This document shows, in pieces, positions 1 through 64,000 of a stretch of DNA of 64,000 bases; position 1 is the stretch's first letter; every line of letters starts with the position of its first letter. The translations under genes were made by a program, and so were the position numbers. Origin of the DNA: Adlercreutzia hattorii (lineage in GTDB: Bacteria > Actinomycetota > Coriobacteriia > Coriobacteriales > Eggerthellaceae); assembly GCF_011405655.1 (NCBI RefSeq), contig NZ_AP022829.1:372001-436000 (forward strand), given 5' to 3'. The notes under the pieces are model-generated. The model saw only the letters and a program-made list of their open reading frames with translations. It was not told the DNA's origin and made no database searches.

Positions 1-1262
1 GGGCAGAGGCGACCGCGTATGAGCGTGCTGCGCATCTCGGCGCCGTTGGGCAGCGTCGCAACGCCGAGGGTCAGCGCGATGAGCCCGACCAAAGCCAGCA
101 TCATCGGTTCGGTCGACGCCGCTTCCAAAAGACCGCCTGGCTGCAGCATGAGAAAACCGGCGAGGGAGCCGGCGGACAGAAGGCCGTGACCGAAGCCGAA
201 GGTGGTAAAGGCGCTCACACGGTAGCTCTGGGCGATGTCGGCGTACATGACCCACAGGCACGCTTCCAGCATGAAGTAGGAGCCGAACAGGGCGAAGCAG
301 CGGAAGGTGCCGTCGGTGCCATAGGGGGTGCACAGCGTCACGAGCAGTACGGCGATGAGGGGCACGAGCACGCGGAAGGCGAAGTTGCGCGACTTGCGCA
401 GCGTGAGCATGGCCATGATGAGGGCTGCGCAAGCGAACAGGCTCGCCGCGAACACCGAGAAGGAGAAGGCGCTTTCCGCACCGCCCGCGGCCAGAAGCAG
501 GTCCAGCAAAGGCCCGGTGAGCGCGCAGCAGCGTAGGATGCCCAGAAGCACGCCGAAAACGACCGAGGGAACACCGAGGTGCCCTACGAAGGAGGCGGTG
601 CGCACGGGCATGGTCATGAACGAGAACTCCAGCTTGTCCACCAGATCGGCGGAGCATTTGTTCAGGCAGAGCAACTCGAGGAATGGCAGAGCCAGACATA
701 GAAGGGCGCCGGCCGGCACAAAAGCCGCGCTCACGACGAGGGTGAGGGCGAACGCCAGCGCGCTCACCACCATGGAAAGCGCCGCGCACAGCGCAATGGT
801 GGGCAGGTCGCACACGCTGAAGGAGACACCGAAGCTCATGAGCAGCATGGCCGATCCCACGCCGCTCGCCACGCCGGCAAGCACGAAGAGCGCGGCAGCC
901 AAGGGCCCTACCGAGACCATGTTCCCCGCCATGCATAGAAGCGTCGCGCAGGCCACCAAAAACGCCGCGATCGCACGGTTGCGGCGGATGTGCGCCGGCG
1001 TGTCGAAGAGTTGGCGGGCCTGTTTCAGAAACACGGCGTACAGCAGCAACGCCACGGCGTGGAAGACGCCGGAGGTGGCGGAAAGCAGCAGCTGCATTGA
1101 ATCCGCTTCGGGAAAGAGGATGTACTGCCCGTTGAACATGAAGAGATAGACCCAGGCCCAGTGCAGCCCGAATCCCACGATAAGCGCCGGCGATACTTTC
1201 CCGGGCGCCCCGGTCTCCTCCTCGCGGTATTCCACTTCAACTTTGATATACGGCAGCTTCAT
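1..1262 (-). CDS. Membrane-spanning N-terminal part of a LuxR-type regulator (runs off window)
   Basis: An open frame starts at an ATG at 1262 behind a GGGGA site and leaves the left edge with no stop, giving 420 residues. After about 25 polar residues (MKLPYIKVEVEYREEE) it is a chain of roughly eleven to twelve hydrophobic segments with short polar turns. The C-terminal end is missing from the window. In Eggerthellaceae, proteins of this build usually end in a LuxR-type HTH and lie next to molybdoenzyme operons that they regulate; here it is divergent from such an operon. The HTH itself is not visible, so a plain membrane transporter remains possible. Confidence 0.6.
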   Translation of the reverse strand, partial: MKLPYIKVEVEYREEETGAPGKVSPALIVGFGLHWAWVYLFMFNGQYILFPEADSMQLLLSATSGVFHAVALLLYAVFLKQARQLFDTPAHIRRNRAIAAFLVACATLLCMAGNMVSVGPLAAALFVLAGVASGVGSAMLLMSFGVSFSVCDLPTIALCAALSMVVSALAFALTLVVSAAFVPAGALLCLALPFLELLCLNKCSADLVDKLEFSFMTMPVRTASFVGHLGVPSVVFGVLLGILRCCALTGPLLDLLLAAGGAESAFSFSVFAASLFACAALIMAMLTLRKSRNFAFRVLVPLIAVLLVTLCTPYGTDGTFRCFALFGSYFMLEACLWVMYADIAQSYRVSAFTTFGFGHGLLSAGSLAGFLMLQPGGLLEAASTEPMMLALVGLIALTLGVATLPNGAEMRSTLIRGRLC

Positions 1263-1703
1263 AGTTCCCCTGTTCCAGCGCATCATGCAACAAGGTGCCC
1301 GGTATGGCGGCCCCTTGCCTTTCGTCCATGCAGCTGCTCCCCCGTATGTCCGCAGCAGAATTATGTCCTGCGATGATAACACAGAGTCAGCAGCCGGCGC
1401 GAAAAATCGTGCGGATGCGGGCCGTTTAGAGAATCCGCAGATCAAAACGGCTCATATGATCCTCTCCCCTCAGAATAATAGTCCCAAATCATAAGCCTCC
1501 TATGAAGGGGGACGATGCGCGCCTCCGTAGAATGGCGGCCGTAAGGCACCGTCCTGTCAGCGTCCCGGGGAAACCGGCGAGGGCGCGGAGGTAGCGGGCG
1601 CAACGCACAGCGCCAGCCTTCCGCCGAGTCGGGGGACAAGCCGCTCCATTTCGGTGCAGGAGAGAAACGGCAAAGGAAAAGGAAAGAGAGAGGTGGGGAT
1701 TTT
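1263..1703. promoter_or_regulatory. Divergent control region between regulator and molybdoenzyme operon
   Basis: This 441-base stretch has no convincing gene. It is moderately AT-rich around 1360-1500 and GC-rich after 1500. It must hold the promoters of both divergent genes. The catalytic-subunit start is preceded by a purine-rich run (AAAGGAAAAGGAAAGAG, then GAGGTGGGG) giving a strong ribosome site. I could not identify a clean operator or riboswitch. Confidence 0.5.
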
Positions 1704-4700
1704 ATGGCACAGCTAACCATGTCGCGTCGCAACTTCATGAAGACGATGGCTATCACCGGTGCGGCTGCAGCAGTAAGTTCCTCGGCGGTCGCGCCCATGC
1801 GAGCTCTCGCCGAAGATGCCGACGCTACCGCTGGCGAGCTGAAGCACGTGCGCACGTGCTGCCGTGCTTGCGGCAAGGTGGAGTGCGGCGTCTGGGTGAC
1901 GGTGCAGGACGGCAAGGCCATCAAGGTCGAAGGCGACGAATCGGCACCCCAAAGCCGCGGCCATTGCTGCGCGAAGTCGCAGTCGTCCATGCATGCGGCC
2001 TATCACCCCGATCGTCTGCGTTACCCTGTGAAGCGCACGAACCCCAAGGGCTCCGATGATCCCGGTTGGGTGCGCATCACCCTGGACGAGGCCTTCGAGC
2101 TGTCGGGCCAGGGCCTGGGCGAGGTCGTCGACAAGTACGGCGGACAGTCCATCTTCGTCATGTGCGGAACCTCGCGCGTGTGGTCGCTCGGCCCCTACCA
2201 GGGCATGAAGCAGCTGTTCGGTACGCCGAACGCGCACTTGGCCTACCAGGTCTGCAAGGGCCCGCGCCACTGGGCCGGCATCATGACCGACGAGATGGGT
2301 TCCCCCTGGATGGAAGTGGAGGCTGAGCCGAAGGTGTACCTGCAGTGGGGCACCGCCGTGGAGTACTCCAACTACGACACCACCAACCGCACCATCTCGG
2401 ACGTGGCCCCGCATGCCACGGCGCACATCTGCGTCGACCCGCGCGTGACGCCGCTTTCCAAGGAAGCCGACATCTGGCTACCGCTGCGCCCCGGCACCGA
2501 CGGCGCGCTGGCGCTCGGCTGGTTCAACTGGATCATCGAGAACGAAGCCTACGACGATACCATGGTGCGCCGCTGGTCCAACGCCACCTTCCTCTTCTGC
2601 GACGACAAACCTTGGAAGACCGAGGGCTGGCTTGTGGAGGGCAACGGCGGCATCGACATGCGCACGAAGCTCATCACCGAAGCCGACATCATCGAGGGCG
2701 GCAAGTACCAGCGCTTCATGGTGTGGGACGAGAACAACAACCGGCTTACCTACTGGGACGCCGAAGAGGGCAAGTGGGAAGGCGAGATGCACAAGATCCC
2801 GACCACCGGCTCGTTCATCGAGCATCCGCTCGAGGGTCTCGTGGCTCCCGGCTGGCTGCCCGACCCGAGCACGTGGTGCGACCCGGCCGACGCCAAGTTC
2901 GACGCCTATTGGGATGAAGGCAACGAGAAGGGCAAGGTCACGAATCCGGCCGGCCTGCCCAAAAAGCCCGCGCTGTTCCCCGGCGAGGTGGCCGTTACCC
3001 TGAAGGACGGCAAGACCTACCAGTGCCGCACCGTGTGGGACGGCTTCCACGATCTGACGAGCCAGTACACCTGGGACAAGGTGGAGGAGATCACCGGCGT
3101 ACCCGGCGAGAAGGCGGAAGAGGCCGTGAAGGTGTGGACGACCCGCGTCGATCCGCGCCACGGCAACGGCGGCATCCACTTCCAGCTGGCCACCGACCAG
3201 AACGGCAACTCCATCCAGAACTGCCGCGTGCTGCAGATGCTCTCCTGCGTGACGGGCAACTCCGACGAGCCCGCCGGCAACCGCGGTTCCTGCAAGAGCC
3301 AGTTCGACGGCAACCCGGGCCGCTCCAACATGCAGAAGGCGGCGCCGTGGGGCGATGCTGCGAAGGTGTGGCCGGGCCGCGACTACTCGCTGGAGGAAGT
3401 CGCCAAGCACATGCAGGACTTCGTGCAGTACCTCATCGACGAGGACTCCCCGCTCGCCGAGCGCTACGGCAACAAGGTGCCCACCGACGAGGAGGCCATC
3501 GTCATCGCCAAGCGCATGGGCGGTGCCATGCTTCCCTCCCAGGGCTGGCCGAACCCGACGACCATTTTCATGCGCCAGGCCGGCCAGGTGGACGCCGATC
3601 GCTTCCCGCTCAACCGCTTCTGGGCTCGCTGGGCCGACGCGAACTGCATCTGGGACGCCTGCCTGCAGGATCCCGATTGGTCGCTGGCCATGGAGAACGA
3701 AAACAAGGAAGTGGGCTACAACGTCAAGGAGACCCTGTACGCCCTGCACGGCGGCGTGTGCCAGTCCGGCGACATCATGAATATGGGCAACATTGCCCGC
3801 GCCTGGGACGCCACCACGCAGCTCGACTTCTTTGTCGACATCAACCTGTGGTTCTGCCCCAACAACGGCAACGCTGACATCATCTTCCCCTGCCAGCATT
3901 GGATGGAGCTCGATTCCACCCGCGTCTCCCAGGGTTCCGGCGGCATGTTCGGCTGCTGCTGTGCGGCCATCGAGCCTCCGGGAGAGACCATCTATGACCC
4001 CGACTGGAACGTGGGCATGTACAAGGCCATGGGCGTGCCGTGGAACACGAAGGATCCGGACGCCGCTCCGGCCGAGAACCTCAACTATGCGCCGCAGTGC
4101 CAGACCTTCATCGACAAGTGGACCGAACAGCTGGGCGACGACTACGACGCCTCCGGCGCGCCGAGCTACCTATGGCCCGACCACGACCGCGTGCTGAAGG
4201 ACAACGTGGACAAGTGGTGCACCGCCGAGTTCCCCGAGGGCCCCACCTGGGCCGAGGCCAAGCAGTGGTTCACCGATCACGGTTGGATGGACTGCCGCGA
4301 GTGGCATCCCGAGCGCTGGGGCACCTTCCGCCGCCACGAGATGGGCTGGCGTCGTCAGCAGGGCGGCTTCAACCTGTTCCCGCTCGTGGACTTCCATCCC
4401 GGCTTCATGACCGCTTCCGGTCTGGTGGAGATCTGGTCGCTCGTGTGCGAGGCCTACATCTGCAACATGGGCGAGGTTCCGGAGGACTCCGACAAGTGGG
4501 CGCACTCCGACCTGCCGCAGTTCCAGGGCGACGACGACCGCTTCCCGATCTACCGCGAGCCCACCGACTCGCCGGTGGCGAAGCCCGAGCTGTACGACCC
4601 GGCGCTGATCGATTCCGCCGACGACACCTACTTCATGAACCACGGCTACAAGGACACCCTGAAGGCCATGCCCGACAACGTCTTCCTCATGACCACGGGT

Positions 4701-5222
4701 TCCCGCCAGCCCACCTACTTCCACTCCGAGCATCGCCAGCTGCCCTGGTGCCGCGAGGTGTGGCCGTCTCCCCGCATCGAGATGAACCCGAAGGACGCCG
4801 AGCGCCTCGGCCTCAAGCAGGGCGATTGGGTGTGGATCGAGACGCCGTGGGGCAAGGTCCGCGAGGTGCTCGATCTGTACTACGGCATCTCCCAGGGCGT
4901 CGTGAACGCCAACCATGCGTGGTGGTTCCCCGAGTTCGATACCGCCTCTCATGGCTTCGAGCTGGTGGGCATCAACGTGGTGAACGACCCCTACGGCCAG
5001 GACACCGTCGGCGGCTGCGCCACGATGCGTTCCACCCCGACCATCGTGTACAAGGCCACGGCCGAGAATTCCCCGTTCGGCAATCCGGTTCCGTGCGATC
5101 CGAATGGCGTCGAATGTATCCATGATGCCTCCGACCCGCGCCTGCGCGAGTGGGTGCCCACGGGCAAGGGCGTGCGCGCCCGCTTCGAAGGCGAACCCGA
5201 GTGGGATGGGAGCGTGATGTAA
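1704..5222 (+). CDS. Tat-exported molybdopterin oxidoreductase catalytic subunit, catechol-dehydroxylase-like
   Basis: A 1172-residue DMSO-reductase-superfamily catalytic subunit. A Tat signal (SRRNFMK, residues 7-13) precedes a hydrophobic Ala-rich stretch and an export cleavage region near residue 37. An N-terminal [4Fe-4S] set is visible (Cys52/53, 56, 61 and 88/89). Cys184 in VCKGPRHWAG aligns by motif with the Sec/Cys molybdenum ligand of formate dehydrogenase (VUHGPSVAG), so a Cys-ligated Mo-bisMGD site is inferred. The C-terminal cofactor domain is recognisable around residues 985-1130. Overall wording resembles the Eggerthellaceae catechol dehydroxylases (Dadh, Hcdh, Cadh group) and the acetylene hydratase/transhydroxylase branch; the substrate cannot be read from sequence. 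It is followed directly by FeS and anchor subunits. Confidence 0.88.
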   Translation: MAQLTMSRRNFMKTMAITGAAAAVSSSAVAPMRALAEDADATAGELKHVRTCCRACGKVECGVWVTVQDGKAIKVEGDESAPQSRGHCCAKSQSSMHAAYHPDRLRYPVKRTNPKGSDDPGWVRITLDEAFELSGQGLGEVVDKYGGQSIFVMCGTSRVWSLGPYQGMKQLFGTPNAHLAYQVCKGPRHWAGIMTDEMGSPWMEVEAEPKVYLQWGTAVEYSNYDTTNRTISDVAPHATAHICVDPRVTPLSKEADIWLPLRPGTDGALALGWFNWIIENEAYDDTMVRRWSNATFLFCDDKPWKTEGWLVEGNGGIDMRTKLITEADIIEGGKYQRFMVWDENNNRLTYWDAEEGKWEGEMHKIPTTGSFIEHPLEGLVAPGWLPDPSTWCDPADAKFDAYWDEGNEKGKVTNPAGLPKKPALFPGEVAVTLKDGKTYQCRTVWDGFHDLTSQYTWDKVEEITGVPGEKAEEAVKVWTTRVDPRHGNGGIHFQLATDQNGNSIQNCRVLQMLSCVTGNSDEPAGNRGSCKSQFDGNPGRSNMQKAAPWGDAAKVWPGRDYSLEEVAKHMQDFVQYLIDEDSPLAERYGNKVPTDEEAIVIAKRMGGAMLPSQGWPNPTTIFMRQAGQVDADRFPLNRFWARWADANCIWDACLQDPDWSLAMENENKEVGYNVKETLYALHGGVCQSGDIMNMGNIARAWDATTQLDFFVDINLWFCPNNGNADIIFPCQHWMELDSTRVSQGSGGMFGCCCAAIEPPGETIYDPDWNVGMYKAMGVPWNTKDPDAAPAENLNYAPQCQTFIDKWTEQLGDDYDASGAPSYLWPDHDRVLKDNVDKWCTAEFPEGPTWAEAKQWFTDHGWMDCREWHPERWGTFRRHEMGWRRQQGGFNLFPLVDFHPGFMTASGLVEIWSLVCEAYICNMGEVPEDSDKWAHSDLPQFQGDDDRFPIYREPTDSPVAKPELYDPALIDSADDTYFMNHGYKDTLKAMPDNVFLMTTGSRQPTYFHSEHRQLPWCREVWPSPRIEMNPKDAERLGLKQGDWVWIETPWGKVREVLDLYYGISQGVVNANHAWWFPEFDTASHGFELVGINVVNDPYGQDTVGGCATMRSTPTIVYKATAENSPFGNPVPCDPNGVECIHDASDPRLREWVPTGKGVRARFEGEPEWDGSVM

Positions 5223-5223
5223 G

Positions 5224-5886
5224 ATGGCCCGCTACGCTATCGTTACCGACCTGAACCGCTGCGTGGGCTGCCAGGCCTGCTCGGCGGCCTGCAAGACCAT
5301 CAACGGCGTTATGCCCGGCGATTTCTGGATCAAGACGCTGCGCATCGGCCCCACCCCTAAAGAGGGCGGGAGCGGCGACTGGCCCGATGTGGAGATGTAC
5401 TTCCTCCCCATCCAGTGCCAGCACTGCGAGGATCCCGAGTGCGTGAAGGTGTGCCCGACTCAGGCGTCGCACGTGACCGAGGACGGCACGGTGCAGATCG
5501 ACAAGGACAAGTGCATCGGCTGCCAGTTCTGTGCTATGGCCTGCCCCTATGGCGTGCGCTACTTGAACGAGGAGGAGCGCGTCGTCGAGAAGTGCACGCT
5601 CTGCCAGCAGCGTACCGCCCAGGGCGAGCTGCCCCAGTGCGTGGCCCAGTGCGGTTCCCGCGCCCGCTTCTTCGGCGACTTGGACGAGGGGCTGGAGTCC
5701 TTCCAGGCCTTGGCGCCCACCCACGATCTGGCGACTCCCTACGAGGAGATGATGCAGAACCGCACGACGCTCGGAGAGTGGGTCGAGCCCTTCACCGAGG
5801 CCGATGTGTACCATCTGACCGACACGGGCAACGGCCCGAAGCATTGCTACATCCTGCGCAATCGCAAGTGGCAAGGAGAGGAGTAA
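5224..5886 (+). CDS. DmsB-like four-cluster [4Fe-4S] electron-transfer subunit
   Basis: A 220-residue ferredoxin-like protein starting one base after the catalytic-subunit stop, with GGGAG upstream inside that gene. Sixteen cysteines form four classic groups: CVGCQACSAAC near residue 13, CQHCEDPECVKVC near 64, CIGCQFCAMAC near 98, and CTLCQQ...CVAQC near 124-142. This is the DmsB/NrfC pattern for four [4Fe-4S] clusters. Its role is to pass electrons between the quinone-side anchor and the molybdoenzyme. It has no signal peptide, so it would be exported by riding on the Tat-signalled catalytic subunit. Confidence 0.93.
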   Translation: MARYAIVTDLNRCVGCQACSAACKTINGVMPGDFWIKTLRIGPTPKEGGSGDWPDVEMYFLPIQCQHCEDPECVKVCPTQASHVTEDGTVQIDKDKCIGCQFCAMACPYGVRYLNEEERVVEKCTLCQQRTAQGELPQCVAQCGSRARFFGDLDEGLESFQALAPTHDLATPYEEMMQNRTTLGEWVEPFTEADVYHLTDTGNGPKHCYILRNRKWQGEE

Positions 5887-5891
5887 CGAGG

Positions 5892-5914
5892 TTCCGGCGG
5901 CGCTAACGCGCCGT
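5892..5914 (+). terminator. GC hairpin after FeS subunit gene
   Basis: GGCGC-TAAC-GCGCC with flanking complementary bases lies a few bases after the FeS gene stop. There is no T-run, so it may be a processing or repeat-associated hairpin and not a true terminator. A similar post-stop hairpin precedes the related repeat at 55681. Confidence 0.4.
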
Positions 5915-5919
5915 CGGAC

Positions 5920-6052
5920 CGCTCGACGCTGCGGCTCCGACAGGCACCTGGCCTTGCCCCTTGTTTCGCGCACGGCGTTGGCCAAAGCCAACTTGGCGCG
6001 AAGGCGGGGCAATTCCAGGCGCCTGTCGGACCCTCGCTGACTTCCTTGGGCG
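5920..6052 (+). repeat. Palindromic intergenic repeat, family B, most complete copy
   Basis: Two long arms face each other: TCCGACAGGCACCTGG (from 5936) and, inverted, TCCGACAGGCGCCTGG (ending near 6030), both continuing into TTGCCCC. They match at about 22 of 25 positions. Inside is a second palindrome (TTCGCGC...GCGCGAA with TTGGC-CAAA-GCCAA). The right end CTCGCTGACTTCCTTGGGCG recurs at 52773-52792 and 30135-30154, and the left arm recurs near 55720. All copies start soon after a stop codon. Confidence 0.75.
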
Positions 6053-6078
6053 TACCTATGATTAGTTAGGAATTGATT

Positions 6079-6951
6079 ATGGAATTACAATGGCCTCTTA
6101 TTCTGTTCACGACGCTGCTCGCGTGGGCGGCGGGCGTGTTCGGTGCGCAGTGCCTCTACGCGCTGCGCGGGCAGGGCACCCGCGCCCAGATGCCGGCGCT
6201 CATCACCTCGGCCGTGCTGCTGGTCGTGGGCGGCATCGCGGTGTTCTTCCATCTTGAGCACTGGGAGCGCATCTTCAACGGCTTCGGCCACCTGAGCAGC
6301 GGCATCACCCAGGAGCTCATCGCCATCGTGGTGCTCGCGGTGGTCATGGTGGTGTACTTCGTGTACCTGCGTCGCGGAGGCGACGAGGCCAAGGTGCCCG
6401 CTTGGCTCGCAGCGGTCGGCCTAGTGCTGGCCGTGGTGCTCGTCGCCGTCATGGGCCACTCCTACATGATGGCCTCGCTGCCCGCCTGGGATTCCGTGCT
6501 GCAGATCGGCTCGCTTCTGGGTGCGGCTTGCGGCTTCGGCCCGGCCACCATGGCGGTGCTGTGCGCCGTGAAGGACGAGTCGCTCGACTATACCGCCAAG
6601 GTGAACGTCATCGGCCAGATCGTGAACGTGGTGCTTGTGGTGGCCTACCTCGTCGCTATGCAGGCGACGGTGGGCGCCTACACCCAGGTGGACTTCTGGT
6701 TCGACCCGACCCAGCCCACCATGGACATCGCTCCGACGGGCGTCACCGAGCCCCTCTCCGGCGCCTCGCTGCCCTTCTCGGTGGTCGCGCTCATCGCCGC
6801 GGCGTGCGGCGTGGCCGGCGCCTTCGTCGGCAAGGCGAAGAAGGATTGGAAGGTGTGGGGCGCGGTCTGCGTGGCCTGCGTGCTCGTGAGCGCGCTCGCC
6901 CTGCGCGTCGTGTTCTACATGACCGGCATCTCCATCTACCCGTTCTTCTAG
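6079..6951 (+). CDS. DmsC/NrfD-like membrane anchor subunit
   Basis: A 290-residue polytopic membrane protein with about eight hydrophobic segments, beginning MELQWPLILFTTLLAWAAG. This matches the DMSO reductase anchor family, including the FHLEHWERIFNGFGHLSSG stretch after the second segment. I choose the ATG at 6079 because AGGA lies 7 bases before it; a TTG at 6073 is the alternative. Its expected job is menaquinol oxidation and membrane attachment of the two upstream subunits. It is separated from them by a palindromic repeat, which may lower or stabilise its transcript. Confidence 0.88.
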   Translation: MELQWPLILFTTLLAWAAGVFGAQCLYALRGQGTRAQMPALITSAVLLVVGGIAVFFHLEHWERIFNGFGHLSSGITQELIAIVVLAVVMVVYFVYLRRGGDEAKVPAWLAAVGLVLAVVLVAVMGHSYMMASLPAWDSVLQIGSLLGAACGFGPATMAVLCAVKDESLDYTAKVNVIGQIVNVVLVVAYLVAMQATVGAYTQVDFWFDPTQPTMDIAPTGVTEPLSGASLPFSVVALIAAACGVAGAFVGKAKKDWKVWGAVCVACVLVSALALRVVFYMTGISIYPFF

Positions 6952-7042
6952 GGATGGAGGGGGCGCGTACCTGTGCGGCGCGCGTCCCGCTCTAGCCCAT
7001 AGGCAAGCCAAACGGGCCCGCTTTCGACAAAGCGCTGTAACT

Positions 7043-7071
7043 GAGAAGGCCTCCCTGTGGGAGGCCTTCTC
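7043..7071 (+). terminator. 13-bp hairpin ending the molybdoenzyme operon
   Basis: GAGAAGGCCTCCC, loop TGT, GGGAGGCCTTCTC: a perfect 13-bp stem. No T-run follows. The stem core matches the yqeY terminator hairpin at 8465-8492, so it is probably the duplicated outer copy of that hairpin. Confidence 0.65.
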
Positions 7072-7079
7072 CGTGTCCG

Positions 7080-7141
7080 GTCTGCCATGAACGGTGCAAA
7101 CTCAGCTTGCTGCCGAGCTCCTTGGCGGCGGCTGCCTTGTC
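7080..7141 (-). pseudogene. Duplicated 3' end of yqeY
   Basis: Bases 7103-7141 match 8529-8567 at 38 of 39 positions and encode the same DKAAAAKELGSKL tail as the intact yqeY gene. The flanking TCTGCCA and the terminator hairpin are also duplicated on the outer side. No start or upstream part of yqeY is present here, so this is a remnant. It brackets the ATPase gene with the true yqeY end. Confidence 0.8.
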
Positions 7142-7161
7142 AGACATCGTATCTGGGCTGC

Positions 7162-8331
7162 CTAATAGTTGAGGCCGAAGGCCCACAGTGGCACAACGTT
7201 GGCGAAGCCGTACTCGATGTCATCCTTAACCACATATCCCCTCTTCGCATTCCGCAGCTGATCGGGGCCTTTGCTCTTGCCACCCACCTCGAAGGTGATG
7301 CCCTCGATTTCGAAATCGGATACGGGCGATGCCGTCACCAGACGGTTGACGCGCATTTGGTTGAAGAAGAAAGTCTCGCGAACAGTCCCTCGGTCGGAGC
7401 TCTCGTTGCCGAGATTCATGAGGATGTTGGGATTGTCCAGATACACCTTCTCAACTTTACCGAGAAGGTTGATGGACGAGCCGGATTGCCTGAGCCGGGC
7501 TATCATCCCTGCTTTCTCCATGAACATGAAGTAGTCCTCAAGATTGTTGCGGCTCACCTCGATCTTACCGGCAATGCTCGCCATGCTCGGCTTGAAGGGG
7601 GCCATGGTGCTGACGAGGGCCATCAGACGTTTGAGCTTTCGGCCGGTCGCGGCGTTCATGTTGGCGAATTGCGGTATGTCCACCTCCAAGGTGCGGGTGA
7701 TCACCTGGCCGAGCTCGATCTCGAATTCAGGGTCGCTTCCAAACGGGTAGTAGCCACTCGCGAGGTATTCTCTGAAAAGGGGAAGGGGGTGATCGACCTC
7801 TGGGATTGCAGCCTTGTGGGCGAGTATCTCCTCGAGTGTGTAGGGCTCGCAGCTGATGTTGTGGCGCATGGCGAGGAACTCTCGGAAGGAGAGGCCCTGC
7901 AGATGGTACTTAGGCGCTCGGCGGCTGAGGTCTGCCTCGCCTTTTTCGATGTCGAGCACCGAGGAACCGGTGAAGCGCACGTGCAGGTGAGGGAAGGAGT
8001 CGTAGATCGCTTTCAGCTCGCGTGACCATCCTTCGTATTTGTGTACCTCGTCGATATAGAGAAAGGTGCCGCCGTTTTTCGAGAAAGCCTCAGCGGTATC
8101 GAAGAGCGTGTGCTCCGAGAAGTACATGCTGTCGGCAAATACGAAGAGGGACTCATCTGCCTGGTTGCTGTTGAGGATGTGCTGAAGGAGAAGGGTCGTC
8201 TTGCCCACGCCGCGAGGGCCGACAATGCCGAGCATGCGACTCTCCCAATGAATATGCGGGTAGAGATACCGAACAAATTGGTTCGGTGTGTTCGCGAGCA
8301 GTCGATGCATGTTTTCATAGAGCTGATCCAC
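7162..8331 (-). CDS. AAA (AAA_14) ATPase with DUF4143-type C-terminus
   Basis: A P-loop ATPase of the AAA_14/DUF4143 class. It shows Walker A GPRGVGKTT, Walker B FLYIDEVHKYEGW, a sensor-like FTGSSVLDIEKG and the SFREFL motif typical of the family. The C-terminal third carries a winged-helix-like stretch (SIAGKIEVSRNNLEDYFMFMEKAG) and a nuclease-fold-like end. I choose the GTG at 8331 (389 residues) because AAAGAGG lies five bases upstream; the in-frame ATG and TTG further upstream lie inside the operator palindromes and have no ribosome site. The cellular role of the family is not settled. Its flanks (duplicated yqeY ends, its own operators) suggest an inserted cargo gene. Confidence 0.8.
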   Translation of the reverse strand: MDQLYENMHRLLANTPNQFVRYLYPHIHWESRMLGIVGPRGVGKTTLLLQHILNSNQADESLFVFADSMYFSEHTLFDTAEAFSKNGGTFLYIDEVHKYEGWSRELKAIYDSFPHLHVRFTGSSVLDIEKGEADLSRRAPKYHLQGLSFREFLAMRHNISCEPYTLEEILAHKAAIPEVDHPLPLFREYLASGYYPFGSDPEFEIELGQVITRTLEVDIPQFANMNAATGRKLKRLMALVSTMAPFKPSMASIAGKIEVSRNNLEDYFMFMEKAGMIARLRQSGSSINLLGKVEKVYLDNPNILMNLGNESSDRGTVRETFFFNQMRVNRLVTASPVSDFEIEGITFEVGGKSKGPDQLRNAKRGYVVKDDIEYGFANVVPLWAFGLNY

Positions 8332-8344
8332 GGGTGCCTCTTTC

Positions 8345-8371
8345 AATATTGCACTCATTGAGTGCAATATT
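8345..8371. promoter_or_regulatory. Operator palindrome 1 upstream of ATPase gene
   Basis: Two perfect 13-bp arms, AATATTGCACTCA and TGAGTGCAATATT, around a single T. It lies just upstream of the ATPase ribosome site. The core TGCACTCA/TGAGTGCA recurs 33 bp away, about three helical turns, which suits cooperative binding of a dimeric regulator. Confidence 0.75.
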
Positions 8372-8382
8372 TTAGCATATTC

Positions 8383-8399
8383 TGCACTCAATGAGTGCA
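8383..8399. promoter_or_regulatory. Operator palindrome 2 upstream of ATPase gene
   Basis: TGCACTCA and TGAGTGCA arms around one A, the second copy of the operator core. Read on the minus strand, TTGCAC in this site could serve as a -35 box, with TATGCTAAAAT following as a -10 region, so binding here would block transcription. No regulator with known affinity is adjacent. Confidence 0.7.
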
Positions 8400-8464
8400 A
8401 CTTTCCTTTTAACTCTTTTAGGTTGCTTTAAAAGTTTTAGGTCGCTTTAACTCATTTAGCGAAG

Positions 8465-8492
8465 AAAGGCCTCCCAGTTGCGGGAGGCCTTT
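8465..8492 (-). terminator. Terminator of yqeY
   Basis: On the minus strand AAAGGCCTCCC, a six-base loop, and GGGAGGCCTTT, then CTTCG. An 11-bp stem ending in T residues, 30 bases after the yqeY stop. Confidence 0.75.
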
Positions 8493-8522
8493 GAGGTCGC
8501 AGGAACGCTCTGCCAGTTGCCG

Positions 8523-8966
8523 CTAGCCCAGCTTACTGCCGAGCTCCTTGGCGGCGGCTGCCTTGTCGAAGTTGCCGCCGGTGCGCTTGGTGAGCTCGCC
8601 CATGACGCGGCCCATGTCCTTCTTCGTGGACGCGCCCGTGTCGGCGAGCACCTCATCGATAAGCGCTGCCAGCTCGTCGCCTTCCACTTGGCGGGGCAGG
8701 TACTCTTCCAGAATGGCCACCTGCTCGGTGAGGGTGTCGGTGCGCTCCTGGTTGTTGCCGGCCTTGATGGAGCCGTCCAGCGTCTCCTTCGTCTGCTTGA
8801 TGGTGCGCTTGAGCATGGCGTCCACGTCGGCCTCGGTCACCTCGCGGCGCTCGTTCACCTCAATGGCCTTAAGCTCGGTGTGCACCTGGCGCAGAATGTC
8901 GCGTCGGTGGTTGTCGCGCGCCTTCATGGCCGCCTTGATCTCGTCTTGTAGCTGTTGATATTCCAT
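8523..8966 (-). CDS. yqeY: GatB/YqeY domain protein
   Basis: A 147-residue YqeY-family protein, related to the tail domain of the GatB amidotransferase subunit. Start chosen at the ATG at 8966 (MEYQQLQDEIK) with AAAGGA five bases before it. Typical features are the helical N-terminal part, EEYLPRQ near residue 95 and the closing FDKAAAAKELGSKLG. It is a soluble protein thought to bind tRNA or act in tRNA-related metabolism; the exact role is unclear. Its last 39 bases are duplicated at 7103-7141. Confidence 0.93.
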   Translation of the reverse strand: MEYQQLQDEIKAAMKARDNHRRDILRQVHTELKAIEVNERREVTEADVDAMLKRTIKQTKETLDGSIKAGNNQERTDTLTEQVAILEEYLPRQVEGDELAALIDEVLADTGASTKKDMGRVMGELTKRTGGNFDKAAAAKELGSKLG

Positions 8967-9012
8967 GCTCGTCCTTTCGGCTGCGGAAGCTTCAGGCTCC
9001 ATCATAGCGCTT

Positions 9013-11226
9013 TTACCCCTCGGTGAGGGCGGTTTTCACGATGCCGCGGGCGGCCAGGTAGGTCACGAGCATGTAGCCGCCGTAGATGACGAGCGTGAGG
9101 GCGGCGGCCATCATGATGGGGCCGGCCGAGGACACGCCGATGGCGTCCAGCAGGGAATCGGACAGCACGCCGATGGCGCAGACGGAATGGCACACCGCCA
9201 GTCCCAGCGGCACGAGGAAGTACACGAGCACCTGGGCCAGAAGCGACCGGTAGATCATGCCTCGGTCGCAGCCGAGCTTCCACAGGATGCGGTAGCGCGG
9301 TGTCGAATCGGACGCTTGGGAGAGCTGCTGGATGGCCAAAATGGCTGCCGTGGAAATGAGGAAGACGAAGCCGATGTAAAGTGCCAGGTACGTGATCATG
9401 AGGCGCAGCCCGGCAGACTGGGAGAGCATTTCGTTCGCCGTGAGAATGCGCGTGACCGGCCACAAGAGGCTCGCGTAGGGGTCGTCGGCACCTTGGGTGC
9501 CCTTCTCGAAGCCGCCCATGTCGCGGGGTTGCAGGGCCGCCACGATGTCGTCGATGGCCGCGTCATTCTCGCCGGCGGTCTTACCGTTGTCGGCGTACAT
9601 CACGTTCAAGTACTGGGTGTCGGGAATGCAGCCGGCGGCTTTCAGGGCTTCTACGGCTTCATCGGGAGCGATGATGACCATGGCTGTGGCCGCCATGGCG
9701 TTGTCTTCCAGCTGCGTGTCGTACAGGGGACCTGCCAGGGCGTATTCCTCGCTGGCGATGGTCACCGTGGGGGCCGCGTCCAGCACGGCTCGGGCCAAAG
9801 GCGTCACCATGTCCATGTTGTTCGCCAAGGCGCAGGTGCCCGCTGCCAGTTCCACGGGATCCTGGCCTTGTAGGGCGCGGGCGCCGTTGAAGTCGGAGAG
9901 CGACACCACGGTGAGATGCGTTGTGCATACGGAGCCCAAGTCGTCCAAGCGCAGTGTCGACGGATCAACGCCGGTGGCCTCGGCAGCGGCAACGAGGGGG
10001 TCGTAGGTCATATCCGGGGCTGAATAGGCGCTCACCTGGGCGAAGGCGCCTACGGTTTCGGCCCACAGCTCCGGAGCGGCCTCTTGCAGGGCGGCAGCCA
10101 TGTCCCAGTTGAAGGACTCCGCCTGGGCCAGGCGCTCAGGGGCCTCGGCCTCCATCTCGGCGCGGCGATCAAGTGGGTCGCCCGACGAGGAAGCCTTCGA
10201 CCCATCGGGCCCGTACCACACGGCCGCCTCCAAGGTGGCGGAATAGGGGTTCGAGCGTTCCGCGCCGCCAACGAACACCTCCACGAGCCCCATGCCCGAG
10301 GAGAACACAGTGATGGAGAAGAACAGCAGCACGCACACGGCCCACAGGGACAGGAACGCCGTGTTCACCTTGCTAGCGATCTGGCGCACGGTGAACAGGT
10401 TCAGCTTGCGCAGGTACACGCCGCGAAGCCGCGTGAGCACGGCAATGGCGAAGCCTGCGAGCGACCAGAAGAACAGAAGCGATCCCACCAGCATGCCGAT
10501 GGTGGCGCGGATAAACTCGGGCTGGTCCAGCATCACGAGGCCGTTCTCGATGAGCTGCTCGTAGGCGTAGGCGAGGATGGCCACTGCTGCGACGAACCCC
10601 ACAAGGCACACCCACGGGTTGCGCACGCCGGCGCGCTCGTTCTTCTCGCCGGCGCGGATGAGGTCGATGAGCTTGCAACGGCTCACGGTGATGGTGTTGA
10701 AGGCGGCCACCACCACGTAAATGGCAGCGAAGCAGGCGAGCGTGACGAGGAAGGCGTCGGGGGAGAACACAAACTGGTAGTTGGTCATCGTCGTGCCGAA
10801 CAGCGCGGCGGTGAAAAAAGACAGTCCCTGGGAGAGCAGCACGCCGCAGATGAGGCCCACGGCCAGGGAAAGCAGCCCCACGAGCACCGTCTCGTACAGC
10901 ACGATGCGCGACACATGGCCCGGCGTCATGCCCAGCACCAGGTAGGTGCCGAACTCCCGCTTGCGGCGGCGGATGAGGAACTGGTTGGCGTACAGAATGA
11001 GGAAGCCCAGCACGCAGGCCACCACCACGGAGAACATGCCCAGGATGTAGGTGGTGGAATCGAACACGCTTCGGGAGGCCGAGGTTTCCATGTCGAAGAG
11101 GATCTGCTGGCTGCCGATGGAGTTGAACGCGTAGAACACCGCCACGCCAAACAAAAGCGTGATGAAATAGACGGCGTAATCGCGCACCGACCGGCGGATG
11201 TTGCGCAGGGCGAGCTTAAGATACAT
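9013..11226 (-). CDS. FtsX-family ABC transporter permease, BceB-like
   Basis: A 737-residue permease with the BceB/VraG layout. It starts MYLKLALRNIRRSVRDYAVYF, has about seven membrane segments in the first 320 residues, a large extracytoplasmic domain (about residues 320-590) and three or four closing segments. Such permeases work with an ATPase and an intramembrane-sensing kinase to detect and resist cell-envelope antibiotics, often peptides. Its ATG overlaps the end of the ATPase gene by 11 bases, so translation is coupled. The two-component genes upstream on the same strand complete a Bce-type module. Confidence 0.9.
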   Translation of the reverse strand: MYLKLALRNIRRSVRDYAVYFITLLFGVAVFYAFNSIGSQQILFDMETSASRSVFDSTTYILGMFSVVVACVLGFLILYANQFLIRRRKREFGTYLVLGMTPGHVSRIVLYETVLVGLLSLAVGLICGVLLSQGLSFFTAALFGTTMTNYQFVFSPDAFLVTLACFAAIYVVVAAFNTITVSRCKLIDLIRAGEKNERAGVRNPWVCLVGFVAAVAILAYAYEQLIENGLVMLDQPEFIRATIGMLVGSLLFFWSLAGFAIAVLTRLRGVYLRKLNLFTVRQIASKVNTAFLSLWAVCVLLFFSITVFSSGMGLVEVFVGGAERSNPYSATLEAAVWYGPDGSKASSSGDPLDRRAEMEAEAPERLAQAESFNWDMAAALQEAAPELWAETVGAFAQVSAYSAPDMTYDPLVAAAEATGVDPSTLRLDDLGSVCTTHLTVVSLSDFNGARALQGQDPVELAAGTCALANNMDMVTPLARAVLDAAPTVTIASEEYALAGPLYDTQLEDNAMAATAMVIIAPDEAVEALKAAGCIPDTQYLNVMYADNGKTAGENDAAIDDIVAALQPRDMGGFEKGTQGADDPYASLLWPVTRILTANEMLSQSAGLRLMITYLALYIGFVFLISTAAILAIQQLSQASDSTPRYRILWKLGCDRGMIYRSLLAQVLVYFLVPLGLAVCHSVCAIGVLSDSLLDAIGVSSAGPIMMAAALTLVIYGGYMLVTYLAARGIVKTALTEG

Positions 11227-12241
11227 GGCCGGCCTCCCCGCCGAGGAACGACACGACCTCCATGATGCGCGAGAAGAACGCGTCGCGGCTCTCGTCGCCC
11301 CGGCGCAGCTCGTTGAACACGGCGCCGTCCTTGATGAACAGCACGCGGTTCGTGTAGCTGGCGGCGAAGGCGTCGTGGGTGACCATCATGATGGTGGCGC
11401 CCATCTGCTCGTTCATCATCTCCATGATCTCCAGCATCACCGTGGCGGCGCGGGAATCGAGGGCGCCGGTGGGCTCGTCGGCTAAGATGAGCTTCGGGTC
11501 GGTGACCATGGCGCGGGCCGCGGCCACGCGCTGCTTCTGGCCGCCGGACATCTGGTAGGGGTACTTCTGCAGCACGCCATCCACGCCGAGGCGCGCGGCC
11601 ATGGCGTTCACCTTGCCGGGAATGGCGCGGGCCGGCTCGCCCTTGATGGTGAGGGCCAGCGAGATGTTCTCGAAGCCGGTGAGCGTGTCCAGCAGGTTCG
11701 AGTCTTGGAAGATGAAGCCGAGGTCGTCGCGGCGGAACTTCGCCAACTGGCGCTTCGACATGCCGGTGATATCGCGGCCGCCCACGATGATGTGGCCGCT
11801 CGTGACCGTATCGATGGTGGAGACGCAGTTCAGAAGCGTCGTTTTGCCAGAGCCCGAGGGACCCATGATGCCGACGAACTCGCCGGCGGCCACGTCGAAG
11901 CTGACGCCGGCCAGCGCGTGGGTGACCGAGTCGCGGCTGCCGAAGACCTTCTCGATGGAGCGCACGGAGAGGATTGGGGAGCCTGCGTTGACGGGGTGGC
12001 CGGCTTGAGAAGCGTGGGTTGGGTCGGCCGCACGGTGGGCGCCACGGGCGGTGTGGGCTCCTCTTCCGCTGGCGGCGCTGGCTGCGGAGGCGGCGCCGGC
12101 CACGTAGTTCTCGCGGGAGAAAGCGGCGGCGATGCCGTCGAGGGTCGTCGTGCCGTCGCCATCGAGGGGCACAGGCGTGCCAGGATCGGTCGGACGCGGA
12201 CCGAAGGCCGAGGGGGTGGGTTCGGTGTACACTTCGGCCAT
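11216..12241 (-). CDS. ABC transporter ATP-binding protein, BceA-like
   Basis: A 341-residue ATPase with Walker A GPSGSGKTT, signature MSGGQKQRVAAAR, Walker B LILADEPTGALDS and the switch histidine in MVTHD. This is the MacB/BceA subgroup that pairs with FtsX-type permeases. The first 85 residues or so are an Ala/Gly/Pro-rich extension with no recognisable domain, unusual for the family. Its ATG overlaps the stop of the small membrane protein upstream as TAATG, and its 3' end overlaps the permease start. Confidence 0.93.
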   Translation of the reverse strand: MAEVYTEPTPSAFGPRPTDPGTPVPLDGDGTTTLDGIAAAFSRENYVAGAASAASAASGRGAHTARGAHRAADPTHASQAGHPVNAGSPILSVRSIEKVFGSRDSVTHALAGVSFDVAAGEFVGIMGPSGSGKTTLLNCVSTIDTVTSGHIIVGGRDITGMSKRQLAKFRRDDLGFIFQDSNLLDTLTGFENISLALTIKGEPARAIPGKVNAMAARLGVDGVLQKYPYQMSGGQKQRVAAARAMVTDPKLILADEPTGALDSRAATVMLEIMEMMNEQMGATIMMVTHDAFAASYTNRVLFIKDGAVFNELRRGDESRDAFFSRIMEVVSFLGGEAGHVS

Positions 12242-12339
12242 TAGTAGCTCCTCTCGGTTTTGGGCAGCTGGTGGGAGATGAAGGCTCCCACGGCCCCGAT
12301 GATAGCAAGCGTCAGGATGATTTTCCCTGCAGTGTTCAC
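12241..12339 (-). CDS. 32-residue single-pass membrane protein coupled to the ABC ATPase
   Basis: A small ORF starting at GTG 12339, with AGAAAGGA positioned upstream, and ending TAATG on the ATPase start. The peptide has a short N-terminus (NTAGK), a single hydrophobic helix (IILTLAIIGAVGAFI) and a charged tail (PKTERSY). The good ribosome site and the stop-start overlap argue that it is translated. It may be a small accessory subunit of the transporter; no family is recognised. The longer in-frame ORF reaching 12474 runs into repeat sequence and is not favoured. Confidence 0.65.
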   Translation of the reverse strand: MNTAGKIILTLAIIGAVGAFISHQLPKTERSY

Positions 12340-12413
12340 GACAGTCCTTTCTCTCGGATGTGCGGCTCGCGTTCCGCCTGTCCGGAGACGGCTTCGGGAT
12401 GCTCCGTCCCTCC

Positions 12414-12531
12414 GGAGGCGGCTATGCGGCATTCCGATTCGCTCAGACAGTCCTCGCTTTGTGGAAATGCCCACCGGGCATTTCCAGTCGCTGCGGAACT
12501 CGCTCGGTCGGAACGCCCCGTATCCGCCTCC
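12414..12531. repeat. Palindromic repeat, family A, copy 1
   Basis: A 118-base imperfect palindrome. Outer arms are GGAGGCGG...ATTCCGA facing TCGGAA...CCGCCTCC; the central hairpin is GGAAATGCCC-ACC-GGGCATTTCC, a perfect 10-bp stem. It shares CGCTCAGACAGTCCTCGCT and GCTGCGGAACTCGCTCGG with the copy at 22043-22156. It lies between the histidine kinase and the transporter genes, in a 326-base stretch that otherwise holds only the transporter-operon leader. Confidence 0.85.
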
Positions 12532-12665
12532 TGCATTTGACGGATCGCGAGCTTGATTTCATCCTAAAGAGGAGGTGTGTATGGTTCCATCGATCGGACT
12601 TACGGTTGACTTACGAATGTGTTAGGTTGCGCAGGTTTCTACCTGTTTCTACCTGGCCGCCTCTT

Positions 12666-13742
12666 CTAAGCGCCGAAGAGTTCTTTACGGGTGCGGTCGT
12701 GGGGGAAGGTGAGGATGACGCGGGTGCCCGTGCCCTCTTCACTGGCGAGGCCCACGTGCAGGCCCATGGAGGCGCACAAGTTCGCTACCAGGTAAAGGCC
12801 CATGCCCGTGGCCGAACCGTGGGCGCGGCCGACCTGACCGGTGAAACCGCGCTCGAAGACGCGGGGCACGTCGGCGGCGGGAATGCCGCAGCCGTTATCG
12901 CGCACCTCAAGTACTGTGCGGCCGCGGGAGGTGCCGGGCTCCTCTTCGCGGGCGGTAAACGTAAGCGCGGTGGCGCCGTACTTCGCCGCGTTTACGATCA
13001 CCTGCCCCAAGATGAACACGAGCCAGGGCTCGTCGGCCAGCACCGTCATGGCATCCGGAATGTCGAAGGCAGGGGTGCAGCCCTTCTCGATGAGGAAGCG
13101 GCTGTGTCGCTTGCAGGCCTCTCGGGCGACGGCGGCCAGGTTCACCTCGCGGATGGCGTAATCGCGTTCGACCGAGGTGGATCGCGCGTAGTAGAGGGCC
13201 TGATCCACCTGGGCTTCGATGCGCTCCAGCTCGCGGGCCACTTTGGCGGATTCGGGGCCCGGGTTGTTGGCCAGCATGAGCTTGATGGCGGCGATGGGCG
13301 TCTTTATCTCGTGGATCCACAGTTCCACGTAACGGCGGTAGGCGGCCTCATTGTCGCGCAGGGCTGCCGTCTCCTCGGCTGAAAGCTGTGCGAGGCGCGA
13401 GGCCGTATCGTAGGCGATCTTCCCGTCCAGAAAGGGCGGCTCGGCGATGAGGGAGGGAAGCACGCAGGCTTGGCGCAGCTGCCCGGTAAGGTGGTGCAGT
13501 TCGTGGTAGAAAGCGGCCTTGCGGCGGTAGTCCAGAAAGCCGGCGCCCAGCGCGATGAGCGTGAGGACGTCGGCGACGAGCAGCGTGCCCGCCGAGTTCA
13601 CGCCGAGGGCCGGCAGAATGAGCACGGTGCTTGCAAGGGCCAGCAGAAACGCCGCCAGACCGATGACGTTGTCGCGCACGTAGGTGGCCGGCGTGAAGGG
13701 GGCGATGGGCGTATCCGCCTCGCCTGTGCCGTGCCCGCTCAT
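12666..13742 (-). CDS. Intramembrane-sensing histidine kinase, BceS-like
   Basis: A 358-residue kinase starting at ATG 13742, which overlaps the response-regulator stop as ATGA. Two membrane segments (about residues 23-75) have almost no loop between them, the BceS type that senses through a partner transporter. The H-box ELWIHEIKTP places the phosphorylated histidine at residue 144. The ATPase boxes follow: VIVNAAKYGATAL (N), VRDNGCGIP (G1) and GSATGMGLYLVANL (G2). It probably phosphorylates the adjacent regulator in response to the downstream ABC transporter. Confidence 0.93.
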   Translation of the reverse strand: MSGHGTGEADTPIAPFTPATYVRDNVIGLAAFLLALASTVLILPALGVNSAGTLLVADVLTLIALGAGFLDYRRKAAFYHELHHLTGQLRQACVLPSLIAEPPFLDGKIAYDTASRLAQLSAEETAALRDNEAAYRRYVELWIHEIKTPIAAIKLMLANNPGPESAKVARELERIEAQVDQALYYARSTSVERDYAIREVNLAAVAREACKRHSRFLIEKGCTPAFDIPDAMTVLADEPWLVFILGQVIVNAAKYGATALTFTAREEEPGTSRGRTVLEVRDNGCGIPAADVPRVFERGFTGQVGRAHGSATGMGLYLVANLCASMGLHVGLASEEGTGTRVILTFPHDRTRKELFGA

Positions 13743-14413
13743 ACGGCGTACCCGACGCCGCGGCGGGTAGTGAGGAAGTCCTCCGGCACGCCCAAAGCTC
13801 CCAGCGTCTTGCGTAGGCGGTTCACGTTCACCGTCAGCGTGTTGTCGTCGATGAAGGCGTCGGATTCCCACAGGGCGCACATGATCTCGCTGCGGGGCAC
13901 CACTACGCCGGGGTTACGCATGAGCGTCTGCAGGATGCGCAGCTCGTTGCGTGTGAGCTCGGCAGTGCGTCCTTGGAATTCCACGGTGCCGGCGCCCATG
14001 TTCAACGTCACGCCTTTGTGAAGGATCGTCATACCGGCGGCGGGACTCGTGCTGCGCCGCAGTAGCGCCTGCAGATGCGCGAGCAGCACGGCGGGCCGAT
14101 AGGGCTTGGTCACGTAATCGTCGGCCCCCAGGTTCATAGCCATCACCTCGTCGAACTCGCTTTCCGAAGAGGTGAGCATGAGGATGGGCACCGAGCTTTT
14201 GGCCCGGATGTCGCGGCAAATGGAATGCCCGTCGGCGCCGGGCAGCTTCAAATCGAGCACGATGCAGTCGGGCTCGGCAGCGAGGGCACGGGCCGCGGTG
14301 TCGCCCCAGGTGCCCTCGTAGGCCGCCACGGCGTAGCCGGAAAGCTCCAGCACGTGGGCCAGCTCCGTGCGCAGGGCGGTATCGTCTTCGATGAGGTAAA
14401 TGCGCTGGGCCAT
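13739..14413 (-). CDS. OmpR/PhoB-family response regulator, BceR-like
   Basis: A 224-residue regulator starting at ATG 14413 with AAAGAGAGG upstream. The receiver domain has the acidic pair EDD near residue 9, the phospho-acceptor Asp54 in IVLDLKLPG, the Ser/Thr in MLTSSESEFDE and Lys in DDYVTKPYRP. The C-terminal winged helix ends with TVNVNRLRKTL and TRRGVGYAV. It should control the transporter genes downstream on the same strand. A longer in-frame start exists but would add a low-complexity leader. Confidence 0.94.
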   Translation of the reverse strand: MAQRIYLIEDDTALRTELAHVLELSGYAVAAYEGTWGDTAARALAAEPDCIVLDLKLPGADGHSICRDIRAKSSVPILMLTSSESEFDEVMAMNLGADDYVTKPYRPAVLLAHLQALLRRSTSPAAGMTILHKGVTLNMGAGTVEFQGRTAELTRNELRILQTLMRNPGVVVPRSEIMCALWESDAFIDDNTLTVNVNRLRKTLGALGVPEDFLTTRRGVGYAV

Positions 14414-14520
14414 GGCTGCCTCTCTTTCGGCGATGTTCACAGGTGCCGTCCGCGCAGGGCGTGGCGCTCGGGCGCGAGGTTCGGACGTGGGGCTCGCGCG
14501 CAAGGCTCGGGCGCGGTAGC

Positions 14521-14574
14521 GCGGGCGCGAGGTGCGTGCGCTCAAGCGCGGGCGCGAGGTTCGTGCGCTCAAGC
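14521..14574. repeat. 27-bp direct repeat, two copies
   Basis: Two adjacent 27-base units beginning GCGGGCGCGAGG match at 26 of 27 positions. They sit upstream of the response regulator in a GC-rich stretch with further loose GCGCGAGG echoes from 14465. Confidence 0.7.
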
Positions 14575-14634
14575 GCGACGGCAAGCATCGCAGCCCATTG
14601 TAAGCCCGCGCGCCGTCCCCGCCCCCAGCAACTT

Positions 14635-14659
14635 CCAACCTTACGCAACCGTAAGTTGG
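14635..14659. promoter_or_regulatory. Inverted repeat upstream of the two-component genes
   Basis: CCAA-C-CTTACG, four bases CAAC, then CGTAAG-TTGG. It is the only clear dyad upstream of the response regulator and is a candidate autoregulatory site or promoter operator. Inference from position and symmetry only. Confidence 0.4.
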
Positions 14660-14732
14660 TTACCAGTTTTACTCGGAAGGCGTGCTCGACCGCTCGATAG
14701 TAAGCGAATGGGCGGAATTTGCCTGAGATCTT

Positions 14733-14826
14733 GAGTTATAAGCGTCTGCAGAAGAAAAATGCGGACGAAATTAACGAACAATGTATAAAGAAAGGGTGCG
14801 AATGTGTGAGCAGACGCTGATAACTC
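14733..14826. repeat. 94-base element with 17-bp terminal inverted repeats
   Basis: GAGTTATAAGCGTCTGC at 14733 faces GCAGACGCTGATAACTC at 14810-14826, with one mismatch. The 60-base interior is AT-rich compared with its surroundings and has no ORF. It could be a small non-autonomous element or a long hairpin. It directly abuts the truncated Rpn sequence. Confidence 0.55.
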
Positions 14827-14896
14827 GTGATTCTGCGCAATTTTAAGGCTGTTCGTCGCCAATGGCGCCTCTTTGCGGCATTGCGACTCCGTCTCG

Positions 14897-15444
14897 GTCG
14901 GCGCGGGGAACGGATCGGGACATTCCCGCGTCATTTCTTCTGCCGCCACGACGCCTACGGCAAGGGCGACCCGGCGTACGTGATCGAGCGCAGGTGCGGG
15001 GCCCATCCCGACCTCGCCGTGGGCGACGCCTCCCCGTGGGTGGTGTTGAACGCCTCGGCGTGGGAGGCCTCCGCCGACCCCGGGCTGCGGGATGTGCTAC
15101 GATACCTCCGGACCGGGGAGGCCGAAGGGCCCCTGTCGTCGGAGATCGACGCCCTGGTCGGCGTGTTCAACGAGGACAGGGAGTGGGTGGACCGCGTGCT
15201 TACCTACGAGCAGGAGACCGAGATGCGCTGCCGCCGGGCGCGCGAGGAGGGCCGTGAGGAAGGCCGAGAGGAAGGTCGCGAGGAAGGCCGAGAGGAAGGT
15301 CGCGAGGAGGGCCGGGAGGAAGGCGAGGCCCGGCTTGGCGCCCTCGTCGGCGCTCTGCTGGCCGACGGCCGCTCCGAAGACGTGGCCGCGGCGGTGGAGG
15401 ACAAGGTGCGCCGCGAGGAGCTCTACGCCGAGCTCGGAATATGA
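14897..15444 (+). pseudogene. 5'-truncated Rpn-family (PD-(D/E)XK) nuclease remnant
   Basis: Only the C-terminal part of an Rpn/PDDEXK transposase-like protein remains. From HDAYGKGDPAYVIERRC onward it matches the locus at 38030-41353, including LTYEQETEMRCRRA. The catalytic N-terminal half is absent. The bases before the match (GGTCGGCGCGGGGAAC, then CATTCCCGCGTCATTT) are the leader that normally precedes the gene, so leader and gene interior have been joined by deletion. The tail holds about six EEGR repeats from 12-base tandem units (15240-15325). Confidence 0.8.
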
Positions 15445-15448
15445 GGCC

Positions 15449-15703
15449 AGCGCGCTTGTACCGTGCGTATTACGCCTGAAGGCGATGCGCTGGCCGAGAA
15501 GCGCTGCGCTGGCCGAGAAGCGCTGCGCCGCGCAGTCCGAGGTGGCCGATCGCATTCTGTCGACCCTGACGCCCGAGGAGATCGAGTCGTTGAACGTTCT
15601 CACGGAGAAGATCATCCACCAGTGCAAGGACATGGGCGCCCGCGGTGAGCGCAAGCATGGTCGCCACTATCGTCATGGCAAGGGCCGCGGCTGCCGCAAG
15701 TAG
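15449..15703 (+). pseudogene. MarR-family regulator C-terminal fragment, frameshifted
   Basis: The fragment reads RACTVRITPEGDALAEKRC, a typical MarR wing and following helix, then shifts frame into AAQSEVADRILSTLTPEEIE and a His/Lys-rich tail. The shift is caused by a 19-base tandem duplication (15487-15505 and 15506-15524). Removing one copy restores a continuous reading frame. The N-terminal half of the regulator is absent, replaced by the Rpn remnant. Confidence 0.75.
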
Positions 15704-15733
15704 CGTTCGGCATGTCCCCGATGCCTTTTCAGA

Positions 15734-15762
15734 TAATGGCCTCCCAGGGGCCATTATTTTTC
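15734..15762 (+). terminator. Rho-independent terminator after the MarR remnant
   Basis: TAATGGCC, loop TCCCAGG, GGCCATTA, then TTTTT. A standard hairpin plus T-run. Confidence 0.85.
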
Positions 15763-15775
15763 TCAAAGATTATTC

Positions 15776-15803
15776 TTGATATAGAATAACGCATCGCTAT
15801 AAT
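15776..15803 (+). promoter_or_regulatory. Near-consensus promoter with no gene immediately downstream
   Basis: TTGATA, a 16-base spacer, then TATAAT. Start of transcription would be near 15810. The next plausible coding start is 16177, and a separate promoter candidate lies closer to it, so this one may serve an RNA gene. Confidence 0.75.
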
Positions 15804-15809
15804 AGATTT

Positions 15810-16031
15810 CGACAGAGCGGGAGATACGAACCCCCCCTCTCTCCTCTTCTCTCCTCCGCACGCGCCTATCCCCCTCGGGCGCCAAGGACACTCATTTGCG
15901 AGCCCGGGATCCCCCTCCCCGGGCTCGCAACACGTCGGGGGCCGGTCGCTTCGGAGGAAGGGCGGCCCCTCGGCTCTCTGCTGCTCTCCATCAAGGCACA
16001 CCGGCACGTTGGCGCATGCGCTTTTCTTCCT
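15810..16031 (+). ncRNA. Candidate structured non-coding RNA (6S-like fold possible)
   Basis: About 220 bases with no credible ORF follow a strong promoter. By eye the sequence nests into one long imperfect hairpin: GAGCGGGAGA with TCTCTGCTGCTC (bulged), CCTCCG with CGGAGG, CCCCC with GGGGG, and a perfect 13-bp terminal stem TTGCGAGCCCGGG/CCCGGGCTCGCAA at 15895-15931. Palindromic GCGCATGCGC followed by TTTTCTTCC near 16012-16030 could end it. A long rod with an open centre is the 6S RNA architecture, but no sequence signature proves that. Confidence 0.35.
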
Positions 16032-16045
16032 TAAGAATCCCTGAG

Positions 16046-16176
16046 GTTTCGTTGCGAAGGCGAAAAGTGGGGTAGTATGGTCGAGAAAACGTGGCGGCCT
16101 TTACGGGGCCGCCTGCACGTGGCGACTTCCAGAGGCGCCAGACCGGGGAGTCGCCTGGATAGGGAAGGATTCGGCT
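16046..16176 (+). promoter_or_regulatory. Promoter and structured leader of the PH-domain operon
   Basis: TTGCGA and TAGTAT form a weak promoter near 16052-16078. The leader folds into two hairpins: GGCGGCC/GGCCGCC at 16093-16113 and GGCGACT/AGTCGCC at 16121-16155. GGGAAGGA then precedes the ATG at 16177. The hairpins could modulate expression; no known riboswitch class was recognised. Confidence 0.45.
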
Positions 16177-16668
16177 ATGCGAGAAATGCCCGCCAATCAG
16201 TTGAACCCGCGCATCAAGAGCGTTTGGCGCATCAACGATGCCATTTGGATCGCGGTCTCGTTCCTGTGCTGCTTTCTGCCCTTCGCTATCATAGCGCTGG
16301 TGGCACCGGAAGAAGCGTGGGCTGGCGTGGTGGCTCTAATCGTGGCCATTGTGTTCGCGGCGCTGCTTGTGCTGTGCGTGGTGGTGCTGCCGCCCATTCG
16401 CTATGCTCGTTGGCGCTACGAGCTTACGCCGGATTACCTGGATATTGCTCGCGGCATCTTCTGGCGCAAGCGCTTCGTCATTCCGTTCATCCGCGTACAG
16501 AACACTGACACGCGCCAAGGACCCATCCTGCGCGCCTTCGGGCTGTCCAGCGTCACCGTGGCCACAGCCGCCGGCGAACACGAGATTCCCGGCCTCGGCA
16601 TCGAAGAGGCCGACGTGCTGCGCGACCGTGCCGCCGAGCTGGCGCGTCTGGCCCGAGAGGACGTCTAA
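16177..16668 (+). CDS. Bacterial PH-domain membrane protein, YdbS-like
   Basis: A 163-residue protein with two membrane segments (about residues 20-68) and a C-terminal bPH2 domain that starts at RYELTPDYLDIARGIFWRK and includes the family-typical IPFIRVQNTDTRQGPILRAFGL. Start supported by GGGAAGGA seven bases upstream. Its stop (TAA) directly abuts the ATG of the larger bPH2 protein, the same small/large arrangement as ydbS-ydbT. These envelope proteins have poorly known roles, linked in other bacteria to stress or antimicrobial resistance. Confidence 0.88.
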   Translation: MREMPANQLNPRIKSVWRINDAIWIAVSFLCCFLPFAIIALVAPEEAWAGVVALIVAIVFAALLVLCVVVLPPIRYARWRYELTPDYLDIARGIFWRKRFVIPFIRVQNTDTRQGPILRAFGLSSVTVATAAGEHEIPGLGIEEADVLRDRAAELARLAREDV

Positions 16669-18636
16669 ATGAGCGCGCCGAACGTGCCCCCGCAGGCGCC
16701 CGCGCCCATGCCGAACCCGCCGGCCCCGGCGCCCGCGCCGATGCCCCCTGCGGCGGCTGCCCCATCGACTGAGCTGCCGCGCCACCATGTGCACCACAGT
16801 TACATCTGGCTCGAAAGCGTGCGCACGATCTTCATCATTGCCGTATGCGTTGTGGTGGCGAACTTCTCCACCATCATTGGGCTCGTTGCCGAAGAGGGCA
16901 TGGGCGCCGAGGCCGGGTTCATCATGGCGGTGGCCGGCATCGGCACGCTGGTGGTCATCCTTCTTACGTTTGGCATCGTCGCCGGGCTGCGCGTCGTTGG
17001 CTACAAGCATCTGTACTTCACCGTCGGCCCCGACGAATTCACGCTGTGCTCCGGCATCTTCAACAAGAAGCAGGTGCACGTGCCCTACCAGCGCGTGCAG
17101 TCCGTGGACCAGCGGGCGACGCTCCTTCAGCGATTGTTCGGCGTGTGTACGGTTTCCATCGACACGGCCGGAGGCGCGGCGAACAAGGCCGTCGTGGTGC
17201 CCTACGTCACCAAGGCCCAGGCCGAGTGGCTGCGCGCCGAGCTCTACAACCGCAAGAACGCTCTGGCCGCTCAGGCTGCCGTTGCGTCGGGCATGGCGGG
17301 TGCGGCGAGTGCGACCGCGACGGGTATGGCGGGTGCGGGCGACCCGATTCCGCAGTCGGTGGAGGCCGGCATTGCGGCTATGGCTCAGGGGGCGGCGACC
17401 TTTGCCGGCAACGTGCCGAGCCCGGCCGCCGCGGGCAACGTGCTCGATGTGGGCGCCGAGGCATGGAACCAAGTGGGCGGCGTGTTCGCTGGTCCTGCTC
17501 AGGATACCGGCCGCGTTACCTACGAGTACGGTCTCACTAACAAGGAGCTGTTCCTCGCGGGTCTTTCCAACACCACATCGGTGGGGCTCATCTTCGCCGG
17601 TCTGGTTGTCGGCGTGCTGCAAATCGTCGGTTTCATCTTCGACGTGATGGGGGATGCGGCTGATGGTGCCGTGGAAAGCGCCCTAGTTTTTGCCGACTCC
17701 CAGGCTTCGGCCTACCTGATCGGGGCCGTTTCGGCGGGGGTCATCGTGCTGGTGCTCGTGCTGTGGGTGCTCTCGGCGGTGGGTTCCTGCATTGGGTACG
17801 GCGGCTTCAAGGCGCGCCGCCGCAACAACCGCATCGAGGTGGAATACGGCTTGCTGCAGCACACCTTCCAAGGCATCGACATCGACCGCGTGCAGTCCGT
17901 GGTGGTGAAGCAGAGCTTTATCCGGCGTTTGCTCGGCTACTGCGAGCTGTCCCTCGGCAAGATTGACGCCGGCGTCAGCGAAGATAGCAGCAGCCAGAAA
18001 AACACCCTGGCCAATCAGGGGATCGTCATTCATCCCTTCGTGAAGATGAACCGCGTGCCGGAGATTCTTGCCGGGCTTGTGCCGGAGTTCGCCGACCTGC
18101 CCCGGGAGGCGAAGCCCGTGGCGAAGGTGGCCCTGCGTCGGGCGCTCATTCGTCGCGGTATCATCCAGGGCGGCGGCTTCTGGCTCGCGGTGGTAGCGAC
18201 GCTGTGCCTGGCGGGGCTTACCTGGATGGGCGCGACGGGGACGGCCGAGCTGCTCGAGCTTGACTCCGATGATTTGTTCCTCCTGAGCATTGGGTGGAAC
18301 GTGGTCATCGTGTGCGGCTATGGGCTGGCGGCCATCCTGCTTGTCGTCGACCTCGTTGGGGCCGTGCTGTGGGCCCGGGAGTCCAGCTTCGCCTACAACC
18401 ACCGCTTCATGCAGGTGAGCAACGGCGGCCTTTCTCGAGAAACAGTGAGTTTCCCGCGCCAGAAAATCCAGTTCGGCTGCACGAAGAGCAACCCGTTGCA
18501 GCGTCGTGCGGGCACCGACACGCTGCTCGCCACGACGGCGGCTGGTTCCGGCGGCACCACGACGACGCTCATCGACGCCTCCCATGCCGACGCCATGGCC
18601 TGGCTCGACTGGCTGAAGCCCGGCGGCAACCAGTAA
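16669..18636 (+). CDS. Multi-PH-domain membrane protein, YdbT-like
   Basis: A 655-residue partner of the YdbS-like protein. After a Pro/Ala-rich N-terminal tail of about 40 residues it carries repeated membrane-pair plus bPH2 units: VPYQRVQSVDQRATLLQRLFG (first copy, split here), then GIDIDRVQSVVVKQSFIRRLLG, and a third with SFPRQKIQFGCTKSNPLQRR. Between units 1 and 2 is a low-complexity Ala/Gly linker (about residues 200-265). The start codon immediately follows the upstream stop, indicating coupled translation. Confidence 0.87.
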   Translation: MSAPNVPPQAPAPMPNPPAPAPAPMPPAAAAPSTELPRHHVHHSYIWLESVRTIFIIAVCVVVANFSTIIGLVAEEGMGAEAGFIMAVAGIGTLVVILLTFGIVAGLRVVGYKHLYFTVGPDEFTLCSGIFNKKQVHVPYQRVQSVDQRATLLQRLFGVCTVSIDTAGGAANKAVVVPYVTKAQAEWLRAELYNRKNALAAQAAVASGMAGAASATATGMAGAGDPIPQSVEAGIAAMAQGAATFAGNVPSPAAAGNVLDVGAEAWNQVGGVFAGPAQDTGRVTYEYGLTNKELFLAGLSNTTSVGLIFAGLVVGVLQIVGFIFDVMGDAADGAVESALVFADSQASAYLIGAVSAGVIVLVLVLWVLSAVGSCIGYGGFKARRRNNRIEVEYGLLQHTFQGIDIDRVQSVVVKQSFIRRLLGYCELSLGKIDAGVSEDSSSQKNTLANQGIVIHPFVKMNRVPEILAGLVPEFADLPREAKPVAKVALRRALIRRGIIQGGGFWLAVVATLCLAGLTWMGATGTAELLELDSDDLFLLSIGWNVVIVCGYGLAAILLVVDLVGAVLWARESSFAYNHRFMQVSNGGLSRETVSFPRQKIQFGCTKSNPLQRRAGTDTLLATTAAGSGGTTTTLIDASHADAMAWLDWLKPGGNQ

Positions 18637-18664
18637 TCCCGGAAAATATGGTAAAGTACCGCCC

Positions 18665-19516
18665 ATGAGTAAAACAGACGACACTGCAAATTCGAAGCCG
18701 GCCTTCCTCGATTTTCTGCGCCCTAAACGCGAAAGCGTTACCGAGGACGAGATCAAGGACATGGTGGCCGAGAATATCGAGCTTCTCGAAGACGAGAAGC
18801 GCATGATCAACGACATCCTCGATTTGGCCGACATGACGGTGCGCGAGATCATGAAGCCGCGCGTCGACATGATCATGGCCGAGGACACCGAACCGGCCCG
18901 CGCGGCCCTCGACCGCATGCGCGGCACGGGCTATTCCCGCCTGCCGGTCTATCACGAGGAAGTGGACGAGGTCATAGGCCTCGTGTCCTACAAAGACCTC
19001 ATCGGCCCTCTGCTGGACGGCCGCATTGAAGACCCGGTGGCCGAGTTCATGTACGAGCCGCTTTACGTGCCCGAGACGAAAAACGTGCTGAAGCTGCTGT
19101 CGGAGCTGCAAGAGGCCCGCATGCAGATGGCCATCGTCGTGGACGAATACGGCGGCACCGACGGCCTCATCACCATGGAGGACATCATCGAGGAGATCGT
19201 CGGCGAGATTGCCGACGAGACCGACAACGATCGCGACCTCATTGTGCTTGTCGAACCAAACCAGTGGCGCGTCGACGGCCGCTTTCCCGTGGAGGATGCC
19301 GTGGAACTCGGCTGGCCCGTGGAAGAATCCGACGACTACGAAACGCTTGCGGGCTGGATTATCCACGAGCTGGACTCCGTGCCCCGGGTGGGCGACGAGC
19401 TGCTGGTCGACGGCTACGCCTTCAAGGTGGTGAAGATGCGCCGCTCGCGCATTTCCATCGTGCAGGTGAAGAAGTTGCCATCGGCAAGTTGTGAAGAGTC
19501 GGTAACGACTGCCTGA
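18665..19516 (+). CDS. CorC/HlyC-type CBS-domain protein
   Basis: A 283-residue soluble protein lacking the DUF21 membrane domain, thus of the CorC build. A helical start (EDEIKDMVAENIELLEDEKRMI) leads into two CBS domains (MKPRVDMIMAEDTE..., YEPLYVPETKNVLKLL...) and a C-terminal CorC/HlyC domain with VVDEYGGTDGLITMEDIIEE. The family is linked to magnesium or cobalt transport regulation. The ribosome site is weak, so the start at 18665 rests on homology of the N-terminus. Confidence 0.9.
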   Translation: MSKTDDTANSKPAFLDFLRPKRESVTEDEIKDMVAENIELLEDEKRMINDILDLADMTVREIMKPRVDMIMAEDTEPARAALDRMRGTGYSRLPVYHEEVDEVIGLVSYKDLIGPLLDGRIEDPVAEFMYEPLYVPETKNVLKLLSELQEARMQMAIVVDEYGGTDGLITMEDIIEEIVGEIADETDNDRDLIVLVEPNQWRVDGRFPVEDAVELGWPVEESDDYETLAGWIIHELDSVPRVGDELLVDGYAFKVVKMRRSRISIVQVKKLPSASCEESVTTA

Positions 19517-19746
19517 CAGCGCTCACAGTCGCACCCGCGAGACCTGCGGGAACCCAGAAAGTGCGTTTTGTCAAGCGAACAAAGCGTGGATGTCGGCTAC
19601 CGCCTCGGCACGGTTTCAGCCAACTAGGGTAAAATATCCGCGACACAAAACAGCATAGCAATCTTTACTGCAGCAATCCCACACCCTAATCCAGCACGCT
19701 GCGCCGCTTGAGCGGTTTAGTTTCGTGCTGTCGAGAAAGGGAATGA

Positions 19747-20565
19747 GTGGTCACAAGGCGCAAACAGAGTCATCGCAAAACCGTCGTGCTGGCGATGGTT
19801 GCGCTCTGCGTGCTGCCGATGCTGGCCGTGGGCTTCCTTGATGCTGGCTGGGCGTCCGCCGGTTCTCACGACATGGGGGCGACCACCTTCGGTCTCGCCC
19901 GTCAGTCCGCTGAGAATCCCAGCGCTTCCGATGTTTCCCCCGACACCGTGCAAGACAAATCCGATGCGGACGTTCTCGCCGTGGAAGACGTCGCCGAGGA
20001 GGCAGCGCTGAAGACCGCCTCATCCCGCGACGTGAGCGCTGGCGTGCAGGAGATCGCCGACGAAGAAGAGGCCGCGCGCCTAGCCGCCGAGGAGGCCGCA
20101 CGCGTCGCCGAGCAGGAGGCCATCGATCGGGCCGACGCCACGCGCTCCCGCTACTATGCTACTTTCGGCAGCCTGCCGGCCGGCGATGTGGATTTCTCCA
20201 TCGGTCGCGAGGCGTTCATCGAAGAATGGTCCGCGCGCATCAACGATTACCTGTTCGGCAGCCCCCTGTCTGGTCATGGCGAGACCTTCGCCGAGGCGGC
20301 CTGGGAGGCGGGCATCGACCCGCGCTGGTCTCCGGCCATTTCCAACACCGAGTCCACCAAGGGCCGCGTTTGCTTCAAGTCCCACAACGCTTGGGGCTGG
20401 GATCAGACCAACTGGTCCGATTGGGATACGGCCATCCGCGCCCACGTGGCCGGTCTGGCCCGGGGCTACGGCTTCACCATCAGCTACTCCTACGCCATGC
20501 GCTACTGCCCCCCGAACTACGACAACTGGTATCGGGATACGCTGAATCAGATGCAATTGATCTAA
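19747..20565 (+). CDS. Secreted glucosaminidase-like cell-wall protein
   Basis: A 272-residue exported protein. A basic start and hydrophobic signal (VVLAMVALCVLPMLAVGFL) precede a low-complexity stretch and an Ala/Glu-rich probable coiled coil (about 95-130). The C-terminal 130 residues contain EAGIDPRWSPAISNTESTKG and NAWGWDQTNWSDWDTAI, a lysozyme-like fold seen in glucosaminidase/transglycosylase domains, with Glu in NTESTKG as a candidate catalytic residue. GTG start at 19747 with GAAAGGGA upstream. A peptidoglycan-cleaving role is inferred. Confidence 0.75.
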   Translation: MVTRRKQSHRKTVVLAMVALCVLPMLAVGFLDAGWASAGSHDMGATTFGLARQSAENPSASDVSPDTVQDKSDADVLAVEDVAEEAALKTASSRDVSAGVQEIADEEEAARLAAEEAARVAEQEAIDRADATRSRYYATFGSLPAGDVDFSIGREAFIEEWSARINDYLFGSPLSGHGETFAEAAWEAGIDPRWSPAISNTESTKGRVCFKSHNAWGWDQTNWSDWDTAIRAHVAGLARGYGFTISYSYAMRYCPPNYDNWYRDTLNQMQLI

Positions 20566-20573
20566 ATTAGTGA

Positions 20574-20599
20574 GAAAATGCCGCAAGGCATTTTCTTTT
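20574..20599 (+). terminator. Terminator after the secreted wall protein
   Basis: GAAAATGCC, tetraloop GCAA, GGCATTTTC, then TTTTG. Confidence 0.88.
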
Positions 20600-20618
20600 G
20601 TAGGAGGACGAGCAACCT

Positions 20619-21281
20619 ATGAGCAACGTGATTGTGGTCGGGTGCGGGCGCGTGGGGTCGCAGCTGGCCAATATGCTCTCGGATAACGGCAACAACGTCT
20701 GCTGCATCGACAAGAACGCCGATGCCTTCGCGAACCTCGGCCGTAACTTCAACGGCAGCACCGTGCAGGGCGTGGGCTTCGACGAGGACGTGCTCATCCG
20801 TGCTGGCGTGGAAGAGTGCGATGTGCTGGCCGCCGTCACCCAGCTGGACAACACGAACCTCATGTGCGCGGAGGTGGCCAACCATCTGTTCGGCGTGCCC
20901 CATGTCATCTCGCGCCTGTACAATCCCGACCACGAGCGCGCCTATATGCAGCTGGGCATCGACTACGTCTGTGGCACGTCGCTGGTGGCCGAAGATGTGT
21001 TCTCGAAGATTGTGTCAGGCCACGGCTCCCACATCGACACGTTCGGTGAATTCGAGGTACTCCGGTTCACGCTGGATCTTTCCAGCCGCGACAACGCCAA
21101 AACGATCCGCGTCTCGGAACTCGAGCGCGATCACGAGGTGCGTATTATCGCCTTCGAACGTGCCGACGGCTCCGCGTCCTCCATCCCGACGCCCGATTCG
21201 CTGCTGTACGCCGGCGACTCCATTCTCGCCTGCGTGCGCCACGACGTCATCGCGCAATTCTCGCGCTACATTCTGGATTAG
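20619..21281 (+). CDS. trkA: TrkA-family potassium channel regulatory protein, first of two
   Basis: A 220-residue RCK protein: Rossmann nucleotide-binding start IVVGCGRVGSQLANML, acidic end of strand two in CCIDKNADAF, and a C-terminal TrkA_C domain (from about residue 140). AGGAGG lies upstream of the ATG. It should bind NAD(H) or ATP and gate a Trk/Ktr potassium transporter. A second RCK protein follows nine bases after the stop, so the two probably form hetero-assemblies; no TrkH/KtrB membrane subunit is in the window. Confidence 0.92.
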   Translation: MSNVIVVGCGRVGSQLANMLSDNGNNVCCIDKNADAFANLGRNFNGSTVQGVGFDEDVLIRAGVEECDVLAAVTQLDNTNLMCAEVANHLFGVPHVISRLYNPDHERAYMQLGIDYVCGTSLVAEDVFSKIVSGHGSHIDTFGEFEVLRFTLDLSSRDNAKTIRVSELERDHEVRIIAFERADGSASSIPTPDSLLYAGDSILACVRHDVIAQFSRYILD

Positions 21282-21290
21282 GTGATACCC

Positions 21291-21962
21291 ATGTACATCG
21301 TTATCGCTGGCGGCGGCAAAATCGGGTCGTATCTGGCTGGCATCATGTTGAAGAGCGGCAACGAGGTGGCGGTCATCGAGCAAAGGCTCGCCACGGCCGA
21401 TCGCCTCTCCGTGCAGCTGACAGGCCCGTACCTCGTCATTCACGGCGACGGCTGCGACTCGCGCTACCAGGAGGACGCGGGCATCCGCCAGGCCGATGTG
21501 TTCGTGGCCACCACGGGCCAGGACGATTCGAATCTCGTATCCTGCGAAATCGCCCAGCGCGTGTTCCGCGTGCCCCGCTGCATCGCTCGCGTGAACAATC
21601 CGAAAAACGAGCGCATCTTCCGCGAGGTGGGCATCGAATGCGTGTCCTCTACGACGCTCATTGCGAACCTCATCGAGGAGGAAGCGCTTTTGGGCTCGGT
21701 ATCCGTCGTGTCGTCGCTGACTCACGGCAACGTGGCCTTAGCCGAGGTGATGGTGCCGCGCATGCGCCACTTCTCCAACGAGGACGGCGTGCTCATCAGC
21801 GAGGTGCTGCTGCCGGACAACGCCATCATCGCGGCCGTGGCTAGCGGAGGCGACGTGGAAGTGGCCAACGACGAGACGGTGCTGCATCCGGGAGATAAGG
21901 CCATCGTGGTGGCGGACGAGGACGTGCTGGACGACGTGCGGCTGGCGTTTCGGGGGCTCTAG
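21291..21962 (+). CDS. TrkA-family potassium channel regulatory protein, second of two
   Basis: A 223-residue RCK protein beginning MYIVIAGGGKIGSYLAGIML, with the GGGKIG nucleotide-binding turn, VIEQRLATADRL and a C-terminal TrkA_C domain ending LHPGDKAIVVADEDVL. I choose the ATG at 21291, preceded by AGGTGA, over the GTG at 21282. Its stop overlaps the GTG of the following frame (TAGTG). Confidence 0.9.
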   Translation: MYIVIAGGGKIGSYLAGIMLKSGNEVAVIEQRLATADRLSVQLTGPYLVIHGDGCDSRYQEDAGIRQADVFVATTGQDDSNLVSCEIAQRVFRVPRCIARVNNPKNERIFREVGIECVSSTTLIANLIEEEALLGSVSVVSSLTHGNVALAEVMVPRMRHFSNEDGVLISEVLLPDNAIIAAVASGGDVEVANDETVLHPGDKAIVVADEDVLDDVRLAFRGL

Positions 21963-24079
21963 TGGTTGTGGAAAGGGCCGGTTGCATGTCGCTTGGGGCG
22001 GAATCAGGGGGTACCTTGATTCGCGGCTGCGAGTCCACTGGGGAGGAGCTACGGGGTATTCCAATTCGCTCAGACAGTCCTCGCTCGGCGGAACAGCCCA
22101 CTGGACTGTTCCGTTCGCTGCGGAACTCGCTCGGTTGGAACACCCCGTATCTCCTCTTCGCCGCCATCTTGCTGATAGTTTGCCTCCTGCCCTTTTGCAT
22201 GCCCGGAAAAGCTCTGGCGGCGGATTATCGGTGCTCGGAGGTGGACTTGCTGGCGTCGGTGGAGACTGACGGGTCGGTGCACATGACCGATCAGCGCATC
22301 TTCGATCTCACGGAGGGGGAAAGTGCGCCGGAGCGGTTGAAGTGGCTCTACGATGGGTTCATCGAAGGGGCTGAGGTTACTATCGAACGGGTGCGCATGG
22401 CGCCGGTGGATGGCGATGGTGCGCTTGCCGGGGAGTGGACGGAGCTTCCCGAGACGACGTTCCTTTTGCCCTGGCGCGGCGGCGGAGGGCCCGAGCACGA
22501 CGCGTGGGCCTACGACAAGTTCCAGCATACGCTCTACGCTTTCGTGGATGCCATGCCCGAGCGCGTCATGTTCGAGGTGGTCTACCGCGTGGAAGACGCC
22601 ATCGAGGCCTTTGACGACGCGGCTGACTTCCAATGGCTTTATGTTCCCCAGGACTACGATGTGGCTTTGGCCGATGTGCGGGCAGAAGTGGTGCTGCCTG
22701 TAGCGGCCGACGACTCCGTGAAGGTCATGGAAAATGTTTATGCGTGGGGTCACGGCCCTGCCGATGGCGAGGTGGATATTCGCTCCGATGGTACGGTGAT
22801 CTTCACGGATCCTGCGGTCGAGCCCACGATGTACGCCAAAGCGCGGGTGATGTTCCCCGTCGAGTGGCTGACGAACCTGAGCGAGGAGGCGCGCCTGGCG
22901 AATCAGGGCACCCTGCAGTACTACTGGACGAGCCGTTACGAGGAAACGTGGGTCGATACGGATACGTCTCAGGAGGTTATTCGTCTTGGGCTGGCTTTGG
23001 GGCTGCTGGGCTTGTCTGCGGCGTTGCTGCTGGCGGCGCTCATCGTTTGGTGGCGCTGGGGCCGAGAGCGGCCGCCGGCGTTTCGCGACGATTATTGGAT
23101 GAACCCGCCTGCCGACGCCATGGCGCCAGCCGTGCTCGGTCGTCTGTGGCGCTGGAACCACGAGAGCCCCGACGACATAGTAGCTACGGTGCTCGATATG
23201 GTGCGTCGCGGTGTTCTTGAAGTGCGAGACGATGAGCTGGTCATACCTGCTGCGGGAGAGGAGTCGGCGAAGAGGATCGAGGGTGAGTCGTCTGTCGCCC
23301 TTGCTGCGCCTCGGGCTGCTGATGCCAATGCGCCCGATGCGCCCGATGCGGCCGTCGCGGCCAACGCAGAGCAGGCCGCTCTCGATGCGGCCACGCTGCG
23401 GCTGCTGCGCATGGTCGCCACGGGTGGTCGGACGCTCAGCCGCGCCAAGCTTTCCGTTTTGGCTCACGAACATCCGCGCGATCTTTTGGAGGCCAGTGCT
23501 GCTTGGCAGCGCCGCCTCACCGCTTTGGTTGAGCCCTACGGCTTCTTCGATACAGCCTCCCGTCGCGCTCAGCATATCGTTTTGGGGGCAGCGATTTTCC
23601 TGGCGGTTGTCGCGGTAGCGGCCATCATTTGGGTCAGCTGGCGTGCTGGCGTGCTCGCCCTGGCCACGGCGGCGGCCATGGGGGTGCTCGGCAACTACAC
23701 CATGCGGCGCTCCCCCGAGGGCAACGACATCGCCGCCCATGCCAAGGCCCTGCGCAACTGGATGCGCGATGGCGGCTGGTCGCTCGAGGGCGATAAGCTC
23801 GCTCCCGACGAGCGCGCGGCGCTCATTCCGTACGCTTATCTGTTCGGCGCGCTTAAATCCCTCGGGTTCGGTGCTTCCGCTGACGCGGGAGACGCCGATG
23901 CCGGAGATGCCGCTACGGCGGTTCGGGAGAAGGCCCCGATGGCTGCCCCCGCTGCCCCTGCCGCTGCCCCTGCCGCCCCTGTCGATGAAGCGGCGTTCCT
24001 CGCCGCCCTAGCTCCAGTGTTTTCCCAATCCTTAGACGAAGCGTTACGTGCCGCCCATAAGCGCGCTGAAGTATCATAG
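21962..24079 (+). CDS. DUF2207 membrane protein with repeat-derived N-terminus
   Basis: A 705-codon frame. Residues about 65-86 form a signal peptide (LLFAAILLIVCLLPFC, cleavage near ALAADY). An extracytoplasmic DUF2207 domain with SVETDGSVHMTDQRIFDL follows, then three membrane helices (about 340-365 and 538-580) and an Ala-rich C-terminus. Codons 28-65 are read through palindromic repeat family A (22043-22156), so the natural start is uncertain: GTG 21962 overlaps the upstream stop, while the repeat has no obvious ribosome site. Function of DUF2207 proteins is unknown. Confidence 0.8.
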   Translation: MVVERAGCMSLGAESGGTLIRGCESTGEELRGIPIRSDSPRSAEQPTGLFRSLRNSLGWNTPYLLFAAILLIVCLLPFCMPGKALAADYRCSEVDLLASVETDGSVHMTDQRIFDLTEGESAPERLKWLYDGFIEGAEVTIERVRMAPVDGDGALAGEWTELPETTFLLPWRGGGGPEHDAWAYDKFQHTLYAFVDAMPERVMFEVVYRVEDAIEAFDDAADFQWLYVPQDYDVALADVRAEVVLPVAADDSVKVMENVYAWGHGPADGEVDIRSDGTVIFTDPAVEPTMYAKARVMFPVEWLTNLSEEARLANQGTLQYYWTSRYEETWVDTDTSQEVIRLGLALGLLGLSAALLLAALIVWWRWGRERPPAFRDDYWMNPPADAMAPAVLGRLWRWNHESPDDIVATVLDMVRRGVLEVRDDELVIPAAGEESAKRIEGESSVALAAPRAADANAPDAPDAAVAANAEQAALDAATLRLLRMVATGGRTLSRAKLSVLAHEHPRDLLEASAAWQRRLTALVEPYGFFDTASRRAQHIVLGAAIFLAVVAVAAIIWVSWRAGVLALATAAAMGVLGNYTMRRSPEGNDIAAHAKALRNWMRDGGWSLEGDKLAPDERAALIPYAYLFGALKSLGFGASADAGDADAGDAATAVREKAPMAAPAAPAAAPAAPVDEAAFLAALAPVFSQSLDEALRAAHKRAEVS
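22043..22156. repeat. Palindromic repeat, family A, copy 2, inside the DUF2207 frame
   Basis: A 114-base palindrome related to 12414-12531. Outer arms GAGGAG...ATTCCAA face TTGGAA...CTCCTC, and the central hairpin is GGAACAG-CC/GG-CTGTTCC. Compared with copy 1, several arm positions differ on both sides in a way that keeps pairing (TTCCGA/TCGGAA becomes TTCCAA/TTGGAA; GGAAAT/ATTTCC becomes GGAACA/TGTTCC). It lies where the signal peptide n-region is encoded. Confidence 0.85.
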
Positions 24080-24150
24080 GGGCGAAGCTGCCCATCCGTT
24101 TCGGCGACCATAGCCCGGCCGTCGGCACCTTCTACGAGAAAGGCCCTAAT

Positions 24151-24678
24151 ATGAAAGAGAAGTCCTTCGAACCCGGTCGCGACAATATCGTGCTCATCGG
24201 CATGCCCGGTGCGGGCAAATCGACCCTCGGCATCGTGCTGGCGAAGATTCTCTGCATGGACTTCGTCGACGCCGACCTGCTCATCCAGCAGTCCTGCGAC
24301 AAATCGCTCCAGCGCCTCATCGACACCTTGGGCCCCGACGCCTTCCTCGAGATTGAGAACCAGGTGCTCTCCGAGATGTCCTTCGATCATTCCGTCATCG
24401 CCACGGGCGGCTCGGCCATCTACAGCGAGCCGGCTATGGACCACCTGTCGGACATCGGCCGCGTGGTGTATCTGAAGATCAGTTTCGACGAGTTGAAGCA
24501 GCGTTTGGCCGACTTCTCCGAGCGCGGTGTGGTCATGCGCGATGGCATCGGCATGAGCCTGCGCGACCTTTACGACGAGCGCTTGCCGCTCTATGAGAAG
24601 TACGCCGACATTACCGTGGATGTGAACGATCTGTCCATCACCGCCGCCGCCCGCAAGGTCGCCGCTGCGCTGAAGTAG
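24151..24678 (+). CDS. Shikimate-kinase-like P-loop kinase
   Basis: A 175-residue kinase with Walker A GMPGAGKSTLG, the DxD-like VDADLL and a lid region ending DERLPLYEKYADITVDV. These match the AroK fold. Two substrate-site features differ from classic shikimate kinases: FRxxE is AFLEIE, so the usual Arg is missing, and GGG is GGSA. A related clostridial group is annotated as shikimate kinase but shares these changes, so the substrate is uncertain. It stands alone here with no other aromatic pathway genes. Confidence 0.75.
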   Translation: MKEKSFEPGRDNIVLIGMPGAGKSTLGIVLAKILCMDFVDADLLIQQSCDKSLQRLIDTLGPDAFLEIENQVLSEMSFDHSVIATGGSAIYSEPAMDHLSDIGRVVYLKISFDELKQRLADFSERGVVMRDGIGMSLRDLYDERLPLYEKYADITVDVNDLSITAAARKVAAALK

Positions 24679-24968
24679 CGGCTCGGCTTCGCATCGACGG
24701 GAAACCGGCGGAAAACAGCGCCACTTTTCGCGGGGCGTTCAAAATACCCTGATAATATCGCCTAACTTTAGCCCGCTGTAGGGTAGAATACAGGCATGTC
24801 TTGCGTCGGAAAGAGGCCGGCGCGTATATCCGAGGCCGTTTTCCTGCGACGAATCCCTGGTTTGGGCGTGTCTATCGCGCTCTATTGGATTCGACCGCAG
24901 AAAGGCGAGCCCGTTTGGAAGGCGATCCAGGTTGCAGGGCCTGGCGCGCTTTCGGAAAGGAAGCATCT

Positions 24969-26486
24969 ATGGCCGATTTGAACGAGATGCTCGTCGCTTG
25001 GACTGGTGAGATCGACTCCTTTATGTACACCTACATTCTGGTGATCTTGCTGGTGTTCGTGGGCATCTACTACACCATCCGCACCAAGGCGGTGCAAATT
25101 CGCTACATCAAGGACATGTTCACTCAGCTGACGGAGAAAAAGCATGTCCAGGGCGAGAAATCCATCTCATCCTTCCAGGCCCTCATGGTGTCCACCGCCT
25201 CGCGCGTGGGCACGGGCAACATCGCCGGCATCGCCACGGCCGTGGCCACGGGCGGTCCGGGCGCCATCTTCTGGATGTGGCTCATGGCGCTTATCGGCGC
25301 GGCTTCGGCCTTCATCGAGTCCACGCTCGCGCAGATCTACAAGATTCGCGGCAAGGAGGGCGAGTTCCGGGGAGGTCCGGCCTACTACATCCAGCAGGGC
25401 CTCGGGAAGCGCTGGCTCGGCATCATCTTCGCTTGGGCGCTCATCCTGTGCTTCGCTTTTGGCTTCAACGGCTTGCAGGCCTTCAACATGACCTCGGCGC
25501 TCGAGTACTACATCCCCGACTACGCCACCAACGGCACGGCGGTCGGTGTGGGCATCGTGCTCATCGTGTTCACCGCTTTCGTCATTTTCGGCGGCGCGAA
25601 GCGCATCTCCATCATCACCTCCATCATCGTGCCCATCATGGCCATCGCCTACATTCTTATTGCACTGTGGACCACGATCACCAACATTGGCGAGCTGCCG
25701 GCCGTGTTTGCCACCATCTTCCAGTCGGCCTTCAACTTCCAGTCCATCGCCGGTGGCTTTGCCGGTTCGGTGGTCATGCTCGGCATCAAGCGCGGCCTGT
25801 TCTCCAATGAGGCCGGCATGGGCTCGGCCCCGAACGCCGCCGCCACCGCCAGCGTGTCGCATCCGGTGAAGCAGGGCCTCGTGCAGAGCCTGTCCGTGTA
25901 CATCGATACACTGCTCATCTGCACCTGCTCGGCTATGATGGTCATGGTGTTCTGGGTGCAGGATCCCGAGGCTGCCATGGCGCTCAACGGCATGCCGCTC
26001 GTGCAGATGGCCGTGAACAACGCCGTCGGCGAGGTGGGCATCCACTTCATCACCTTCGCGATCTTCGCCTTCGCGTTCTCCAGCCTCATCGGCAACTACT
26101 TCTACGCCGAGACGAACTTCCGCTACATCTTCAAGAACACCAAGTGGGGCATGCTCGTCTTCCGCATCCTGTGCCTGGCTGCCATCTTCTACGGTTGCGT
26201 GAATAGCTTCGATCTGGCGTGGAACCTGGCCGACATCTTCATGGGCTTCATGGCCATCATCAACCTTGTGGCCATTCTGCTGCTCGGCAAGTGGGCCTTG
26301 GCCGCGCTGGATGACTACACCCGTCAGCGCAAGGAGGGCAAGGATCCGGTGTTCATCGCTGCCAGCGTGCCCGGCATGCCCGCCTGCGAGTGCTGGACCA
26401 CTGCGGATCTGCCGAACTTCGGCGACAATCCGGTGGAGGAGTACATCGAGGAAGCCGCATCGCTCGACTCGGAGGGCTTGAGGTAG
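24969..26486 (+). CDS. AGCS-family sodium:alanine/glycine symporter
   Basis: A 505-residue transporter with about eleven membrane segments and AGCS family hallmarks: STASRVGTGNIAGIATA near residue 75, GLFSNEAGMGSAPNAAATA near 280. The family imports alanine or glycine with sodium. ATG 24969 has GGAAAGGAAG upstream; a longer in-frame start at 24801 would add an implausible leader. The 170 bases before the start are transcribed leader with no recognised riboswitch. Confidence 0.93.
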   Translation: MADLNEMLVAWTGEIDSFMYTYILVILLVFVGIYYTIRTKAVQIRYIKDMFTQLTEKKHVQGEKSISSFQALMVSTASRVGTGNIAGIATAVATGGPGAIFWMWLMALIGAASAFIESTLAQIYKIRGKEGEFRGGPAYYIQQGLGKRWLGIIFAWALILCFAFGFNGLQAFNMTSALEYYIPDYATNGTAVGVGIVLIVFTAFVIFGGAKRISIITSIIVPIMAIAYILIALWTTITNIGELPAVFATIFQSAFNFQSIAGGFAGSVVMLGIKRGLFSNEAGMGSAPNAAATASVSHPVKQGLVQSLSVYIDTLLICTCSAMMVMVFWVQDPEAAMALNGMPLVQMAVNNAVGEVGIHFITFAIFAFAFSSLIGNYFYAETNFRYIFKNTKWGMLVFRILCLAAIFYGCVNSFDLAWNLADIFMGFMAIINLVAILLLGKWALAALDDYTRQRKEGKDPVFIAASVPGMPACECWTTADLPNFGDNPVEEYIEEAASLDSEGLR

Positions 26487-26503
26487 AGGCTTTTACCCGT
26501 AGG

Positions 26504-26525
26504 GGCGGTGCTTGCGCCGCCCCGC
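26504..26525 (+). terminator. GC hairpin after the symporter gene
   Basis: GGGGCGG and CCGCCCC pair around an eight-base loop, 17 bases after the stop. There is no T-run, so intrinsic termination is doubtful. Confidence 0.4.
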
Positions 26526-26610
26526 AATCGACACCTTGCGCCCTAGTGCTATACTTTCCCGGAACAAAACGGCGGCCCGGGCGGCCGCATTAGGGGAGGG
26601 CGTAACAGCT

Positions 26611-27939
26611 ATGATCGATATTCCAAGTCCGGCTGTGGCCGTCGTGGGGCGGCACAACTCCGGCAAAACGACGCTCATCGAGCGGCTCATCGCCGAGCTG
26701 GTGGGCCGCGGGCTCGACGTGGGTTCCATCAAACACCATTCCCATCGCGGGTTCGATATCGATATTCCCGGCAAGGACTCCTACCGCCACAGGGCCGCCG
26801 GCGCCTCCGAAACGGTTATTGCGGCCCCGGGGCAGGTGGCGCGCATCAAGACCGTGGAAGACGAGGTGGAGTGCAGCGAGCTGGTGCGCTCGATGCCGAA
26901 TCACGACATCATTGTGGTGGAGGGCTACCGCAAAAGCGGGTTGCCCACCATCGAGATCATGCGCTCGGGCAACGAGGCCGACTGCCGTGCGGCTCGCCTG
27001 TTCATGAAGGCGGCCCGGGAGGGCCTGCCTTTGACGACGGACTTCACGCAGCTGGGGCGCGCGGTCGACCGCGCGGGCAACGCGGCTGGGCGCGACGGCG
27101 CGGGCGAAGTACCGGGTTTGGGCGAGATGCCGGGCGCGTCCGACTACTCGGCTGCCGCCGATGCTGCGGCCAAGATGCCTTCCACCAACACGGTGGCTGT
27201 GGTGACCGACATTCCCGAGGCCGAGGAGGCTGCGGCGCTCTATGGCATTCCCGCCATCGGTCTTGAAGATGTGGCCGCTTTGGCCGACTTCCTTTCCGAG
27301 CACTACGTGCGGCCGCGCGTCACGGTGGTCATTCAGGCCGGTGGCGAGTCGCGGCGCATGGGCCAGTCGAAGGCAACGGTGCCCTTTGCGGGACGTCCCC
27401 TCATCTGCCGTCTCGTCGAGCGTCTGTCGCCCGTGGCCGATGAGCTTATCATCACCACCAACGAGGCCGACAAGCTGGGCTTTCTCCATGATATGTACCC
27501 CGATCTGACCATCAGGCTCGTGGGCGACGCCTATGCAGAACGAGGCGCTTTGCCCGGACTCTATACCGCGCTTGCTGCTGCCGAGAACCCGTACGTGGCC
27601 GTTGTGGCCTGCGACATGGTGTTCGCGAGCGCGCGTTTGGTGGTGGCCGAGGCGCTTGCCATGCACGAAAGCGGAGCCGACGTGGTGGCTCCCTCCAACA
27701 AGCACGGCTTCGAGCCGCTGCATGCCATGTACCGCAAAGAGGGCTGCCTCGGCGCTGTTCACGCTCGCACCGAGCGGGGCGAGAAGCGCGTGCAGAGCTT
27801 CTTCGATGACCCGGCCGTCACGGTGCTGCCCTTTAACCAGGACCGCGTCCTGGAGGTCGAGCCCCGCGGTGGCTGCTTCATCAACGCCAACACGCCCGAA
27901 GAGCTGGCTCGCATCGAGCAGTCCTACCTCGGCGAATAG
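26611..27939 (+). CDS. MobB-MobA fusion for molybdenum guanine dinucleotide cofactor
   Basis: A 442-residue fusion. Residues 1-165 are MobB (GTP-binding P-loop VVGRHNSGKTTL, SIKHHSH, VVEGYRKS); an Ala/Gly-rich linker follows; the last 195 residues are MobA (IQAGGESRRMGQSKA nucleotide-binding motif, VACDMVF for metal binding). MobA attaches GMP to molybdopterin to make MGD, and MobB aids it. ATG 26611 with GGGGAGGG upstream. The bis-MGD cofactor made here is what the molybdoenzyme at 1704 needs. A polyferredoxin gene follows 18 bases later. Confidence 0.92.
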   Translation: MIDIPSPAVAVVGRHNSGKTTLIERLIAELVGRGLDVGSIKHHSHRGFDIDIPGKDSYRHRAAGASETVIAAPGQVARIKTVEDEVECSELVRSMPNHDIIVVEGYRKSGLPTIEIMRSGNEADCRAARLFMKAAREGLPLTTDFTQLGRAVDRAGNAAGRDGAGEVPGLGEMPGASDYSAAADAAAKMPSTNTVAVVTDIPEAEEAAALYGIPAIGLEDVAALADFLSEHYVRPRVTVVIQAGGESRRMGQSKATVPFAGRPLICRLVERLSPVADELIITTNEADKLGFLHDMYPDLTIRLVGDAYAERGALPGLYTALAAAENPYVAVVACDMVFASARLVVAEALAMHESGADVVAPSNKHGFEPLHAMYRKEGCLGAVHARTERGEKRVQSFFDDPAVTVLPFNQDRVLEVEPRGGCFINANTPEELARIEQSYLGE

Positions 27940-27957
27940 CAGAAAGGGGTTCGCGCC

Positions 27958-29130
27958 ATGCCGAACTTGAACGATATCATGGAGATGATGGACGCCCTGG
28001 AGACGAAGGCCATCATCACGATCCCCACGTTCTGCGTGGCTGTGCGCAACCGCCACTCCTCCTGCCGCAAATGCGTCGACGCGTGTTTGGCCGACGCCAT
28101 CACCATCGAGAAGAACGAGCTGAACATCGACGCTGGGGCGTGCGTGGCCTGCGGGGCCTGCGTGGCGGTGTGCCCTACCTCGGCGTTGGTTCCCATGGAT
28201 CCGATGCCCGACGACTTGGCCGGCGCTGTGGCCGAGACGACCAACGCGGCTGATGGCCTGACGGTCATCGCCTGCGCCCGCAAAGCGGCCCGCAACGTGG
28301 GCGACCCCGACAAGTACGCGGTGGTGCCCTGCCTTGCTCGCATGGAGGAAGAGCTGCTGGTGGAACTGGTGGCCCGCGGTATTCCCGAGATCTGCCTGGT
28401 GGACGGTGACTGCCGCACCTGCAAGTACCGGGGCGCGGTGCCCGCCATCGACGATACCGTGGAATCGACCCGCACCCTCATCGAGGCCATGGGGTCGGAC
28501 GCGCAGATCACGCGCACCTCGGAGTTCCCGGCTTCGGTGCAGGTGGAGGACATGCGAAAGGCCGTCGGCGCCGCCCGGCGCGAGTTCTTCACTTCCTCGG
28601 GCCACTACGCCAAGGACGTGGCGAAGTCGGCGGCCGAGAAGGTCGTGAACGACAAGCTGACGCAGCTTCATTTGCAGAAGCAGGAGCAGTCGCTGCGGGA
28701 GAAGCTGGGCGTGAAGAACGGTGCGGGCAAGATGCCCACCATCGAGGCCGAGCGCAACATCGCCATTCTGGATGCCATGAGCCGCATCGGCGATCCGGAC
28801 GAGCCGGTCGTCGACGAGATGTTCACGCGCACCTTCGGCGACATCGCCATCGATGTCGAGAAATGCTCCGGCTGCGGTATGTGCGTCATGTTCTGTCCCA
28901 CCGACGCTCTGCGCAAGGCGGTCGATCGCCATCCGGACGAGGGTAAGGCGTACTTGGAGTTCCAGGTTTCCGACTGCGTCCAGTGCAATTTGTGCGCCGA
29001 CGCCTGTCTGAAGAAGTGCATCGAGATCGTGCCTGTCGTCTCCATGAAGGAGCTGTTCGATTTCGAGCCGCGTCTCGTGGAGATCTCCGCCGCTAAGAAG
29101 GGCAACAAGCTGTTCAACCGGAACAAGTAG
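27958..29130 (+). CDS. Polyferredoxin-type [4Fe-4S] protein downstream of mobB-mobA
   Basis: A 390-residue soluble protein. An N-terminal cysteine region (CRKCVDACLADA, then CVACGACVAVCPTSAL, residues 36-77) and a C-terminal pair (CSGCGMCVMFCPTDAL and CVQCNLCADACLKKC, about 304-360) are ferredoxin sites. The middle part (VVPCLARMEEELLVELVARG..., CLVDGDCRTCKYRG) resembles the MvhD/FlpD fold that contacts heterodisulfide-reductase-type partners. It probably shuttles electrons in the cytoplasm; partner unknown. It appears co-transcribed with the cofactor gene. Confidence 0.85.
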   Translation: MPNLNDIMEMMDALETKAIITIPTFCVAVRNRHSSCRKCVDACLADAITIEKNELNIDAGACVACGACVAVCPTSALVPMDPMPDDLAGAVAETTNAADGLTVIACARKAARNVGDPDKYAVVPCLARMEEELLVELVARGIPEICLVDGDCRTCKYRGAVPAIDDTVESTRTLIEAMGSDAQITRTSEFPASVQVEDMRKAVGAARREFFTSSGHYAKDVAKSAAEKVVNDKLTQLHLQKQEQSLREKLGVKNGAGKMPTIEAERNIAILDAMSRIGDPDEPVVDEMFTRTFGDIAIDVEKCSGCGMCVMFCPTDALRKAVDRHPDEGKAYLEFQVSDCVQCNLCADACLKKCIEIVPVVSMKELFDFEPRLVEISAAKKGNKLFNRNK

Positions 29131-29137
29131 GTTCCTT

Positions 29138-29166
29138 GGGCGAACCTGTGGCTTTCGCCCCTTTTT
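29138..29166 (+). terminator. Terminator after the polyferredoxin gene
   Basis: GGGCGAA and TTCGCCC pair around a nine-base loop, followed by CTTTTTA. Confidence 0.85.
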
Positions 29167-29176
29167 ATTGCATTGG

Positions 29177-29188
29177 TCTGTGCTATAC
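29177..29188 (+). promoter_or_regulatory. Extended -10 promoter of the amino-acid ABC transporter operon
   Basis: TGCTATACT is an extended -10 element about 90 bases before the binding-protein ATG. The -35 region is not clear. The leader between carries GCTTTAGCACAGTAAAGAAG and then TAGGGAGGA as ribosome site. Confidence 0.6.
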
Positions 29189-29277
29189 TAGCCAACGCTC
29201 TAGTGCTTTAGCACAGTAAAGAAGTAAAGTGGGGAAGACGAGAGACTTCCCTGGCGTACCTTTTTAGGGAGGACCGA

Positions 29278-30126
29278 ATGAAGAAACTGACGAAGATCGC
29301 CGCTGCGGCTGCGGCTCTGTGCCTGGGGGCCGCGCTTCTGGCCGGCTGCTCGGGCTCGAACGATGCGGCAAGCAACGCGGCTGACAACGGCGCTGCCGCT
29401 AACCCCGATGCCACGACGCTCATCGTGGGCCTGGACAACGCTTACCCGCCCTATGGCTTCATCGGCGACGATGGCAACCTGACCGGCTTCGACATTGATC
29501 TGGCCACCGAGGTGGCCGCGCGCAATGGTTGGAATCTCGAGCTTGAAGCCATCGACTGGGATGCTAAGGACGCGCTGCTGAACCAGGGTACCATCAACTG
29601 CATCTGGAACGGCTTTACCATGGAGGGCCGTGAGGCCGACTACGCGTTCTCGAAGCCCTACATGCACAACGAGCAGGTCGTTGTCGTGAAGAAGGACTCG
29701 GGAATCAACTCTCTGGATGATCTGGCCGACAAGAACGTTATGACCCAGGTCGATTCCGCCGCCCTTGACGTGCTGGAGGGCGACCAGAAGGATCTGGCCG
29801 ACACCTTCGCCGGCGGCAAGGCCCAGACCATCGGCGACTACAACAACGCCTTCATGCAGCTGGAGTCCGGTGCGGTGGATGCCGTGGCCTGCGACCTGTC
29901 CATCGCCGACTACCAGATGGCTGCCAAGCCCGACATGTTCGTGAAGCTTGAGCCGCTGTCCACCGAGAACTACGCCGTGGGCTTCGCCAAGGACGGCGAT
30001 ACGGCCATGATCGATGCGGTGAACAAGACGCTGAAGGAGATGTACGACGACGGCACCATCGCCAAGCTGTGCGAGAAGTGGGGCGAGTACGGTATCTCCA
30101 TCGACAACTGGGTGCTGGTAGATTAA
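29278..30126 (+). CDS. Amino-acid ABC transporter substrate-binding lipoprotein (family 3)
   Basis: A 282-residue lipoprotein. The signal peptide ends LLAGCSGS, giving lipidated Cys near residue 23. The mature domain carries family-3 solute-binding features: DNAYPPYGFIGDDGNLTGFDIDLA and VEAARNGW-like segments, a ligand-binding FTMEGREADYAFSKPY and a hinge near residue 210. Polar amino acid binding is inferred; exact ligand unknown. AGGGAGGA precedes the ATG. Permease and ATPase genes follow. Confidence 0.93.
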   Translation: MKKLTKIAAAAAALCLGAALLAGCSGSNDAASNAADNGAAANPDATTLIVGLDNAYPPYGFIGDDGNLTGFDIDLATEVAARNGWNLELEAIDWDAKDALLNQGTINCIWNGFTMEGREADYAFSKPYMHNEQVVVVKKDSGINSLDDLADKNVMTQVDSAALDVLEGDQKDLADTFAGGKAQTIGDYNNAFMQLESGAVDAVACDLSIADYQMAAKPDMFVKLEPLSTENYAVGFAKDGDTAMIDAVNKTLKEMYDDGTIAKLCEKWGEYGISIDNWVLVD

Positions 30127-30133
30127 TTAACAA

Positions 30134-30154
30134 CCTCGCTGACTTCCTTGGGCG
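30134..30154 (+). repeat. Family B repeat, right-end core only
   Basis: CCTCGCTGACTTCCTTGGGC followed by G, identical to the right end of the elements at 6032-6052 and 52772-52792. It starts seven bases after the binding-protein stop. The inverted arms of the full element are absent. Confidence 0.8.
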
Positions 30155-30253
30155 CATCCCGGAGTCAGGGAGAATTTAATTAAAAGGGAGGGCGAGGCTC
30201 TTGGGGCCTTGCCCTTCTTGTGGGTTTAAGAGCGACGATGAGAGGACGTGGAG

Positions 30254-30907
30254 ATGGAATTCTCGGTCATGATGGGGATTCTCATGGAAGGTTTCGCCCT
30301 GACGGCGGAGATCTTCCTCATCACGCTGGTGGGCTCGCTGCCTTTGGGCGTGGTGGTCGCTCTGGCGCGCATGAGCAAGTTTAAGCCGCTGGCGTGGCTG
30401 GCGCAGCTTTACATCTCCATCCTGCGCGGCACGCCGCTTATGCTGCAGCTCATGGCCATCATGTTCGGGCCTTACTACATCTTCGGCCTGAACATGGGCA
30501 GTGATTGGAAGTTCTGGGCCTGCGCTATCGGCTTCATCCTGAATTACGCCGCCTACTTCGCTGAAATCTATCGTTCGGGCATCCAGTCTATTCCGCGTGG
30601 TCAGTACGAGGCGGCCGAGGTACTGGGCTACACCAAAGCCCAGACCTTCATGAAGATTGTGCTTCCCCAGGTCATCAAGCGTATTCTGCCGGCTATGGGC
30701 AACGAGGTCATCACGCTGGTGAAAGACACGTCGCTCGCGTTCGTGCTCGGCATCATGGAGATGTTCTCCGCTGCGAAGGCCCTGGCCGCCAGCGAGGTGT
30801 CCATGGTTCCCTACGCCATCGCGGCTCTCATCTACTGGGTGTTCTGCCTGCTCATCGAATTCATCCTGAACCGTGTCGAGAAGCGTCTCGATTATTACCA
30901 CGACTAG
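30254..30907 (+). CDS. Amino-acid ABC transporter permease
   Basis: A 217-residue HisM/GlnP-type permease with about five membrane segments. The family-specific EAA loop reads [22 protein letters not shown] (about residues 116-137) where the ATPase docks. ATG 30254 has GAGAGGA about seven bases upstream; the nearer GTG at 30248 would be too close to that site. It pairs with the ATPase ten bases downstream. Confidence 0.92.
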
Positions 30908-30917
30908 GAGGCGTTTC

Positions 30918-31691
30918 ATGGAAAGCAAAGCGGTCGTAAGCCTCGCCAACGGTAAGAAGGCGTTCGGAGACAACGAGGTTCTGAAGGACATTTCGCTGAC
31001 GGTGAATGCCGGCGATGTGCTGGCCATCATCGGGCCCTCGGGCGGCGGCAAGTCGACGCTTCTGCGTTGCATGACGCTGTTAGAAACCCTTGATTCGGGC
31101 GATCTTTCCTACGGCGATCTCACGGTGTGCGCCAACGATGCCGCGGGGCGCGCTGTGTACGGGGGCAAGGACGTCATCGCCGCCGCAAAGACTCGTTTCG
31201 GGCTCGTGTTCCAGAATTTCAACCTGTTCCCGCACTACACCGTGCTGCAGAACGTCACCGATGCGCTCATCTGCGTGCAGAAGATGCCGAAGGACGAGGC
31301 CCTCGCTCGCGGTCGCGAGCTTCTGGCCCGCATGGGCCTGGCGGACAAGGAATCGATGGTGCCGTGCGACCTATCCGGCGGTCAGCAGCAGCGTGTGGCC
31401 ATCGCCCGGGCCATGGCCATGAACCCGGACGTGCTGTTCTTCGACGAGCCCACGAGCGCGTTGGATCCGGAGTTGACCCGCGAGGTGCTGAAGGTCATCC
31501 GCGATCTGGCGGCCGAGCACATGACCATGGTCATCGTCACCCACGAGATGGGCTTTGCCCGCGATGTGGCCGACCATCTCATCTTTATGGACGGCGGCGT
31601 CATCGTGGAGCAGGGCCCGGCCAGCGAGGTCATCAACAACCCCCAGCACGATCGCACCCGCGCGTTTCTGGCGAATTACGATCGCGACTAG
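30918..31691 (+). CDS. Amino-acid ABC transporter ATP-binding protein
   Basis: A 257-residue GlnQ/HisP-type ATPase: Walker [14 protein letters not shown]-loop [15 protein letters not shown], signature [16 protein letters not shown], Walker [15 protein letters not shown], and switch His in [14 protein letters not shown] perfect AGGAGG lies upstream of the ATG. It powers import by the preceding permease and binding protein. Confidence 0.96.
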
Positions 31692-31952
31692 GCGCTCGCT
31701 TGCGTTCTCGCATCGCCTCGAGGGTGGCTCGAAGACGGCTCGAAAGCGGCTCGGCGGCGGTCGGCGCGGGGTGCGGTGGCCCATGCACGGTCGGCGTGCG
31801 TCGTTGCATCTCCGCAGTGGTTGGCGCGCGTACACCGATTGGTGTATCTCTGTGACGCAAGCGTGACGATGGGTTGCCATAACGGTTGAGAAGTTCTAGA
31901 GCGTGCTAAGGTTTGGCGCACATAAGGACAACCTTACGCGAAGGAGCCTTCC

Positions 31953-33533
31953 ATGACCGACACCAATAGCACCCCCACGCCTCCAGGCGACTCTGCCTCG
32001 GGCGGCCACACCCTCGCATCGCAGCAGCCGGTACCGCTGCAGCCGACTCAGCCTGCGCCCTACAGCGCCCAGGGCACTCAGCCCTACGGCGGTCAGCAGG
32101 CTTATGCGGGCCACGCAGGCTACGGAGCCCAGCAGCCCTACGGCTACGGAGCCCAGCAGGCGCCCGGCTCCGCGCAGCATTCCGCCAGCCAGCCTTATGG
32201 CCAGCAAACTTACGAGGCCGAGCCCGTGTCGATGCATGCCCAACACGCGGCTCCCAAGGGCAACGGCGGCAAGACCTTCCTCATCGCCTTCGCCGGCGCG
32301 CTCGTGGCCTGTGTACTCGCCTTCGGCGTGTGGGGCATTACGAGTGCGATGATTCCGGGCAGTTCTGGCTCGGGTACTTCAACGGTCGTCACCGACCCCT
32401 CCACCGGCGAGACGACGGTCATCGCGCCCAGCGAGGATCCGACGCTGGCCGAGGCCGTGTCCGCGAAGTGCTTGCCCTCTGTGGCCGCCATCACGGTGTA
32501 CGCCGAGGCTTCCCAGAATGACGCGATGAGCCAGTACTTCGGCTACCCGTACGGTGGCCAGGGCGACGGGTCGGGCGATCTGGTGGCCTATTCCCAGGGA
32601 TCTGGCGTCGTGCTGACCGAGGATGGCTACATCATCACCAACAACCATGTGGTGGAAGGCGGCAGCGCCTACGAGGTCATGGTCGCCGGAGAGACCTACG
32701 AGGCCGATCTCGTGGGCACCGATCCCTCCTCCGACGTGGCCGTGCTGAAGGCCAAGGACGCCAGCGGTCTTACGGTTATGGAGCTTGGCGACTCCGACAA
32801 CCTGACCATCGGCGAGTGGGTTATGACGTTGGGCAGCCCCTTCGGCTTGGAGCAGTCGGTGGCCACGGGCATCGTATCTGCCACGAGCCGCTCCCAGATT
32901 ATGGACGCCCAGGAATCGATGCAGTCCGGCGGCACGGGGGAGATTACCATTTACCCGAACATGATCCAGACCGACGCGGCCATCAACCCCGGCAATTCCG
33001 GCGGCGCGCTGGTGGATGACGAGGGCAAGCTCATCGGCATCAACACGCTGATCACCTCGTACTCCGGCAACTACTCCGGTGTCGGGTTCGCCATTCCCGT
33101 GAACTACGCCATCAACTTGGCCCAGCAGATCATCGCCGGTGAGACGCCGACCCATGCTCAGCTCGGCGTGAGCCTCTCCACGGTGAGCGCGGCGACGGCA
33201 TCCCGCTACGGCCTGCCCGTCGACGCCGGCGCCTACGTGGCCGCCGTCACCCCCGACTCCGGTGCGGCTGCGGCGGGCATCGTGCCTGGCGACATCGTCA
33301 CTGCCTTCGATGGACAGGCGGTTGAGTCGGCTTCCGACCTCATGCTGGACGTGCGCACCAAGAACCCCGGCGACACCGTCACCCTCACGGTGAACAGCGG
33401 TGGTCAGGAGAAAGAGGTGCAGGTGACCCTGGGCGACGACTCCGCTAGCCAAAAGGCCAAGCAGGAGCAGCAGAGCCAGGAGCAGTCGATGAACGGCTAC
33501 AGCCTGGAAGACCTCTTCGGCCGCCAGCGCTAA
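31953..33533 (+). CDS. htrA: HtrA/DegP-type membrane-anchored serine protease
   Basis: A 526-residue protein. A Gln/Pro/Tyr-rich cytoplasmic tail (about 1-105) precedes one membrane helix (FLIAFAGALVACVLAFGVW). The trypsin-like domain has catalytic His232 (ITNNHVVEGG), Asp261 (DPSSDVAVL) and Ser349 (NPGNSGGAL). One PDZ domain (about 405-500, QLGVSLSTV...) and a Gln/Ser-rich tail close it. The expected role is envelope protein quality control. The leader from 31692 has no gene; GAAGGAG precedes the ATG. Confidence 0.95.
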   Translation: MTDTNSTPTPPGDSASGGHTLASQQPVPLQPTQPAPYSAQGTQPYGGQQAYAGHAGYGAQQPYGYGAQQAPGSAQHSASQPYGQQTYEAEPVSMHAQHAAPKGNGGKTFLIAFAGALVACVLAFGVWGITSAMIPGSSGSGTSTVVTDPSTGETTVIAPSEDPTLAEAVSAKCLPSVAAITVYAEASQNDAMSQYFGYPYGGQGDGSGDLVAYSQGSGVVLTEDGYIITNNHVVEGGSAYEVMVAGETYEADLVGTDPSSDVAVLKAKDASGLTVMELGDSDNLTIGEWVMTLGSPFGLEQSVATGIVSATSRSQIMDAQESMQSGGTGEITIYPNMIQTDAAINPGNSGGALVDDEGKLIGINTLITSYSGNYSGVGFAIPVNYAINLAQQIIAGETPTHAQLGVSLSTVSAATASRYGLPVDAGAYVAAVTPDSGAAAAGIVPGDIVTAFDGQAVESASDLMLDVRTKNPGDTVTLTVNSGGQEKEVQVTLGDDSASQKAKQEQQSQEQSMNGYSLEDLFGRQR

Positions 33534-33593
33534 CCGGCGTGACGCGTGGGCGTGTGCCGCTCACTGCGTCCACGTCACAGCTCGATCAATCTC

Positions 33594-33618
33594 GGCCCCT
33601 CCTCGGAGGGGCCATTTT
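33594..33618 (+). terminator. Terminator of htrA
   Basis: GGCCCCTCC, loop TC, GGAGGGGCC, then ATTTTAAT. Confidence 0.88.
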
Positions 33619-33761
33619 AATGGCTAATAATCCTGGCGCACCATGGGAAATATAGCGCCATCTGCTAAGATGCGCCGCAAATCATGTCATATTCGGCATT
33701 CGAGGTCTTGCGTCTGCCGCATACTAACTGCACTATCCCATGATGCGCAGAGGAGCGTGCA

Positions 33762-35135
33762 GTGAGGTTCGGCCCTAACGTAGTGGAGCACGCTCCCTTT
33801 TCCATCCCCATGATCGGCAACACCGCGACTGGCTACTCCATCGGGCTCACGCCGGAGGGCGCCGCCGTGTGCCATCGCATGTTTTCCGAGGACGTGACCG
33901 AAGCAGAGGTCGCCGCAGTGCATGCGGATTTGCCCGCCCATTTGCGCCGTGGCGGCTTTGTCGTGGAAGATGTGGAGGCCGACGACGTAACATTGGGGAA
34001 AGGCGTGGAAGGCGTCGAGCGTGCGGAAGGCGTCGGGGCTGGGAATGCCGCTGCGGCTGCATCCGCGCCGTCCGCGTCCGCTGTGCCCGCGCCGCTGCAG
34101 TCGGCGTACCTGCACGTCACCCACCATTGCAACTTGAACTGCATCGGCTGCTACTCGGCGGTGGACGCCCGCAACACCCGGCGCGACCTGACGCTGGACG
34201 AGCTGCGCGGCATCATCGACGCTTTGGCCGATGCCGGCTGCCAGCATGTGGTCATCTCCGGTGGCGAGCCCTTCCTGCGCGACGATTTGCCCGCCATTGT
34301 CGCTTACGTGCGCGAGCGCGGCATCGCCTCGGTGGACGTGCTCACCAACGGCACGGCCGTCACGCCGGAGAAGCTCGCCGCCATCGCGCCCTACGTGGGC
34401 CGCGTCTCGGTGTCCTTCGACGGTCCCAACGCCGAGGCGGCGCCGGTCATCCGCCGCGAGCCCCTGTTCGACCGCCTGGTAGCGGCGGTGGAGATGATTC
34501 GCGAGGCGGGTATTCAGCCCCACATCATCCCGACGGCCCATGGCGGCAACATCGATGCCCTGGGCGAGTACGTGGCCCTGGCCGACTCCCTCGGCGCTAC
34601 CATGAACTTCAGCCTGCTGTCCGCTCCCGTGGAAAGCGACGAGCTGGCCGCGGTCCTTCCCGACGATGCGGCACTCGAGCGTTTGGCGCAGGCAACGCTG
34701 GCCCTGTCGCGCGACGGGGTGCCCGTGTTGTCCGACACGCCGGTGAGCACGCGCTTGACGACGACGTGCGGCTGCGGGGCGGGATGCGCCATGGTAAGCG
34801 TATCGGCCGATGGCGAGGTGTTTCCCTGTCACATGATGCACGATGGGGTGTTTAGCTTGGGATCGCTTTTGGAAGACTCCGGCTGCTTGGCCGCGCGCCA
34901 TGCCCCTGCGCCCCGCGTGGCCGAGCTGGCCGCCTGCGCCGACTGCGACATCCGCTATCTGTGCGGGGGTGGTTGCCGCGCTCGCGCCTATTTCGCCACG
35001 GGCGACGTCGAGGCCCGCGATCCCTATTGTGCCCTCATGCGGACGTTCTACCGTCTGCTTTTTGAGGCCATGTTAGGTCGCAACCAAAGAAAGGAGGAGG
35101 AATCATGCTGTTCTATAGCGATGCAGAGCCGCTGA
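33762..35135 (+). CDS. Radical SAM/SPASM peptide maturase
   Basis: A 457-residue enzyme starting at GTG 33762 with GAGGAG upstream. Residues 1-65 form a small domain with PqqD/RRE-like wording (IGLTPEGAAVCHRMF...LRRGGFVVED), which could bind a peptide leader; this is inference. An Ala/Val-rich linker follows. The radical SAM cluster motif is C123-x3-C127-x2-C130 (CNLNCIGC), with the GGE motif in ISGGEPF. The C-terminal SPASM region carries CGCGAGC, PCHMM, CADCDIRYLCGGGC and DPYC for auxiliary clusters. Such enzymes crosslink or epimerise ribosomal peptides. Its 3' end overlaps a 28-codon ORF. Confidence 0.9.
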   Translation: MRFGPNVVEHAPFSIPMIGNTATGYSIGLTPEGAAVCHRMFSEDVTEAEVAAVHADLPAHLRRGGFVVEDVEADDVTLGKGVEGVERAEGVGAGNAAAAASAPSASAVPAPLQSAYLHVTHHCNLNCIGCYSAVDARNTRRDLTLDELRGIIDALADAGCQHVVISGGEPFLRDDLPAIVAYVRERGIASVDVLTNGTAVTPEKLAAIAPYVGRVSVSFDGPNAEAAPVIRREPLFDRLVAAVEMIREAGIQPHIIPTAHGGNIDALGEYVALADSLGATMNFSLLSAPVESDELAAVLPDDAALERLAQATLALSRDGVPVLSDTPVSTRLTTTCGCGAGCAMVSVSADGEVFPCHMMHDGVFSLGSLLEDSGCLAARHAPAPRVAELAACADCDIRYLCGGGCRARAYFATGDVEARDPYCALMRTFYRLLFEAMLGRNQRKEEESCCSIAMQSR

Positions 35136-35191
35136 GCATCTGTGCGGTGATTGGTCCCGACCACACCCATTGTGTTCAGATCGGGTTTTAG
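35105..35191 (+). CDS. 28-residue peptide overlapping the maturase end; candidate RiPP precursor
   Basis: ATG 35105 follows AAAGGAGGAGGAATC, a near-perfect ribosome site located inside the 3' end of the maturase gene. The peptide begins MLFYSDAEPLSIC and ends HTHCVQIGF, with two cysteines ten residues apart, aromatic and His residues, and no membrane segment. The strong start signal and 31-base overlap with a radical SAM/SPASM gene make it a candidate maturase substrate. It lacks a long conventional leader, so a regulatory or chance ORF is possible. Confidence 0.5.
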   Translation: MLFYSDAEPLSICAVIGPDHTHCVQIGF

Positions 35192-35207
35192 CTGTACATG
35201 GATCTGT

Positions 35208-35240
35208 GCAATCCGGCGTTGGCCTTTTGCGTCGGATTGC
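35208..35240 (+). promoter_or_regulatory. Hairpin between the peptide ORF and the DUF2975 gene
   Basis: GCAATCCG and CGGATTGC pair across a 17-base loop. No T-run, so more likely an attenuator or RNA stabiliser than a terminator. A strong AAAGGAGG follows at 35252 for the next gene. Confidence 0.5.
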
Positions 35241-35267
35241 GCTTGACTGCGAAAGGAGGTCTGAGAA

Positions 35268-35795
35268 GTGACGAAGAGCAATACTTTAGAGCAATCGCTT
35301 AAACACGCCTCGCATGTATGTCGAGTGATCAATGTGATGCTGACGGTATTGCTAATAGGCGCTGGTCTCATTTGGTTAACGGCATTGGTCATGTCTTTCG
35401 CTCAGCTTGGCGCGGCAGGATTCGATGGCATGTCGCTTGTTGCGTATATAGTGCTTTATGGAGTCCTTGTACTTGGCGTTTTGGCAATGCTGAAGCTTAT
35501 CTTCAAGGATGCAGTCAATAGCGAAACGCCATTTACAGAAAAGCAGGCAGATCGCCTCAGATTCATTGCGTTCCTTGCGCTCATGTTTGCACTTCTCGAA
35601 TTTGCATTTACCCTCGGGGTGACATTCGAGGTAGTTCCACGCATAGGCTACGATGTGATAGTAAATAGAGGGTCAACTGAGCCTGTTATAAGTATTAATG
35701 TTGGAGTACTCGTCTTTTCTGCTATTATGTACTCACTTTCGGCAATATTTCGATATGCTGCGCTGCTACAGCAACTCAGCGACGAAACCGTGTAA
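35268..35795 (+). CDS. DUF2975 membrane protein
   Basis: A 175-residue protein with four hydrophobic segments (about residues 22-48, 58-82, 102-123, 140-163). GTG start at 35268 with AAAGGAGG eight bases upstream. DUF2975 proteins are usually encoded next to a small Xre regulator, as here (10-base gap). Its base composition is AT-richer than its neighbours, suggesting different ancestry. No function is established. Confidence 0.85.
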   Translation: MTKSNTLEQSLKHASHVCRVINVMLTVLLIGAGLIWLTALVMSFAQLGAAGFDGMSLVAYIVLYGVLVLGVLAMLKLIFKDAVNSETPFTEKQADRLRFIAFLALMFALLEFAFTLGVTFEVVPRIGYDVIVNRGSTEPVISINVGVLVFSAIMYSLSAIFRYAALLQQLSDETV

Positions 35796-35805
35796 GGGAG
35801 CTGCT

Positions 35806-36126
35806 ATGCCTATTATTCCTCGTCTTGACCGAGTGATGGCGGATCGCAAGATGTCCGTCAACGAGCTTTCCCAGCGCATCGACATCTCGCCGGTGAACAT
35901 TTCGCGCATGCGTCGCGGTCACATCAAGGCCGTGCGTTTCTCCACCATGGAGCGCATTTGCGAAGTGCTCCAGTGCCAGCCGGGCGACCTGTTCGAGTAC
36001 GTTTCCCCTGAGCCGGGCACCGATGAGGCCGTCGAGCTGGACGCCATCATCAACCGCCCCATCGAGGAGCCGGCCCGCAAGCCCATCGGCGCCGTCTCCC
36101 GCATCCCTGTGAACGTGGCCAACTAG
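35806..36126 (+). CDS. Xre-family small DNA-binding regulator
   Basis: A 106-residue protein. The Cro/C1-type HTH covers residues 5-67 (MADRKMSVNELSQRIDISPVN, ending CQPGDLFEYV). The C-terminal 40 residues are polar and unassigned. AAGGGAG precedes the ATG at 35806. The pairing with a DUF2975 gene is common and probably autoregulatory. A shorter relative lies at 41558. Confidence 0.9.
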   Translation: MPIIPRLDRVMADRKMSVNELSQRIDISPVNISRMRRGHIKAVRFSTMERICEVLQCQPGDLFEYVSPEPGTDEAVELDAIINRPIEEPARKPIGAVSRIPVNVAN

Positions 36127-36150
36127 TCTTTGCCACAACCCGCACCTCAC

Positions 36151-36176
36151 AGGACGCCTCACCGGGCGTCCTTTTT
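36151..36176 (+). terminator. Terminator after the DUF2975/Xre pair
   Basis: AGGACGCC, loop TCACCG, GGCGTCCT, then TTTTC. Confidence 0.88.
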
Positions 36177-36407
36177 CATGCCCGCGAAACACCCCCGAAA
36201 AGTGCTCCCCGAGAGCTGCACCCCCGAGAAACGCATTTTCAGGAAACGCGCCTGTGCTCCGACGCCCCTTTTTGCAGCATCGAGGAGGTTCCGTAGAGGC
36301 AGAAGGATCGACCTCGCCAGATGAAGGACGTCTTTCTGGCAAGTTTTCCAAGCTTTTCGACATGGCCTGTTTGCAGTGGATCAACTGATGACATTCAAGC
36401 TGTCTAG

Positions 36408-36818
36408 ATCTCGCCGAAGATTGCTGGGAACGTCATCGGGAGCAACACGGCGGGCACGATTCGGGCCGGCGAGCGTCTCGACAGGACTGTCGATCTTGTG
36501 CTGAAGAGGAAGGACATCTGGGACGAGATCCAGATGTCCCAGGCGACGAGGAAGGCTCGGGATCTGTCGAGAGCGGACACAGTGAAGACGACCGTGGGGA
36601 AGAGGAATGGGTCGGCAGCCGATGCTTTCAAGAAGGAATACAGGAAAGACTCGGTGCCTGCTGGTTACGATGTCGATCATGTAATAGATCTTCAGCTGGG
36701 AAGCGCCGACCATGTGAGCAACATGCGCCCCCTCGACGCCAGCGTCAACCGGAGCATGGGAGCTCAGATACGCTATCCGATAAAGGATCTTCCAGAAGGC
36801 ACCAAATCGGCAACGTGA
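36408..36818 (+). pseudogene. Orphan C-terminal toxin domain, HNH-like, frameshifted near its end
   Basis: An open frame follows an in-frame stop at 36405. From about 36498 it encodes a polymorphic-toxin-type tail with GYDVDHVIDLQLGSADHVSN and PLDASVNRSMGAQI, an HNH-nuclease-like His/Asp/Asn pattern. No secretion or repeat domains are attached, so this is a detached cassette. The end reads KDLPEGTKSAT then stop; adding one A at about 36810 would give KDLPEGTKIGNVIFE, so a one-base deletion has likely truncated it. An immunity-type gene follows. Confidence 0.7.
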
Positions 36819-36840
36819 TATTCGAGTGAAAGGAAGCGAG

Positions 36841-37491
36841 ATGTTCGACTTGTTCAAGAGGAAGAAGGGCCGCGGGGCCCGGCGGAGGGCGACCCCCTCG
36901 ATGTTCGCGGAGTTTCTGGAGTACTTCGGGGAGGCCCCGGTCCTCGAGGACGGGGCGGCCGATCCCTACGACGCGTTCATCGACGGCCTGGGCGGCCGGT
37001 CGTTCGGCGATGGAGTGTTCAGGGTGTTCGAGCGCAGTGATCTCGAGAGATGGCATCGGGTGGTGTCCGGATGCTTCACGAAGCTTCGCGGTGAGTTTAA
37101 TCTGATCGGATACGATTGGATGGGGCGGTGCTTTGCGGTTGATCAACGGGACGGCGATGGGAAGGAGCTCGTGGTTCTCCTGGAAATCGCAACTCTCGAT
37201 ATGTACTATATCGGGAAAGACGTGGCAGTCTTCCTGAACGAGGTTATGCCGAATCAGAGCGAGGCGTGTCTTGGGGTCGGGAGGTATCGGGAGTGGCTGG
37301 AGGGGCATGCGCCCGTGGGACGCATGGAATGCGGCGGCTACAGGATCCCTCTCTTCCTCGGCGGGGAGGACTCCCTGGAGAACATGGAGGTCTCCGACAT
37401 GGAGGTGTACTGGGATATGACTGACCAGCTGTGGGAGGCCGTGAAGGACCTGCCCGAGGGCACCAAGATAGGCAACATCAGCTTCGAGTAG
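36841..37491 (+). CDS. Immunity protein, Tdi1/DUF1851-like
   Basis: A 216-residue soluble protein starting at ATG 36841 with AAAGGAAG upstream. The GAD-like N-terminal part and C-terminal segment (FNLIGYDWMGRCFAVDQ, LEIATLDMYYIGKDV, FLNEVMPNQSEACLG) match the DUF1851/T6SS immunity Tdi1 family, which neutralises a cognate toxin. It sits just after a toxin tail, the normal order. Its last residues KDLPEGTKIGNISFE nearly repeat the reconstructed end of the toxin. Confidence 0.8.
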   Translation: MFDLFKRKKGRGARRRATPSMFAEFLEYFGEAPVLEDGAADPYDAFIDGLGGRSFGDGVFRVFERSDLERWHRVVSGCFTKLRGEFNLIGYDWMGRCFAVDQRDGDGKELVVLLEIATLDMYYIGKDVAVFLNEVMPNQSEACLGVGRYREWLEGHAPVGRMECGGYRIPLFLGGEDSLENMEVSDMEVYWDMTDQLWEAVKDLPEGTKIGNISFE

Positions 37492-37514
37492 GGCGAGTCC
37501 CCCCCCAAACCGGA

Positions 37515-37631
37515 ATGAGGCCTTTGAACGGCGATCTGAGCGAGGTGCTCGATGATTTGGGTCTCCGCTACTTCGAGGGAAATGCCAATTCGCTTCGTGC
37601 GGGGCAGGTCTTTATGAAAGCCGGCGCTTGA
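37515..37631 (+). CDS. Short unrecognised ORF, probable debris
   Basis: 38 codons from ATG 37515 (MRPLNGDLSEVLDDLGLRYF...), weak ribosome signal. It looks like a fragment of a soluble protein; no family recognised. It lies in the 538-base stretch between the immunity gene and the Rpn gene. Confidence 0.25.
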   Translation: MRPLNGDLSEVLDDLGLRYFEGNANSLRAGQVFMKAGA

Positions 37632-37650
37632 ACCTCACGCTGCTGACGTT

Positions 37651-37872
37651 GTGCGCGATGGTCAAGTACCCATGGGGCGTTCGCGAGGCCGTCTTTATCT
37701 CCGCATCCTGTTCGCCAAGGATGGTAGAGGAAGGCGACGGGGGAAGGGCATGGCCGCGGTCGAGATCGTCCCCTGCGTGAGGCTCGGTTCCATTGTCTTC
37801 GGCGAGAAATCATATGAAATGGATGCGAATGCGGAGCTGTCGGAAGGCCCTATTGTGACGAAAGGTCGATAG
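37651..37872 (+). CDS. Short unrecognised ORF, probable debris
   Basis: 73 codons from a GTG, or fewer from the ATG at 37672 region. The middle reads VEIVPCVRLGSIVFGEKSYEMD, which has protein-like character and may belong to a decayed immunity gene. No ribosome site of note. Confidence 0.25.
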   Translation: MRDGQVPMGRSRGRLYLRILFAKDGRGRRRGKGMAAVEIVPCVRLGSIVFGEKSYEMDANAELSEGPIVTKGR

Positions 37873-37912
37873 CCGAGGTCGGCGAGGGGCGGGCGGGGAT
37901 TCCGATGCGACT

Positions 37913-38026
37913 CTGCTGCGGCACAAGTGCGGTCGGCGCGGGGAACTGACCGGGGCATTCCCGCGTCATTTCTGCGGTCGCTCTGTCGTAGGCTTGGGGA
38001 ATCGTGATGTCCGATGAGAGGATTCC
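37913..38026 (+). repeat. Rpn leader sequence, complete copy
   Basis: The leader of the Rpn gene carries CGGTCGGCGCGGGGAACTG and CATTCCCGCGTCATTTCT with a small CGGGG-CAT-TCCCG hairpin. Matching sequence lies at 14897-14935 and, inverted, at about 51190-51330. A stretch ending ATGAGAGGATTCCGCC precedes the ATG at 38030. Confidence 0.7.
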
Positions 38027-38029
38027 GCC

Positions 38030-38509
38030 ATGCCGAAGAGATTTCTGAAGTTCTCCGATCGATGGATGTTCAACCGCGTGCTATGCGAAAAGGAGGTGTG
38101 CCGCAAGGTCCTGCGCGCCGCGCTGGGGATAGAGGTGGGCGAGATAACCTACCTGAACGCCGAGCAGGCGAAGGAGCCGGCGGCGGCGAGCCGCGGCGTC
38201 CGCATGGACGTGTTCGCGCGGGAGGGAAGCCGCGTGTTCGACATCGAGATGCAGGTCTCCCCCGAGGACCGGATAGGGCGCCGGATGCGCTACTACCAGG
38301 CGGCGATCGACGCGACGGAGCTGGGCCCCGGGGAAGATTACGGGCTGCTCCCGGAGAGCTTCGTCGTGTTCTTCTGCGCGACCGACCCCTTCAGGGCGGG
38401 CGAGGCCGTCTACTCGATCGAGCGGGTCTGCTTGGATGCCCCGGAGCTGGTCGCGGGGGACGACTCGCACTGGCGCGTGTTCAATGCGTCGGCCGCCGAG
38501 GATGTCGCC
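38030..38509 (+). pseudogene. Rpn-family nuclease, 5' part, split by IS21
   Basis: 160 codons of an Rpn/PD-(D/E)XK recombination-promoting nuclease-like protein. KFSDRWMFNRVLCEKEVCRKVL opens it and RMDVFAREGSRVFDIEMQ carries the nuclease core (Asp, and Glu-x-Gln). It is cut after DVA by the insertion sequence. Joining it to 41021-41353 after removing one copy of the target duplication gives one 270-residue frame. Confidence 0.88.
38505..38509. repeat. Target duplication, left copy
   Basis: TCGCC immediately left of the insertion sequence; the same five bases stand at 41016-41020. Confidence 0.85.
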
Positions 38510-38609
38510 TGTTAGCGCTACCGCAAAATCAGCCGAACGCGCCACTCTATCCCGCCGGCGGCGCCCCCGGTTCCCGGCCGGGGGCGCTACCGCACTTTGG
38601 CCGCCCGCG

Positions 38610-38825
38610 CTACCTCGGGCCGCCGCCCAGGGCGCGCTCGACCGCGGGGTAGTCGAAGTCCGCGGCCCAGATCTCAACCTCCAGCGCCGGGGAGCCCTCG
38701 GCGTCCCCGGGCGCGACCGCCCAGCTCGTGACCTCCCATCCGCCGAGCTGCGGGAACCTGACCGTCACCGCGACGTCCTCTGCGCCGAACGCGGCCAGCC
38801 ACCCCGCGGCGTCCGCGGCCCTCAC
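38610..38825 (-). CDS. Extra small ORF in the IS21 element, coupled to istB
   Basis: 71 codons from GTG 38825, overlapping the istB stop as GTGA. The product is soluble-looking, with GWLAAFGAEDVAVTVRFPQL and LEVEIWAADFDYPAVERAL, and no recognised family. Standard IS21 elements have only istA and istB, so this is an accessory gene. The stop-start overlap argues for translation. Confidence 0.6.
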   Translation of the reverse strand: MRAADAAGWLAAFGAEDVAVTVRFPQLGGWEVTSWAVAPGDAEGSPALEVEIWAADFDYPAVERALGGGPR

Positions 38826-39619
38826 GACTGCCCCCTCTCGGGCAGCCCGTCGCCGTCGGCCGCCTCGGCCAGCAGGTCCTTCATGCGGTAGGACCGCCCC
38901 GTTATCTTGAGCATCGTGCAGTGGTGGCACACCCGGTCGGCGATGGCCGCGGCGGTCACCGCGTCCCCGAACACGTCGGCCCAAAGGCCCACGGCCACGT
39001 TGGTGGTGATGACCGTGGAGCGGTGCTCGTAGCGGGCCGAGACGAGCTGGAACAGCAGGTCGGCCCCCTCCTCGTCCACGTCCAGGTAGCCGAGCTCGTC
39101 GATGATGAGCAGCGTCGCGTGGGCGTAGTACTTCAGCCTCTTCGCCAGGATGCCGCGCGAGGAGGCGTCCTTCAGGTCGCGCACCAGCGCCGCGCAGTCG
39201 GTGAAGCGCACCTCCTTGCGGGCGCGCACCGCCTCCACCCCCAGCGCCACCGCGATGTGGGTCTTGCCCACGCCCGGGCTGCCGACCAGAACCACGTTCT
39301 CGGCCGCGTCCAGGAACCTGAGCGTGGCCAGGTCGTCCACGACGGCCCTGGGTATGGAGGGCTGGAAGGAGAAGTCGAAGTCGGCCAGCGTCTTGACGAA
39401 CGGGAAGCCGGCGGCGCGCACCTTGCGGTCGGTCCCGCGACGGCGCTTGGCCTCGGCCTCCTCGGAGGTCATGGCGAGCATCGCCGAGGCGAAGTCGGCC
39501 TCGCCGGCGGCCACCGCCGACATCCAGTGGGGCAGCCCCGCCGCCATGGCGTCCAGCCCCAGCTCCGAGAGGTTCTCGCGTATGCGGGCGTAGGCGCCGC
39601 CCTCGTCCCGGGCGCTCAC
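38822..39619 (-). CDS. istB: IS21 helper ATPase IstB
   Basis: A 265-residue DnaC/IstB-like ATPase starting at GTG 39619, overlapping the istA stop as GTGA. Walker A is VGSPGVGKTHIAVAL, Walker B LLIIDELGYLD, and the sensor reads VITTNVAVGLW. It ends with DRVCHHCTMLKITGRSYRMK, typical of IstB. It assists the IstA transposase in target choice. The longer open frame in the same phase to 40711 is a shadow of istA. Confidence 0.94.
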   Translation of the reverse strand: MSARDEGGAYARIRENLSELGLDAMAAGLPHWMSAVAAGEADFASAMLAMTSEEAEAKRRRGTDRKVRAAGFPFVKTLADFDFSFQPSIPRAVVDDLATLRFLDAAENVVLVGSPGVGKTHIAVALGVEAVRARKEVRFTDCAALVRDLKDASSRGILAKRLKYYAHATLLIIDELGYLDVDEEGADLLFQLVSARYEHRSTVITTNVAVGLWADVFGDAVTAAAIADRVCHHCTMLKITGRSYRMKDLLAEAADGDGLPERGQS

Positions 39620-40860
39620 AGCGACCCCTCCCCGAGCCTGCCGAGCAGCTCCAGGTTGGCGCGGGCCGCCGCCTCGATGTCGGCGTCGGCGTAGCGCGCC
39701 TTCGCGGCCAGGGCCTCGGCGTAGTGCGCCGGGTCGTAGACGACGGGCCCTCCCGGGGCCGACAGGTCGTGGACCGCGACGGTCTCGCCGGCCATCTCCA
39801 CCCTCACCTGGCCCGACGGCATCGCGAGCACCTTGACGCGCCTGCCTATGCAGCGCCGGGGCACCGAGAACTCGCGGCCCCGGCAGCGGACGAGCATCGT
39901 GGGGGGCGCCGCCTGGACGGAGACGTCGGCCACCATCGACTCCAAAAGCCCCATGTTGCCCACCTTGCGCAGCTCCTCCTTCTCGCGCATGAACAGCACC
40001 GCCGGCGGCACCCCGGTCGACGCGCTGGGCTCGGTGTTGCACCGCGCCTCGATGCGCGCGATGGCGGCCACGAGCCCCTCCTCGCCGCGGAAGTCGCCCT
40101 CGTAGACGGCCAGCCTCGACAGGAACCGGTTCGACGACTCCACCTTGCCCTTGGTCTGCGGGCTCCTCGGCCGCGCCAGCTCCAGCTCGAAGCCCGCCGC
40201 GGCGGCGAACCTGGCGAAGCGCGCCGAGACGCGCCGCCCCGAGGCGGAGGACGAGACGATGGAGGACATGTTGTCGGTGACCAGCGTGCGCGCCGTGCCT
40301 CCGTTGGCGGCCATCACCGCCAGCAGGCACGCCATGACGTCGTCCTCGGTGCGCGTCCTGGAGTAGACGAACCGGTGGAGCCGGGAGTAGCCCAGCGTGG
40401 CCGAGAACACGTTGAACTCGAACACCTCGCCCTCGGCGTCGGCCATGCGCAGCGACTCCTTCCAGTCGAACTGCATCTGCTCGCCGGGCGCCGTCTCGAA
40501 GCGGGGGTGGGGCTCGGGGCCCTCCGGAGGGCGCCCGCACTCGATGCCGTTGCGGCGCATCCACTTGGTGAGCGTGTTGTAGGCCGGCGGCTCCTCGCCG
40601 GCGTAGCAGCGGTCGATCAGGTACTCGTAGATGCCGCGCTTGGTCGCGCCGGGCAGCTGCGCCTTGGCCTCTATGACCTCCCTGTGGCGGTCCAGCCCGC
40701 TCGGGCGGCACCTGCGCGCGTCCTCCACCTGGCCGCCGGCCTTCCAGTACTTGGCCACCGTGTGCCGGTTCATGCCGTAGCGCCGGGCGATGTCGGTGAA
40801 GTTGGGCGTGGTGCCCGCCTGCCTGTACATGTCGAACTCTCCCATGATGTTCCTTTCCAA
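39616..40860 (-). CDS. istA: IS21 transposase IstA
   Basis: A 414-residue transposase. The N-terminal HTH (DIARRYGMNRHTVAKYW) is followed by an rve-type DDE core: Asp in QMQFDWKES, Asp in LVTDNMSS and Glu in KGKVESSNRF. The C-terminal beta-barrel (VRCRGREFSVPRRCIGR) is typical. The N-terminal MERNIMGEF has an alternative ATG six codons in. Transposition is into the Rpn gene described above. Confidence 0.95.
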   Translation of the reverse strand: MERNIMGEFDMYRQAGTTPNFTDIARRYGMNRHTVAKYWKAGGQVEDARRCRPSGLDRHREVIEAKAQLPGATKRGIYEYLIDRCYAGEEPPAYNTLTKWMRRNGIECGRPPEGPEPHPRFETAPGEQMQFDWKESLRMADAEGEVFEFNVFSATLGYSRLHRFVYSRTRTEDDVMACLLAVMAANGGTARTLVTDNMSSIVSSSASGRRVSARFARFAAAAGFELELARPRSPQTKGKVESSNRFLSRLAVYEGDFRGEEGLVAAIARIEARCNTEPSASTGVPPAVLFMREKEELRKVGNMGLLESMVADVSVQAAPPTMLVRCRGREFSVPRRCIGRRVKVLAMPSGQVRVEMAGETVAVHDLSAPGGPVVYDPAHYAEALAAKARYADADIEAAARANLELLGRLGEGSL

Positions 40861-41015
40861 TCGGGGCTCCTTCCGTCCGGAGACGTCGGGAGCCTACACC
40901 TTGCGGCGCCGGGGGCGCCGCCGGCCAAAGTCCGGTAGCGCGATCGGCGCCTGTGCGGTGGCGCGATTGGCGGGAAGCGGGGGCCCAATCGGCGATTATT
41001 ACGGTAGCGCTAACA

Positions 41016-41353
41016 TCGCCGACCCCGACCTGCGCGATTTGCTACACTACGTGGCGACGGGGCGGCCCGACGGCGCGCTGTCCCGCGAGATAGACTCCCT
41101 CGTGGAGGAGTACAACCGTGACCGGGAGTGGGTGACCAAGGTGCTGACCTACGAGCAGGATACCGAGATGCGCTGCCGCCGGGCAGAGGCCAGGGGCATC
41201 GAGCAGGGCATCGAGCAGGGCATGGACAGGCTGGGAACCCTCGTCGGCCTCCTTCTGGACGCGGGGCGCCTCGACGATGCCAGGCGGGTTTCCGAGGATG
41301 CTGCCTATCGCGATGAAATGCTCGCGGAGTTCGGGCTGAAAGTGAGCGAGTAG
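41016..41353 (+). pseudogene. Rpn-family nuclease, 3' part, split by IS21
   Basis: After the right target duplication the frame continues DPDLRDLLHYVATGRPDGA and ends LAEFGLKVSE. It carries LTYEQDTEMRCRRAEARG shared with the remnant at 15200, but only two GIEQ repeats in place of six EEGR repeats. Confidence 0.88.
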
Positions 41354-41557
41354 ACAACGGGAAAAGCGTCGCGGAGAGTTGCCCTCCGCTGCGAATGCTA
41401 TCGGCCTGGTATGAAACTATCACCTTAAAATTATTGAAAACGTGCTAGTATATTAAATACATTATGAGGTTACCGTACCGCAGCGGAGAAGAGGCGGCCG
41501 TGTGGGCGCCTGCAGGATCACGCAAAAAGCGGCTTTCTGGGCGGATGGGAGCATGCT

Positions 41558-41782
41558 ATGCCTATTGTGTCGAAGTTGAAGGTGGTCATGGCCGACCGCG
41601 ACATCAGCGTCAACGAGCTGTCGGAGAAGGTGGGGCGTTCGGCGGTGAACCTCTCCCACTTGCGCTGCAATCGCTCAAAAGGTATTCGGATCTCGCTGCT
41701 GGAGGATTTGTGTCGCGAGCTGCACTGCCAACCGGGCGATTTACTCGTGTACGAGCCGCCCGCTCGCGAGGAGCAGGACTGA
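41558..41782 (+). CDS. Xre-family small DNA-binding regulator
   Basis: A 74-residue Cro/C1-type HTH protein (VMADRDISVNELSEKVGRSA, ending HCQPGDLLVYEPP). It is clearly related to the first 68 residues of the regulator at 35806 but lacks its tail. GATGGGAG precedes ATG 41558. An AT-rich promoter with TATATT lies near 41446. No partner gene is coupled; a divergent-direction HTH gene follows tail to tail. Confidence 0.88.
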   Translation: MPIVSKLKVVMADRDISVNELSEKVGRSAVNLSHLRCNRSKGIRISLLEDLCRELHCQPGDLLVYEPPAREEQD

Positions 41783-41920
41783 CCGAGCCGGCGGGTGTCG
41801 CCGAGGCGTCTTTCGTCATCTTTCCTTTAAAAAGACACGGGAAAGATGCTTAAGGGCTTGCACGAGCCTTTCGCTCGCTCGCTCGCTCGATTGATGGGGG
41901 GCGAGAGGAAGTTCTTCGCC

Positions 41921-42151
41921 TTAGAAGTTGATGAGGGCGCCCAAGGGAACATCGAGGGCATCGGCGATTTCGATATATTTGGCGATGCCCGTGTTGTGCT
42001 TGCCGGCCTCGATGCGGGCGATGACGGCTTGGTCGGTGTGCACCATGAGGGCAAGCCTTTGCTGGGAAAGGTTCTGGGCAATGCGATGCGCCCTGATCTG
42101 CTGACCAAGCGAGTGAATGCGGGCTTGCACCTTTTCCTGTTCGTCGTTCAT
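41921..42151 (-). CDS. Xre-family HTH regulator, single domain
   Basis: A 76-residue HTH protein. The DNA-binding helices are in QIRAHRIAQNLSQQRLALMVHTDQAVIARIE and the end reads ALDVPLGALINF. The ribosome site is weak (GGCCCC before the ATG). A palindrome (GTCATATATGAC) lies 37 bases upstream, so it may regulate itself. A (TCGC)4 microsatellite lies just downstream at 41874-41890. Confidence 0.85.
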   Translation of the reverse strand: MNDEQEKVQARIHSLGQQIRAHRIAQNLSQQRLALMVHTDQAVIARIEAGKHNTGIAKYIEIADALDVPLGALINF

Positions 42152-42452
42152 GGGGCCAAGAGTACGTTGATGACGAATCAGTCATAGGTCATATATGACA
42201 TAACTCGGCAATTTCTGAAGAATGGGCGCACGGGAAGAGTGGCTGCCTGGCGTCTGCGCGATATGCGTTTCTGCCCGCAGTGGTCTGCACGACGGTTTGC
42301 GGTTCAGCGGGAGAGGGTTCGGGTAAGCCCCTATGCTCGCGCCTCAGCACTGAGCTAATTCTTTGATCTTGGAAGGCTGACGCTGCGTTGGCGAGGGACT
42401 TCGGGTAATATGTATCCGTTTACAAGATCCTGCCGACGAAGGGATGTACTCG
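42152..42452. promoter_or_regulatory. Divergent regulatory region between HTH gene and pyrH
   Basis: The perfect palindrome GTCATATATGAC lies at 42188-42199 and a TGAC-N6-GTCA dyad at 42171-42184, both next to the HTH start. A TAATAT box near 42406 and GAAGGGA near 42438 belong to pyrH. No gene seen. Confidence 0.5.
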
Positions 42453-43169
42453 ATGGCGAACGAATACAAGTACGATCGCGTGCTGCTCAAGCTATCTGGC
42501 GAGGCGCTCGCCGGCGATCAGGGGTACGGCATTGACCCGCGAGTGGTCGATGACCTTGCCGAGGAGATCGCCGAGATCGTTCACGATGGCGTGCAGCTGG
42601 CTGTGGTTGTCGGCGGGGGCAACATCTTCCGCGGTTTGGCCGGATCGGCCGAGGGCATGGATCGCTCCCAGGCCGATTACATCGGCATGCTGGCCACGGT
42701 GATGAATGCGCTCGCTCTGCAGGACGCCTTCGAGCGCCACGGCATCTTCTCCCGTGTGCAGAGCGCCATCAATATGCAGGAAGTGTCCGAGCCCTACATT
42801 CGCCGCCGCGCGATCCGCCATTTGGAGAAGGGGCGCGTCGTCATTTTGGCGGCCGGCACGGGCAATCCCTATTTCACGACCGATACGACGGCGGCCCTGC
42901 GCGCCTGCGAGCTGGACGTCGATTGCGTCATGAAGGCCACGAAGGTCGACGGCGTCTACGATGCCGACCCGATGAAGAATCCCGACGCGCACCGGTTCGA
43001 CCATATCAGCTATATGGAGGTGCTGAGCCAGGGGCTGCATGTCATGGATGCCACGGCCACCTCGCTTTGCATGGACAACGACGTGCCCATGATCGTCTTC
43101 GATCTCACCAAGCCGGGCAACATCAAGGCCGCTCTGCAGGGCGAGCCGGTGGGCACGGTGGTCGAGTAG
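42453..43169 (+). CDS. pyrH: UMP kinase
   Basis: A 238-residue amino-acid-kinase-fold enzyme that makes UDP from UMP. It opens [20 protein letters not shown], has [11 protein letters not shown], the UMP site around [18 protein letters not shown] and the ATP-side [17 protein letters not shown] 42453 with GAAGGGA upstream is preferred over 42444. It begins the pyrH-frr-uppS-cdsA-dxr cluster; tsf is not in the window. Confidence 0.96.
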
Positions 43170-43311
43170 GCACCTGGGGCGCAGGCCGCGCCGGAGCCGC
43201 TTGTCGGCGCGACAGCGAGGACGAGCGTATGCCGCGGGTCGCGAGGCTCGTGGCGGATTCTAGAAGGATTTCAGGGGGAGGAGCCCCTGAGTGATTAGGG
43301 AGGAAACCCTC

Positions 43312-43875
43312 ATGGCAGATATCGACGAGATTCTGATGAGCGCGGAAGAGCGCATGGAAAAGGCCATCACGGCGCTGAAGGAGAACTTCATGGGCGTGCG
43401 CACGGGCCGCGCCAACGCCATGGTGCTCGACCGCATCAAGGTGGACTACTACGGCGTGCCCACGCCGGTGAACCAGATGGCTGGCGTGAAGACGCCCGAG
43501 GCCCATCTGCTGGTCATCGAACCTTGGGACAAGGGCATGCTGCGTGCCATCGAGCACGCCATCCTCGAGAGCGATTTGGGCGTGACCCCGAACAACGACG
43601 GCTCGGTCATTCGCCTGCCGTTCCCGAGCCTGACCGAGGAGCGCCGCCGCGATCTGGTGAAGCAGTGCAAGACCTACGCCGAGGAAGCGCGCGTGGCCGT
43701 GCGCAATGCGCGCCGCGACGCGAACACCGCGATCGAGAAGGCCGTGAAGAACGACAACCTTCCCGAAGACGAATCGAAGCGGGCCGAGGCCGAGATCCAG
43801 AAGATGACTGATCGGTTCGTTGCCGAGGTCGATGAGGTTCTGAAGAAGAAGGAAGCCGAGGTCATGGAGATCTAG
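43312..43875 (+). CDS. frr: Ribosome recycling factor
   Basis: A 187-residue RRF with the diagnostic MGVRTGRANAMVLDRIKVDYYG and PFPSLTEERRRDLVK segments. It splits post-termination ribosomes with EF-G. GGGAGGAAA precedes ATG 43312. A short GGGGGAGGAGCCCC inverted stretch upstream (near 43274) may be a weak hairpin. Confidence 0.97.
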   Translation: MADIDEILMSAEERMEKAITALKENFMGVRTGRANAMVLDRIKVDYYGVPTPVNQMAGVKTPEAHLLVIEPWDKGMLRAIEHAILESDLGVTPNNDGSVIRLPFPSLTEERRRDLVKQCKTYAEEARVAVRNARRDANTAIEKAVKNDNLPEDESKRAEAEIQKMTDRFVAEVDEVLKKKEAEVMEI

Positions 43876-43912
43876 GGGGTTCACTGGCTTCACGAACGAC
43901 CGGTGGGTAGGG

Positions 43913-44692
43913 ATGAATAAGGATTTAGATTACATATTTCCGGATCCGCCCGAGGGGGTTGATCCTCGGGCGCTTGATCCGGAGAGGATTCCCGAGTCGG
44001 TGGCCATCATCATGGATGGCAACGGGCGCTGGGCCAAGAAGCGCGCGCTGAATCGCCTGAAGGGCCATAAGGCCGGCATCGAGGCGGTGCGAGAGGCCAT
44101 TCGCTGCGCGTCGGATCTTGGGGTGCGCTATCTGACCATCTACTCGTTTTCCACGGAGAACTGGAAGCGGCCCGAAGATGAGGTCGTGGGGCTGATGGAT
44201 CTGTTCGCCAAGACCATGCTCGCCGAAGTGGACGGCCTTCATGAAGAGGGCGTGCGCGTGCGGACGATTGGCGATCTCTCGGCGCTTCCCGCAGAGACGC
44301 GTGAGGCCTTCGATGAGGCCTGGGAGAAGACGCGCGACAACGACGGTATGACGCTGGTGGTGGCCGTGAACTACGGTGGCCGTCAGGAAATACTGCGCGC
44401 TTGCCGGGGCTGCATGCGCGAGGCGGTGCTTTTGGGCGAAGAGACCGGGGAAGTGATAGAGCCCACCGAGGAGATGTTCGAGCGGGGGCTGTACACGTTC
44501 GGGATGCCCGACCCCGATCTGGTCATTCGCACTTCGGGCGAGATGCGCATCTCGAACTTCCTGCTGTGGCAGATCGCCTATTCCGAATTCGTGGTCACCG
44601 ATGTGCTATGGCCCGACTTCAACCGCTACACCTTCCTGGAGTGCCTGCTCGAGTATCAGGGGCGGAACCGCCGTTTCGGGGGCGTGGCCTAA
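43913..44692 (+). CDS. uppS: Isoprenyl (undecaprenyl) diphosphate synthase
   Basis: A 259-residue cis-prenyltransferase. IMDGNGRWAKKRALNRLKGHKAG holds the catalytic Asp, YSFSTENWKRP and DLVIRTSGEMRISNFLLWQIAYSE are signature blocks. It makes the lipid carrier for peptidoglycan. Its TAA is followed directly by the cdsA ATG, so the two are coupled. Confidence 0.96.
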   Translation: MNKDLDYIFPDPPEGVDPRALDPERIPESVAIIMDGNGRWAKKRALNRLKGHKAGIEAVREAIRCASDLGVRYLTIYSFSTENWKRPEDEVVGLMDLFAKTMLAEVDGLHEEGVRVRTIGDLSALPAETREAFDEAWEKTRDNDGMTLVVAVNYGGRQEILRACRGCMREAVLLGEETGEVIEPTEEMFERGLYTFGMPDPDLVIRTSGEMRISNFLLWQIAYSEFVVTDVLWPDFNRYTFLECLLEYQGRNRRFGGVA

Positions 44693-45919
44693 ATGCGCGG
44701 GGGGATTTCCGACGAAGAGAAGAAGGATCGAGCCCGAGCGGCGCGCGAGCGATTGCGCCGAGGCGACCATGGCCGTCGTGTGCGTTCGGAAGAGCGCGGA
44801 AGCGTGTCAGCTGCGCGTGGGGCGGCGGCTTCTGACGGGATGAGTGCGTCCCCTGACGAGGTGAGTGCGCCCTCGGAGGAGCGCACTCATTTGCTCGACC
44901 GGCTGCAGCCCGATGAGGAACGCGACTTGCCTCCCGTCGTCTGCGATGCGGAATCGGCCCCCGAAGGCCCTCCCTGGCACTACGACCTCTCCGATGAGGA
45001 GCGCGCCGCCCGCGAGGAGAAGCGCGAGACGCGCCAGGAGAAGCGCGATCGCCTGAAGCAGAAGGCGCTGAACAAGACGCCGGACAAGCTGCGCAATCCC
45101 TCCGATCTTCAAGTGCGTTTCCGTACCGGGGTAATTTACACGGCGGCGACGGTCATCTGCGTGCTGGCCGGCAACATCCCCATGGTGCTCATGCTGATGG
45201 TTGTCGCTGGCATCTGCGCCGGCGAGTTCTTCTACATGCTGCGCTCCGATGCGAAGCTGCCCAACGAGATGCTCGGCATTATTGCGGCCGTGCTCTATCC
45301 CCTAAGTGTGTACATTGCCGGTCTGGTGGGCGCGATGCTGGTGAGCTTGGCTCTTCTGCTGGCCCTCTTGGTGTGGTACGTGTTCTGGCTGCGGGCCCGC
45401 ATCCCCGATGTGGGGGTGAGCTTCTTCGGTGCTGCCTACACGGGCCTTCTGCTGTGCGGACTGGTGATTATCCGTGTGTCGCTGCCGGCGCCGTGGGGCG
45501 GCGCCTGCGTGCTTCTGCTGTTCTTGTCGGTGTGGGCCAACGATGCCTTCGCCTATTTGGTGGGAAGCAAAATCGGGAGGCACAAGCTGGCACCGCGCAC
45601 GAGTCCGAAGAAGAGCTGGGAAGGGTTCATCGCAGGTCTGGTGGGGTCGGTGATATTTTGGTGCCTCATGACGCTGGTGCCCGGCATCACCATGGCCATT
45701 CCTCAGGCTATTGTCTTCGGCATCATTTCCGGCTGCATGGGAGTGCTGGGCGATTTGGCGGAGAGCCGCATCAAGCGGAATTCCGGGTTCAAGGACTCCG
45801 GCACCATCATGCCCGGCCACGGCGGCCTGCTCGATCGGAGCGACTCGCTGTTCCTCACCTCCATCACGGCAGCTATCCTTCTGATAGCCGGCGGTTGCAT
45901 TCCCTATGCTCTTTTCTAG
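44693..45919 (+). CDS. cdsA: Phosphatidate cytidylyltransferase with long polar N-terminus
   Basis: A 408-residue protein. The last 270 residues are the CdsA membrane domain with about eight helices and the signature GVLGDLAESRIKRNSGFKDSG...GHGGLLDRSDS. It makes CDP-diacylglycerol. The first 135 residues are highly charged (many Arg/Glu) and are an unusual extension. The start abuts the uppS stop. Confidence 0.94.
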   Translation: MRGGISDEEKKDRARAARERLRRGDHGRRVRSEERGSVSAARGAAASDGMSASPDEVSAPSEERTHLLDRLQPDEERDLPPVVCDAESAPEGPPWHYDLSDEERAAREEKRETRQEKRDRLKQKALNKTPDKLRNPSDLQVRFRTGVIYTAATVICVLAGNIPMVLMLMVVAGICAGEFFYMLRSDAKLPNEMLGIIAAVLYPLSVYIAGLVGAMLVSLALLLALLVWYVFWLRARIPDVGVSFFGAAYTGLLLCGLVIIRVSLPAPWGGACVLLLFLSVWANDAFAYLVGSKIGRHKLAPRTSPKKSWEGFIAGLVGSVIFWCLMTLVPGITMAIPQAIVFGIISGCMGVLGDLAESRIKRNSGFKDSGTIMPGHGGLLDRSDSLFLTSITAAILLIAGGCIPYALF

Positions 45920-45973
45920 GCGATCCGTCCCGGTTCGCTCTTTGCGTGTCCTGTCATAGTGAAAGGGGTTCTC

Positions 45974-47236
45974 ATGGCCAAACGGCGCATTGCGGTACTC
46001 GGCTCTACGGGATCCATCGGTACCCAGACCCTCGATGTCGTGCGTCAGCACGGCGATAAGCTGGAGATCGTCGGTCTTGCGGTGAACAGCTCCTTGGATG
46101 TTCTGCTCGCTCAAGCCCGGGAATTCGGCGTGCGCCATCTGGCGGTGGGGAATGCCGCTTTGGCGAACGATCCCCGTTGCGATGAGGCGCGGGCCCTCGT
46201 GCGGTCGCTGGCCGTTCCCGAGGGCCAGGAGGACGCGGAGGCGAGCTTCGGCGTGGGCTCCGAAGCCGTCGTGGCTCTCACCCAACTGCCCGAGGTGGAT
46301 GTCGTCGTGAACGCCCTGGTAGGGGCAGCTGGCTTGGAGGCGAGCTATACGACGCTGAAGGCGGGCAAGGTGCTCGCTTTGGCCAACAAGGAGTCGCTCG
46401 TGGTGGGTGGCGACCTCATTATGCCGCTGGCAGCAGCGGTGGATGCGGATCGTCGGGCCTCCGGCGTAGCTCCGGCGACAGGGCCGGCCGGGGCGCTCAT
46501 GCCCATCGATTCGGAGCACGGGGCCATCTACCAATGTCTGCTCGGAGAGAATCCGCGCGAGATCTCGAAGCTGTGGGTGACGGCTTCGGGCGGCCCGTTC
46601 CGAGGCAAGACGATCGCCGACCTGGAGGCGGTCACGCCAGCTCAGGCACTGGCCCATCCCACCTGGAACATGGGGGCGAAGATCTCCATCGATTCCTCGA
46701 CGCTGATGAACAAGGGGCTCGAAGTCATCGAGGCGCACCACTTGTTCGCGATGCCCTACGATCAGATCGAGGTGGTAGTGCAGCCCCAGAGTGCCATCCA
46801 TTCGATGGTGGAGTTTACCGATGGGTCGGTTCTGGCTCATTTGGGTACGACCGATATGCGTATTCCCATTCAATTTGCTCTCTCCTATCCCGAGCGGTGG
46901 GAGGCTCCCGTGAGACCGCTCGATTTTCGGACGTTGGGCTCGCTGGAATTTGCGGCGCCCGATGTGGATACGTTCCGCTGTCTTTCTCTGGCTCGTCATG
47001 CAGGTGAGGTGGGGGGCACGCTGCCCGCCGTCATGAATGCCGCCAACGAAGTGGCGGTGGCGGCATTTCTCGCCGAGCAGATCGGCTACCTCGATATCGC
47101 CCGCTGCGTCGAAGCGACCATGGACGCCCACGAAGGGGCAGGCGTCCAAGTCGTGGAGAGCCTCGAGCAGCTGAAGGCCGTCGACGCATGGGCCCGCGCC
47201 TTCGCAAGCGAGTGGGCCCGGGGGCGGCGGAGTTAG
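45974..47236 (+). CDS. dxr: 1-deoxy-D-xylulose 5-phosphate reductoisomerase
   Basis: A 420-residue MEP-pathway enzyme. It begins AKRRIAVLGSTGSIGTQTLDVV (NADPH site), has ALANKESLVVGG and the metal/substrate motif IDSEHGAIYQCL, then WVTASGGPFR and NMGAKISIDSSTLMNKGLE. ATG 45974 with GAAAGGGG upstream is preferred to the earlier 45959 start. Its 3' end lies 22 bases from the convergent adhesin gene. Confidence 0.96.
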   Translation: MAKRRIAVLGSTGSIGTQTLDVVRQHGDKLEIVGLAVNSSLDVLLAQAREFGVRHLAVGNAALANDPRCDEARALVRSLAVPEGQEDAEASFGVGSEAVVALTQLPEVDVVVNALVGAAGLEASYTTLKAGKVLALANKESLVVGGDLIMPLAAAVDADRRASGVAPATGPAGALMPIDSEHGAIYQCLLGENPREISKLWVTASGGPFRGKTIADLEAVTPAQALAHPTWNMGAKISIDSSTLMNKGLEVIEAHHLFAMPYDQIEVVVQPQSAIHSMVEFTDGSVLAHLGTTDMRIPIQFALSYPERWEAPVRPLDFRTLGSLEFAAPDVDTFRCLSLARHAGEVGGTLPAVMNAANEVAVAAFLAEQIGYLDIARCVEATMDAHEGAGVQVVESLEQLKAVDAWARAFASEWARGRRS

Positions 47237-47258
47237 CGGCGCCGCCCCGGAAGCGTTC

Positions 47259-50200
47259 TCAGCGGCGCTTGCGGTAGGCGACGAAGGCAGCGCCGGCGCC
47301 GGCTACGGCGAGCAGGGCGACCAGGCAAATCACCGTGAGGCTCTCGTCTCCCGTTTGAGCGAGGCGCGAGGTTTGGGCGACGCGCGTCGGCTCGGGCTCG
47401 TCGGCTTCGGGCTCAGTGGGCTTCTCCGGCTCGTCGCCGCCGGTCGGCGGCAGCGGCAGGTCGGGATAGGCGTAGGAGACGGTCTGCCCCTCGTCCTCGA
47501 TGTCGGCGTGGAGGGCCACCTCGATGTCGTCGTGCAGCAGCGATTCGAAGACCACGAGGCTCACGCCATCCAAGTTGGTGCCGGGAATGGTGATCTCGAC
47601 ATCCACCGTGCCCGAGGATTCCTCGGGGATGAACCGGTGGCTTACCATGACCACTTTATCCTCCACGAGCCACGGGGCGTTTTCCTCTTTGTCCATGAGC
47701 ACGGCAGATAGCTCGTACTCCTCGCCGGGGGTCAGTCCCTGGTAGCTGACGGTGTCGATGATGGTGACCTCTTCGGCTGGCACGCCTTCGTGAGTGCCGG
47801 TGGCGGCGTCGACGGCCGTTGTGCCGATGGCGATAGGGCTCACGGCGATGGTCTGCTTGCGGTCGGCGAGATCGCGGTGCGAGGCTACTTTGACGCCATC
47901 TTGCAGAAGCGTCTCGAAGATGACGAGGTTGGTGTCCTCGGTGATCGCCGAGGCGTCGAAGGCGAAGGTCACGTTCGCGTACCCGTTGTAATCCTCGGGA
48001 GTGAACTCAAGCTCGGCGGTGACTTCTTCCTCATTCACGAGGAACGGCTCTCCGGTGGCTTTGTCCATGAGGGTTCCCCGAAGCAGATAGGGCTCTTCGG
48101 GTTCTAGGCCAGAATAAGTGACTCGGTCGATGACGACGGCCTTGGTGTCGGCGCTGATCTGCGTGTCGTACAGATCGTCGGACAGACCGTCGTAGGCACT
48201 CGTGCGGATCGTGGGCTTGTCGGTGCCCGTGTTGTTGAGAGTGCCTAAGTCGACGACGAGCCCCTCATCGCTCTCGTCAACCACGATTTCATCGCGGATC
48301 ATCTCGAAGATTGCGTTGGCCGGGCATCGAAGCTCTTCCAGCTCGTACGTGTCAAAGGGCAGTGCGCCCAGTCCATTGTCCGCAGCGACGGACGCCCCTT
48401 CGGCATTGAGACCGAACCAGATCCCCGCTGTGGCATCAAGGGCCTCGGTGTCCAACGTAAGTGGCATCTGGAAGCTGCCGTCAGGAGCGGTGAACTGCGC
48501 GTCATTGGCGTTCGTGTTCGCGTCGTGGGGATGGCCCGGGGTAGATTCCGTGGAAGCGAGCCCGTTCTTGTCCGTGACGAGGATGTGCCATTCGCCGGTC
48601 GTCTTCGAGGTGAGCTTGAAGGGGATGCCGGCCAGCTTCGCGGCGCCGTCGGCGCGCTTCATGAAGCGCAGATCGGTGCGGGCGACGCGGTCGGTGACGA
48701 GATCGCCGTTCTGCTCTGCATCGAAGGTCTCGATAATCTCGCCATCGGTGTCGGCATCGGTGACGTGGCGCACGTGCACGGTCTCGTCGAGAAGGTAGCC
48801 ACGCGGTGCCTTCACTTCCTGGATGGCATAGGTGCCGATGGGAAGCGCGATGCGGCCGTTGGAGAGCTTGTAGAACGCATCACCTGCCACCTTGTAGGGA
48901 AGCTCTTCGGTTGTTCCGTCGGCCAAAGTGTGTGTGAAGCTGCCTTCCGCCTCGTCGAGCAAGAAGGCGCCCTCGTCGTTGGTGCGCACGACCCAGCTTG
49001 CTTGCGGCTCGAGGGTCTTAAGGGCGTCCAGGGAAGCGTTCTTGGCCGCATAATAATCGATGCGGAAGTGGGCATCGCCGAGGGTGGCAGCACCCTGCGC
49101 ATGGCTCTGACCGCTTTGAGCATCCTTCTTCTGGATAAGAAGGGAGAGGGGATTCAACTTTGCCTTGTCGCTGACGGCAGTGGTATTCACGCGGGTGACG
49201 GAACGATCAGCGACGGTCACGGCATAGGTTCGGCTATCCAGAGCATAGCCCTCCAGAGGGCGCTTGGTCTCGCGCACCCAATAGGAGCCGATGGGCATCT
49301 CGTCGATGCGTCCGTAGCCGTCGGCATCGCCGTTCAGGCTCGTACGGATTTCGCGGACGAGCTTTGTGCAGGCCGAGTCCGCGTACACGCCATAGACGGC
49401 GCCCGCCAAGGTATAGCCGGGGTGTCCCATCGTGACCTCGGGATAGCCCGACTGCTTGAGCAAGTCGATGGAGCCGCGCATGGGTTCATCGGCAAAGGAT
49501 ACTTGGCACACGACGCTCTCGTCGCTGGTTGCCTCCACGGTCGCCTTCTGGACGGCGCTGTTCAGGCGGAATCCGGGCGGGGCGAACAGTTCGCAGAAGT
49601 AATAGTCGCCGCCCTCGATGTCCTCGGCGACCGCACTTCTGCCATCCGCCCCGGTAACGAGGGTAAACGAAGCATTGGCCTGAGCCCAGGTGCGGGCCGC
49701 CTGCCAGCTTCCCCAGGCGCCCTTGGCAGCCTGCTCGGCCGCCGCTTCGGCGCTTGCACGAGTGGAGAAGGCGCCGAACACCGCGTTGGCGAGCGAGTAA
49801 TTCCCGTTGGCGTTGGAGATGGCGGGGTTGGCGGAGGTTTTCACGACCTGGGCGCGCCCGGTGTTGATGGGCTCCACCAGCAGGTAGCCGACAACGTCCT
49901 GGAACTCCTTGTTGGTGGCAGCGGATCGAGCATCGATTTTGTAGTAGAACTTGTACCATCCGTTGTACGCGGATTGCGAGCCGGTGTAGGTGCCCTTGTA
50001 AGTGATGTAGTTGTCGCCGTTAGGGTTGCTTGCCACGGCGCCGTAGCCGTTGGAAACGCCGGCAGTACCGCAGGTGGCTTGGGCCATGGCGCGGTTGGTG
50101 GGTGCGCTTCCCCCGCTGTAGTTGGTGTCCTTGTAGTCGTTGCCCGTGGTGAGGAAGCGAGCGCGGTAGTCGCTGCCGGTGCGCGAGGTGGCGAAGGGCG

Positions 50201-51077
50201 CATCGGCGCCGTTGCGGGCGGCGATCGTCTCGTAAAGGAACGCGTCCACGACGGCGTCGAAGCTGCTCGATGCAGTGTTCAGCACGTAGTCGTTGAAGTT
50301 CGTTCCCTGGGAAACTCCGTTCACCCAGTGCTGAGAGGTGCCGAAGAAAGCGCCGAACCCATAAGAGCCTACCAGATCGCTGGGGAACCCATAGGCCTCC
50401 TGTTTGCGGGGCATGTCGACATCGAAGGTTTCGAGGCGCATATAGGGGTTGAGCGCGTAGTGCTTCTCGGTCTGGCCGGGGAAGGCGGCTGCGAAGGGGG
50501 CGATGCCGCCAGCCTCGGCGAGGATATCGGGAATGTCCGAGGCGATGGTCGTTGTCTCTTCGCCGACGGTGAGCTCCTGCGGACTCGTGTCGAGGTCGGC
50601 GAGCACAAAGCGCTCATAGGCGGGATGTGCGGGCGATAGCTCGAAGACGATGCCGAGGGTGTCCAGGGTGTTCGCATAGGACTCGGGGATGCTTACGGTG
50701 CCCGCTGCGGCATCAAGAGAGCACTCATCGGTAATGTCGCGCTGGCGGTCGCCGAAGGTGGCGTAGTGCTCGTACACGGCGAAGCTGAGCGCTTCGTCGA
50801 GGCCAAGCGCTCCGCCCTCATCGACCGTGGCGACAATGTGCCCTTCTTGCAGGTCGTATGGCGCGGTGATGCTGGCGAAGTCGATGGTCTCGCCCGCAGA
50901 GTCTTTAAAGTGGAACATGACGGGCACCCCCTCGGTTTCCGTGGCGACTGCCGAGGTCGCAGGGGCACACATCGCGGGGATGAGGCCTACGAGCAGTAGG
51001 AAGGCAAGAACCATGTTGAAAAGGGCGCGGCCTCCTTGGAGGGGCGGGCGCGCGGGGACGGGATCGAGTGAATCCAC
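47259..51077 (-). CDS. LPXTG-type surface adhesin with Cna-B/SpaA and VaFE repeats
   Basis: A 1272-residue exported wall protein starting at GTG 51077 with AGAGGAG five bases upstream. Signal peptide FNMVLAFLLLVGLIPA, then a TQXA-like N-terminal domain with thioester-like Cys/Gln context (about 200-400). Several Cna-B/SpaA domains follow (GAVFGAFSTRASA, AGAVYGVYADSACTK, GIPFKLTSKTTG), probably with isopeptide bonds. Two VaFE repeats (about 1005-1220) precede a Pro/Glu stalk and the sorting signal LAQTG, a hydrophobic helix and RKRR. No sortase gene is in the window. It sits inverted inside a housekeeping cluster. Confidence 0.93.
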   Translation of the reverse strand: MDSLDPVPARPPLQGGRALFNMVLAFLLLVGLIPAMCAPATSAVATETEGVPVMFHFKDSAGETIDFASITAPYDLQEGHIVATVDEGGALGLDEALSFAVYEHYATFGDRQRDITDECSLDAAAGTVSIPESYANTLDTLGIVFELSPAHPAYERFVLADLDTSPQELTVGEETTTIASDIPDILAEAGGIAPFAAAFPGQTEKHYALNPYMRLETFDVDMPRKQEAYGFPSDLVGSYGFGAFFGTSQHWVNGVSQGTNFNDYVLNTASSSFDAVVDAFLYETIAARNGADAPFATSRTGSDYRARFLTTGNDYKDTNYSGGSAPTNRAMAQATCGTAGVSNGYGAVASNPNGDNYITYKGTYTGSQSAYNGWYKFYYKIDARSAATNKEFQDVVGYLLVEPINTGRAQVVKTSANPAISNANGNYSLANAVFGAFSTRASAEAAAEQAAKGAWGSWQAARTWAQANASFTLVTGADGRSAVAEDIEGGDYYFCELFAPPGFRLNSAVQKATVEATSDESVVCQVSFADEPMRGSIDLLKQSGYPEVTMGHPGYTLAGAVYGVYADSACTKLVREIRTSLNGDADGYGRIDEMPIGSYWVRETKRPLEGYALDSRTYAVTVADRSVTRVNTTAVSDKAKLNPLSLLIQKKDAQSGQSHAQGAATLGDAHFRIDYYAAKNASLDALKTLEPQASWVVRTNDEGAFLLDEAEGSFTHTLADGTTEELPYKVAGDAFYKLSNGRIALPIGTYAIQEVKAPRGYLLDETVHVRHVTDADTDGEIIETFDAEQNGDLVTDRVARTDLRFMKRADGAAKLAGIPFKLTSKTTGEWHILVTDKNGLASTESTPGHPHDANTNANDAQFTAPDGSFQMPLTLDTEALDATAGIWFGLNAEGASVAADNGLGALPFDTYELEELRCPANAIFEMIRDEIVVDESDEGLVVDLGTLNNTGTDKPTIRTSAYDGLSDDLYDTQISADTKAVVIDRVTYSGLEPEEPYLLRGTLMDKATGEPFLVNEEEVTAELEFTPEDYNGYANVTFAFDASAITEDTNLVIFETLLQDGVKVASHRDLADRKQTIAVSPIAIGTTAVDAATGTHEGVPAEEVTIIDTVSYQGLTPGEEYELSAVLMDKEENAPWLVEDKVVMVSHRFIPEESSGTVDVEITIPGTNLDGVSLVVFESLLHDDIEVALHADIEDEGQTVSYAYPDLPLPPTGGDEPEKPTEPEADEPEPTRVAQTSRLAQTGDESLTVICLVALLAVAGAGAAFVAYRKRR

Positions 51078-51639
51078 GGTGACTCCTCTCTGCGCGGCCA
51101 CGTGTCCGCGCTGCTCGATTGACGAAAGAGAGTCAGGCGTGGGGCGCAATCGTGACGTCCGTGTCTCGAAGGAATGCGGGCTGGAAGGTTTGGCGTACGG
51201 CGCCCGATGCCTGACGCCGATAACCTTACGAGATCCGAACCGTAGAAATGACGCGGGAATGTCCCAGTTCGTTCCCTCCCTCGACCGTGCGAGAGTCGTA
51301 TTTTTTTGCGACGAAAAAGCGGTCGGCGCGAGGAGCTAAAAGGGACTTCGACGGGTTTTCAGTGGGAAAAGGGCGGGACTTCGAGGCGCTCGATTCTCAA
51401 GCGGCGGTAGCAAAGGCGTGTGCCTCGCGCTCGCCGTGGCGGTAGCCAAGGCGGCGGGCGCAGCCGGCAGATTCGGTGTACGTCCCTCCGAAACCATGGA
51501 GGGATCGTAGCCAGCTTGTAGTTATTTTCCGAGACGGCTCTCCAAGGGAAAGACAAAGGGTGCCCGCTTTCTATAATGACCAGCGACACCCGTTCCTGCC
51601 CCGCGAGGCAGGAAATCTCTCATATATAAGGAGACATCT
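51078..51639. other. 562-base gap upstream of adhesin and rseP; holds a decayed Rpn leader
   Basis: From about 51190 to 51330 the minus strand matches the Rpn leader (ATTTCTACGGTTCGG; GGGACATTCCCGCGTCATTT; GACTC...CGGTCG). No Rpn coding sequence follows. After 51340 no gene was seen. Adhesin promoter elements must lie near 51100-51200 on the minus strand but no clear boxes stand out. Confidence 0.5.
51554..51639 (+). promoter_or_regulatory. Promoter and leader of rseP
   Basis: TATAAT at about 51571-51576 with a weak AAGACA -35 16 bases earlier. The leader has a CCTGCC/GGCAGG hairpin near 51596-51613, then AAGGAGA before GTG 51640. The promoter lets rseP-ispG-proS be read apart from dxr. Confidence 0.6.
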
Positions 51640-52752
51640 GTGGACATCCTCATCATGATCGTCTGCGCCGTTATCAGCATCGGCTTCCTCGTGTTCATCC
51701 ACGAGGGCGGCCACTACCTGGCCGCTCGGGCCTTCGGCGTGCGCGTGACCGAGTTCATGCTGGGCCTGCCCGGCCCCTCCATCGGCTTCACGAAGGGCGA
51801 GACCCGTTATGGCGTCACGGCCGTGCCCCTCGGCGGCTACGCGAAGGTGTGCGGCATGGAGGCCGGCCCTTTGCAGCCGCACCTGCAGGAGGTGCTCGCG
51901 TCGCTTTACCGCCGCGGCACCGCCAACATGGAGGACGTGGCTCGCGACTGCGGCATCAGCGACGATGAAGCGTACAACGCCCTGGAAGAGCTGGTGGAAT
52001 GGGGCAGCGTCATCGGGCCTTCCAAGGCCGATCAGTACAACACCTACCGCGCCCCGCGCGTCACGCCCGGCAAGCGCGCTCTGAAGAAGGCGGCCGCGGC
52101 GGGGCTGCCGGCGCCCGCCTCCTACGAGCTGGGCCAAGCTCGCGAAGTGGCCGACCCCCATGCGCTTTACGAGTCCGAGTACCGCCAGCAGTACCGCTCG
52201 CTGCCCTTCTGGAAGCGTTCGGTCATCCTTCTGGCGGGCATTTTCATGAACCTGCTTTTCGCCATGCTCGTGTTCATTATCGTGTTCTCGATCATCGGCT
52301 TTCAGGTGCAGCATCCTGAAACGGGCGAGATCACGACCATCCATGCCTCGGTGCTGCAGGCGCTGCAGGCTGGCTTCATGTACATCGGCATGGTGATTCA
52401 GGCGGTCGTGGGCCTGTTCAACCCGGCTACGGCGGCTCAGACGGTGTCCGATTCCACCTCCATCGTTGGCATTGCCGTCATGTCGAAAGACTACTTCCAG
52501 GCGGGCCTTGTGGAGGCACTGGAGTTCATGGCTATGATCTCGGTCTCGCTGGGCATCATGAACCTGCTGCCCATCCCGCCACTCGATGGCGGCCGCTTCG
52601 TGGTGGAAATCTTCCAGAAGGGCACCCGCAAGACAGTGTCCCAGAAGGCCATGAACTATATGTCGCTGGCCGGTATGGCGCTCTTCCTCGGCTTCTTCGT
52701 CATCATGCTGAACCAGGACATCCAGCGGTTCGTCTTCGGGAATTGGGGCTAG
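51640..52752 (+). CDS. rseP: Site-2 metalloprotease RseP without PDZ, with a winged-helix-like insert
   Basis: A 370-residue intramembrane protease. HEGGH near residue 22 and LLPIPPLDGG near 310 supply zinc ligands. After PLGGYAKVCGMEAG comes an insert of about 85 residues (PLQPHLQEVLASLYRRGTAN, then DVARDCGISDDEAYNALEELVEWG) that looks like a winged helix, followed by LLAGIFMNLLFAML. The usual PDZ domain is not recognisable after this helix; a short hydrophobic stretch replaces it. It is expected to cleave membrane anti-sigma factors or remnant signal peptides. Location before ispG is conserved in many bacteria. Confidence 0.9.
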   Translation: MDILIMIVCAVISIGFLVFIHEGGHYLAARAFGVRVTEFMLGLPGPSIGFTKGETRYGVTAVPLGGYAKVCGMEAGPLQPHLQEVLASLYRRGTANMEDVARDCGISDDEAYNALEELVEWGSVIGPSKADQYNTYRAPRVTPGKRALKKAAAAGLPAPASYELGQAREVADPHALYESEYRQQYRSLPFWKRSVILLAGIFMNLLFAMLVFIIVFSIIGFQVQHPETGEITTIHASVLQALQAGFMYIGMVIQAVVGLFNPATAAQTVSDSTSIVGIAVMSKDYFQAGLVEALEFMAMISVSLGIMNLLPIPPLDGGRFVVEIFQKGTRKTVSQKAMNYMSLAGMALFLGFFVIMLNQDIQRFVFGNWG

Positions 52753-52761
52753 GGGTTTAAA

Positions 52762-52792
52762 CCTGTCGGACCCTCGCTGACTTCCTTGGGCG
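52762..52792 (+). repeat. Family B repeat, right part
   Basis: CCTGTCGGACCCTCGCTGAC then TTCCTTGGGCG, identical to the right arm and end at 6022-6052. It begins 10 bases after the rseP stop and lies just before a TATAAT box of ispG at 52803. Confidence 0.85.
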
Positions 52793-52802
52793 GATTCCAG
52801 AC

Positions 52803-52808
52803 TTATAA
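52803..52808 (+). promoter_or_regulatory. -10 box of ispG
   Basis: TATAAT 11 bases after the repeat end; TTCCTT within the repeat, 16 bases upstream, could act as a weak -35. This suggests the repeat contributes to an internal promoter. Confidence 0.5.
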
Positions 52809-52843
52809 TTGGTGAAAGATAACGGTTGGAAAGGAAGTGGTCC

Positions 52844-53914
52844 GTGACCAAGGAACTGAAGCCCCATGACCGCACGCGGCGCGTGATGGTGGGGGGCGTG
52901 CCGGTGGGCGGAGGCGCGCCGGTGGCAGTGCAATCGATGTTGAACGCCCCGGCCGACGATGTGGCCGCCAACCTCGCGCAGATCGAGGCGCTGGCCGAGG
53001 CTGGCTGCGAGATCGTGCGCATGGCCATTCCGCGCCGAGACTGCCTGGACACCTTCGAAGCCGTGTGCGTCGCGTCACCCTTGCCCGTGGTGGCCGACAT
53101 CCACTTCGACGCCCGCATCGCCATCGAGGCGGCGGCCCGCGGGGCGGCCAAGTTGCGCATCAACCCGGGCAACATCGGCGGCCTGGAAGCCACCCGCGAG
53201 GTCATCGCCGCCGCGGCCGCCTCGCACATCCCCATCCGCATCGGCGTGAACGCCGGCTCGCTGGATGACGCCATCGCAGCTCGCCAAGATCTCACGCTGC
53301 CTGAGAAGCTGGTGGCCTCGGCCACGGAATACGTGCGCTTCTTCGAAGATGAGTGCAACTTCCACGACATTGCCGTGTCGGCCAAGGCCCACGACGTGCA
53401 GACTACCATCGACACCTATCGCCTGCTGGCGGCCGAGCTGCCCGAGGTGCCGCTGCACATCGGCGTCACCGAGGCTGGCACCGCTTTCCAGGGCATCATC
53501 AAAAGCGCGTGTGGCCTGGGCGTCCTTTTGGAAGAGGGTATCGGCGACACGATGCGCATCTCGCTCACGGACGATCCCGTGGTGGAAGTGCGGGCTTGCT
53601 GGACGCTGCTCGGCGCACTTGATTTGCGCCGCCGCAGCCCCGAGCTCATCAGCTGCCCCACCTGCGGGCGCTGCCAGGTGAACCTCATCGGGCTCGCGCA
53701 AGAGGTGGAGCAGCGACTTGCCACGGTGGACAAGCCGGTGAAAGTGGCGGTCATGGGATGCGTGGTGAACGGCCCGGGCGAAGCCGCCGATGCCGATATC
53801 GGGGTGGCTTGCGGAGCGGGCGCGGGGGTTGTTTTCTCCCATGGTAAAATCGTCCGCAAAGTGCAAGAGTCGGAAATTGTTTCTGCCCTTATGGAGGAGT
53901 TGGAGAACCTATGA
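52844..53914 (+). CDS. ispG: 4-hydroxy-3-methylbut-2-en-1-yl diphosphate synthase
   Basis: A 356-residue MEP-pathway iron-sulfur enzyme. VPVGGGAPVAVQSMLN, VADIHFD, LRINPGNIG and the [4Fe-4S] ligands CPTCGRC and GCVVNGPGEA are visible. GTG 52844 follows GGAAAGGAA; the earlier 52826 start is unlikely. It ends ATGA on proS. Confidence 0.96.
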   Translation: MTKELKPHDRTRRVMVGGVPVGGGAPVAVQSMLNAPADDVAANLAQIEALAEAGCEIVRMAIPRRDCLDTFEAVCVASPLPVVADIHFDARIAIEAAARGAAKLRINPGNIGGLEATREVIAAAAASHIPIRIGVNAGSLDDAIAARQDLTLPEKLVASATEYVRFFEDECNFHDIAVSAKAHDVQTTIDTYRLLAAELPEVPLHIGVTEAGTAFQGIIKSACGLGVLLEEGIGDTMRISLTDDPVVEVRACWTLLGALDLRRRSPELISCPTCGRCQVNLIGLAQEVEQRLATVDKPVKVAVMGCVVNGPGEAADADIGVACGAGAGVVFSHGKIVRKVQESEIVSALMEELENL

Positions 53915-55671
53915 CCCAGATTCTGCGTATGAGCAACCTGTACGCCCCCACCCTGAAGGAAGACCCGTCGGACGCCGACATCGACAGCGCGCGCCTGCTT
54001 CTGCGCGCGGGCATGCTGCGCAAGGCGGCATCGGGCCTGTACACGTTTCTGCCCTTGGGCTTCCGCGTGCTGAAGAAGATCGAGAACATCGTGCGCGAGG
54101 AGATGGATGCCTCTGGCGCTCAGGAGATCCTCATGCCCGTGCTGCAGCCGGCGGAGCTGTGGGAGGAGAGCGGCCGTTTGAACGATTACGGCCCCGAGCT
54201 CATGCGTCTTGTCGACCGCCACAACCGCGAGATGTGCCTTGGCCCCACCCATGAGGAGATCATCGTGGCGCTTGTGCGCAACGAGTTGCGCTCCTACAAG
54301 GAGCTGCCCCAGAACCTCTACCAGATCCAGACGAAGTACCGCGACGAGATCCGCCCGCGCTTCGGCCTGCTGCGCTCCCGCGAGTTCGTCATGAAGGACG
54401 CCTACAGCTTCAACGCCACCCAGGAGTCGCTGCAGGAGACCTACGACGAGATGGGCCGTGCCTACGGTGCCATTTGCGAGCGCTGCGGTCTGGACTACCG
54501 CGAGGTGGAGGCCGATGGCGGCCAGATCGGCGGCAAGGTGACCACCGAGTTCATGGCGCTGGCCGAATCGGGCGAGGCCGACCTGGTGTACTGCTCGTGC
54601 GGCTATGCGGCCGATGCCGAGGCCGGCGCGTGCCTGGCCCGCCCCACGCTGTACGAAGTGGACGCCATGGAGAAGATCGCTACGCCCGACGTGCACACTA
54701 TCGCCGAGCTGGCCGCGTTCCTGAACATCCCCGAGTCCTCCACGGTGAAGGCTTTGTCCGGCAAGGACGCCGAGGGCAACCTCGTGTGTCTGTTCATCCC
54801 CGGCGACCACGAGCTGAACGAGCTCAAGATCGAGGGTCTCGTGCCCGGCTTCACGCTGCTGACCGACGAGGAGATGCTCGCCTTCGGTCTGTGCAAGGGA
54901 TCCATGGGCCCGGTGGGGCTGCCCGAGGGCGCTCGCGTCATCGCCGCTACCAGCTTGCAGGCCATCCCGCAGTGGGTAGTGGGCGCCAACGAGGACGGCT
55001 ATCACTACGTGGGTGCACGTCTGGGCGAGGATTTCCAGGTGGACGAGTGGGCCGATCTGGCCACGGTGAAGCCCGGCGATTGCTGCCCTACGTGCGGACT
55101 TCCGTTGGAAGGCGCTCGCGGCATCGAGGTGGCCCAGATCTTCCAACTCGGCGACAAGTACTCCCGTGCCATGGGCGCCACCTTCATGGACGAGGACGGC
55201 GAGGAGAAGCCCTTCATCATGGGCTGCTATGGTGTGGGCATCTCTCGCACGCTGGCCGCCATCGTCGAGCAGCATCACGACGAGCACGGCATCATGTGGC
55301 CGCTTTCCGTGGCACCGGCCCATATTTGCGTGGTGCCGCTCACGGTGGGCGACAACGAGGTGCAGCCCATGGCCGAGAAAATCGCGAAGGATCTGGCCGA
55401 GCTCGGCTTCGAGGTGGTCATCGACGACCGTGACGAGCGCGCCGGCGTGAAGTTCAACGACGCCGACCTCATCGGCTGGCCCGTGCAGATCGTCGTGGGC
55501 AAGCGCGGCCTGAAAGAGGGCAAGGTGGAGATGAAGCTGCGTCGCACGGGCGAGAAGAAGGAAGTAGCGCTGGACGCTCTGGCCGAGATGATGGGCTTTG
55601 CCCGCCGCGCCATGCGCGACAACGTCCTGCACGGTGCCGGTACCGGCGCCTTCGCCGCTATTTTCGGGTAA
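53911..55671 (+). CDS. proS: Prolyl-tRNA synthetase
   Basis: A 586-residue class II synthetase of the bacterial ProS type. SGLYTFLPLGFRVLKKIENI is motif 1, RDEIRPRFGLLRSREFVMKDAYSF motif 2 and GCYGVGISRTLAAI motif 3. An INS editing domain (about residues 240-380, with STVKALSGKDAEGN) and an anticodon-binding domain follow. Its ATG overlaps the ispG stop. Confidence 0.97.
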   Translation: MTQILRMSNLYAPTLKEDPSDADIDSARLLLRAGMLRKAASGLYTFLPLGFRVLKKIENIVREEMDASGAQEILMPVLQPAELWEESGRLNDYGPELMRLVDRHNREMCLGPTHEEIIVALVRNELRSYKELPQNLYQIQTKYRDEIRPRFGLLRSREFVMKDAYSFNATQESLQETYDEMGRAYGAICERCGLDYREVEADGGQIGGKVTTEFMALAESGEADLVYCSCGYAADAEAGACLARPTLYEVDAMEKIATPDVHTIAELAAFLNIPESSTVKALSGKDAEGNLVCLFIPGDHELNELKIEGLVPGFTLLTDEEMLAFGLCKGSMGPVGLPEGARVIAATSLQAIPQWVVGANEDGYHYVGARLGEDFQVDEWADLATVKPGDCCPTCGLPLEGARGIEVAQIFQLGDKYSRAMGATFMDEDGEEKPFIMGCYGVGISRTLAAIVEQHHDEHGIMWPLSVAPAHICVVPLTVGDNEVQPMAEKIAKDLAELGFEVVIDDRDERAGVKFNDADLIGWPVQIVVGKRGLKEGKVEMKLRRTGEKKEVALDALAEMMGFARRAMRDNVLHGAGTGAFAAIFG

Positions 55672-55680
55672 GACAGCATT

Positions 55681-55794
55681 CCGCCGTTGCCGACGCAACG
55701 GCGGGAACGTCGATGCTGCGGTTCCGACAGGCACCTGGCCTTGCCTTTCAGCGCTTTCCCTCACAGCCGCAAGGCTGCTCGGCCGTGCTTCAAG
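55681..55794 (+). repeat. Family B repeat, left part, after proS
   Basis: A perfect 10-bp hairpin CCGCCGTTGC/GCAACGGCGG at 55681-55704, then GCTGCGGTTCCGACAGGCAC shared with 5927-5950 and CTGGCCTTGCC. The right arm is not present. It starts ten bases after the proS stop. Confidence 0.75.
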
Positions 55795-55848
55795 GCACTA
55801 AAAGCTTCTACGGTCGCTATTTATCTAGAGAAAACACCTGATCAGAGC

Positions 55849-55878
55849 CCCTGTCAAAGACTTTTGGCAGGGGTTTTC
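55849..55878 (+). terminator. Terminator of the rseP-ispG-proS operon
   Basis: CCCCTG(T)CAAA, GAC, TTTTG(G)CAGGGG, then TTTTCG. Confidence 0.88.
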
Positions 55879-55958
55879 GTTGGCTGTAGGGTTGTGCCAA
55901 AGGGTTTTGGTGGTACGCTGCGGCGTGTCATGTCACTCTGATCGCGAAAGGACGCGTT

Positions 55959-56573
55959 GTGGAACTCAAGGAGCATCTCAAGGAGCATCGGAACCGGCTG
56001 GGGCTGTCCCAGGAGGACGTGGCCGAGCGCATTTTCGTATCGCGCCAGACCATTTCCAATTGGGAGACTGACCGCACCTACCCCGATGTGCAGAGCCTTC
56101 TGCTGCTCAGCGAGATCTTCGGCACGTCCATCGATGAGCTCGTGAAAGGAGACGTGGCAACGATGGAAAAGGCGATTGAGAACGATTGGAAGACCATGAG
56201 CCGCCTGACGGTGGCAGCTTGGGCGCTTGTGGGCGTCGGGTTGGTGTGCGTGACGGTGGGGTTCGCGGTGCCCACGGCCCCCTCCTCGCTCATGCCGAAG
56301 TGCACCGAGAGCGAGGTACTGGGAATTGTGCTGTTTCTTGCGCTGTGGGTTTTAGGATGTATTCTGCTCGGCATGGTGGAGTCGATGAAGAAGAAGTACG
56401 ATCTGGTCACCTATCGCGACATTGTGGCGTACTCCCGCGGCGAGGAGCCGGTGCGCGACAACGAGGCCTTCGGACGCAAGCACCCGGTAGCTTCGGCCGG
56501 CCTGAAAATGGGGGTAAGCGCCGTGTCGGGGTTCGTGGTGGCCTACGTGGTCTTGAAGCTGATCCTGGGATAG
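55959..56573 (+). CDS. HTH-Xre regulator with C-terminal membrane segments
   Basis: A 204-residue protein. HTH_3 domain in residues 5-62 (SQEDVAERIFVSRQTISNWE), then three hydrophobic segments (about 83-105, 121-143, 183-203). GTG 55959 with GCGAAAGGA upstream. Membrane-tethered regulators of this build are common in Gram-positive bacteria; ligand unknown. Confidence 0.88.
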   Translation: MELKEHLKEHRNRLGLSQEDVAERIFVSRQTISNWETDRTYPDVQSLLLLSEIFGTSIDELVKGDVATMEKAIENDWKTMSRLTVAAWALVGVGLVCVTVGFAVPTAPSSLMPKCTESEVLGIVLFLALWVLGCILLGMVESMKKKYDLVTYRDIVAYSRGEEPVRDNEAFGRKHPVASAGLKMGVSAVSGFVVAYVVLKLILG

Positions 56574-56682
56574 CACCCGCGAACGAGCGAATGCGAGCGC
56601 ACGGGCGCGCAGGCGCGCGCAGGGCGCACGGCTGCGAGCAATCATTCGCGGCAGATTCCCTAACCAAATCAATCAACCTTTG

Positions 56683-56708
56683 ACGGGGCGGTAACGGTGC
56701 CGCCCCGT
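56683..56708 (+). terminator. GC hairpin upstream of phasin-like gene
   Basis: ACGGGGCGG and CCGCCCCGT pair across eight bases, without a T-run. Possibly a weak terminator for the HTH gene. TATAGT at 56736 is a candidate -10 for the next gene. Confidence 0.4.
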
Positions 56709-56781
56709 TGGCATACGTGGGGCGGGGGCGCTCGTATAGTAGAGGGTGCGAAATCACCGTCGAGATAAGGGAGGCCCCGAA

Positions 56782-57294
56782 ATGACGACGATTGCCGATG
56801 GATTGAAGGACGTGTTCCTGGCTGGTGTGGGCGCCATGGCGCTCGGCGCCGAGAAGACCCAGGAGCTGGTGGAGCAGCTTATCGCCAAGGGCGAGATCAC
56901 CGTGGAGCAGGGCAAGGCCATCAACTCCGAGGTGCTGAAACAGGCTCAGGCCACCGCCGAGCGCGTGGGCCAGCAGGCCCAGACCGCGGTCGGCGAGGCA
57001 GCCCGTGAGGCTCAGGCGGCCGCGAGCCACCTGAACGATCAGGCCAAGACGGCCGCGGTGTTGGCTCACGAGCAGACCGAGGCTGCCGTGTCCATGGCGC
57101 GCTCGCAAGCTGAGATGGCTGCCGATGCGGTCAAGAAGGCGACCGAGGGCGCCAAGAAAGACTCTGCTGATTTCGCCACAGCGCTGAAGCACGACGTGCT
57201 GGAAGCGCAGATGGCCATGATGACCCCCGAGCAGCGCGCCGAGTTCGCCAAGAAGGCCGCCGAAATCGCCGCCCGCGATGCGAAAGCGGAATAG
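56782..57294 (+). CDS. Phasin-like Ala-rich coiled-coil protein
   Basis: A 170-residue all-helical protein. It begins TIADGLKDVFLAGVGAMALG, then has long Ala/Gln/Glu helices with no Pro or membrane segment. This pattern fits phasin-family and PhaI-like proteins, but polymer-granule genes are not in the window, so a general scaffold or stress role is as likely. ATG 56782 with AAGGGAGG upstream. Confidence 0.65.
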   Translation: MTTIADGLKDVFLAGVGAMALGAEKTQELVEQLIAKGEITVEQGKAINSEVLKQAQATAERVGQQAQTAVGEAAREAQAAASHLNDQAKTAAVLAHEQTEAAVSMARSQAEMAADAVKKATEGAKKDSADFATALKHDVLEAQMAMMTPEQRAEFAKKAAEIAARDAKAE

Positions 57295-57340
57295 CTGGCA
57301 GGAAATCTTGCCCCGCAGCTCTTCATTTAGGAACAGAAAA

Positions 57341-57367
57341 AGGAACCCGCATGTCGCGGGTTCCTTT
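57341..57367 (+). terminator. Terminator after the phasin-like gene
   Basis: AGGAACCCGC, ATGTC, GCGGGTTCCT, then TTT. Confidence 0.88.
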
Positions 57368-57824
57368 CATAGGGAGGGCTGTAGAGCGCCTTCTACCAGG
57401 TGCTGTTGTGCAGATTCTTGCCGAGCAGATAGCCGAAGGTGGTGCAGGCGCCCGCCAGCGGCAATCAACCGGGAAATGCAATTGCAAAACGAGTAGCGTA
57501 AACCTGTCAAAGTAAGTGGAATACCTGGCAAAGATATGTTTCACAGCAAGCAGGAGCTCATCGATCTCGTGCTCTTCGGCTCAGGCGTGATGTAAAGGGG
57601 CGTTACTCAAGTGAGCTTTAGTAAAGTCGGTTTGAGCGATTGGCTTGTTCGGCTTCCACTCATGCAGCTGGATGATCGGGGCGCGGATGAGGCTGTGCGC
57701 CGGGGTGTCGCTCGGGCGACGGCCAGCGTTGATTTGGCGTGATTGGGCGTGCGGCTTCAGAAGGGCCGCAGGGCCGTGGTAAACTTCTCGATTACCATTG
57801 AACTACTACGACGAAAGCGATTCC
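57368..57824. other. Gene-poor stretch with small fragments
   Basis: Minus strand 57392-57463 reads LAGACTTFGYLLGKNLHNST then W and stop, a C-terminal-like fragment preceded by a stop. Plus strand 57537-57595 reads MFHSKQELIDLVLFG..., which resembles the end of a TetR-type HTH, followed by a stop. Neither is a whole gene. The rest holds the promoter region of rlmB. Confidence 0.3.
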
Positions 57825-58577
57825 ATGGCTGATTTCATTGAAGGCAAGCGTCCTGTCATTGAGGCGCTGCGCACCCACGTGCCGCTGAAGTACATCCTCA
57901 TGGCCGACAACCTGAGCCAGGGCGACAGCTTGGTGCGCGACATCCAGCGCAAGGCGAAGAACCTGGACGTGCCTATTAAGAAGGTATCGAAGAAGAAGCT
58001 CGACGAGATTTCCGAGCGCGGTAGCCACCAGGGCGTCATGGCTGAGGCGGCTCCGTTCAACTACGTGAACATGACGACGATTCTGGACGCGGCGAAGCAG
58101 TCGGCCGAGGAGCACGACGGCCGCGCGCTCATTGTGGTGCTCGACCACATCACCGATGCCGGCAACTTGGGGGCCATCGCCCGTTCGGCCGAGTGCGTGG
58201 GCGCTTCCGGCATTGTCATTCCCAACAAGCGCGCCGCCCGCGTGACCGCCGCCACCTACAAAAGCTCGGCCGGGGCTATCTCGCACATTCCCGTCACCCA
58301 GGTGGCGAACCTCGTGAGCACCATCGAGCGTCTGAAGGACGAGGGCTTCTGGGTGGCCGCCGCCACGGAGCACGCCTCCGATCTCATTTGGCAGTCGAAC
58401 CTCAAGGGCAAGATCGCGCTCGTGATGGGCAACGAGGGTGAAGGCGTGTCGCGCCTTGTGCTGGAGAACTGCGATTTCGGCGTGAAGCTGCCCCAGGTGG
58501 GAGAGATTTCCTCACTGAATGTGGCCCAGGCCTCCACCGCCTGCATGTACGAGTGGCTGCGCCAGAACTGGGAATAG
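57825..58577 (+). CDS. rlmB: 23S rRNA 2'-O-methyltransferase RlmB-like (SpoU family)
   Basis: A 250-residue SPOUT enzyme. The N-terminal substrate-binding domain begins IEGKRPVIEALR. Motif 1 reads DHITDAGNLGAIARSAE, motif 2 ALVMGNEGEGVS and motif 3 LPQVGEISSLNVAQASTA. ATG 57825 is preferred; GACGAAAG lies upstream. Confidence 0.93.
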   Translation: MADFIEGKRPVIEALRTHVPLKYILMADNLSQGDSLVRDIQRKAKNLDVPIKKVSKKKLDEISERGSHQGVMAEAAPFNYVNMTTILDAAKQSAEEHDGRALIVVLDHITDAGNLGAIARSAECVGASGIVIPNKRAARVTAATYKSSAGAISHIPVTQVANLVSTIERLKDEGFWVAAATEHASDLIWQSNLKGKIALVMGNEGEGVSRLVLENCDFGVKLPQVGEISSLNVAQASTACMYEWLRQNWE

Positions 58578-58592
58578 GCCGCAGATCGAATC

Positions 58593-59135
58593 ATGGCCAA
58601 GCAACGCAAGAGGCTCCTCATCGTTGACGGGTACAACGTGCTGCGGTCGGGCAGTCGCTACCGGTGGCAGCCGCGGGCCGATGAGGACTACACTGACGAT
58701 TTCTTCAACACTGCTCGCGAGCGGCTCATCAACGACGTGGCGAACTACGCCGGGCGCGATATGGGCGCCATCATCGTGTTCGACGCCGCCGACAACGAGC
58801 TCTCGGAAGGCTCGCGCACGAAGATCGGCGGCGTCCAGGTGATCTTCTCGCCGGCGGGACAGTCGGCCGACAAGGTCATCGAGAAGCTGGCCTATGACGC
58901 GGGAAAGCGCGGCGTGGAGACTATGGTGGTCACGAGCGACGCGGCCATTCAGGACACGGTGTTCGGCGGCGGCGTCGATCGCATGAGCGCCGACGGCTTC
59001 TCCCATGAGATGGGCGAGTACTACGAAGATGCGCGTTTGGATGACACCCCGAAGGTGGCGCGCAAGAACACCGTCGCCGAGCGCATCCCCGCTGACACCC
59101 TGGCGCGCCTGAAGGCACTGCGGGACGGCCGCTAG
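58593..59135 (+). CDS. NYN/PIN-like nuclease, YacP family
   Basis: A 180-residue protein with LLIVDGYNVL (Asp of the PIN fold), IIVFDAADNE and MVVTSDAAIQD. YacP (Rae1) in Bacillus is a ribosome-associated endoribonuclease. The gene follows rlmB by 15 bases, the order often seen elsewhere. Confidence 0.9.
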   Translation: MAKQRKRLLIVDGYNVLRSGSRYRWQPRADEDYTDDFFNTARERLINDVANYAGRDMGAIIVFDAADNELSEGSRTKIGGVQVIFSPAGQSADKVIEKLAYDAGKRGVETMVVTSDAAIQDTVFGGGVDRMSADGFSHEMGEYYEDARLDDTPKVARKNTVAERIPADTLARLKALRDGR

Positions 59136-59308
59136 CGAGCGCGAATGCTGCCGTGCGTGTGGTGACCGCTGGGGTATTTTCCCAGTTCAGCGCTTCCGCA
59201 ACCAATAATTGCGGAAAATGACAACGCGAATTGGTTCCGTGGCAAAGAGGTTTTCGGTAGGCTCCAAGGCGTTTTTGAGAGGCAATCGCAGAAGAAAGGC
59301 AGCACACC

Positions 59309-60262
59309 ATGAATGTCGAAATCGCCGAGCGCTTGGCCGCGCGCCGAAAGCTTGCAGGGCTGTCGCAGGAGGCCCTCGCAGAGAAGTTGGGCGTGTCGCG
59401 CCAGGCTGTTTCCAAATGGGAGCGCTCAGAGTCGTCGCCTGACACCGACAACCTCATTGCCCTGGCGAAGCTCTACGGGGTGTCGCTGGATGAGCTTCTG
59501 TACGTGGACGAGTCCATTGAGGATGATGTGGCCTTTGAGGCCGCCGACCGCGCGGAGGCGCGCGGCGCGAGCAGGGTTGTCGTCGCGGAAGCTTCGGAAG
59601 AGACGGCTTCGCCAGAGGGCGGTGGCGTTGGCGATGCATGTGATGCCGAGACAGCCGAGGGCGTTGACTTCGAAAAGGAGGGCCGCGGCAAGGTGCACTT
59701 CGGGCCCGGTGGCATTCACGTGGACGACGGCAAGGACCATGTGCACGTGTCCTGGGCCGAGGGCGTGCACGTGGTCGACCGCCACGGCGAAGAGGTGCAC
59801 GTCGGTTGGGACGGCGTGCGCGTCAACACGACGGATCCGGAGGTGGCAGAGCATATCTTCACGCGCGACAATCCTTTCGGGGTGTCGCCCGATGACTTCA
59901 ATGCCGAGCGAGCTAAAAAGTGGCTGAAGTTTCCCTTTTGGGCGTTGGTGATTGTGGCGTATCTTGCCTTCGGTATGCTCAGCGGTATCTGGGGGCCGAC
60001 GCTGTTTCTGCTGTTCCTCATTCCGGTGTATTACGTTGTGGGCGCGGCAGTCGCATCTCGCCGCATCGCTCCCATGCTGTGCGCGCTGTATCCTATTGGT
60101 GCGATCGCCTGGTTCCTTTGGATGACCTTCGTCGATGTTCATTGGCATGGCCCCGCTTGGGTCATCTTCCTCACGATTCCGCTCGTGGAGGTCATCATCG
60201 TCCAGCTCTCCAAATGGTGGAACGCCCGCAAGGGCAACGATGCCAAGGGCGACGTCGCCTAG
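59309..60262 (+). CDS. HTH-Xre regulator with four C-terminal membrane segments
   Basis: A 317-residue protein. HTH (residues 5-62) reads LAARRKLAGLSQEALAEKLG and VSRQAVSKWERSE. A low-complexity stretch and a His/Val/Gly-rich repeat region (KVHFGPGGIHVDDG, HVSWAEGVHVVDRHGE) follow, then four hydrophobic segments from residue 210. Its N-terminus is nearly the same as that of the regulator at 61890. Confidence 0.88.
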   Translation: MNVEIAERLAARRKLAGLSQEALAEKLGVSRQAVSKWERSESSPDTDNLIALAKLYGVSLDELLYVDESIEDDVAFEAADRAEARGASRVVVAEASEETASPEGGGVGDACDAETAEGVDFEKEGRGKVHFGPGGIHVDDGKDHVHVSWAEGVHVVDRHGEEVHVGWDGVRVNTTDPEVAEHIFTRDNPFGVSPDDFNAERAKKWLKFPFWALVIVAYLAFGMLSGIWGPTLFLLFLIPVYYVVGAAVASRRIAPMLCALYPIGAIAWFLWMTFVDVHWHGPAWVIFLTIPLVEVIIVQLSKWWNARKGNDAKGDVA

Positions 60263-60301
60263 GGCTTGCAGTAAGCCAAGCAAGATTCCGTGGCGTATCT
60301 T

Positions 60302-60323
60302 AGATATCTCTGGAGAGATATCT
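60302..60323. promoter_or_regulatory. Operator 1 of the toxin-antitoxin operon
   Basis: Perfect 10-bp arms AGATATCTCT and AGAGATATCT around GG. It precedes a TGCTATACT extended -10 box at 60326-60333. Confidence 0.75.
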
Positions 60324-60339
60324 ATGCTATACTTCTGGA

Positions 60340-60360
60340 AGTATCTCTGGAGAGATAGGT
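60340..60360. promoter_or_regulatory. Operator 2 of the toxin-antitoxin operon
   Basis: AGTATCTCT, GG, AGAGATA, sharing TATCTCTGGAGAGATA with operator 1. Its centre is about 38 bases from that of operator 1. It lies just before the toxin ATG and overlaps the transcription start region. Confidence 0.7.
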
Positions 60361-60365
60361 AAACC

Positions 60366-61040
60366 ATGGAACTTATGACCCTATTTCATGGATCGCCTCA
60401 AATAGTTGCGCATCCTTTCTACGGTGGTGGTAGGCCATATAACGACTACGGCCGCGGGTTTTATTGCACCGAGCATATCGAATTGGCGCGCGAGTGGGCC
60501 TGCTCCGAAGAAGGCTACGACGGCTACGCTAACGAGTATCGCTTCGATGGCCGCGGCCTTAAGGTTCTTGAACTCTCCTCTCCGGAATACTCGACGCTTC
60601 ATTGGCTGGCGCTGTTGCTGGAGCATCGCAAGATCGATCTGCGCACCCCGGTGGCTCAAGCGGGTAGCGAGTTTCTTCGTGCCCACTACCTGCTGGATGC
60701 GGAGTCGTTCGACGTTATCGTGGGGCACCGTGCTGATGACAGTTACTTCACCTTCGCCCGCGCCTTTTTGCGAAACGATGTTTCTTTGGAGCAGTTGACG
60801 CGGGCTTTGCATCTCGGTGATTTGGGCCAGCAGATCGTACTCAAGAGCCCGGAGGCATTCAAGGCCATCGAGTTCGTCGAAACCACAGTGGCGCCCAGCG
60901 CCGTTTACTACCCTAAGCGGAAGGAGCGCGACGAGAAGGCGCGGGCGCTCTATCGCGAGGAGGCTGCCCGGCAGGGCATCGACGGTATTTTCTTGCGCGA
61001 CCTTTTGCGAGAAGAGGTGACCGATCTTGCAGGCCTATAG
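60366..61040 (+). CDS. DUF3990 protein, ADP-ribosyltransferase-like candidate toxin
   Basis: A 224-residue soluble protein. The N-terminal part reads TLFHGSPQIVAHPFYGGGRPYNDYGRGFYCTEHIELAREWA, the DUF3990 motif related to NAD-binding ART folds (HGS, then GFYCT). Family members are thought to be toxins; the target is unknown. AGGT precedes ATG 60366. The next gene overlaps by 14 bases, and twin operators precede the pair, consistent with autoregulation. Confidence 0.8.
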   Translation: MELMTLFHGSPQIVAHPFYGGGRPYNDYGRGFYCTEHIELAREWACSEEGYDGYANEYRFDGRGLKVLELSSPEYSTLHWLALLLEHRKIDLRTPVAQAGSEFLRAHYLLDAESFDVIVGHRADDSYFTFARAFLRNDVSLEQLTRALHLGDLGQQIVLKSPEAFKAIEFVETTVAPSAVYYPKRKERDEKARALYREEAARQGIDGIFLRDLLREEVTDLAGL

Positions 61041-61665
61041 CGAAGATTATCTGTTCGATGCCATGGAAGCGCTGGGCGAGGCATTCGATTGCGCGGCCAA
61101 CCGTGTCAACTTGGGGCTCGACCAGTTCTTTGAAATGTTCGTAGCGACAGGGGTTGCCGATGCGTTCGGCGCCGGCGCCCCGCGCTATGTGAGTGGTTCG
61201 TCAGGCATCGAGCTGGTGCTTGACGTGTGCTATCGGGCCGGGCTGGATATCGGCGTGCCTCTGGCCGATATGGCGTCCGACGGGGAAGGGCCCGACTATT
61301 GGTGCGGTTGGGTTCTGGCCTACTGGCAGTGGGAGACGGGCCGCCCGTTCCGAACCATCGGGCGCGTAACGACCATGGAGGAAATTCGCGCGCTGTACTG
61401 GCCGCTCCACGAAGCGGCAGAGCAGAAGTTCGTTGAAGTGATCGAGGAGCGCGTGGCCCGGCGGGGTGCTCCTTTGAAATCGTGGCGCGAGCAAAGGGGT
61501 CTTTCCCAGGTGGCGCTGGCGGAGAAGTCGGGCGTGTCGCTGAGGGCGATTCAGCAGTATGAGCAGCGCTGCAAGAACATCAATCACGGCCAAGGCGCAT
61601 CGCTCTATCGGCTCGCTCAGACGCTGGGTTGCCGCATCGAGGATCTGCTCGAGTATCCGCTGTGA
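61027..61665 (+). CDS. Candidate antitoxin with C-terminal Xre HTH
   Basis: A 212-residue protein, TTG start at 61027 preceded by GAGGTGA. Residues 1-140 form an unassigned domain (LDQFFEMFVATGVADAFGAG, WCGWVLAYWQWETGRPF). Residues 148-212 form an HTH (LKSWREQRGLSQVALAEKSG, ending LGCRIEDLLEYPL). The same architecture occurs next to DUF3990 genes in other gut bacteria, supporting a toxin-antitoxin pair in which this protein binds the twin operators. Confidence 0.78.
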   Translation: MQAYSEDYLFDAMEALGEAFDCAANRVNLGLDQFFEMFVATGVADAFGAGAPRYVSGSSGIELVLDVCYRAGLDIGVPLADMASDGEGPDYWCGWVLAYWQWETGRPFRTIGRVTTMEEIRALYWPLHEAAEQKFVEVIEERVARRGAPLKSWREQRGLSQVALAEKSGVSLRAIQQYEQRCKNINHGQGASLYRLAQTLGCRIEDLLEYPL

Positions 61666-61889
61666 CCGATGAGGTTGGTGACTTGCGCTGCGAAGGAGGT
61701 GCGAGTGGTCGTGGGCTGGCGGCTTGGAAGAAGCGCAAATTACCTGTTCGTGGGTGGGGCAACCAGTGGTTGTCGGAGATTTTTCGCTCGGTTCTGGTAA
61801 ATTGACCACATAAGGTGCTGGTGCAACTAGGGTTGAAACCATAGGGTGAAAGGCGAGATGTGACGAACAAGACGCGAAAGGGAACCGTG

Positions 61890-62768
61890 ATGAACGTCGA
61901 AATCGCCCAACGCCTTGCCGAATTGCGCCGTGAGCGCGGGTTCTCCCAAGAGGGGCTGGCCGAGCAGCTGGGGCTGTCGCGCCAGGCCGTTTCCAAGTGG
62001 GAGCGCGCCGAGTCGGCGCCCGATATGGGAAACCTTATTGCTTTGGCCGACTTGTACGAGGTGACCCTGGATGAGCTTCTGCGCGTGAGCCCCGAGGTGG
62101 AAGAGGACATGCGCTTCGAATCCCAGGAACGTGCTGAATCCGTTGAGACCGAGGCCGCTGCTGCGGCGGAGGCGGCTTTGGCAGCGGCGGCGCGGGCCGA
62201 GGCGGCGGCTGCGACGGCAGCTGAGGCGCCCGACGTGCCGAAAGTGGTCGTGGAAGTGAGCGCGCCCGCTGCGACGTCGGGAGGCTTCCCGCCGCCTGCT
62301 CCGTCCCCTGGACAGGTCGGTGCTCCCGGCCAAGGGGCGCCGCACGGGTTCTCGCCTTCCACATACGGAGCGCCGGGCCATCGATCACCGAGCGCGGGCT
62401 ATGGCCCTGGTGCGTCTTCGCACGGTTCGCCGGCATCGCCGCAGAGCCCGGGTGCCTACCCTCCTGGCTCCTGCCCACCAGGTTCCATTCCGCCGGCATC
62501 CTCGGTGCCCATTGCGCCGCCACCGACGCCCCAACCGAAAGATCCGCTGCAGTCGTTTCCCTACCCGCTTCTGTGCGCGGTCATCTTCCTACTTGCTGGC
62601 TTCTGCTTCGGCTGGTGGCATCCCGGCTGGGTGATCTTCCTCACCATTCCCTTCTACTATTGGGTGGTGAACACCTTGGAGGCTGATCCGGCTTATCAGA
62701 CGTGGTTGGCCGAACGCCAGAACGTCGCGGCGAAAAGTGATTCCTCCTCAGAAGGAGGCGCCCAATGA
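61890..62768 (+). CDS. HTH-Xre regulator with Pro-rich linker and membrane segments
   Basis: A 292-residue protein starting at ATG 61890 (GCGAAAGGGAA upstream). HTH residues 5-62 (RRERGFSQEGLAEQLGLSRQ) match the regulator at 59309. An Ala-rich coiled stretch and a Pro/Ser/Gly linker (about 120-225) lead to two membrane segments (LLCAVIFLLAGFCFGWW, VIFLTIPFYYWVV). Its stop overlaps the next start as ATGA. Confidence 0.87.
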   Translation: MNVEIAQRLAELRRERGFSQEGLAEQLGLSRQAVSKWERAESAPDMGNLIALADLYEVTLDELLRVSPEVEEDMRFESQERAESVETEAAAAAEAALAAAARAEAAAATAAEAPDVPKVVVEVSAPAATSGGFPPPAPSPGQVGAPGQGAPHGFSPSTYGAPGHRSPSAGYGPGASSHGSPASPQSPGAYPPGSCPPGSIPPASSVPIAPPPTPQPKDPLQSFPYPLLCAVIFLLAGFCFGWWHPGWVIFLTIPFYYWVVNTLEADPAYQTWLAERQNVAAKSDSSSEGGAQ

Positions 62769-63488
62769 AACTGGAACGGAGCACCTATGTGAAAATCGCC
62801 CTCATCGTGCTGCTTTGCCTGGGCGTGTGCGGTTTCTTCGGCGGCTGCGGTCGTGGCGTGGTCGTTGCTCCGCTGGGCTCGCTGCTTGCGCCCGGTGGCT
62901 TGATGGGCTGTGTGGGCTGGAACGCCATGGGCGAGATCGCCGGATATGCGGGAGACGCGGTCGGCGAGATGGCCGGATATGCGGGCGATGCCGCGAGCGA
63001 GGTGGCGGATGCGACGCTGCACAGCGGTGTGCGCGGCGGCGTCTCTTGAGCGCTTCGTTCTTGAGGCGGCCTCGGGTGAGTACGGCATCGACGGGGCCGA
63101 CGCCATTCTGTGCGAGAAAATGGAACTCGATGTCGCCTCGGGTTCCGTCTCAGTGAGCCAGATGTCGGTGATCGACCTCGAGCTGAGCCTCGCAAGTGGC
63201 AACGTCGCTTACGAAGGCTCCGTCGCCAAGACGCTGCGCATCGATCAGGCGTCAGGCGAGTTTCGCCTTGGGCAGTGCTCGCCTGCTCCAGAAACCATTG
63301 CGGGCTCCCTCGCTTCGGGTCATATCATCCTGGAGCTTCCCGCCGACACGGCACTGAAGGCCAACGTCAACAAGACCTCGGGCAACTTCACGAACGACTT
63401 TGCCGAGTCTGCGGGCGACTCCTCCCAACCCTGCGACCTTTCCTTCGACATTATAAGCGGCAACTTGGAGGTGCTCGGCGTCGAGTAA
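62765..63488 (+). pseudogene. Membrane-anchored DUF4097 protein, interrupted by a frameshift
   Basis: The first 94 codons encode one membrane helix (IALIVLLCLGVCGFFGG) and a Gly/Ala repeat region (AGDAVGEMAGYAGDA), ending at a stop at 63047. In the next frame the sequence continues SLERFVLEAASGEYGIDGADA and runs as a DUF4097 beta-repeat domain to 63488. A one-base change near 63040 would join them. Coupled ATGA start with the HTH gene. The DUF4097 part has no good start of its own. Confidence 0.65.
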
Positions 63489-63520
63489 ATGGTGTGCAAC
63501 CCCATAGCCTTCAACAGAAA

Positions 63521-63544
63521 AGGGGCGACCTGATGGTCGCCCCT
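63521..63544. terminator. Perfect 10-bp hairpin after the DUF4097 locus
   Basis: AGGGGCGACC, TGAT, GGTCGCCCCT. On the minus strand it is followed by TTTTC; on the plus strand there is no T-run. Confidence 0.6.
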
Positions 63545-63656
63545 GCTGCGCGCAAATACCTCATGGGGTACTGCATTTGTGCGATGCGCTTATAGTCGGG
63601 CCTTTCTATCATCCATTGGCAGAGAAATTTGGAGGATGATAAAGAAAGGCGGTAGC

Positions 63657-64000
63657 ATGGCTGACTTTGAAGCCATTGTCGTGGGGGCTGGGTGTGCCGG
63701 TTCTGTCGCTGCATACGAGTTGGCCCGATCGGGTAAGTCTGTGCTTCTTATCGAGCGCGGAAACTATGCAGGGGCGAAGAATATGACCGGAGGGCGCATC
63801 TATTCTCACTCTTTGGCGAAGGTGTTCCCGGATTTTGAGCAGGAAGCTCCCTTAGAACGCAAGATAACCCACGAGAAAATATCCTTGCTCGCGCCCGATG
63901 CCTGTTTTACCGTCGATTTCTCATCGGAAGCGATGCTTGCCCCGAATTCCGATTCATATTCGGTGCTGCGCGCGCCTTTCGACCAGTGGCTCGCGTCGAA
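63657..64000 (+). CDS. FAD-dependent FixC-like dehydrogenase, N-terminal part (runs off window)
   Basis: 114 codons to the right edge. The ATG at 63657 has GAAAGGCGG upstream. The opening EAIVVGAGCAGSVAAYELA is a GxGxxG FAD-binding turn, ending LLIERG; KNMTGGRIYSH is typical of the electron-transfer-flavoprotein:quinone oxidoreductase (FixC) family. Genes for FixA/B/X, if any, lie beyond the window. Confidence 0.8.
   Translation, partial: MADFEAIVVGAGCAGSVAAYELARSGKSVLLIERGNYAGAKNMTGGRIYSHSLAKVFPDFEQEAPLERKITHEKISLLAPDACFTVDFSSEAMLAPNSDSYSVLRAPFDQWLAS

What the first reader, a model, noticed from the sequence alone, without database searches (positions are those of the whole stretch)
33762..35191. 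Radical SAM/SPASM maturase with an overlapping, strongly initiated 28-residue peptide
Seen: a SPASM maturase (CNLNCIGC; SPASM cysteines) whose 3' end carries AAAGGAGGAGG in front of an ATG that opens a 28-codon ORF with two cysteines and a GF end. Known: SPASM enzymes modify ribosomal peptides encoded nearby. Inference: this is an undescribed RiPP pair with the precursor encoded inside and after the enzyme gene. The DUF2975/Xre pair behind may be immunity or control.
Basis: partly seen in the sequence, partly recalled or inferred. Interest (0 to 1): 0.7.

Follow-up and report, generated by a model that had tools for sequence, protein, structure and literature searches.

The report
Conserved modified-peptide cassette in gut Coriobacteria
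A tiny 28-amino-acid gene at the end of a radical-enzyme gene is real and conserved across many related gut bacteria, where it keeps company with the enzyme, a small membrane protein and a DNA-binding switch, which points to an undescribed family of enzyme-modified peptides with their own receptor or immunity protein.

Summary
The 28-codon ORF (35105-35191) is a genuine gene. Of 72 loci with an orthologous radical SAM/SPASM maturase in 67 genomes of the class, 67 carry an MLF- or MQF-peptide in the same cassette, 2 are cut by a contig end, 2 lack it and 1 is frame-broken. Purifying selection is clear (dN<dS in 43 of 43 pairs). In the family, the peptide profile hits 36 of 138 genomes, all among the 37 with the maturase; unlinked peptide modules also lie only in maturase genomes there. 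74 of 77 peptide ORFs are followed by a DUF2975-like four-TM protein and 70 by an HTH_26 regulator. Gene order varies, so peptide-DUF2975-HTH is the module. The first Cys is constant; a group of short peptides lacks the second. No curated peptide model fits and none of the 25 best maturase models reaches its cutoff; no paper on it was found in the held library. Best reading: an undescribed RiPP family of Coriobacteria in which each peptide has its own membrane receptor/immunity protein and regulator. Chemistry, export and target are not shown.

The parts
33762..35135 (+). Radical SAM/SPASM maturase, 457 aa
   Evidence: Pfam Radical_SAM 94.2 bits; CxxxCxxC plus seven SPASM cysteines invariant in 48 orthologues; nearest solved sequence 5wgg (CteB, name recalled), E 2.4e-32
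33762..33953 (+). N-terminal domain of the maturase (residues 1-64), possible peptide-recognition (RRE-like) domain
   Evidence: conserved in the orthologues; in the low-confidence full-length model three strands then three helices, folded alone two strands, three helices, one strand; weak fold matches Z 2.5 and 2.3 to 5why and TbiB1; profile searches negative: inconclusive
35090..35100 (+). Shine-Dalgarno AAAGGAGGAGG of the peptide, inside the maturase 3' end
   Evidence: sequence; SD score 5 or more of 7 for 76 of 77 peptide ORFs
35105..35191 (+). 28-codon precursor peptide gene
   Evidence: M1 L2 F3 C13 G17 C23 G27 invariant in 33 two-Cys members; dN<dS in 43 of 43 pairs
35208..35240 (+). 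inverted repeat GCAATCCG...CGGATTGC between peptide and DUF2975 gene, without a T-run
   Evidence: read by eye; terminator-like hairpins follow 22 of 77 peptides against 5 of 77 in shuffled controls, and were not called for the window
35268..35795 (+). DUF2975-like membrane protein, 175 aa, four hydrophobic segments
   Evidence: Pfam DUF2975 22.2 bits, below cutoff; four TM windows; found after 74 of 77 peptides
35806..36126 (+). HTH_26 (Cro/C1-type) regulator, 106 aa
   Evidence: Pfam HTH_26 81.9 bits; found after 70 of 77 peptides

Best explanation
This is a RiPP cassette. The maturase binds the conserved Met-Leu-Phe N terminus of a short precursor (21-38 residues in most, 51-64 in three long forms), probably through its N-terminal domain, and modifies the C-terminal part around the constant Cys (most likely a thioether from Cys to a nearby residue). 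The product is a short hydrophobic Gly-containing peptide that acts at the membrane. The co-encoded DUF2975-like four-TM protein is its dedicated receptor/immunity protein, and the HTH_26 protein is the switch that ties expression to peptide occupancy of that protein, in the manner of SdpC-SdpI-SdpR or YIT-YitQ-YizB of Bacillus. Shown: gene anatomy, conservation, selection, co-occurrence, module architecture, enzyme class. Inferred: substrate relation, chemistry, receptor/immunity role, regulation.
For: Peptide in the cassette of 67 of 72 maturase loci, all 67 with a Cys although none was required in the recount. In the family, profile hits in 36 of 138 genomes, all within the 37 maturase genomes; the 37th, G111, has a divergent pair of peptides next to its maturase. 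Class sample: 38 of 396, all among the 67 maturase genomes. Eight unlinked peptide-DUF2975 modules lie in genomes that have a maturase elsewhere, so one enzyme may serve several peptides. dN<dS in 43 of 43 pairs, pN/pS 0.30. DUF2975 after 74 and HTH after 70 of 77 peptides. In 30 Eggerthellaceae cis modules peptide distance tracks DUF2975 beyond the maturase (partial r 0.55, 0 of 1000 permutations). One variant (G111) has an ABC ATPase and a CAAX-type protease after two peptides, recalling epipeptide loci (PMC12871923, abstract and passages). SdpI and YitQ precedents: PMC6818787, passages.
Against: No chemistry seen. RRE-like domain not confirmed by profile searches. No exporter or protease among the widely shared neighbours. 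In 22 modules of the other families the peptide tracks the maturase, not DUF2975 (partial r 0.53 against 0.04). L039 and L044 keep maturase and HTH but lack the cis peptide and DUF2975, though their genomes hold a peptide-DUF2975 pair on another stretch. G111 has peptides without DUF2975 or HTH. Of the eight unlinked modules L107 has no HTH hit and in L103 it lies on the other strand. G411 (76% complete) has a module but is not among the 67 maturase genomes.
Confidence: 0.62

Rival explanations
1. Signalling only: the modified peptide is a pheromone, DUF2975 its receptor and HTH_26 the output regulator, with no toxicity.
For: Membrane protein and regulator beside nearly each peptide; several modules per genome with one maturase; no widely shared exporter or immunity ABC; peptide and DUF2975 covary in Eggerthellaceae.
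Against: ABC ATPase plus CAAX-type protease beside the peptides in G111, an arrangement known from a toxic peptide; no covariation with DUF2975 in the other families; no secretion route identified.
Confidence: 0.3
2. The peptide is the raw material of a small redox cofactor, as PqqA is for PQQ and MftA for mycofactocin.
For: Short precursor, SPASM enzyme, PqqE and mycofactocin models among the matches of the maturase.
Against: Scores far under the PqqE and mycofactocin cutoffs (91 of 381 bits, 108 of 265); no dehydrogenase among the 25 largest neighbour clusters as far as named by eye; one to four divergent peptides per genome with their own membrane protein.
Confidence: 0.05
3. The ORF is a regulatory leader peptide whose translation controls DUF2975 expression; the maturase acts on something else.
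For: Short ORF with strong SD, hairpins downstream in some loci (22 of 77 against 5 shuffled), nearly always ahead of DUF2975.
Against: Residues, not only translation, are conserved, in unlinked copies too; in the family the distribution follows the maturase.
Confidence: 0.04

Closest known systems
SPASM RiPP maturases of the CteB (SCIFF) / SkfB / StsB kind
   Same: Radical SAM plus SPASM cysteines, small N-terminal domain, precursor gene adjacent; 5wgg (CteB, name recalled) is the best PDB sequence match and StsB the best NCBIfam match
   Different: Far below every curated cutoff shown (StsB 123 of 625 bits); precursor is mostly 21-38 aa with one to three Cys, starts MLF, has no long leader and no Cys-rich core
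SDP (SdpC/SdpI/SdpR) and YIT (YitPOM/YitQ/YizB) sets of Bacillus subtilis
   Same: Peptide toxin with a dedicated membrane anti-toxin and a regulator gene (PMC6818787, passages)
   Different: Those sets are not described there with a radical SAM enzyme; the window membrane protein shows no SdpI match; here no secretion genes are shared
Epipeptide EPE (epeXEPAB)
   Same: Peptide and radical SAM enzyme, and in the G111 variant also a membrane-type protease and an ABC ATPase
   Different: Other peptide family; usual cassette has DUF2975-HTH instead; epimerisation is not implied
PQQ and mycofactocin pathways
   Same: Very short precursor and SPASM enzyme
   Different: Curated cutoffs not reached; several peptides per genome in some species

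Membership tests
Radical SAM/SPASM enzymes | CxxxCxxC motif in a Radical_SAM domain | tested here: met
   C123, C127, C130 invariant in 48 of 48; Pfam 94.2 bits against 29.5
Radical SAM/SPASM enzymes | SPASM seven-Cys pattern CX9-15GX4C, CX2CX5CX3C, C (pattern recalled) | tested here: met
   C338, G351, C356, C392, C395, C401, C405, C423 invariant; the Pfam SPASM model scores 17.0 in the window copy, under its 21.5 cutoff, and matches 47 of 48 members at E 1
RiPP biosynthetic system | conserved precursor gene genetically tied to the modifying enzyme | tested here: met
   67 of 72 maturase loci; co-occurrence in the family
RiPP biosynthetic system | precursor-recognition (RRE) domain | tested here: inconclusive
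   element order fits in one low-confidence model, less well in the domain folded alone; weak fold matches; profile searches negative
RiPP biosynthetic system | post-translational modification of the peptide | not testable with these tools
   needs mass spectrometry
Sactipeptide/ranthipeptide maturases with curated models (StsB, SCIFF, PapB) | score above the curated family cutoff | tested here: not met
   StsB 123.4 of 625, SCIFF 66.1 of 425, PapB 79.4 of 340 bits
PQQ / mycofactocin maturases | score above the curated cutoff | tested here: not met
   PqqE 91.2 of 381.35; mycofactocin 108.2 of 265 bits
Pfam DUF2975 | score above the gathering cutoff of 27 bits | tested here: inconclusive
   22.2 in the window; of seven others scanned 27.3, 19.9 and 14.2 in three and no DUF2975 match in four; they form one family by a profile built from the members
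HTH_26 | score above the gathering cutoff | tested here: met
   81.9 against 22 bits
SDP-type toxin/immunity set | SdpI-family immunity protein (Pfam model recalled) | tested here: not met
   Pfam scan of the window protein at E 1 lists only DUF2975, CitMHS and NAD_kinase, each under its cutoff

The most novel reading that the evidence does not exclude
A peptide-receptor system spread over an order of gut Coriobacteria: one radical SAM enzyme matures several divergent short peptides, each read or neutralised by its own DUF2975-like membrane protein wired to its own HTH_26 switch, giving several private self/non-self channels per genome. The Met-Leu-Phe start (75 of 77 peptide ORFs, MQF in 2) also equals the classic formyl-peptide-receptor ligand (recalled), so released peptides of these commensals could be sensed by the host (speculation).
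Probability: 0.3. Interest if true: 0.82.

Novelty: new variant of a known kind. Interest (0 to 1): 0.63.

Why it matters
It would be a new family of modified peptides from gut Coriobacteria whose precursor, mostly 21-38 codons, is easily missed by gene callers, and it would give a first function to DUF2975-like proteins. DUF2975 is found in other phyla too (5 of 14 control genomes), its pairing with HTH_26 there is recalled and was not tested, and only two papers in the held library mention the domain name. The peptide/receptor pairs are small enough to test directly.

Tried and rejected
Chance ORF: rejected by conservation and selection. Obligatory two-Cys bridge: rejected as a general feature, since 24 of 77 peptides have one Cys. 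Redox-cofactor reading: judged unlikely. HtrA protease upstream (31953-33533) as a leader peptidase: not among the 25 largest neighbour clusters. Dedicated exporter: only scattered ABC genes. Divergent LysR gene: a cluster of 22 genes in 20 genomes, 16 of them just upstream of the maturase, absent elsewhere, so not a core part. Maturase on plasmids or phages: no match at E 1e-40. Anti-phage reading: PADLOC gives only the general viperin similarity of radical SAM proteins and weak HTH matches.

Dropped or weak results: of the 40 class genomes hit by the short-peptide profile at E 0.01, 15 with matches over positions 1-18 only, inside open frames of 110-191 aa in one genus, and G001 at E 0.009, were judged chance and not examined further. 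Foldseek of the N-terminal model found nothing under E 0.5. hhalign of the N-terminal profile with a PqqD protein of the same genome gave E 0.036 but probability 1.4%. The maturase model has mean pLDDT 49.9, the N-terminal one 61.9. The distance test is mixed between families, and permutation counts for related sequences overstate significance. The motif search behind the 77 peptide ORFs requires MLF or MQF, a Cys and 18-45 aa, so its counts are conditional; the recount required no Cys. The genome-contig scan found one locus, so presence outside Actinomycetota was not tested; the two-Cys profile alone was run on the phylum sample. The deepest branches of the maturase tree are unsure.

Literature searches: searches gave 0 papers; one search gave 1 (PMC7738495, passages read, it concerns SCIFF peptides); one search gave 2 (PMC4289311, passages read, lists an Eggerthella lenta NHLP cluster; PMC4573289, start of abstract only); one search listed 15 of 23 and one search listed 14, seen as titles and starts of abstracts; searches likewise. 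Nothing on this cassette was seen; subscription papers are mostly not held.

Full report
What was reported and whether it is there. The window lies in a 2.9 Mb single-contig genome of the same genus as Adlercreutzia caecimuris B7 (G001, marked same genus, has a contig of the same length as NZ_KE159646.1). The maturase ORF is 33762-35135, with the Shine-Dalgarno AAAGGAGGAGG at 35090-35100 and the 28-codon ORF at 35105-35191, followed by the DUF2975-like gene (35268-35795) and the HTH_26 gene (35806-36126).

The small ORF is a gene. Orthologues of the maturase were found in 37 of 138 genomes of the family at E 1e-40 and in 67 of 396 genomes of a class sample at E 1e-45, 72 loci in all. Of the 72 loci, 64 have a peptide by motif search and 3 more have a long form of 51-64 aa (L055, L058, L066). 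A recount that required only a start M[LQ]F, 18-70 aa and a Shine-Dalgarno score of 5 also gave 67 of 72, and all 67 hold a Cys. Of the other five, two are cut by a contig end (L067, L128), L039 has none, L044 has no recognisable peptide (perhaps a remnant), and L140 is frame-broken in an 85%-complete genome. In 13 of 72 the peptide starts before the maturase stop. Synonymous change exceeds non-synonymous change in 43 of 43 comparable pairs, pN/pS 0.30.

The peptide family. Thirty-three two-Cys members share M1 L2 F3 C13 G17 C23 G27. In most loci of the other two families of the order (not L113-L115, L136-L138) the peptide is 21-25 aa, lacks the loop with the second Cys, and keeps MLF, the first Cys and the C-terminal G after a hydrophobic residue. 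One such short peptide also occurs in an Eggerthellaceae genome (L048, G054). Over the 77 motif-selected peptide ORFs, 75 start MLF and 2 start MQF; 24 have one Cys, 46 two, 7 three. The maturases of loci L118-L135, nearly all with short peptides (L128 is cut, L133 and L134 have three Cys), form one group in the tree with moderate support (88/71). NCBIfam and Pfam have no model for the family: of 33 two-Cys and 17 short members scanned, each library gave one stray match in one member per set.

Distribution follows the enzyme. The two-Cys profile hits 36 of 138 family genomes, all among the 37 with the maturase; the 37th, G111, has two divergent peptides beside its maturase. In the class sample it hits 38 of 396, all with maturase, and in the phylum sample 8 of 396, all of this family. 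The short-peptide profile hits 40 of 396: 23 maturase genomes, G411 (module present, not among the maturase genomes, genome 76% complete), and 16 hits judged chance. The search is not tied to adjacency: it also found eight unlinked peptide-DUF2975 modules (L103-L110) in genomes whose maturase is elsewhere, so a single enzyme probably serves up to four modules (G054).

The module. DUF2975-like proteins lie within 500 nt after 74 of 77 peptides and an HTH_26 gene follows 70 of 77; the DUF2975 exceptions are the two peptides of G111 and one locus at a contig end. Order varies: maturase-peptide-DUF2975-HTH in most; peptide-DUF2975-HTH-maturase in L049, L051, L054, L057, L059, L114 and L115; unlinked in L103-L110, of which L107 shows no HTH and L103 has it on the other strand. 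In G111 two peptides are followed by an ABC ATPase, a putative permease without a Pfam match and a Rce1-like CAAX protease instead. Besides maturase, DUF2975 and HTH the largest shared neighbour cluster is a divergent LysR gene (20 genomes). The DUF2975-like protein has four hydrophobic segments in the window copy and only borderline Pfam scores.

The enzyme. Radical SAM and SPASM cysteines are invariant in 48 orthologues. The 25 best curated models shown are all below cutoff and the nearest solved sequences are 5wgg (CteB, name recalled), PqqE and SkfB. The N-terminal 64 residues show three strands and three helices in a low-confidence full-length model, but two strands, three helices and a strand when folded alone. 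The fold search of that domain gives only weak matches; two of the five listed rows are 5why and the leader-binding protein TbiB1 (Z 2.5 and 2.3). Sequence profiles do not detect an RRE. I treat it as likely but unproven.

Mechanism. The facts favour a RiPP whose product is tied to a dedicated membrane protein and regulator. In 30 Eggerthellaceae cis modules, peptide distances follow DUF2975 distances after removing the maturase (partial r 0.55), not the maturase after removing DUF2975 (0.15); in 22 modules of other families the opposite holds (0.04 and 0.53), so this support is partial. Precedents for peptide, membrane anti-toxin and regulator are SDP and YIT in Bacillus (PMC6818787, passages); for a radical SAM peptide with protease and ABC immunity, EPE (PMC12871923, abstract and passages). 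The chemical step is inferred from enzyme class and the constant Cys. That Met-Leu-Phe equals the formyl-peptide-receptor ligand is recalled knowledge, and its relevance a speculation.

Novelty. In the held library no paper on this cassette was found. It is a RiPP-type system by logic, but with a precursor and partner set that match no family tested here, hence a new variant of a known kind.

Noticed in passing
window 36498-36818 and 36826-37491 (+): A short ORF without a Pfam match that by eye looks like the nuclease tail of a polymorphic toxin, followed by a gene with a T6SS_Tdi1_C immunity match at 27.8 bits.
   Followed up: partly
window 38822-40860 (-): Two overlapping long ORFs that by eye look like an IS21-type transposase/helper pair.
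   Followed up: no
window 41558-41782 (+): A second, solitary HTH_26-like regulator, 74 aa, 6.4 kb after the maturase.
   Followed up: partly
L048, about 4.9 kb after the first cassette (G054): A second complete module with a one-Cys peptide MLFHSEAQMMSLCFAIGILEIGY inside Eggerthellaceae; the genome has four modules and one maturase hit.
   Followed up: partly
L061 (G111): Variant locus: maturase, two tandem MLF peptides, ABC ATPase, putative permease, Rce1-like CAAX protease, no DUF2975 or HTH_26 hit.
   Followed up: yes
upstream of the maturase in 16 loci, for example L024, L047, L113: A divergently oriented LysR-type regulator gene sits next to the maturase.
   Followed up: partly
L056 and L129: Similar ABC transporter ATPases (44% identity), each with membrane proteins, 2.5-3 kb after the maturase in different families.
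   Followed up: partly
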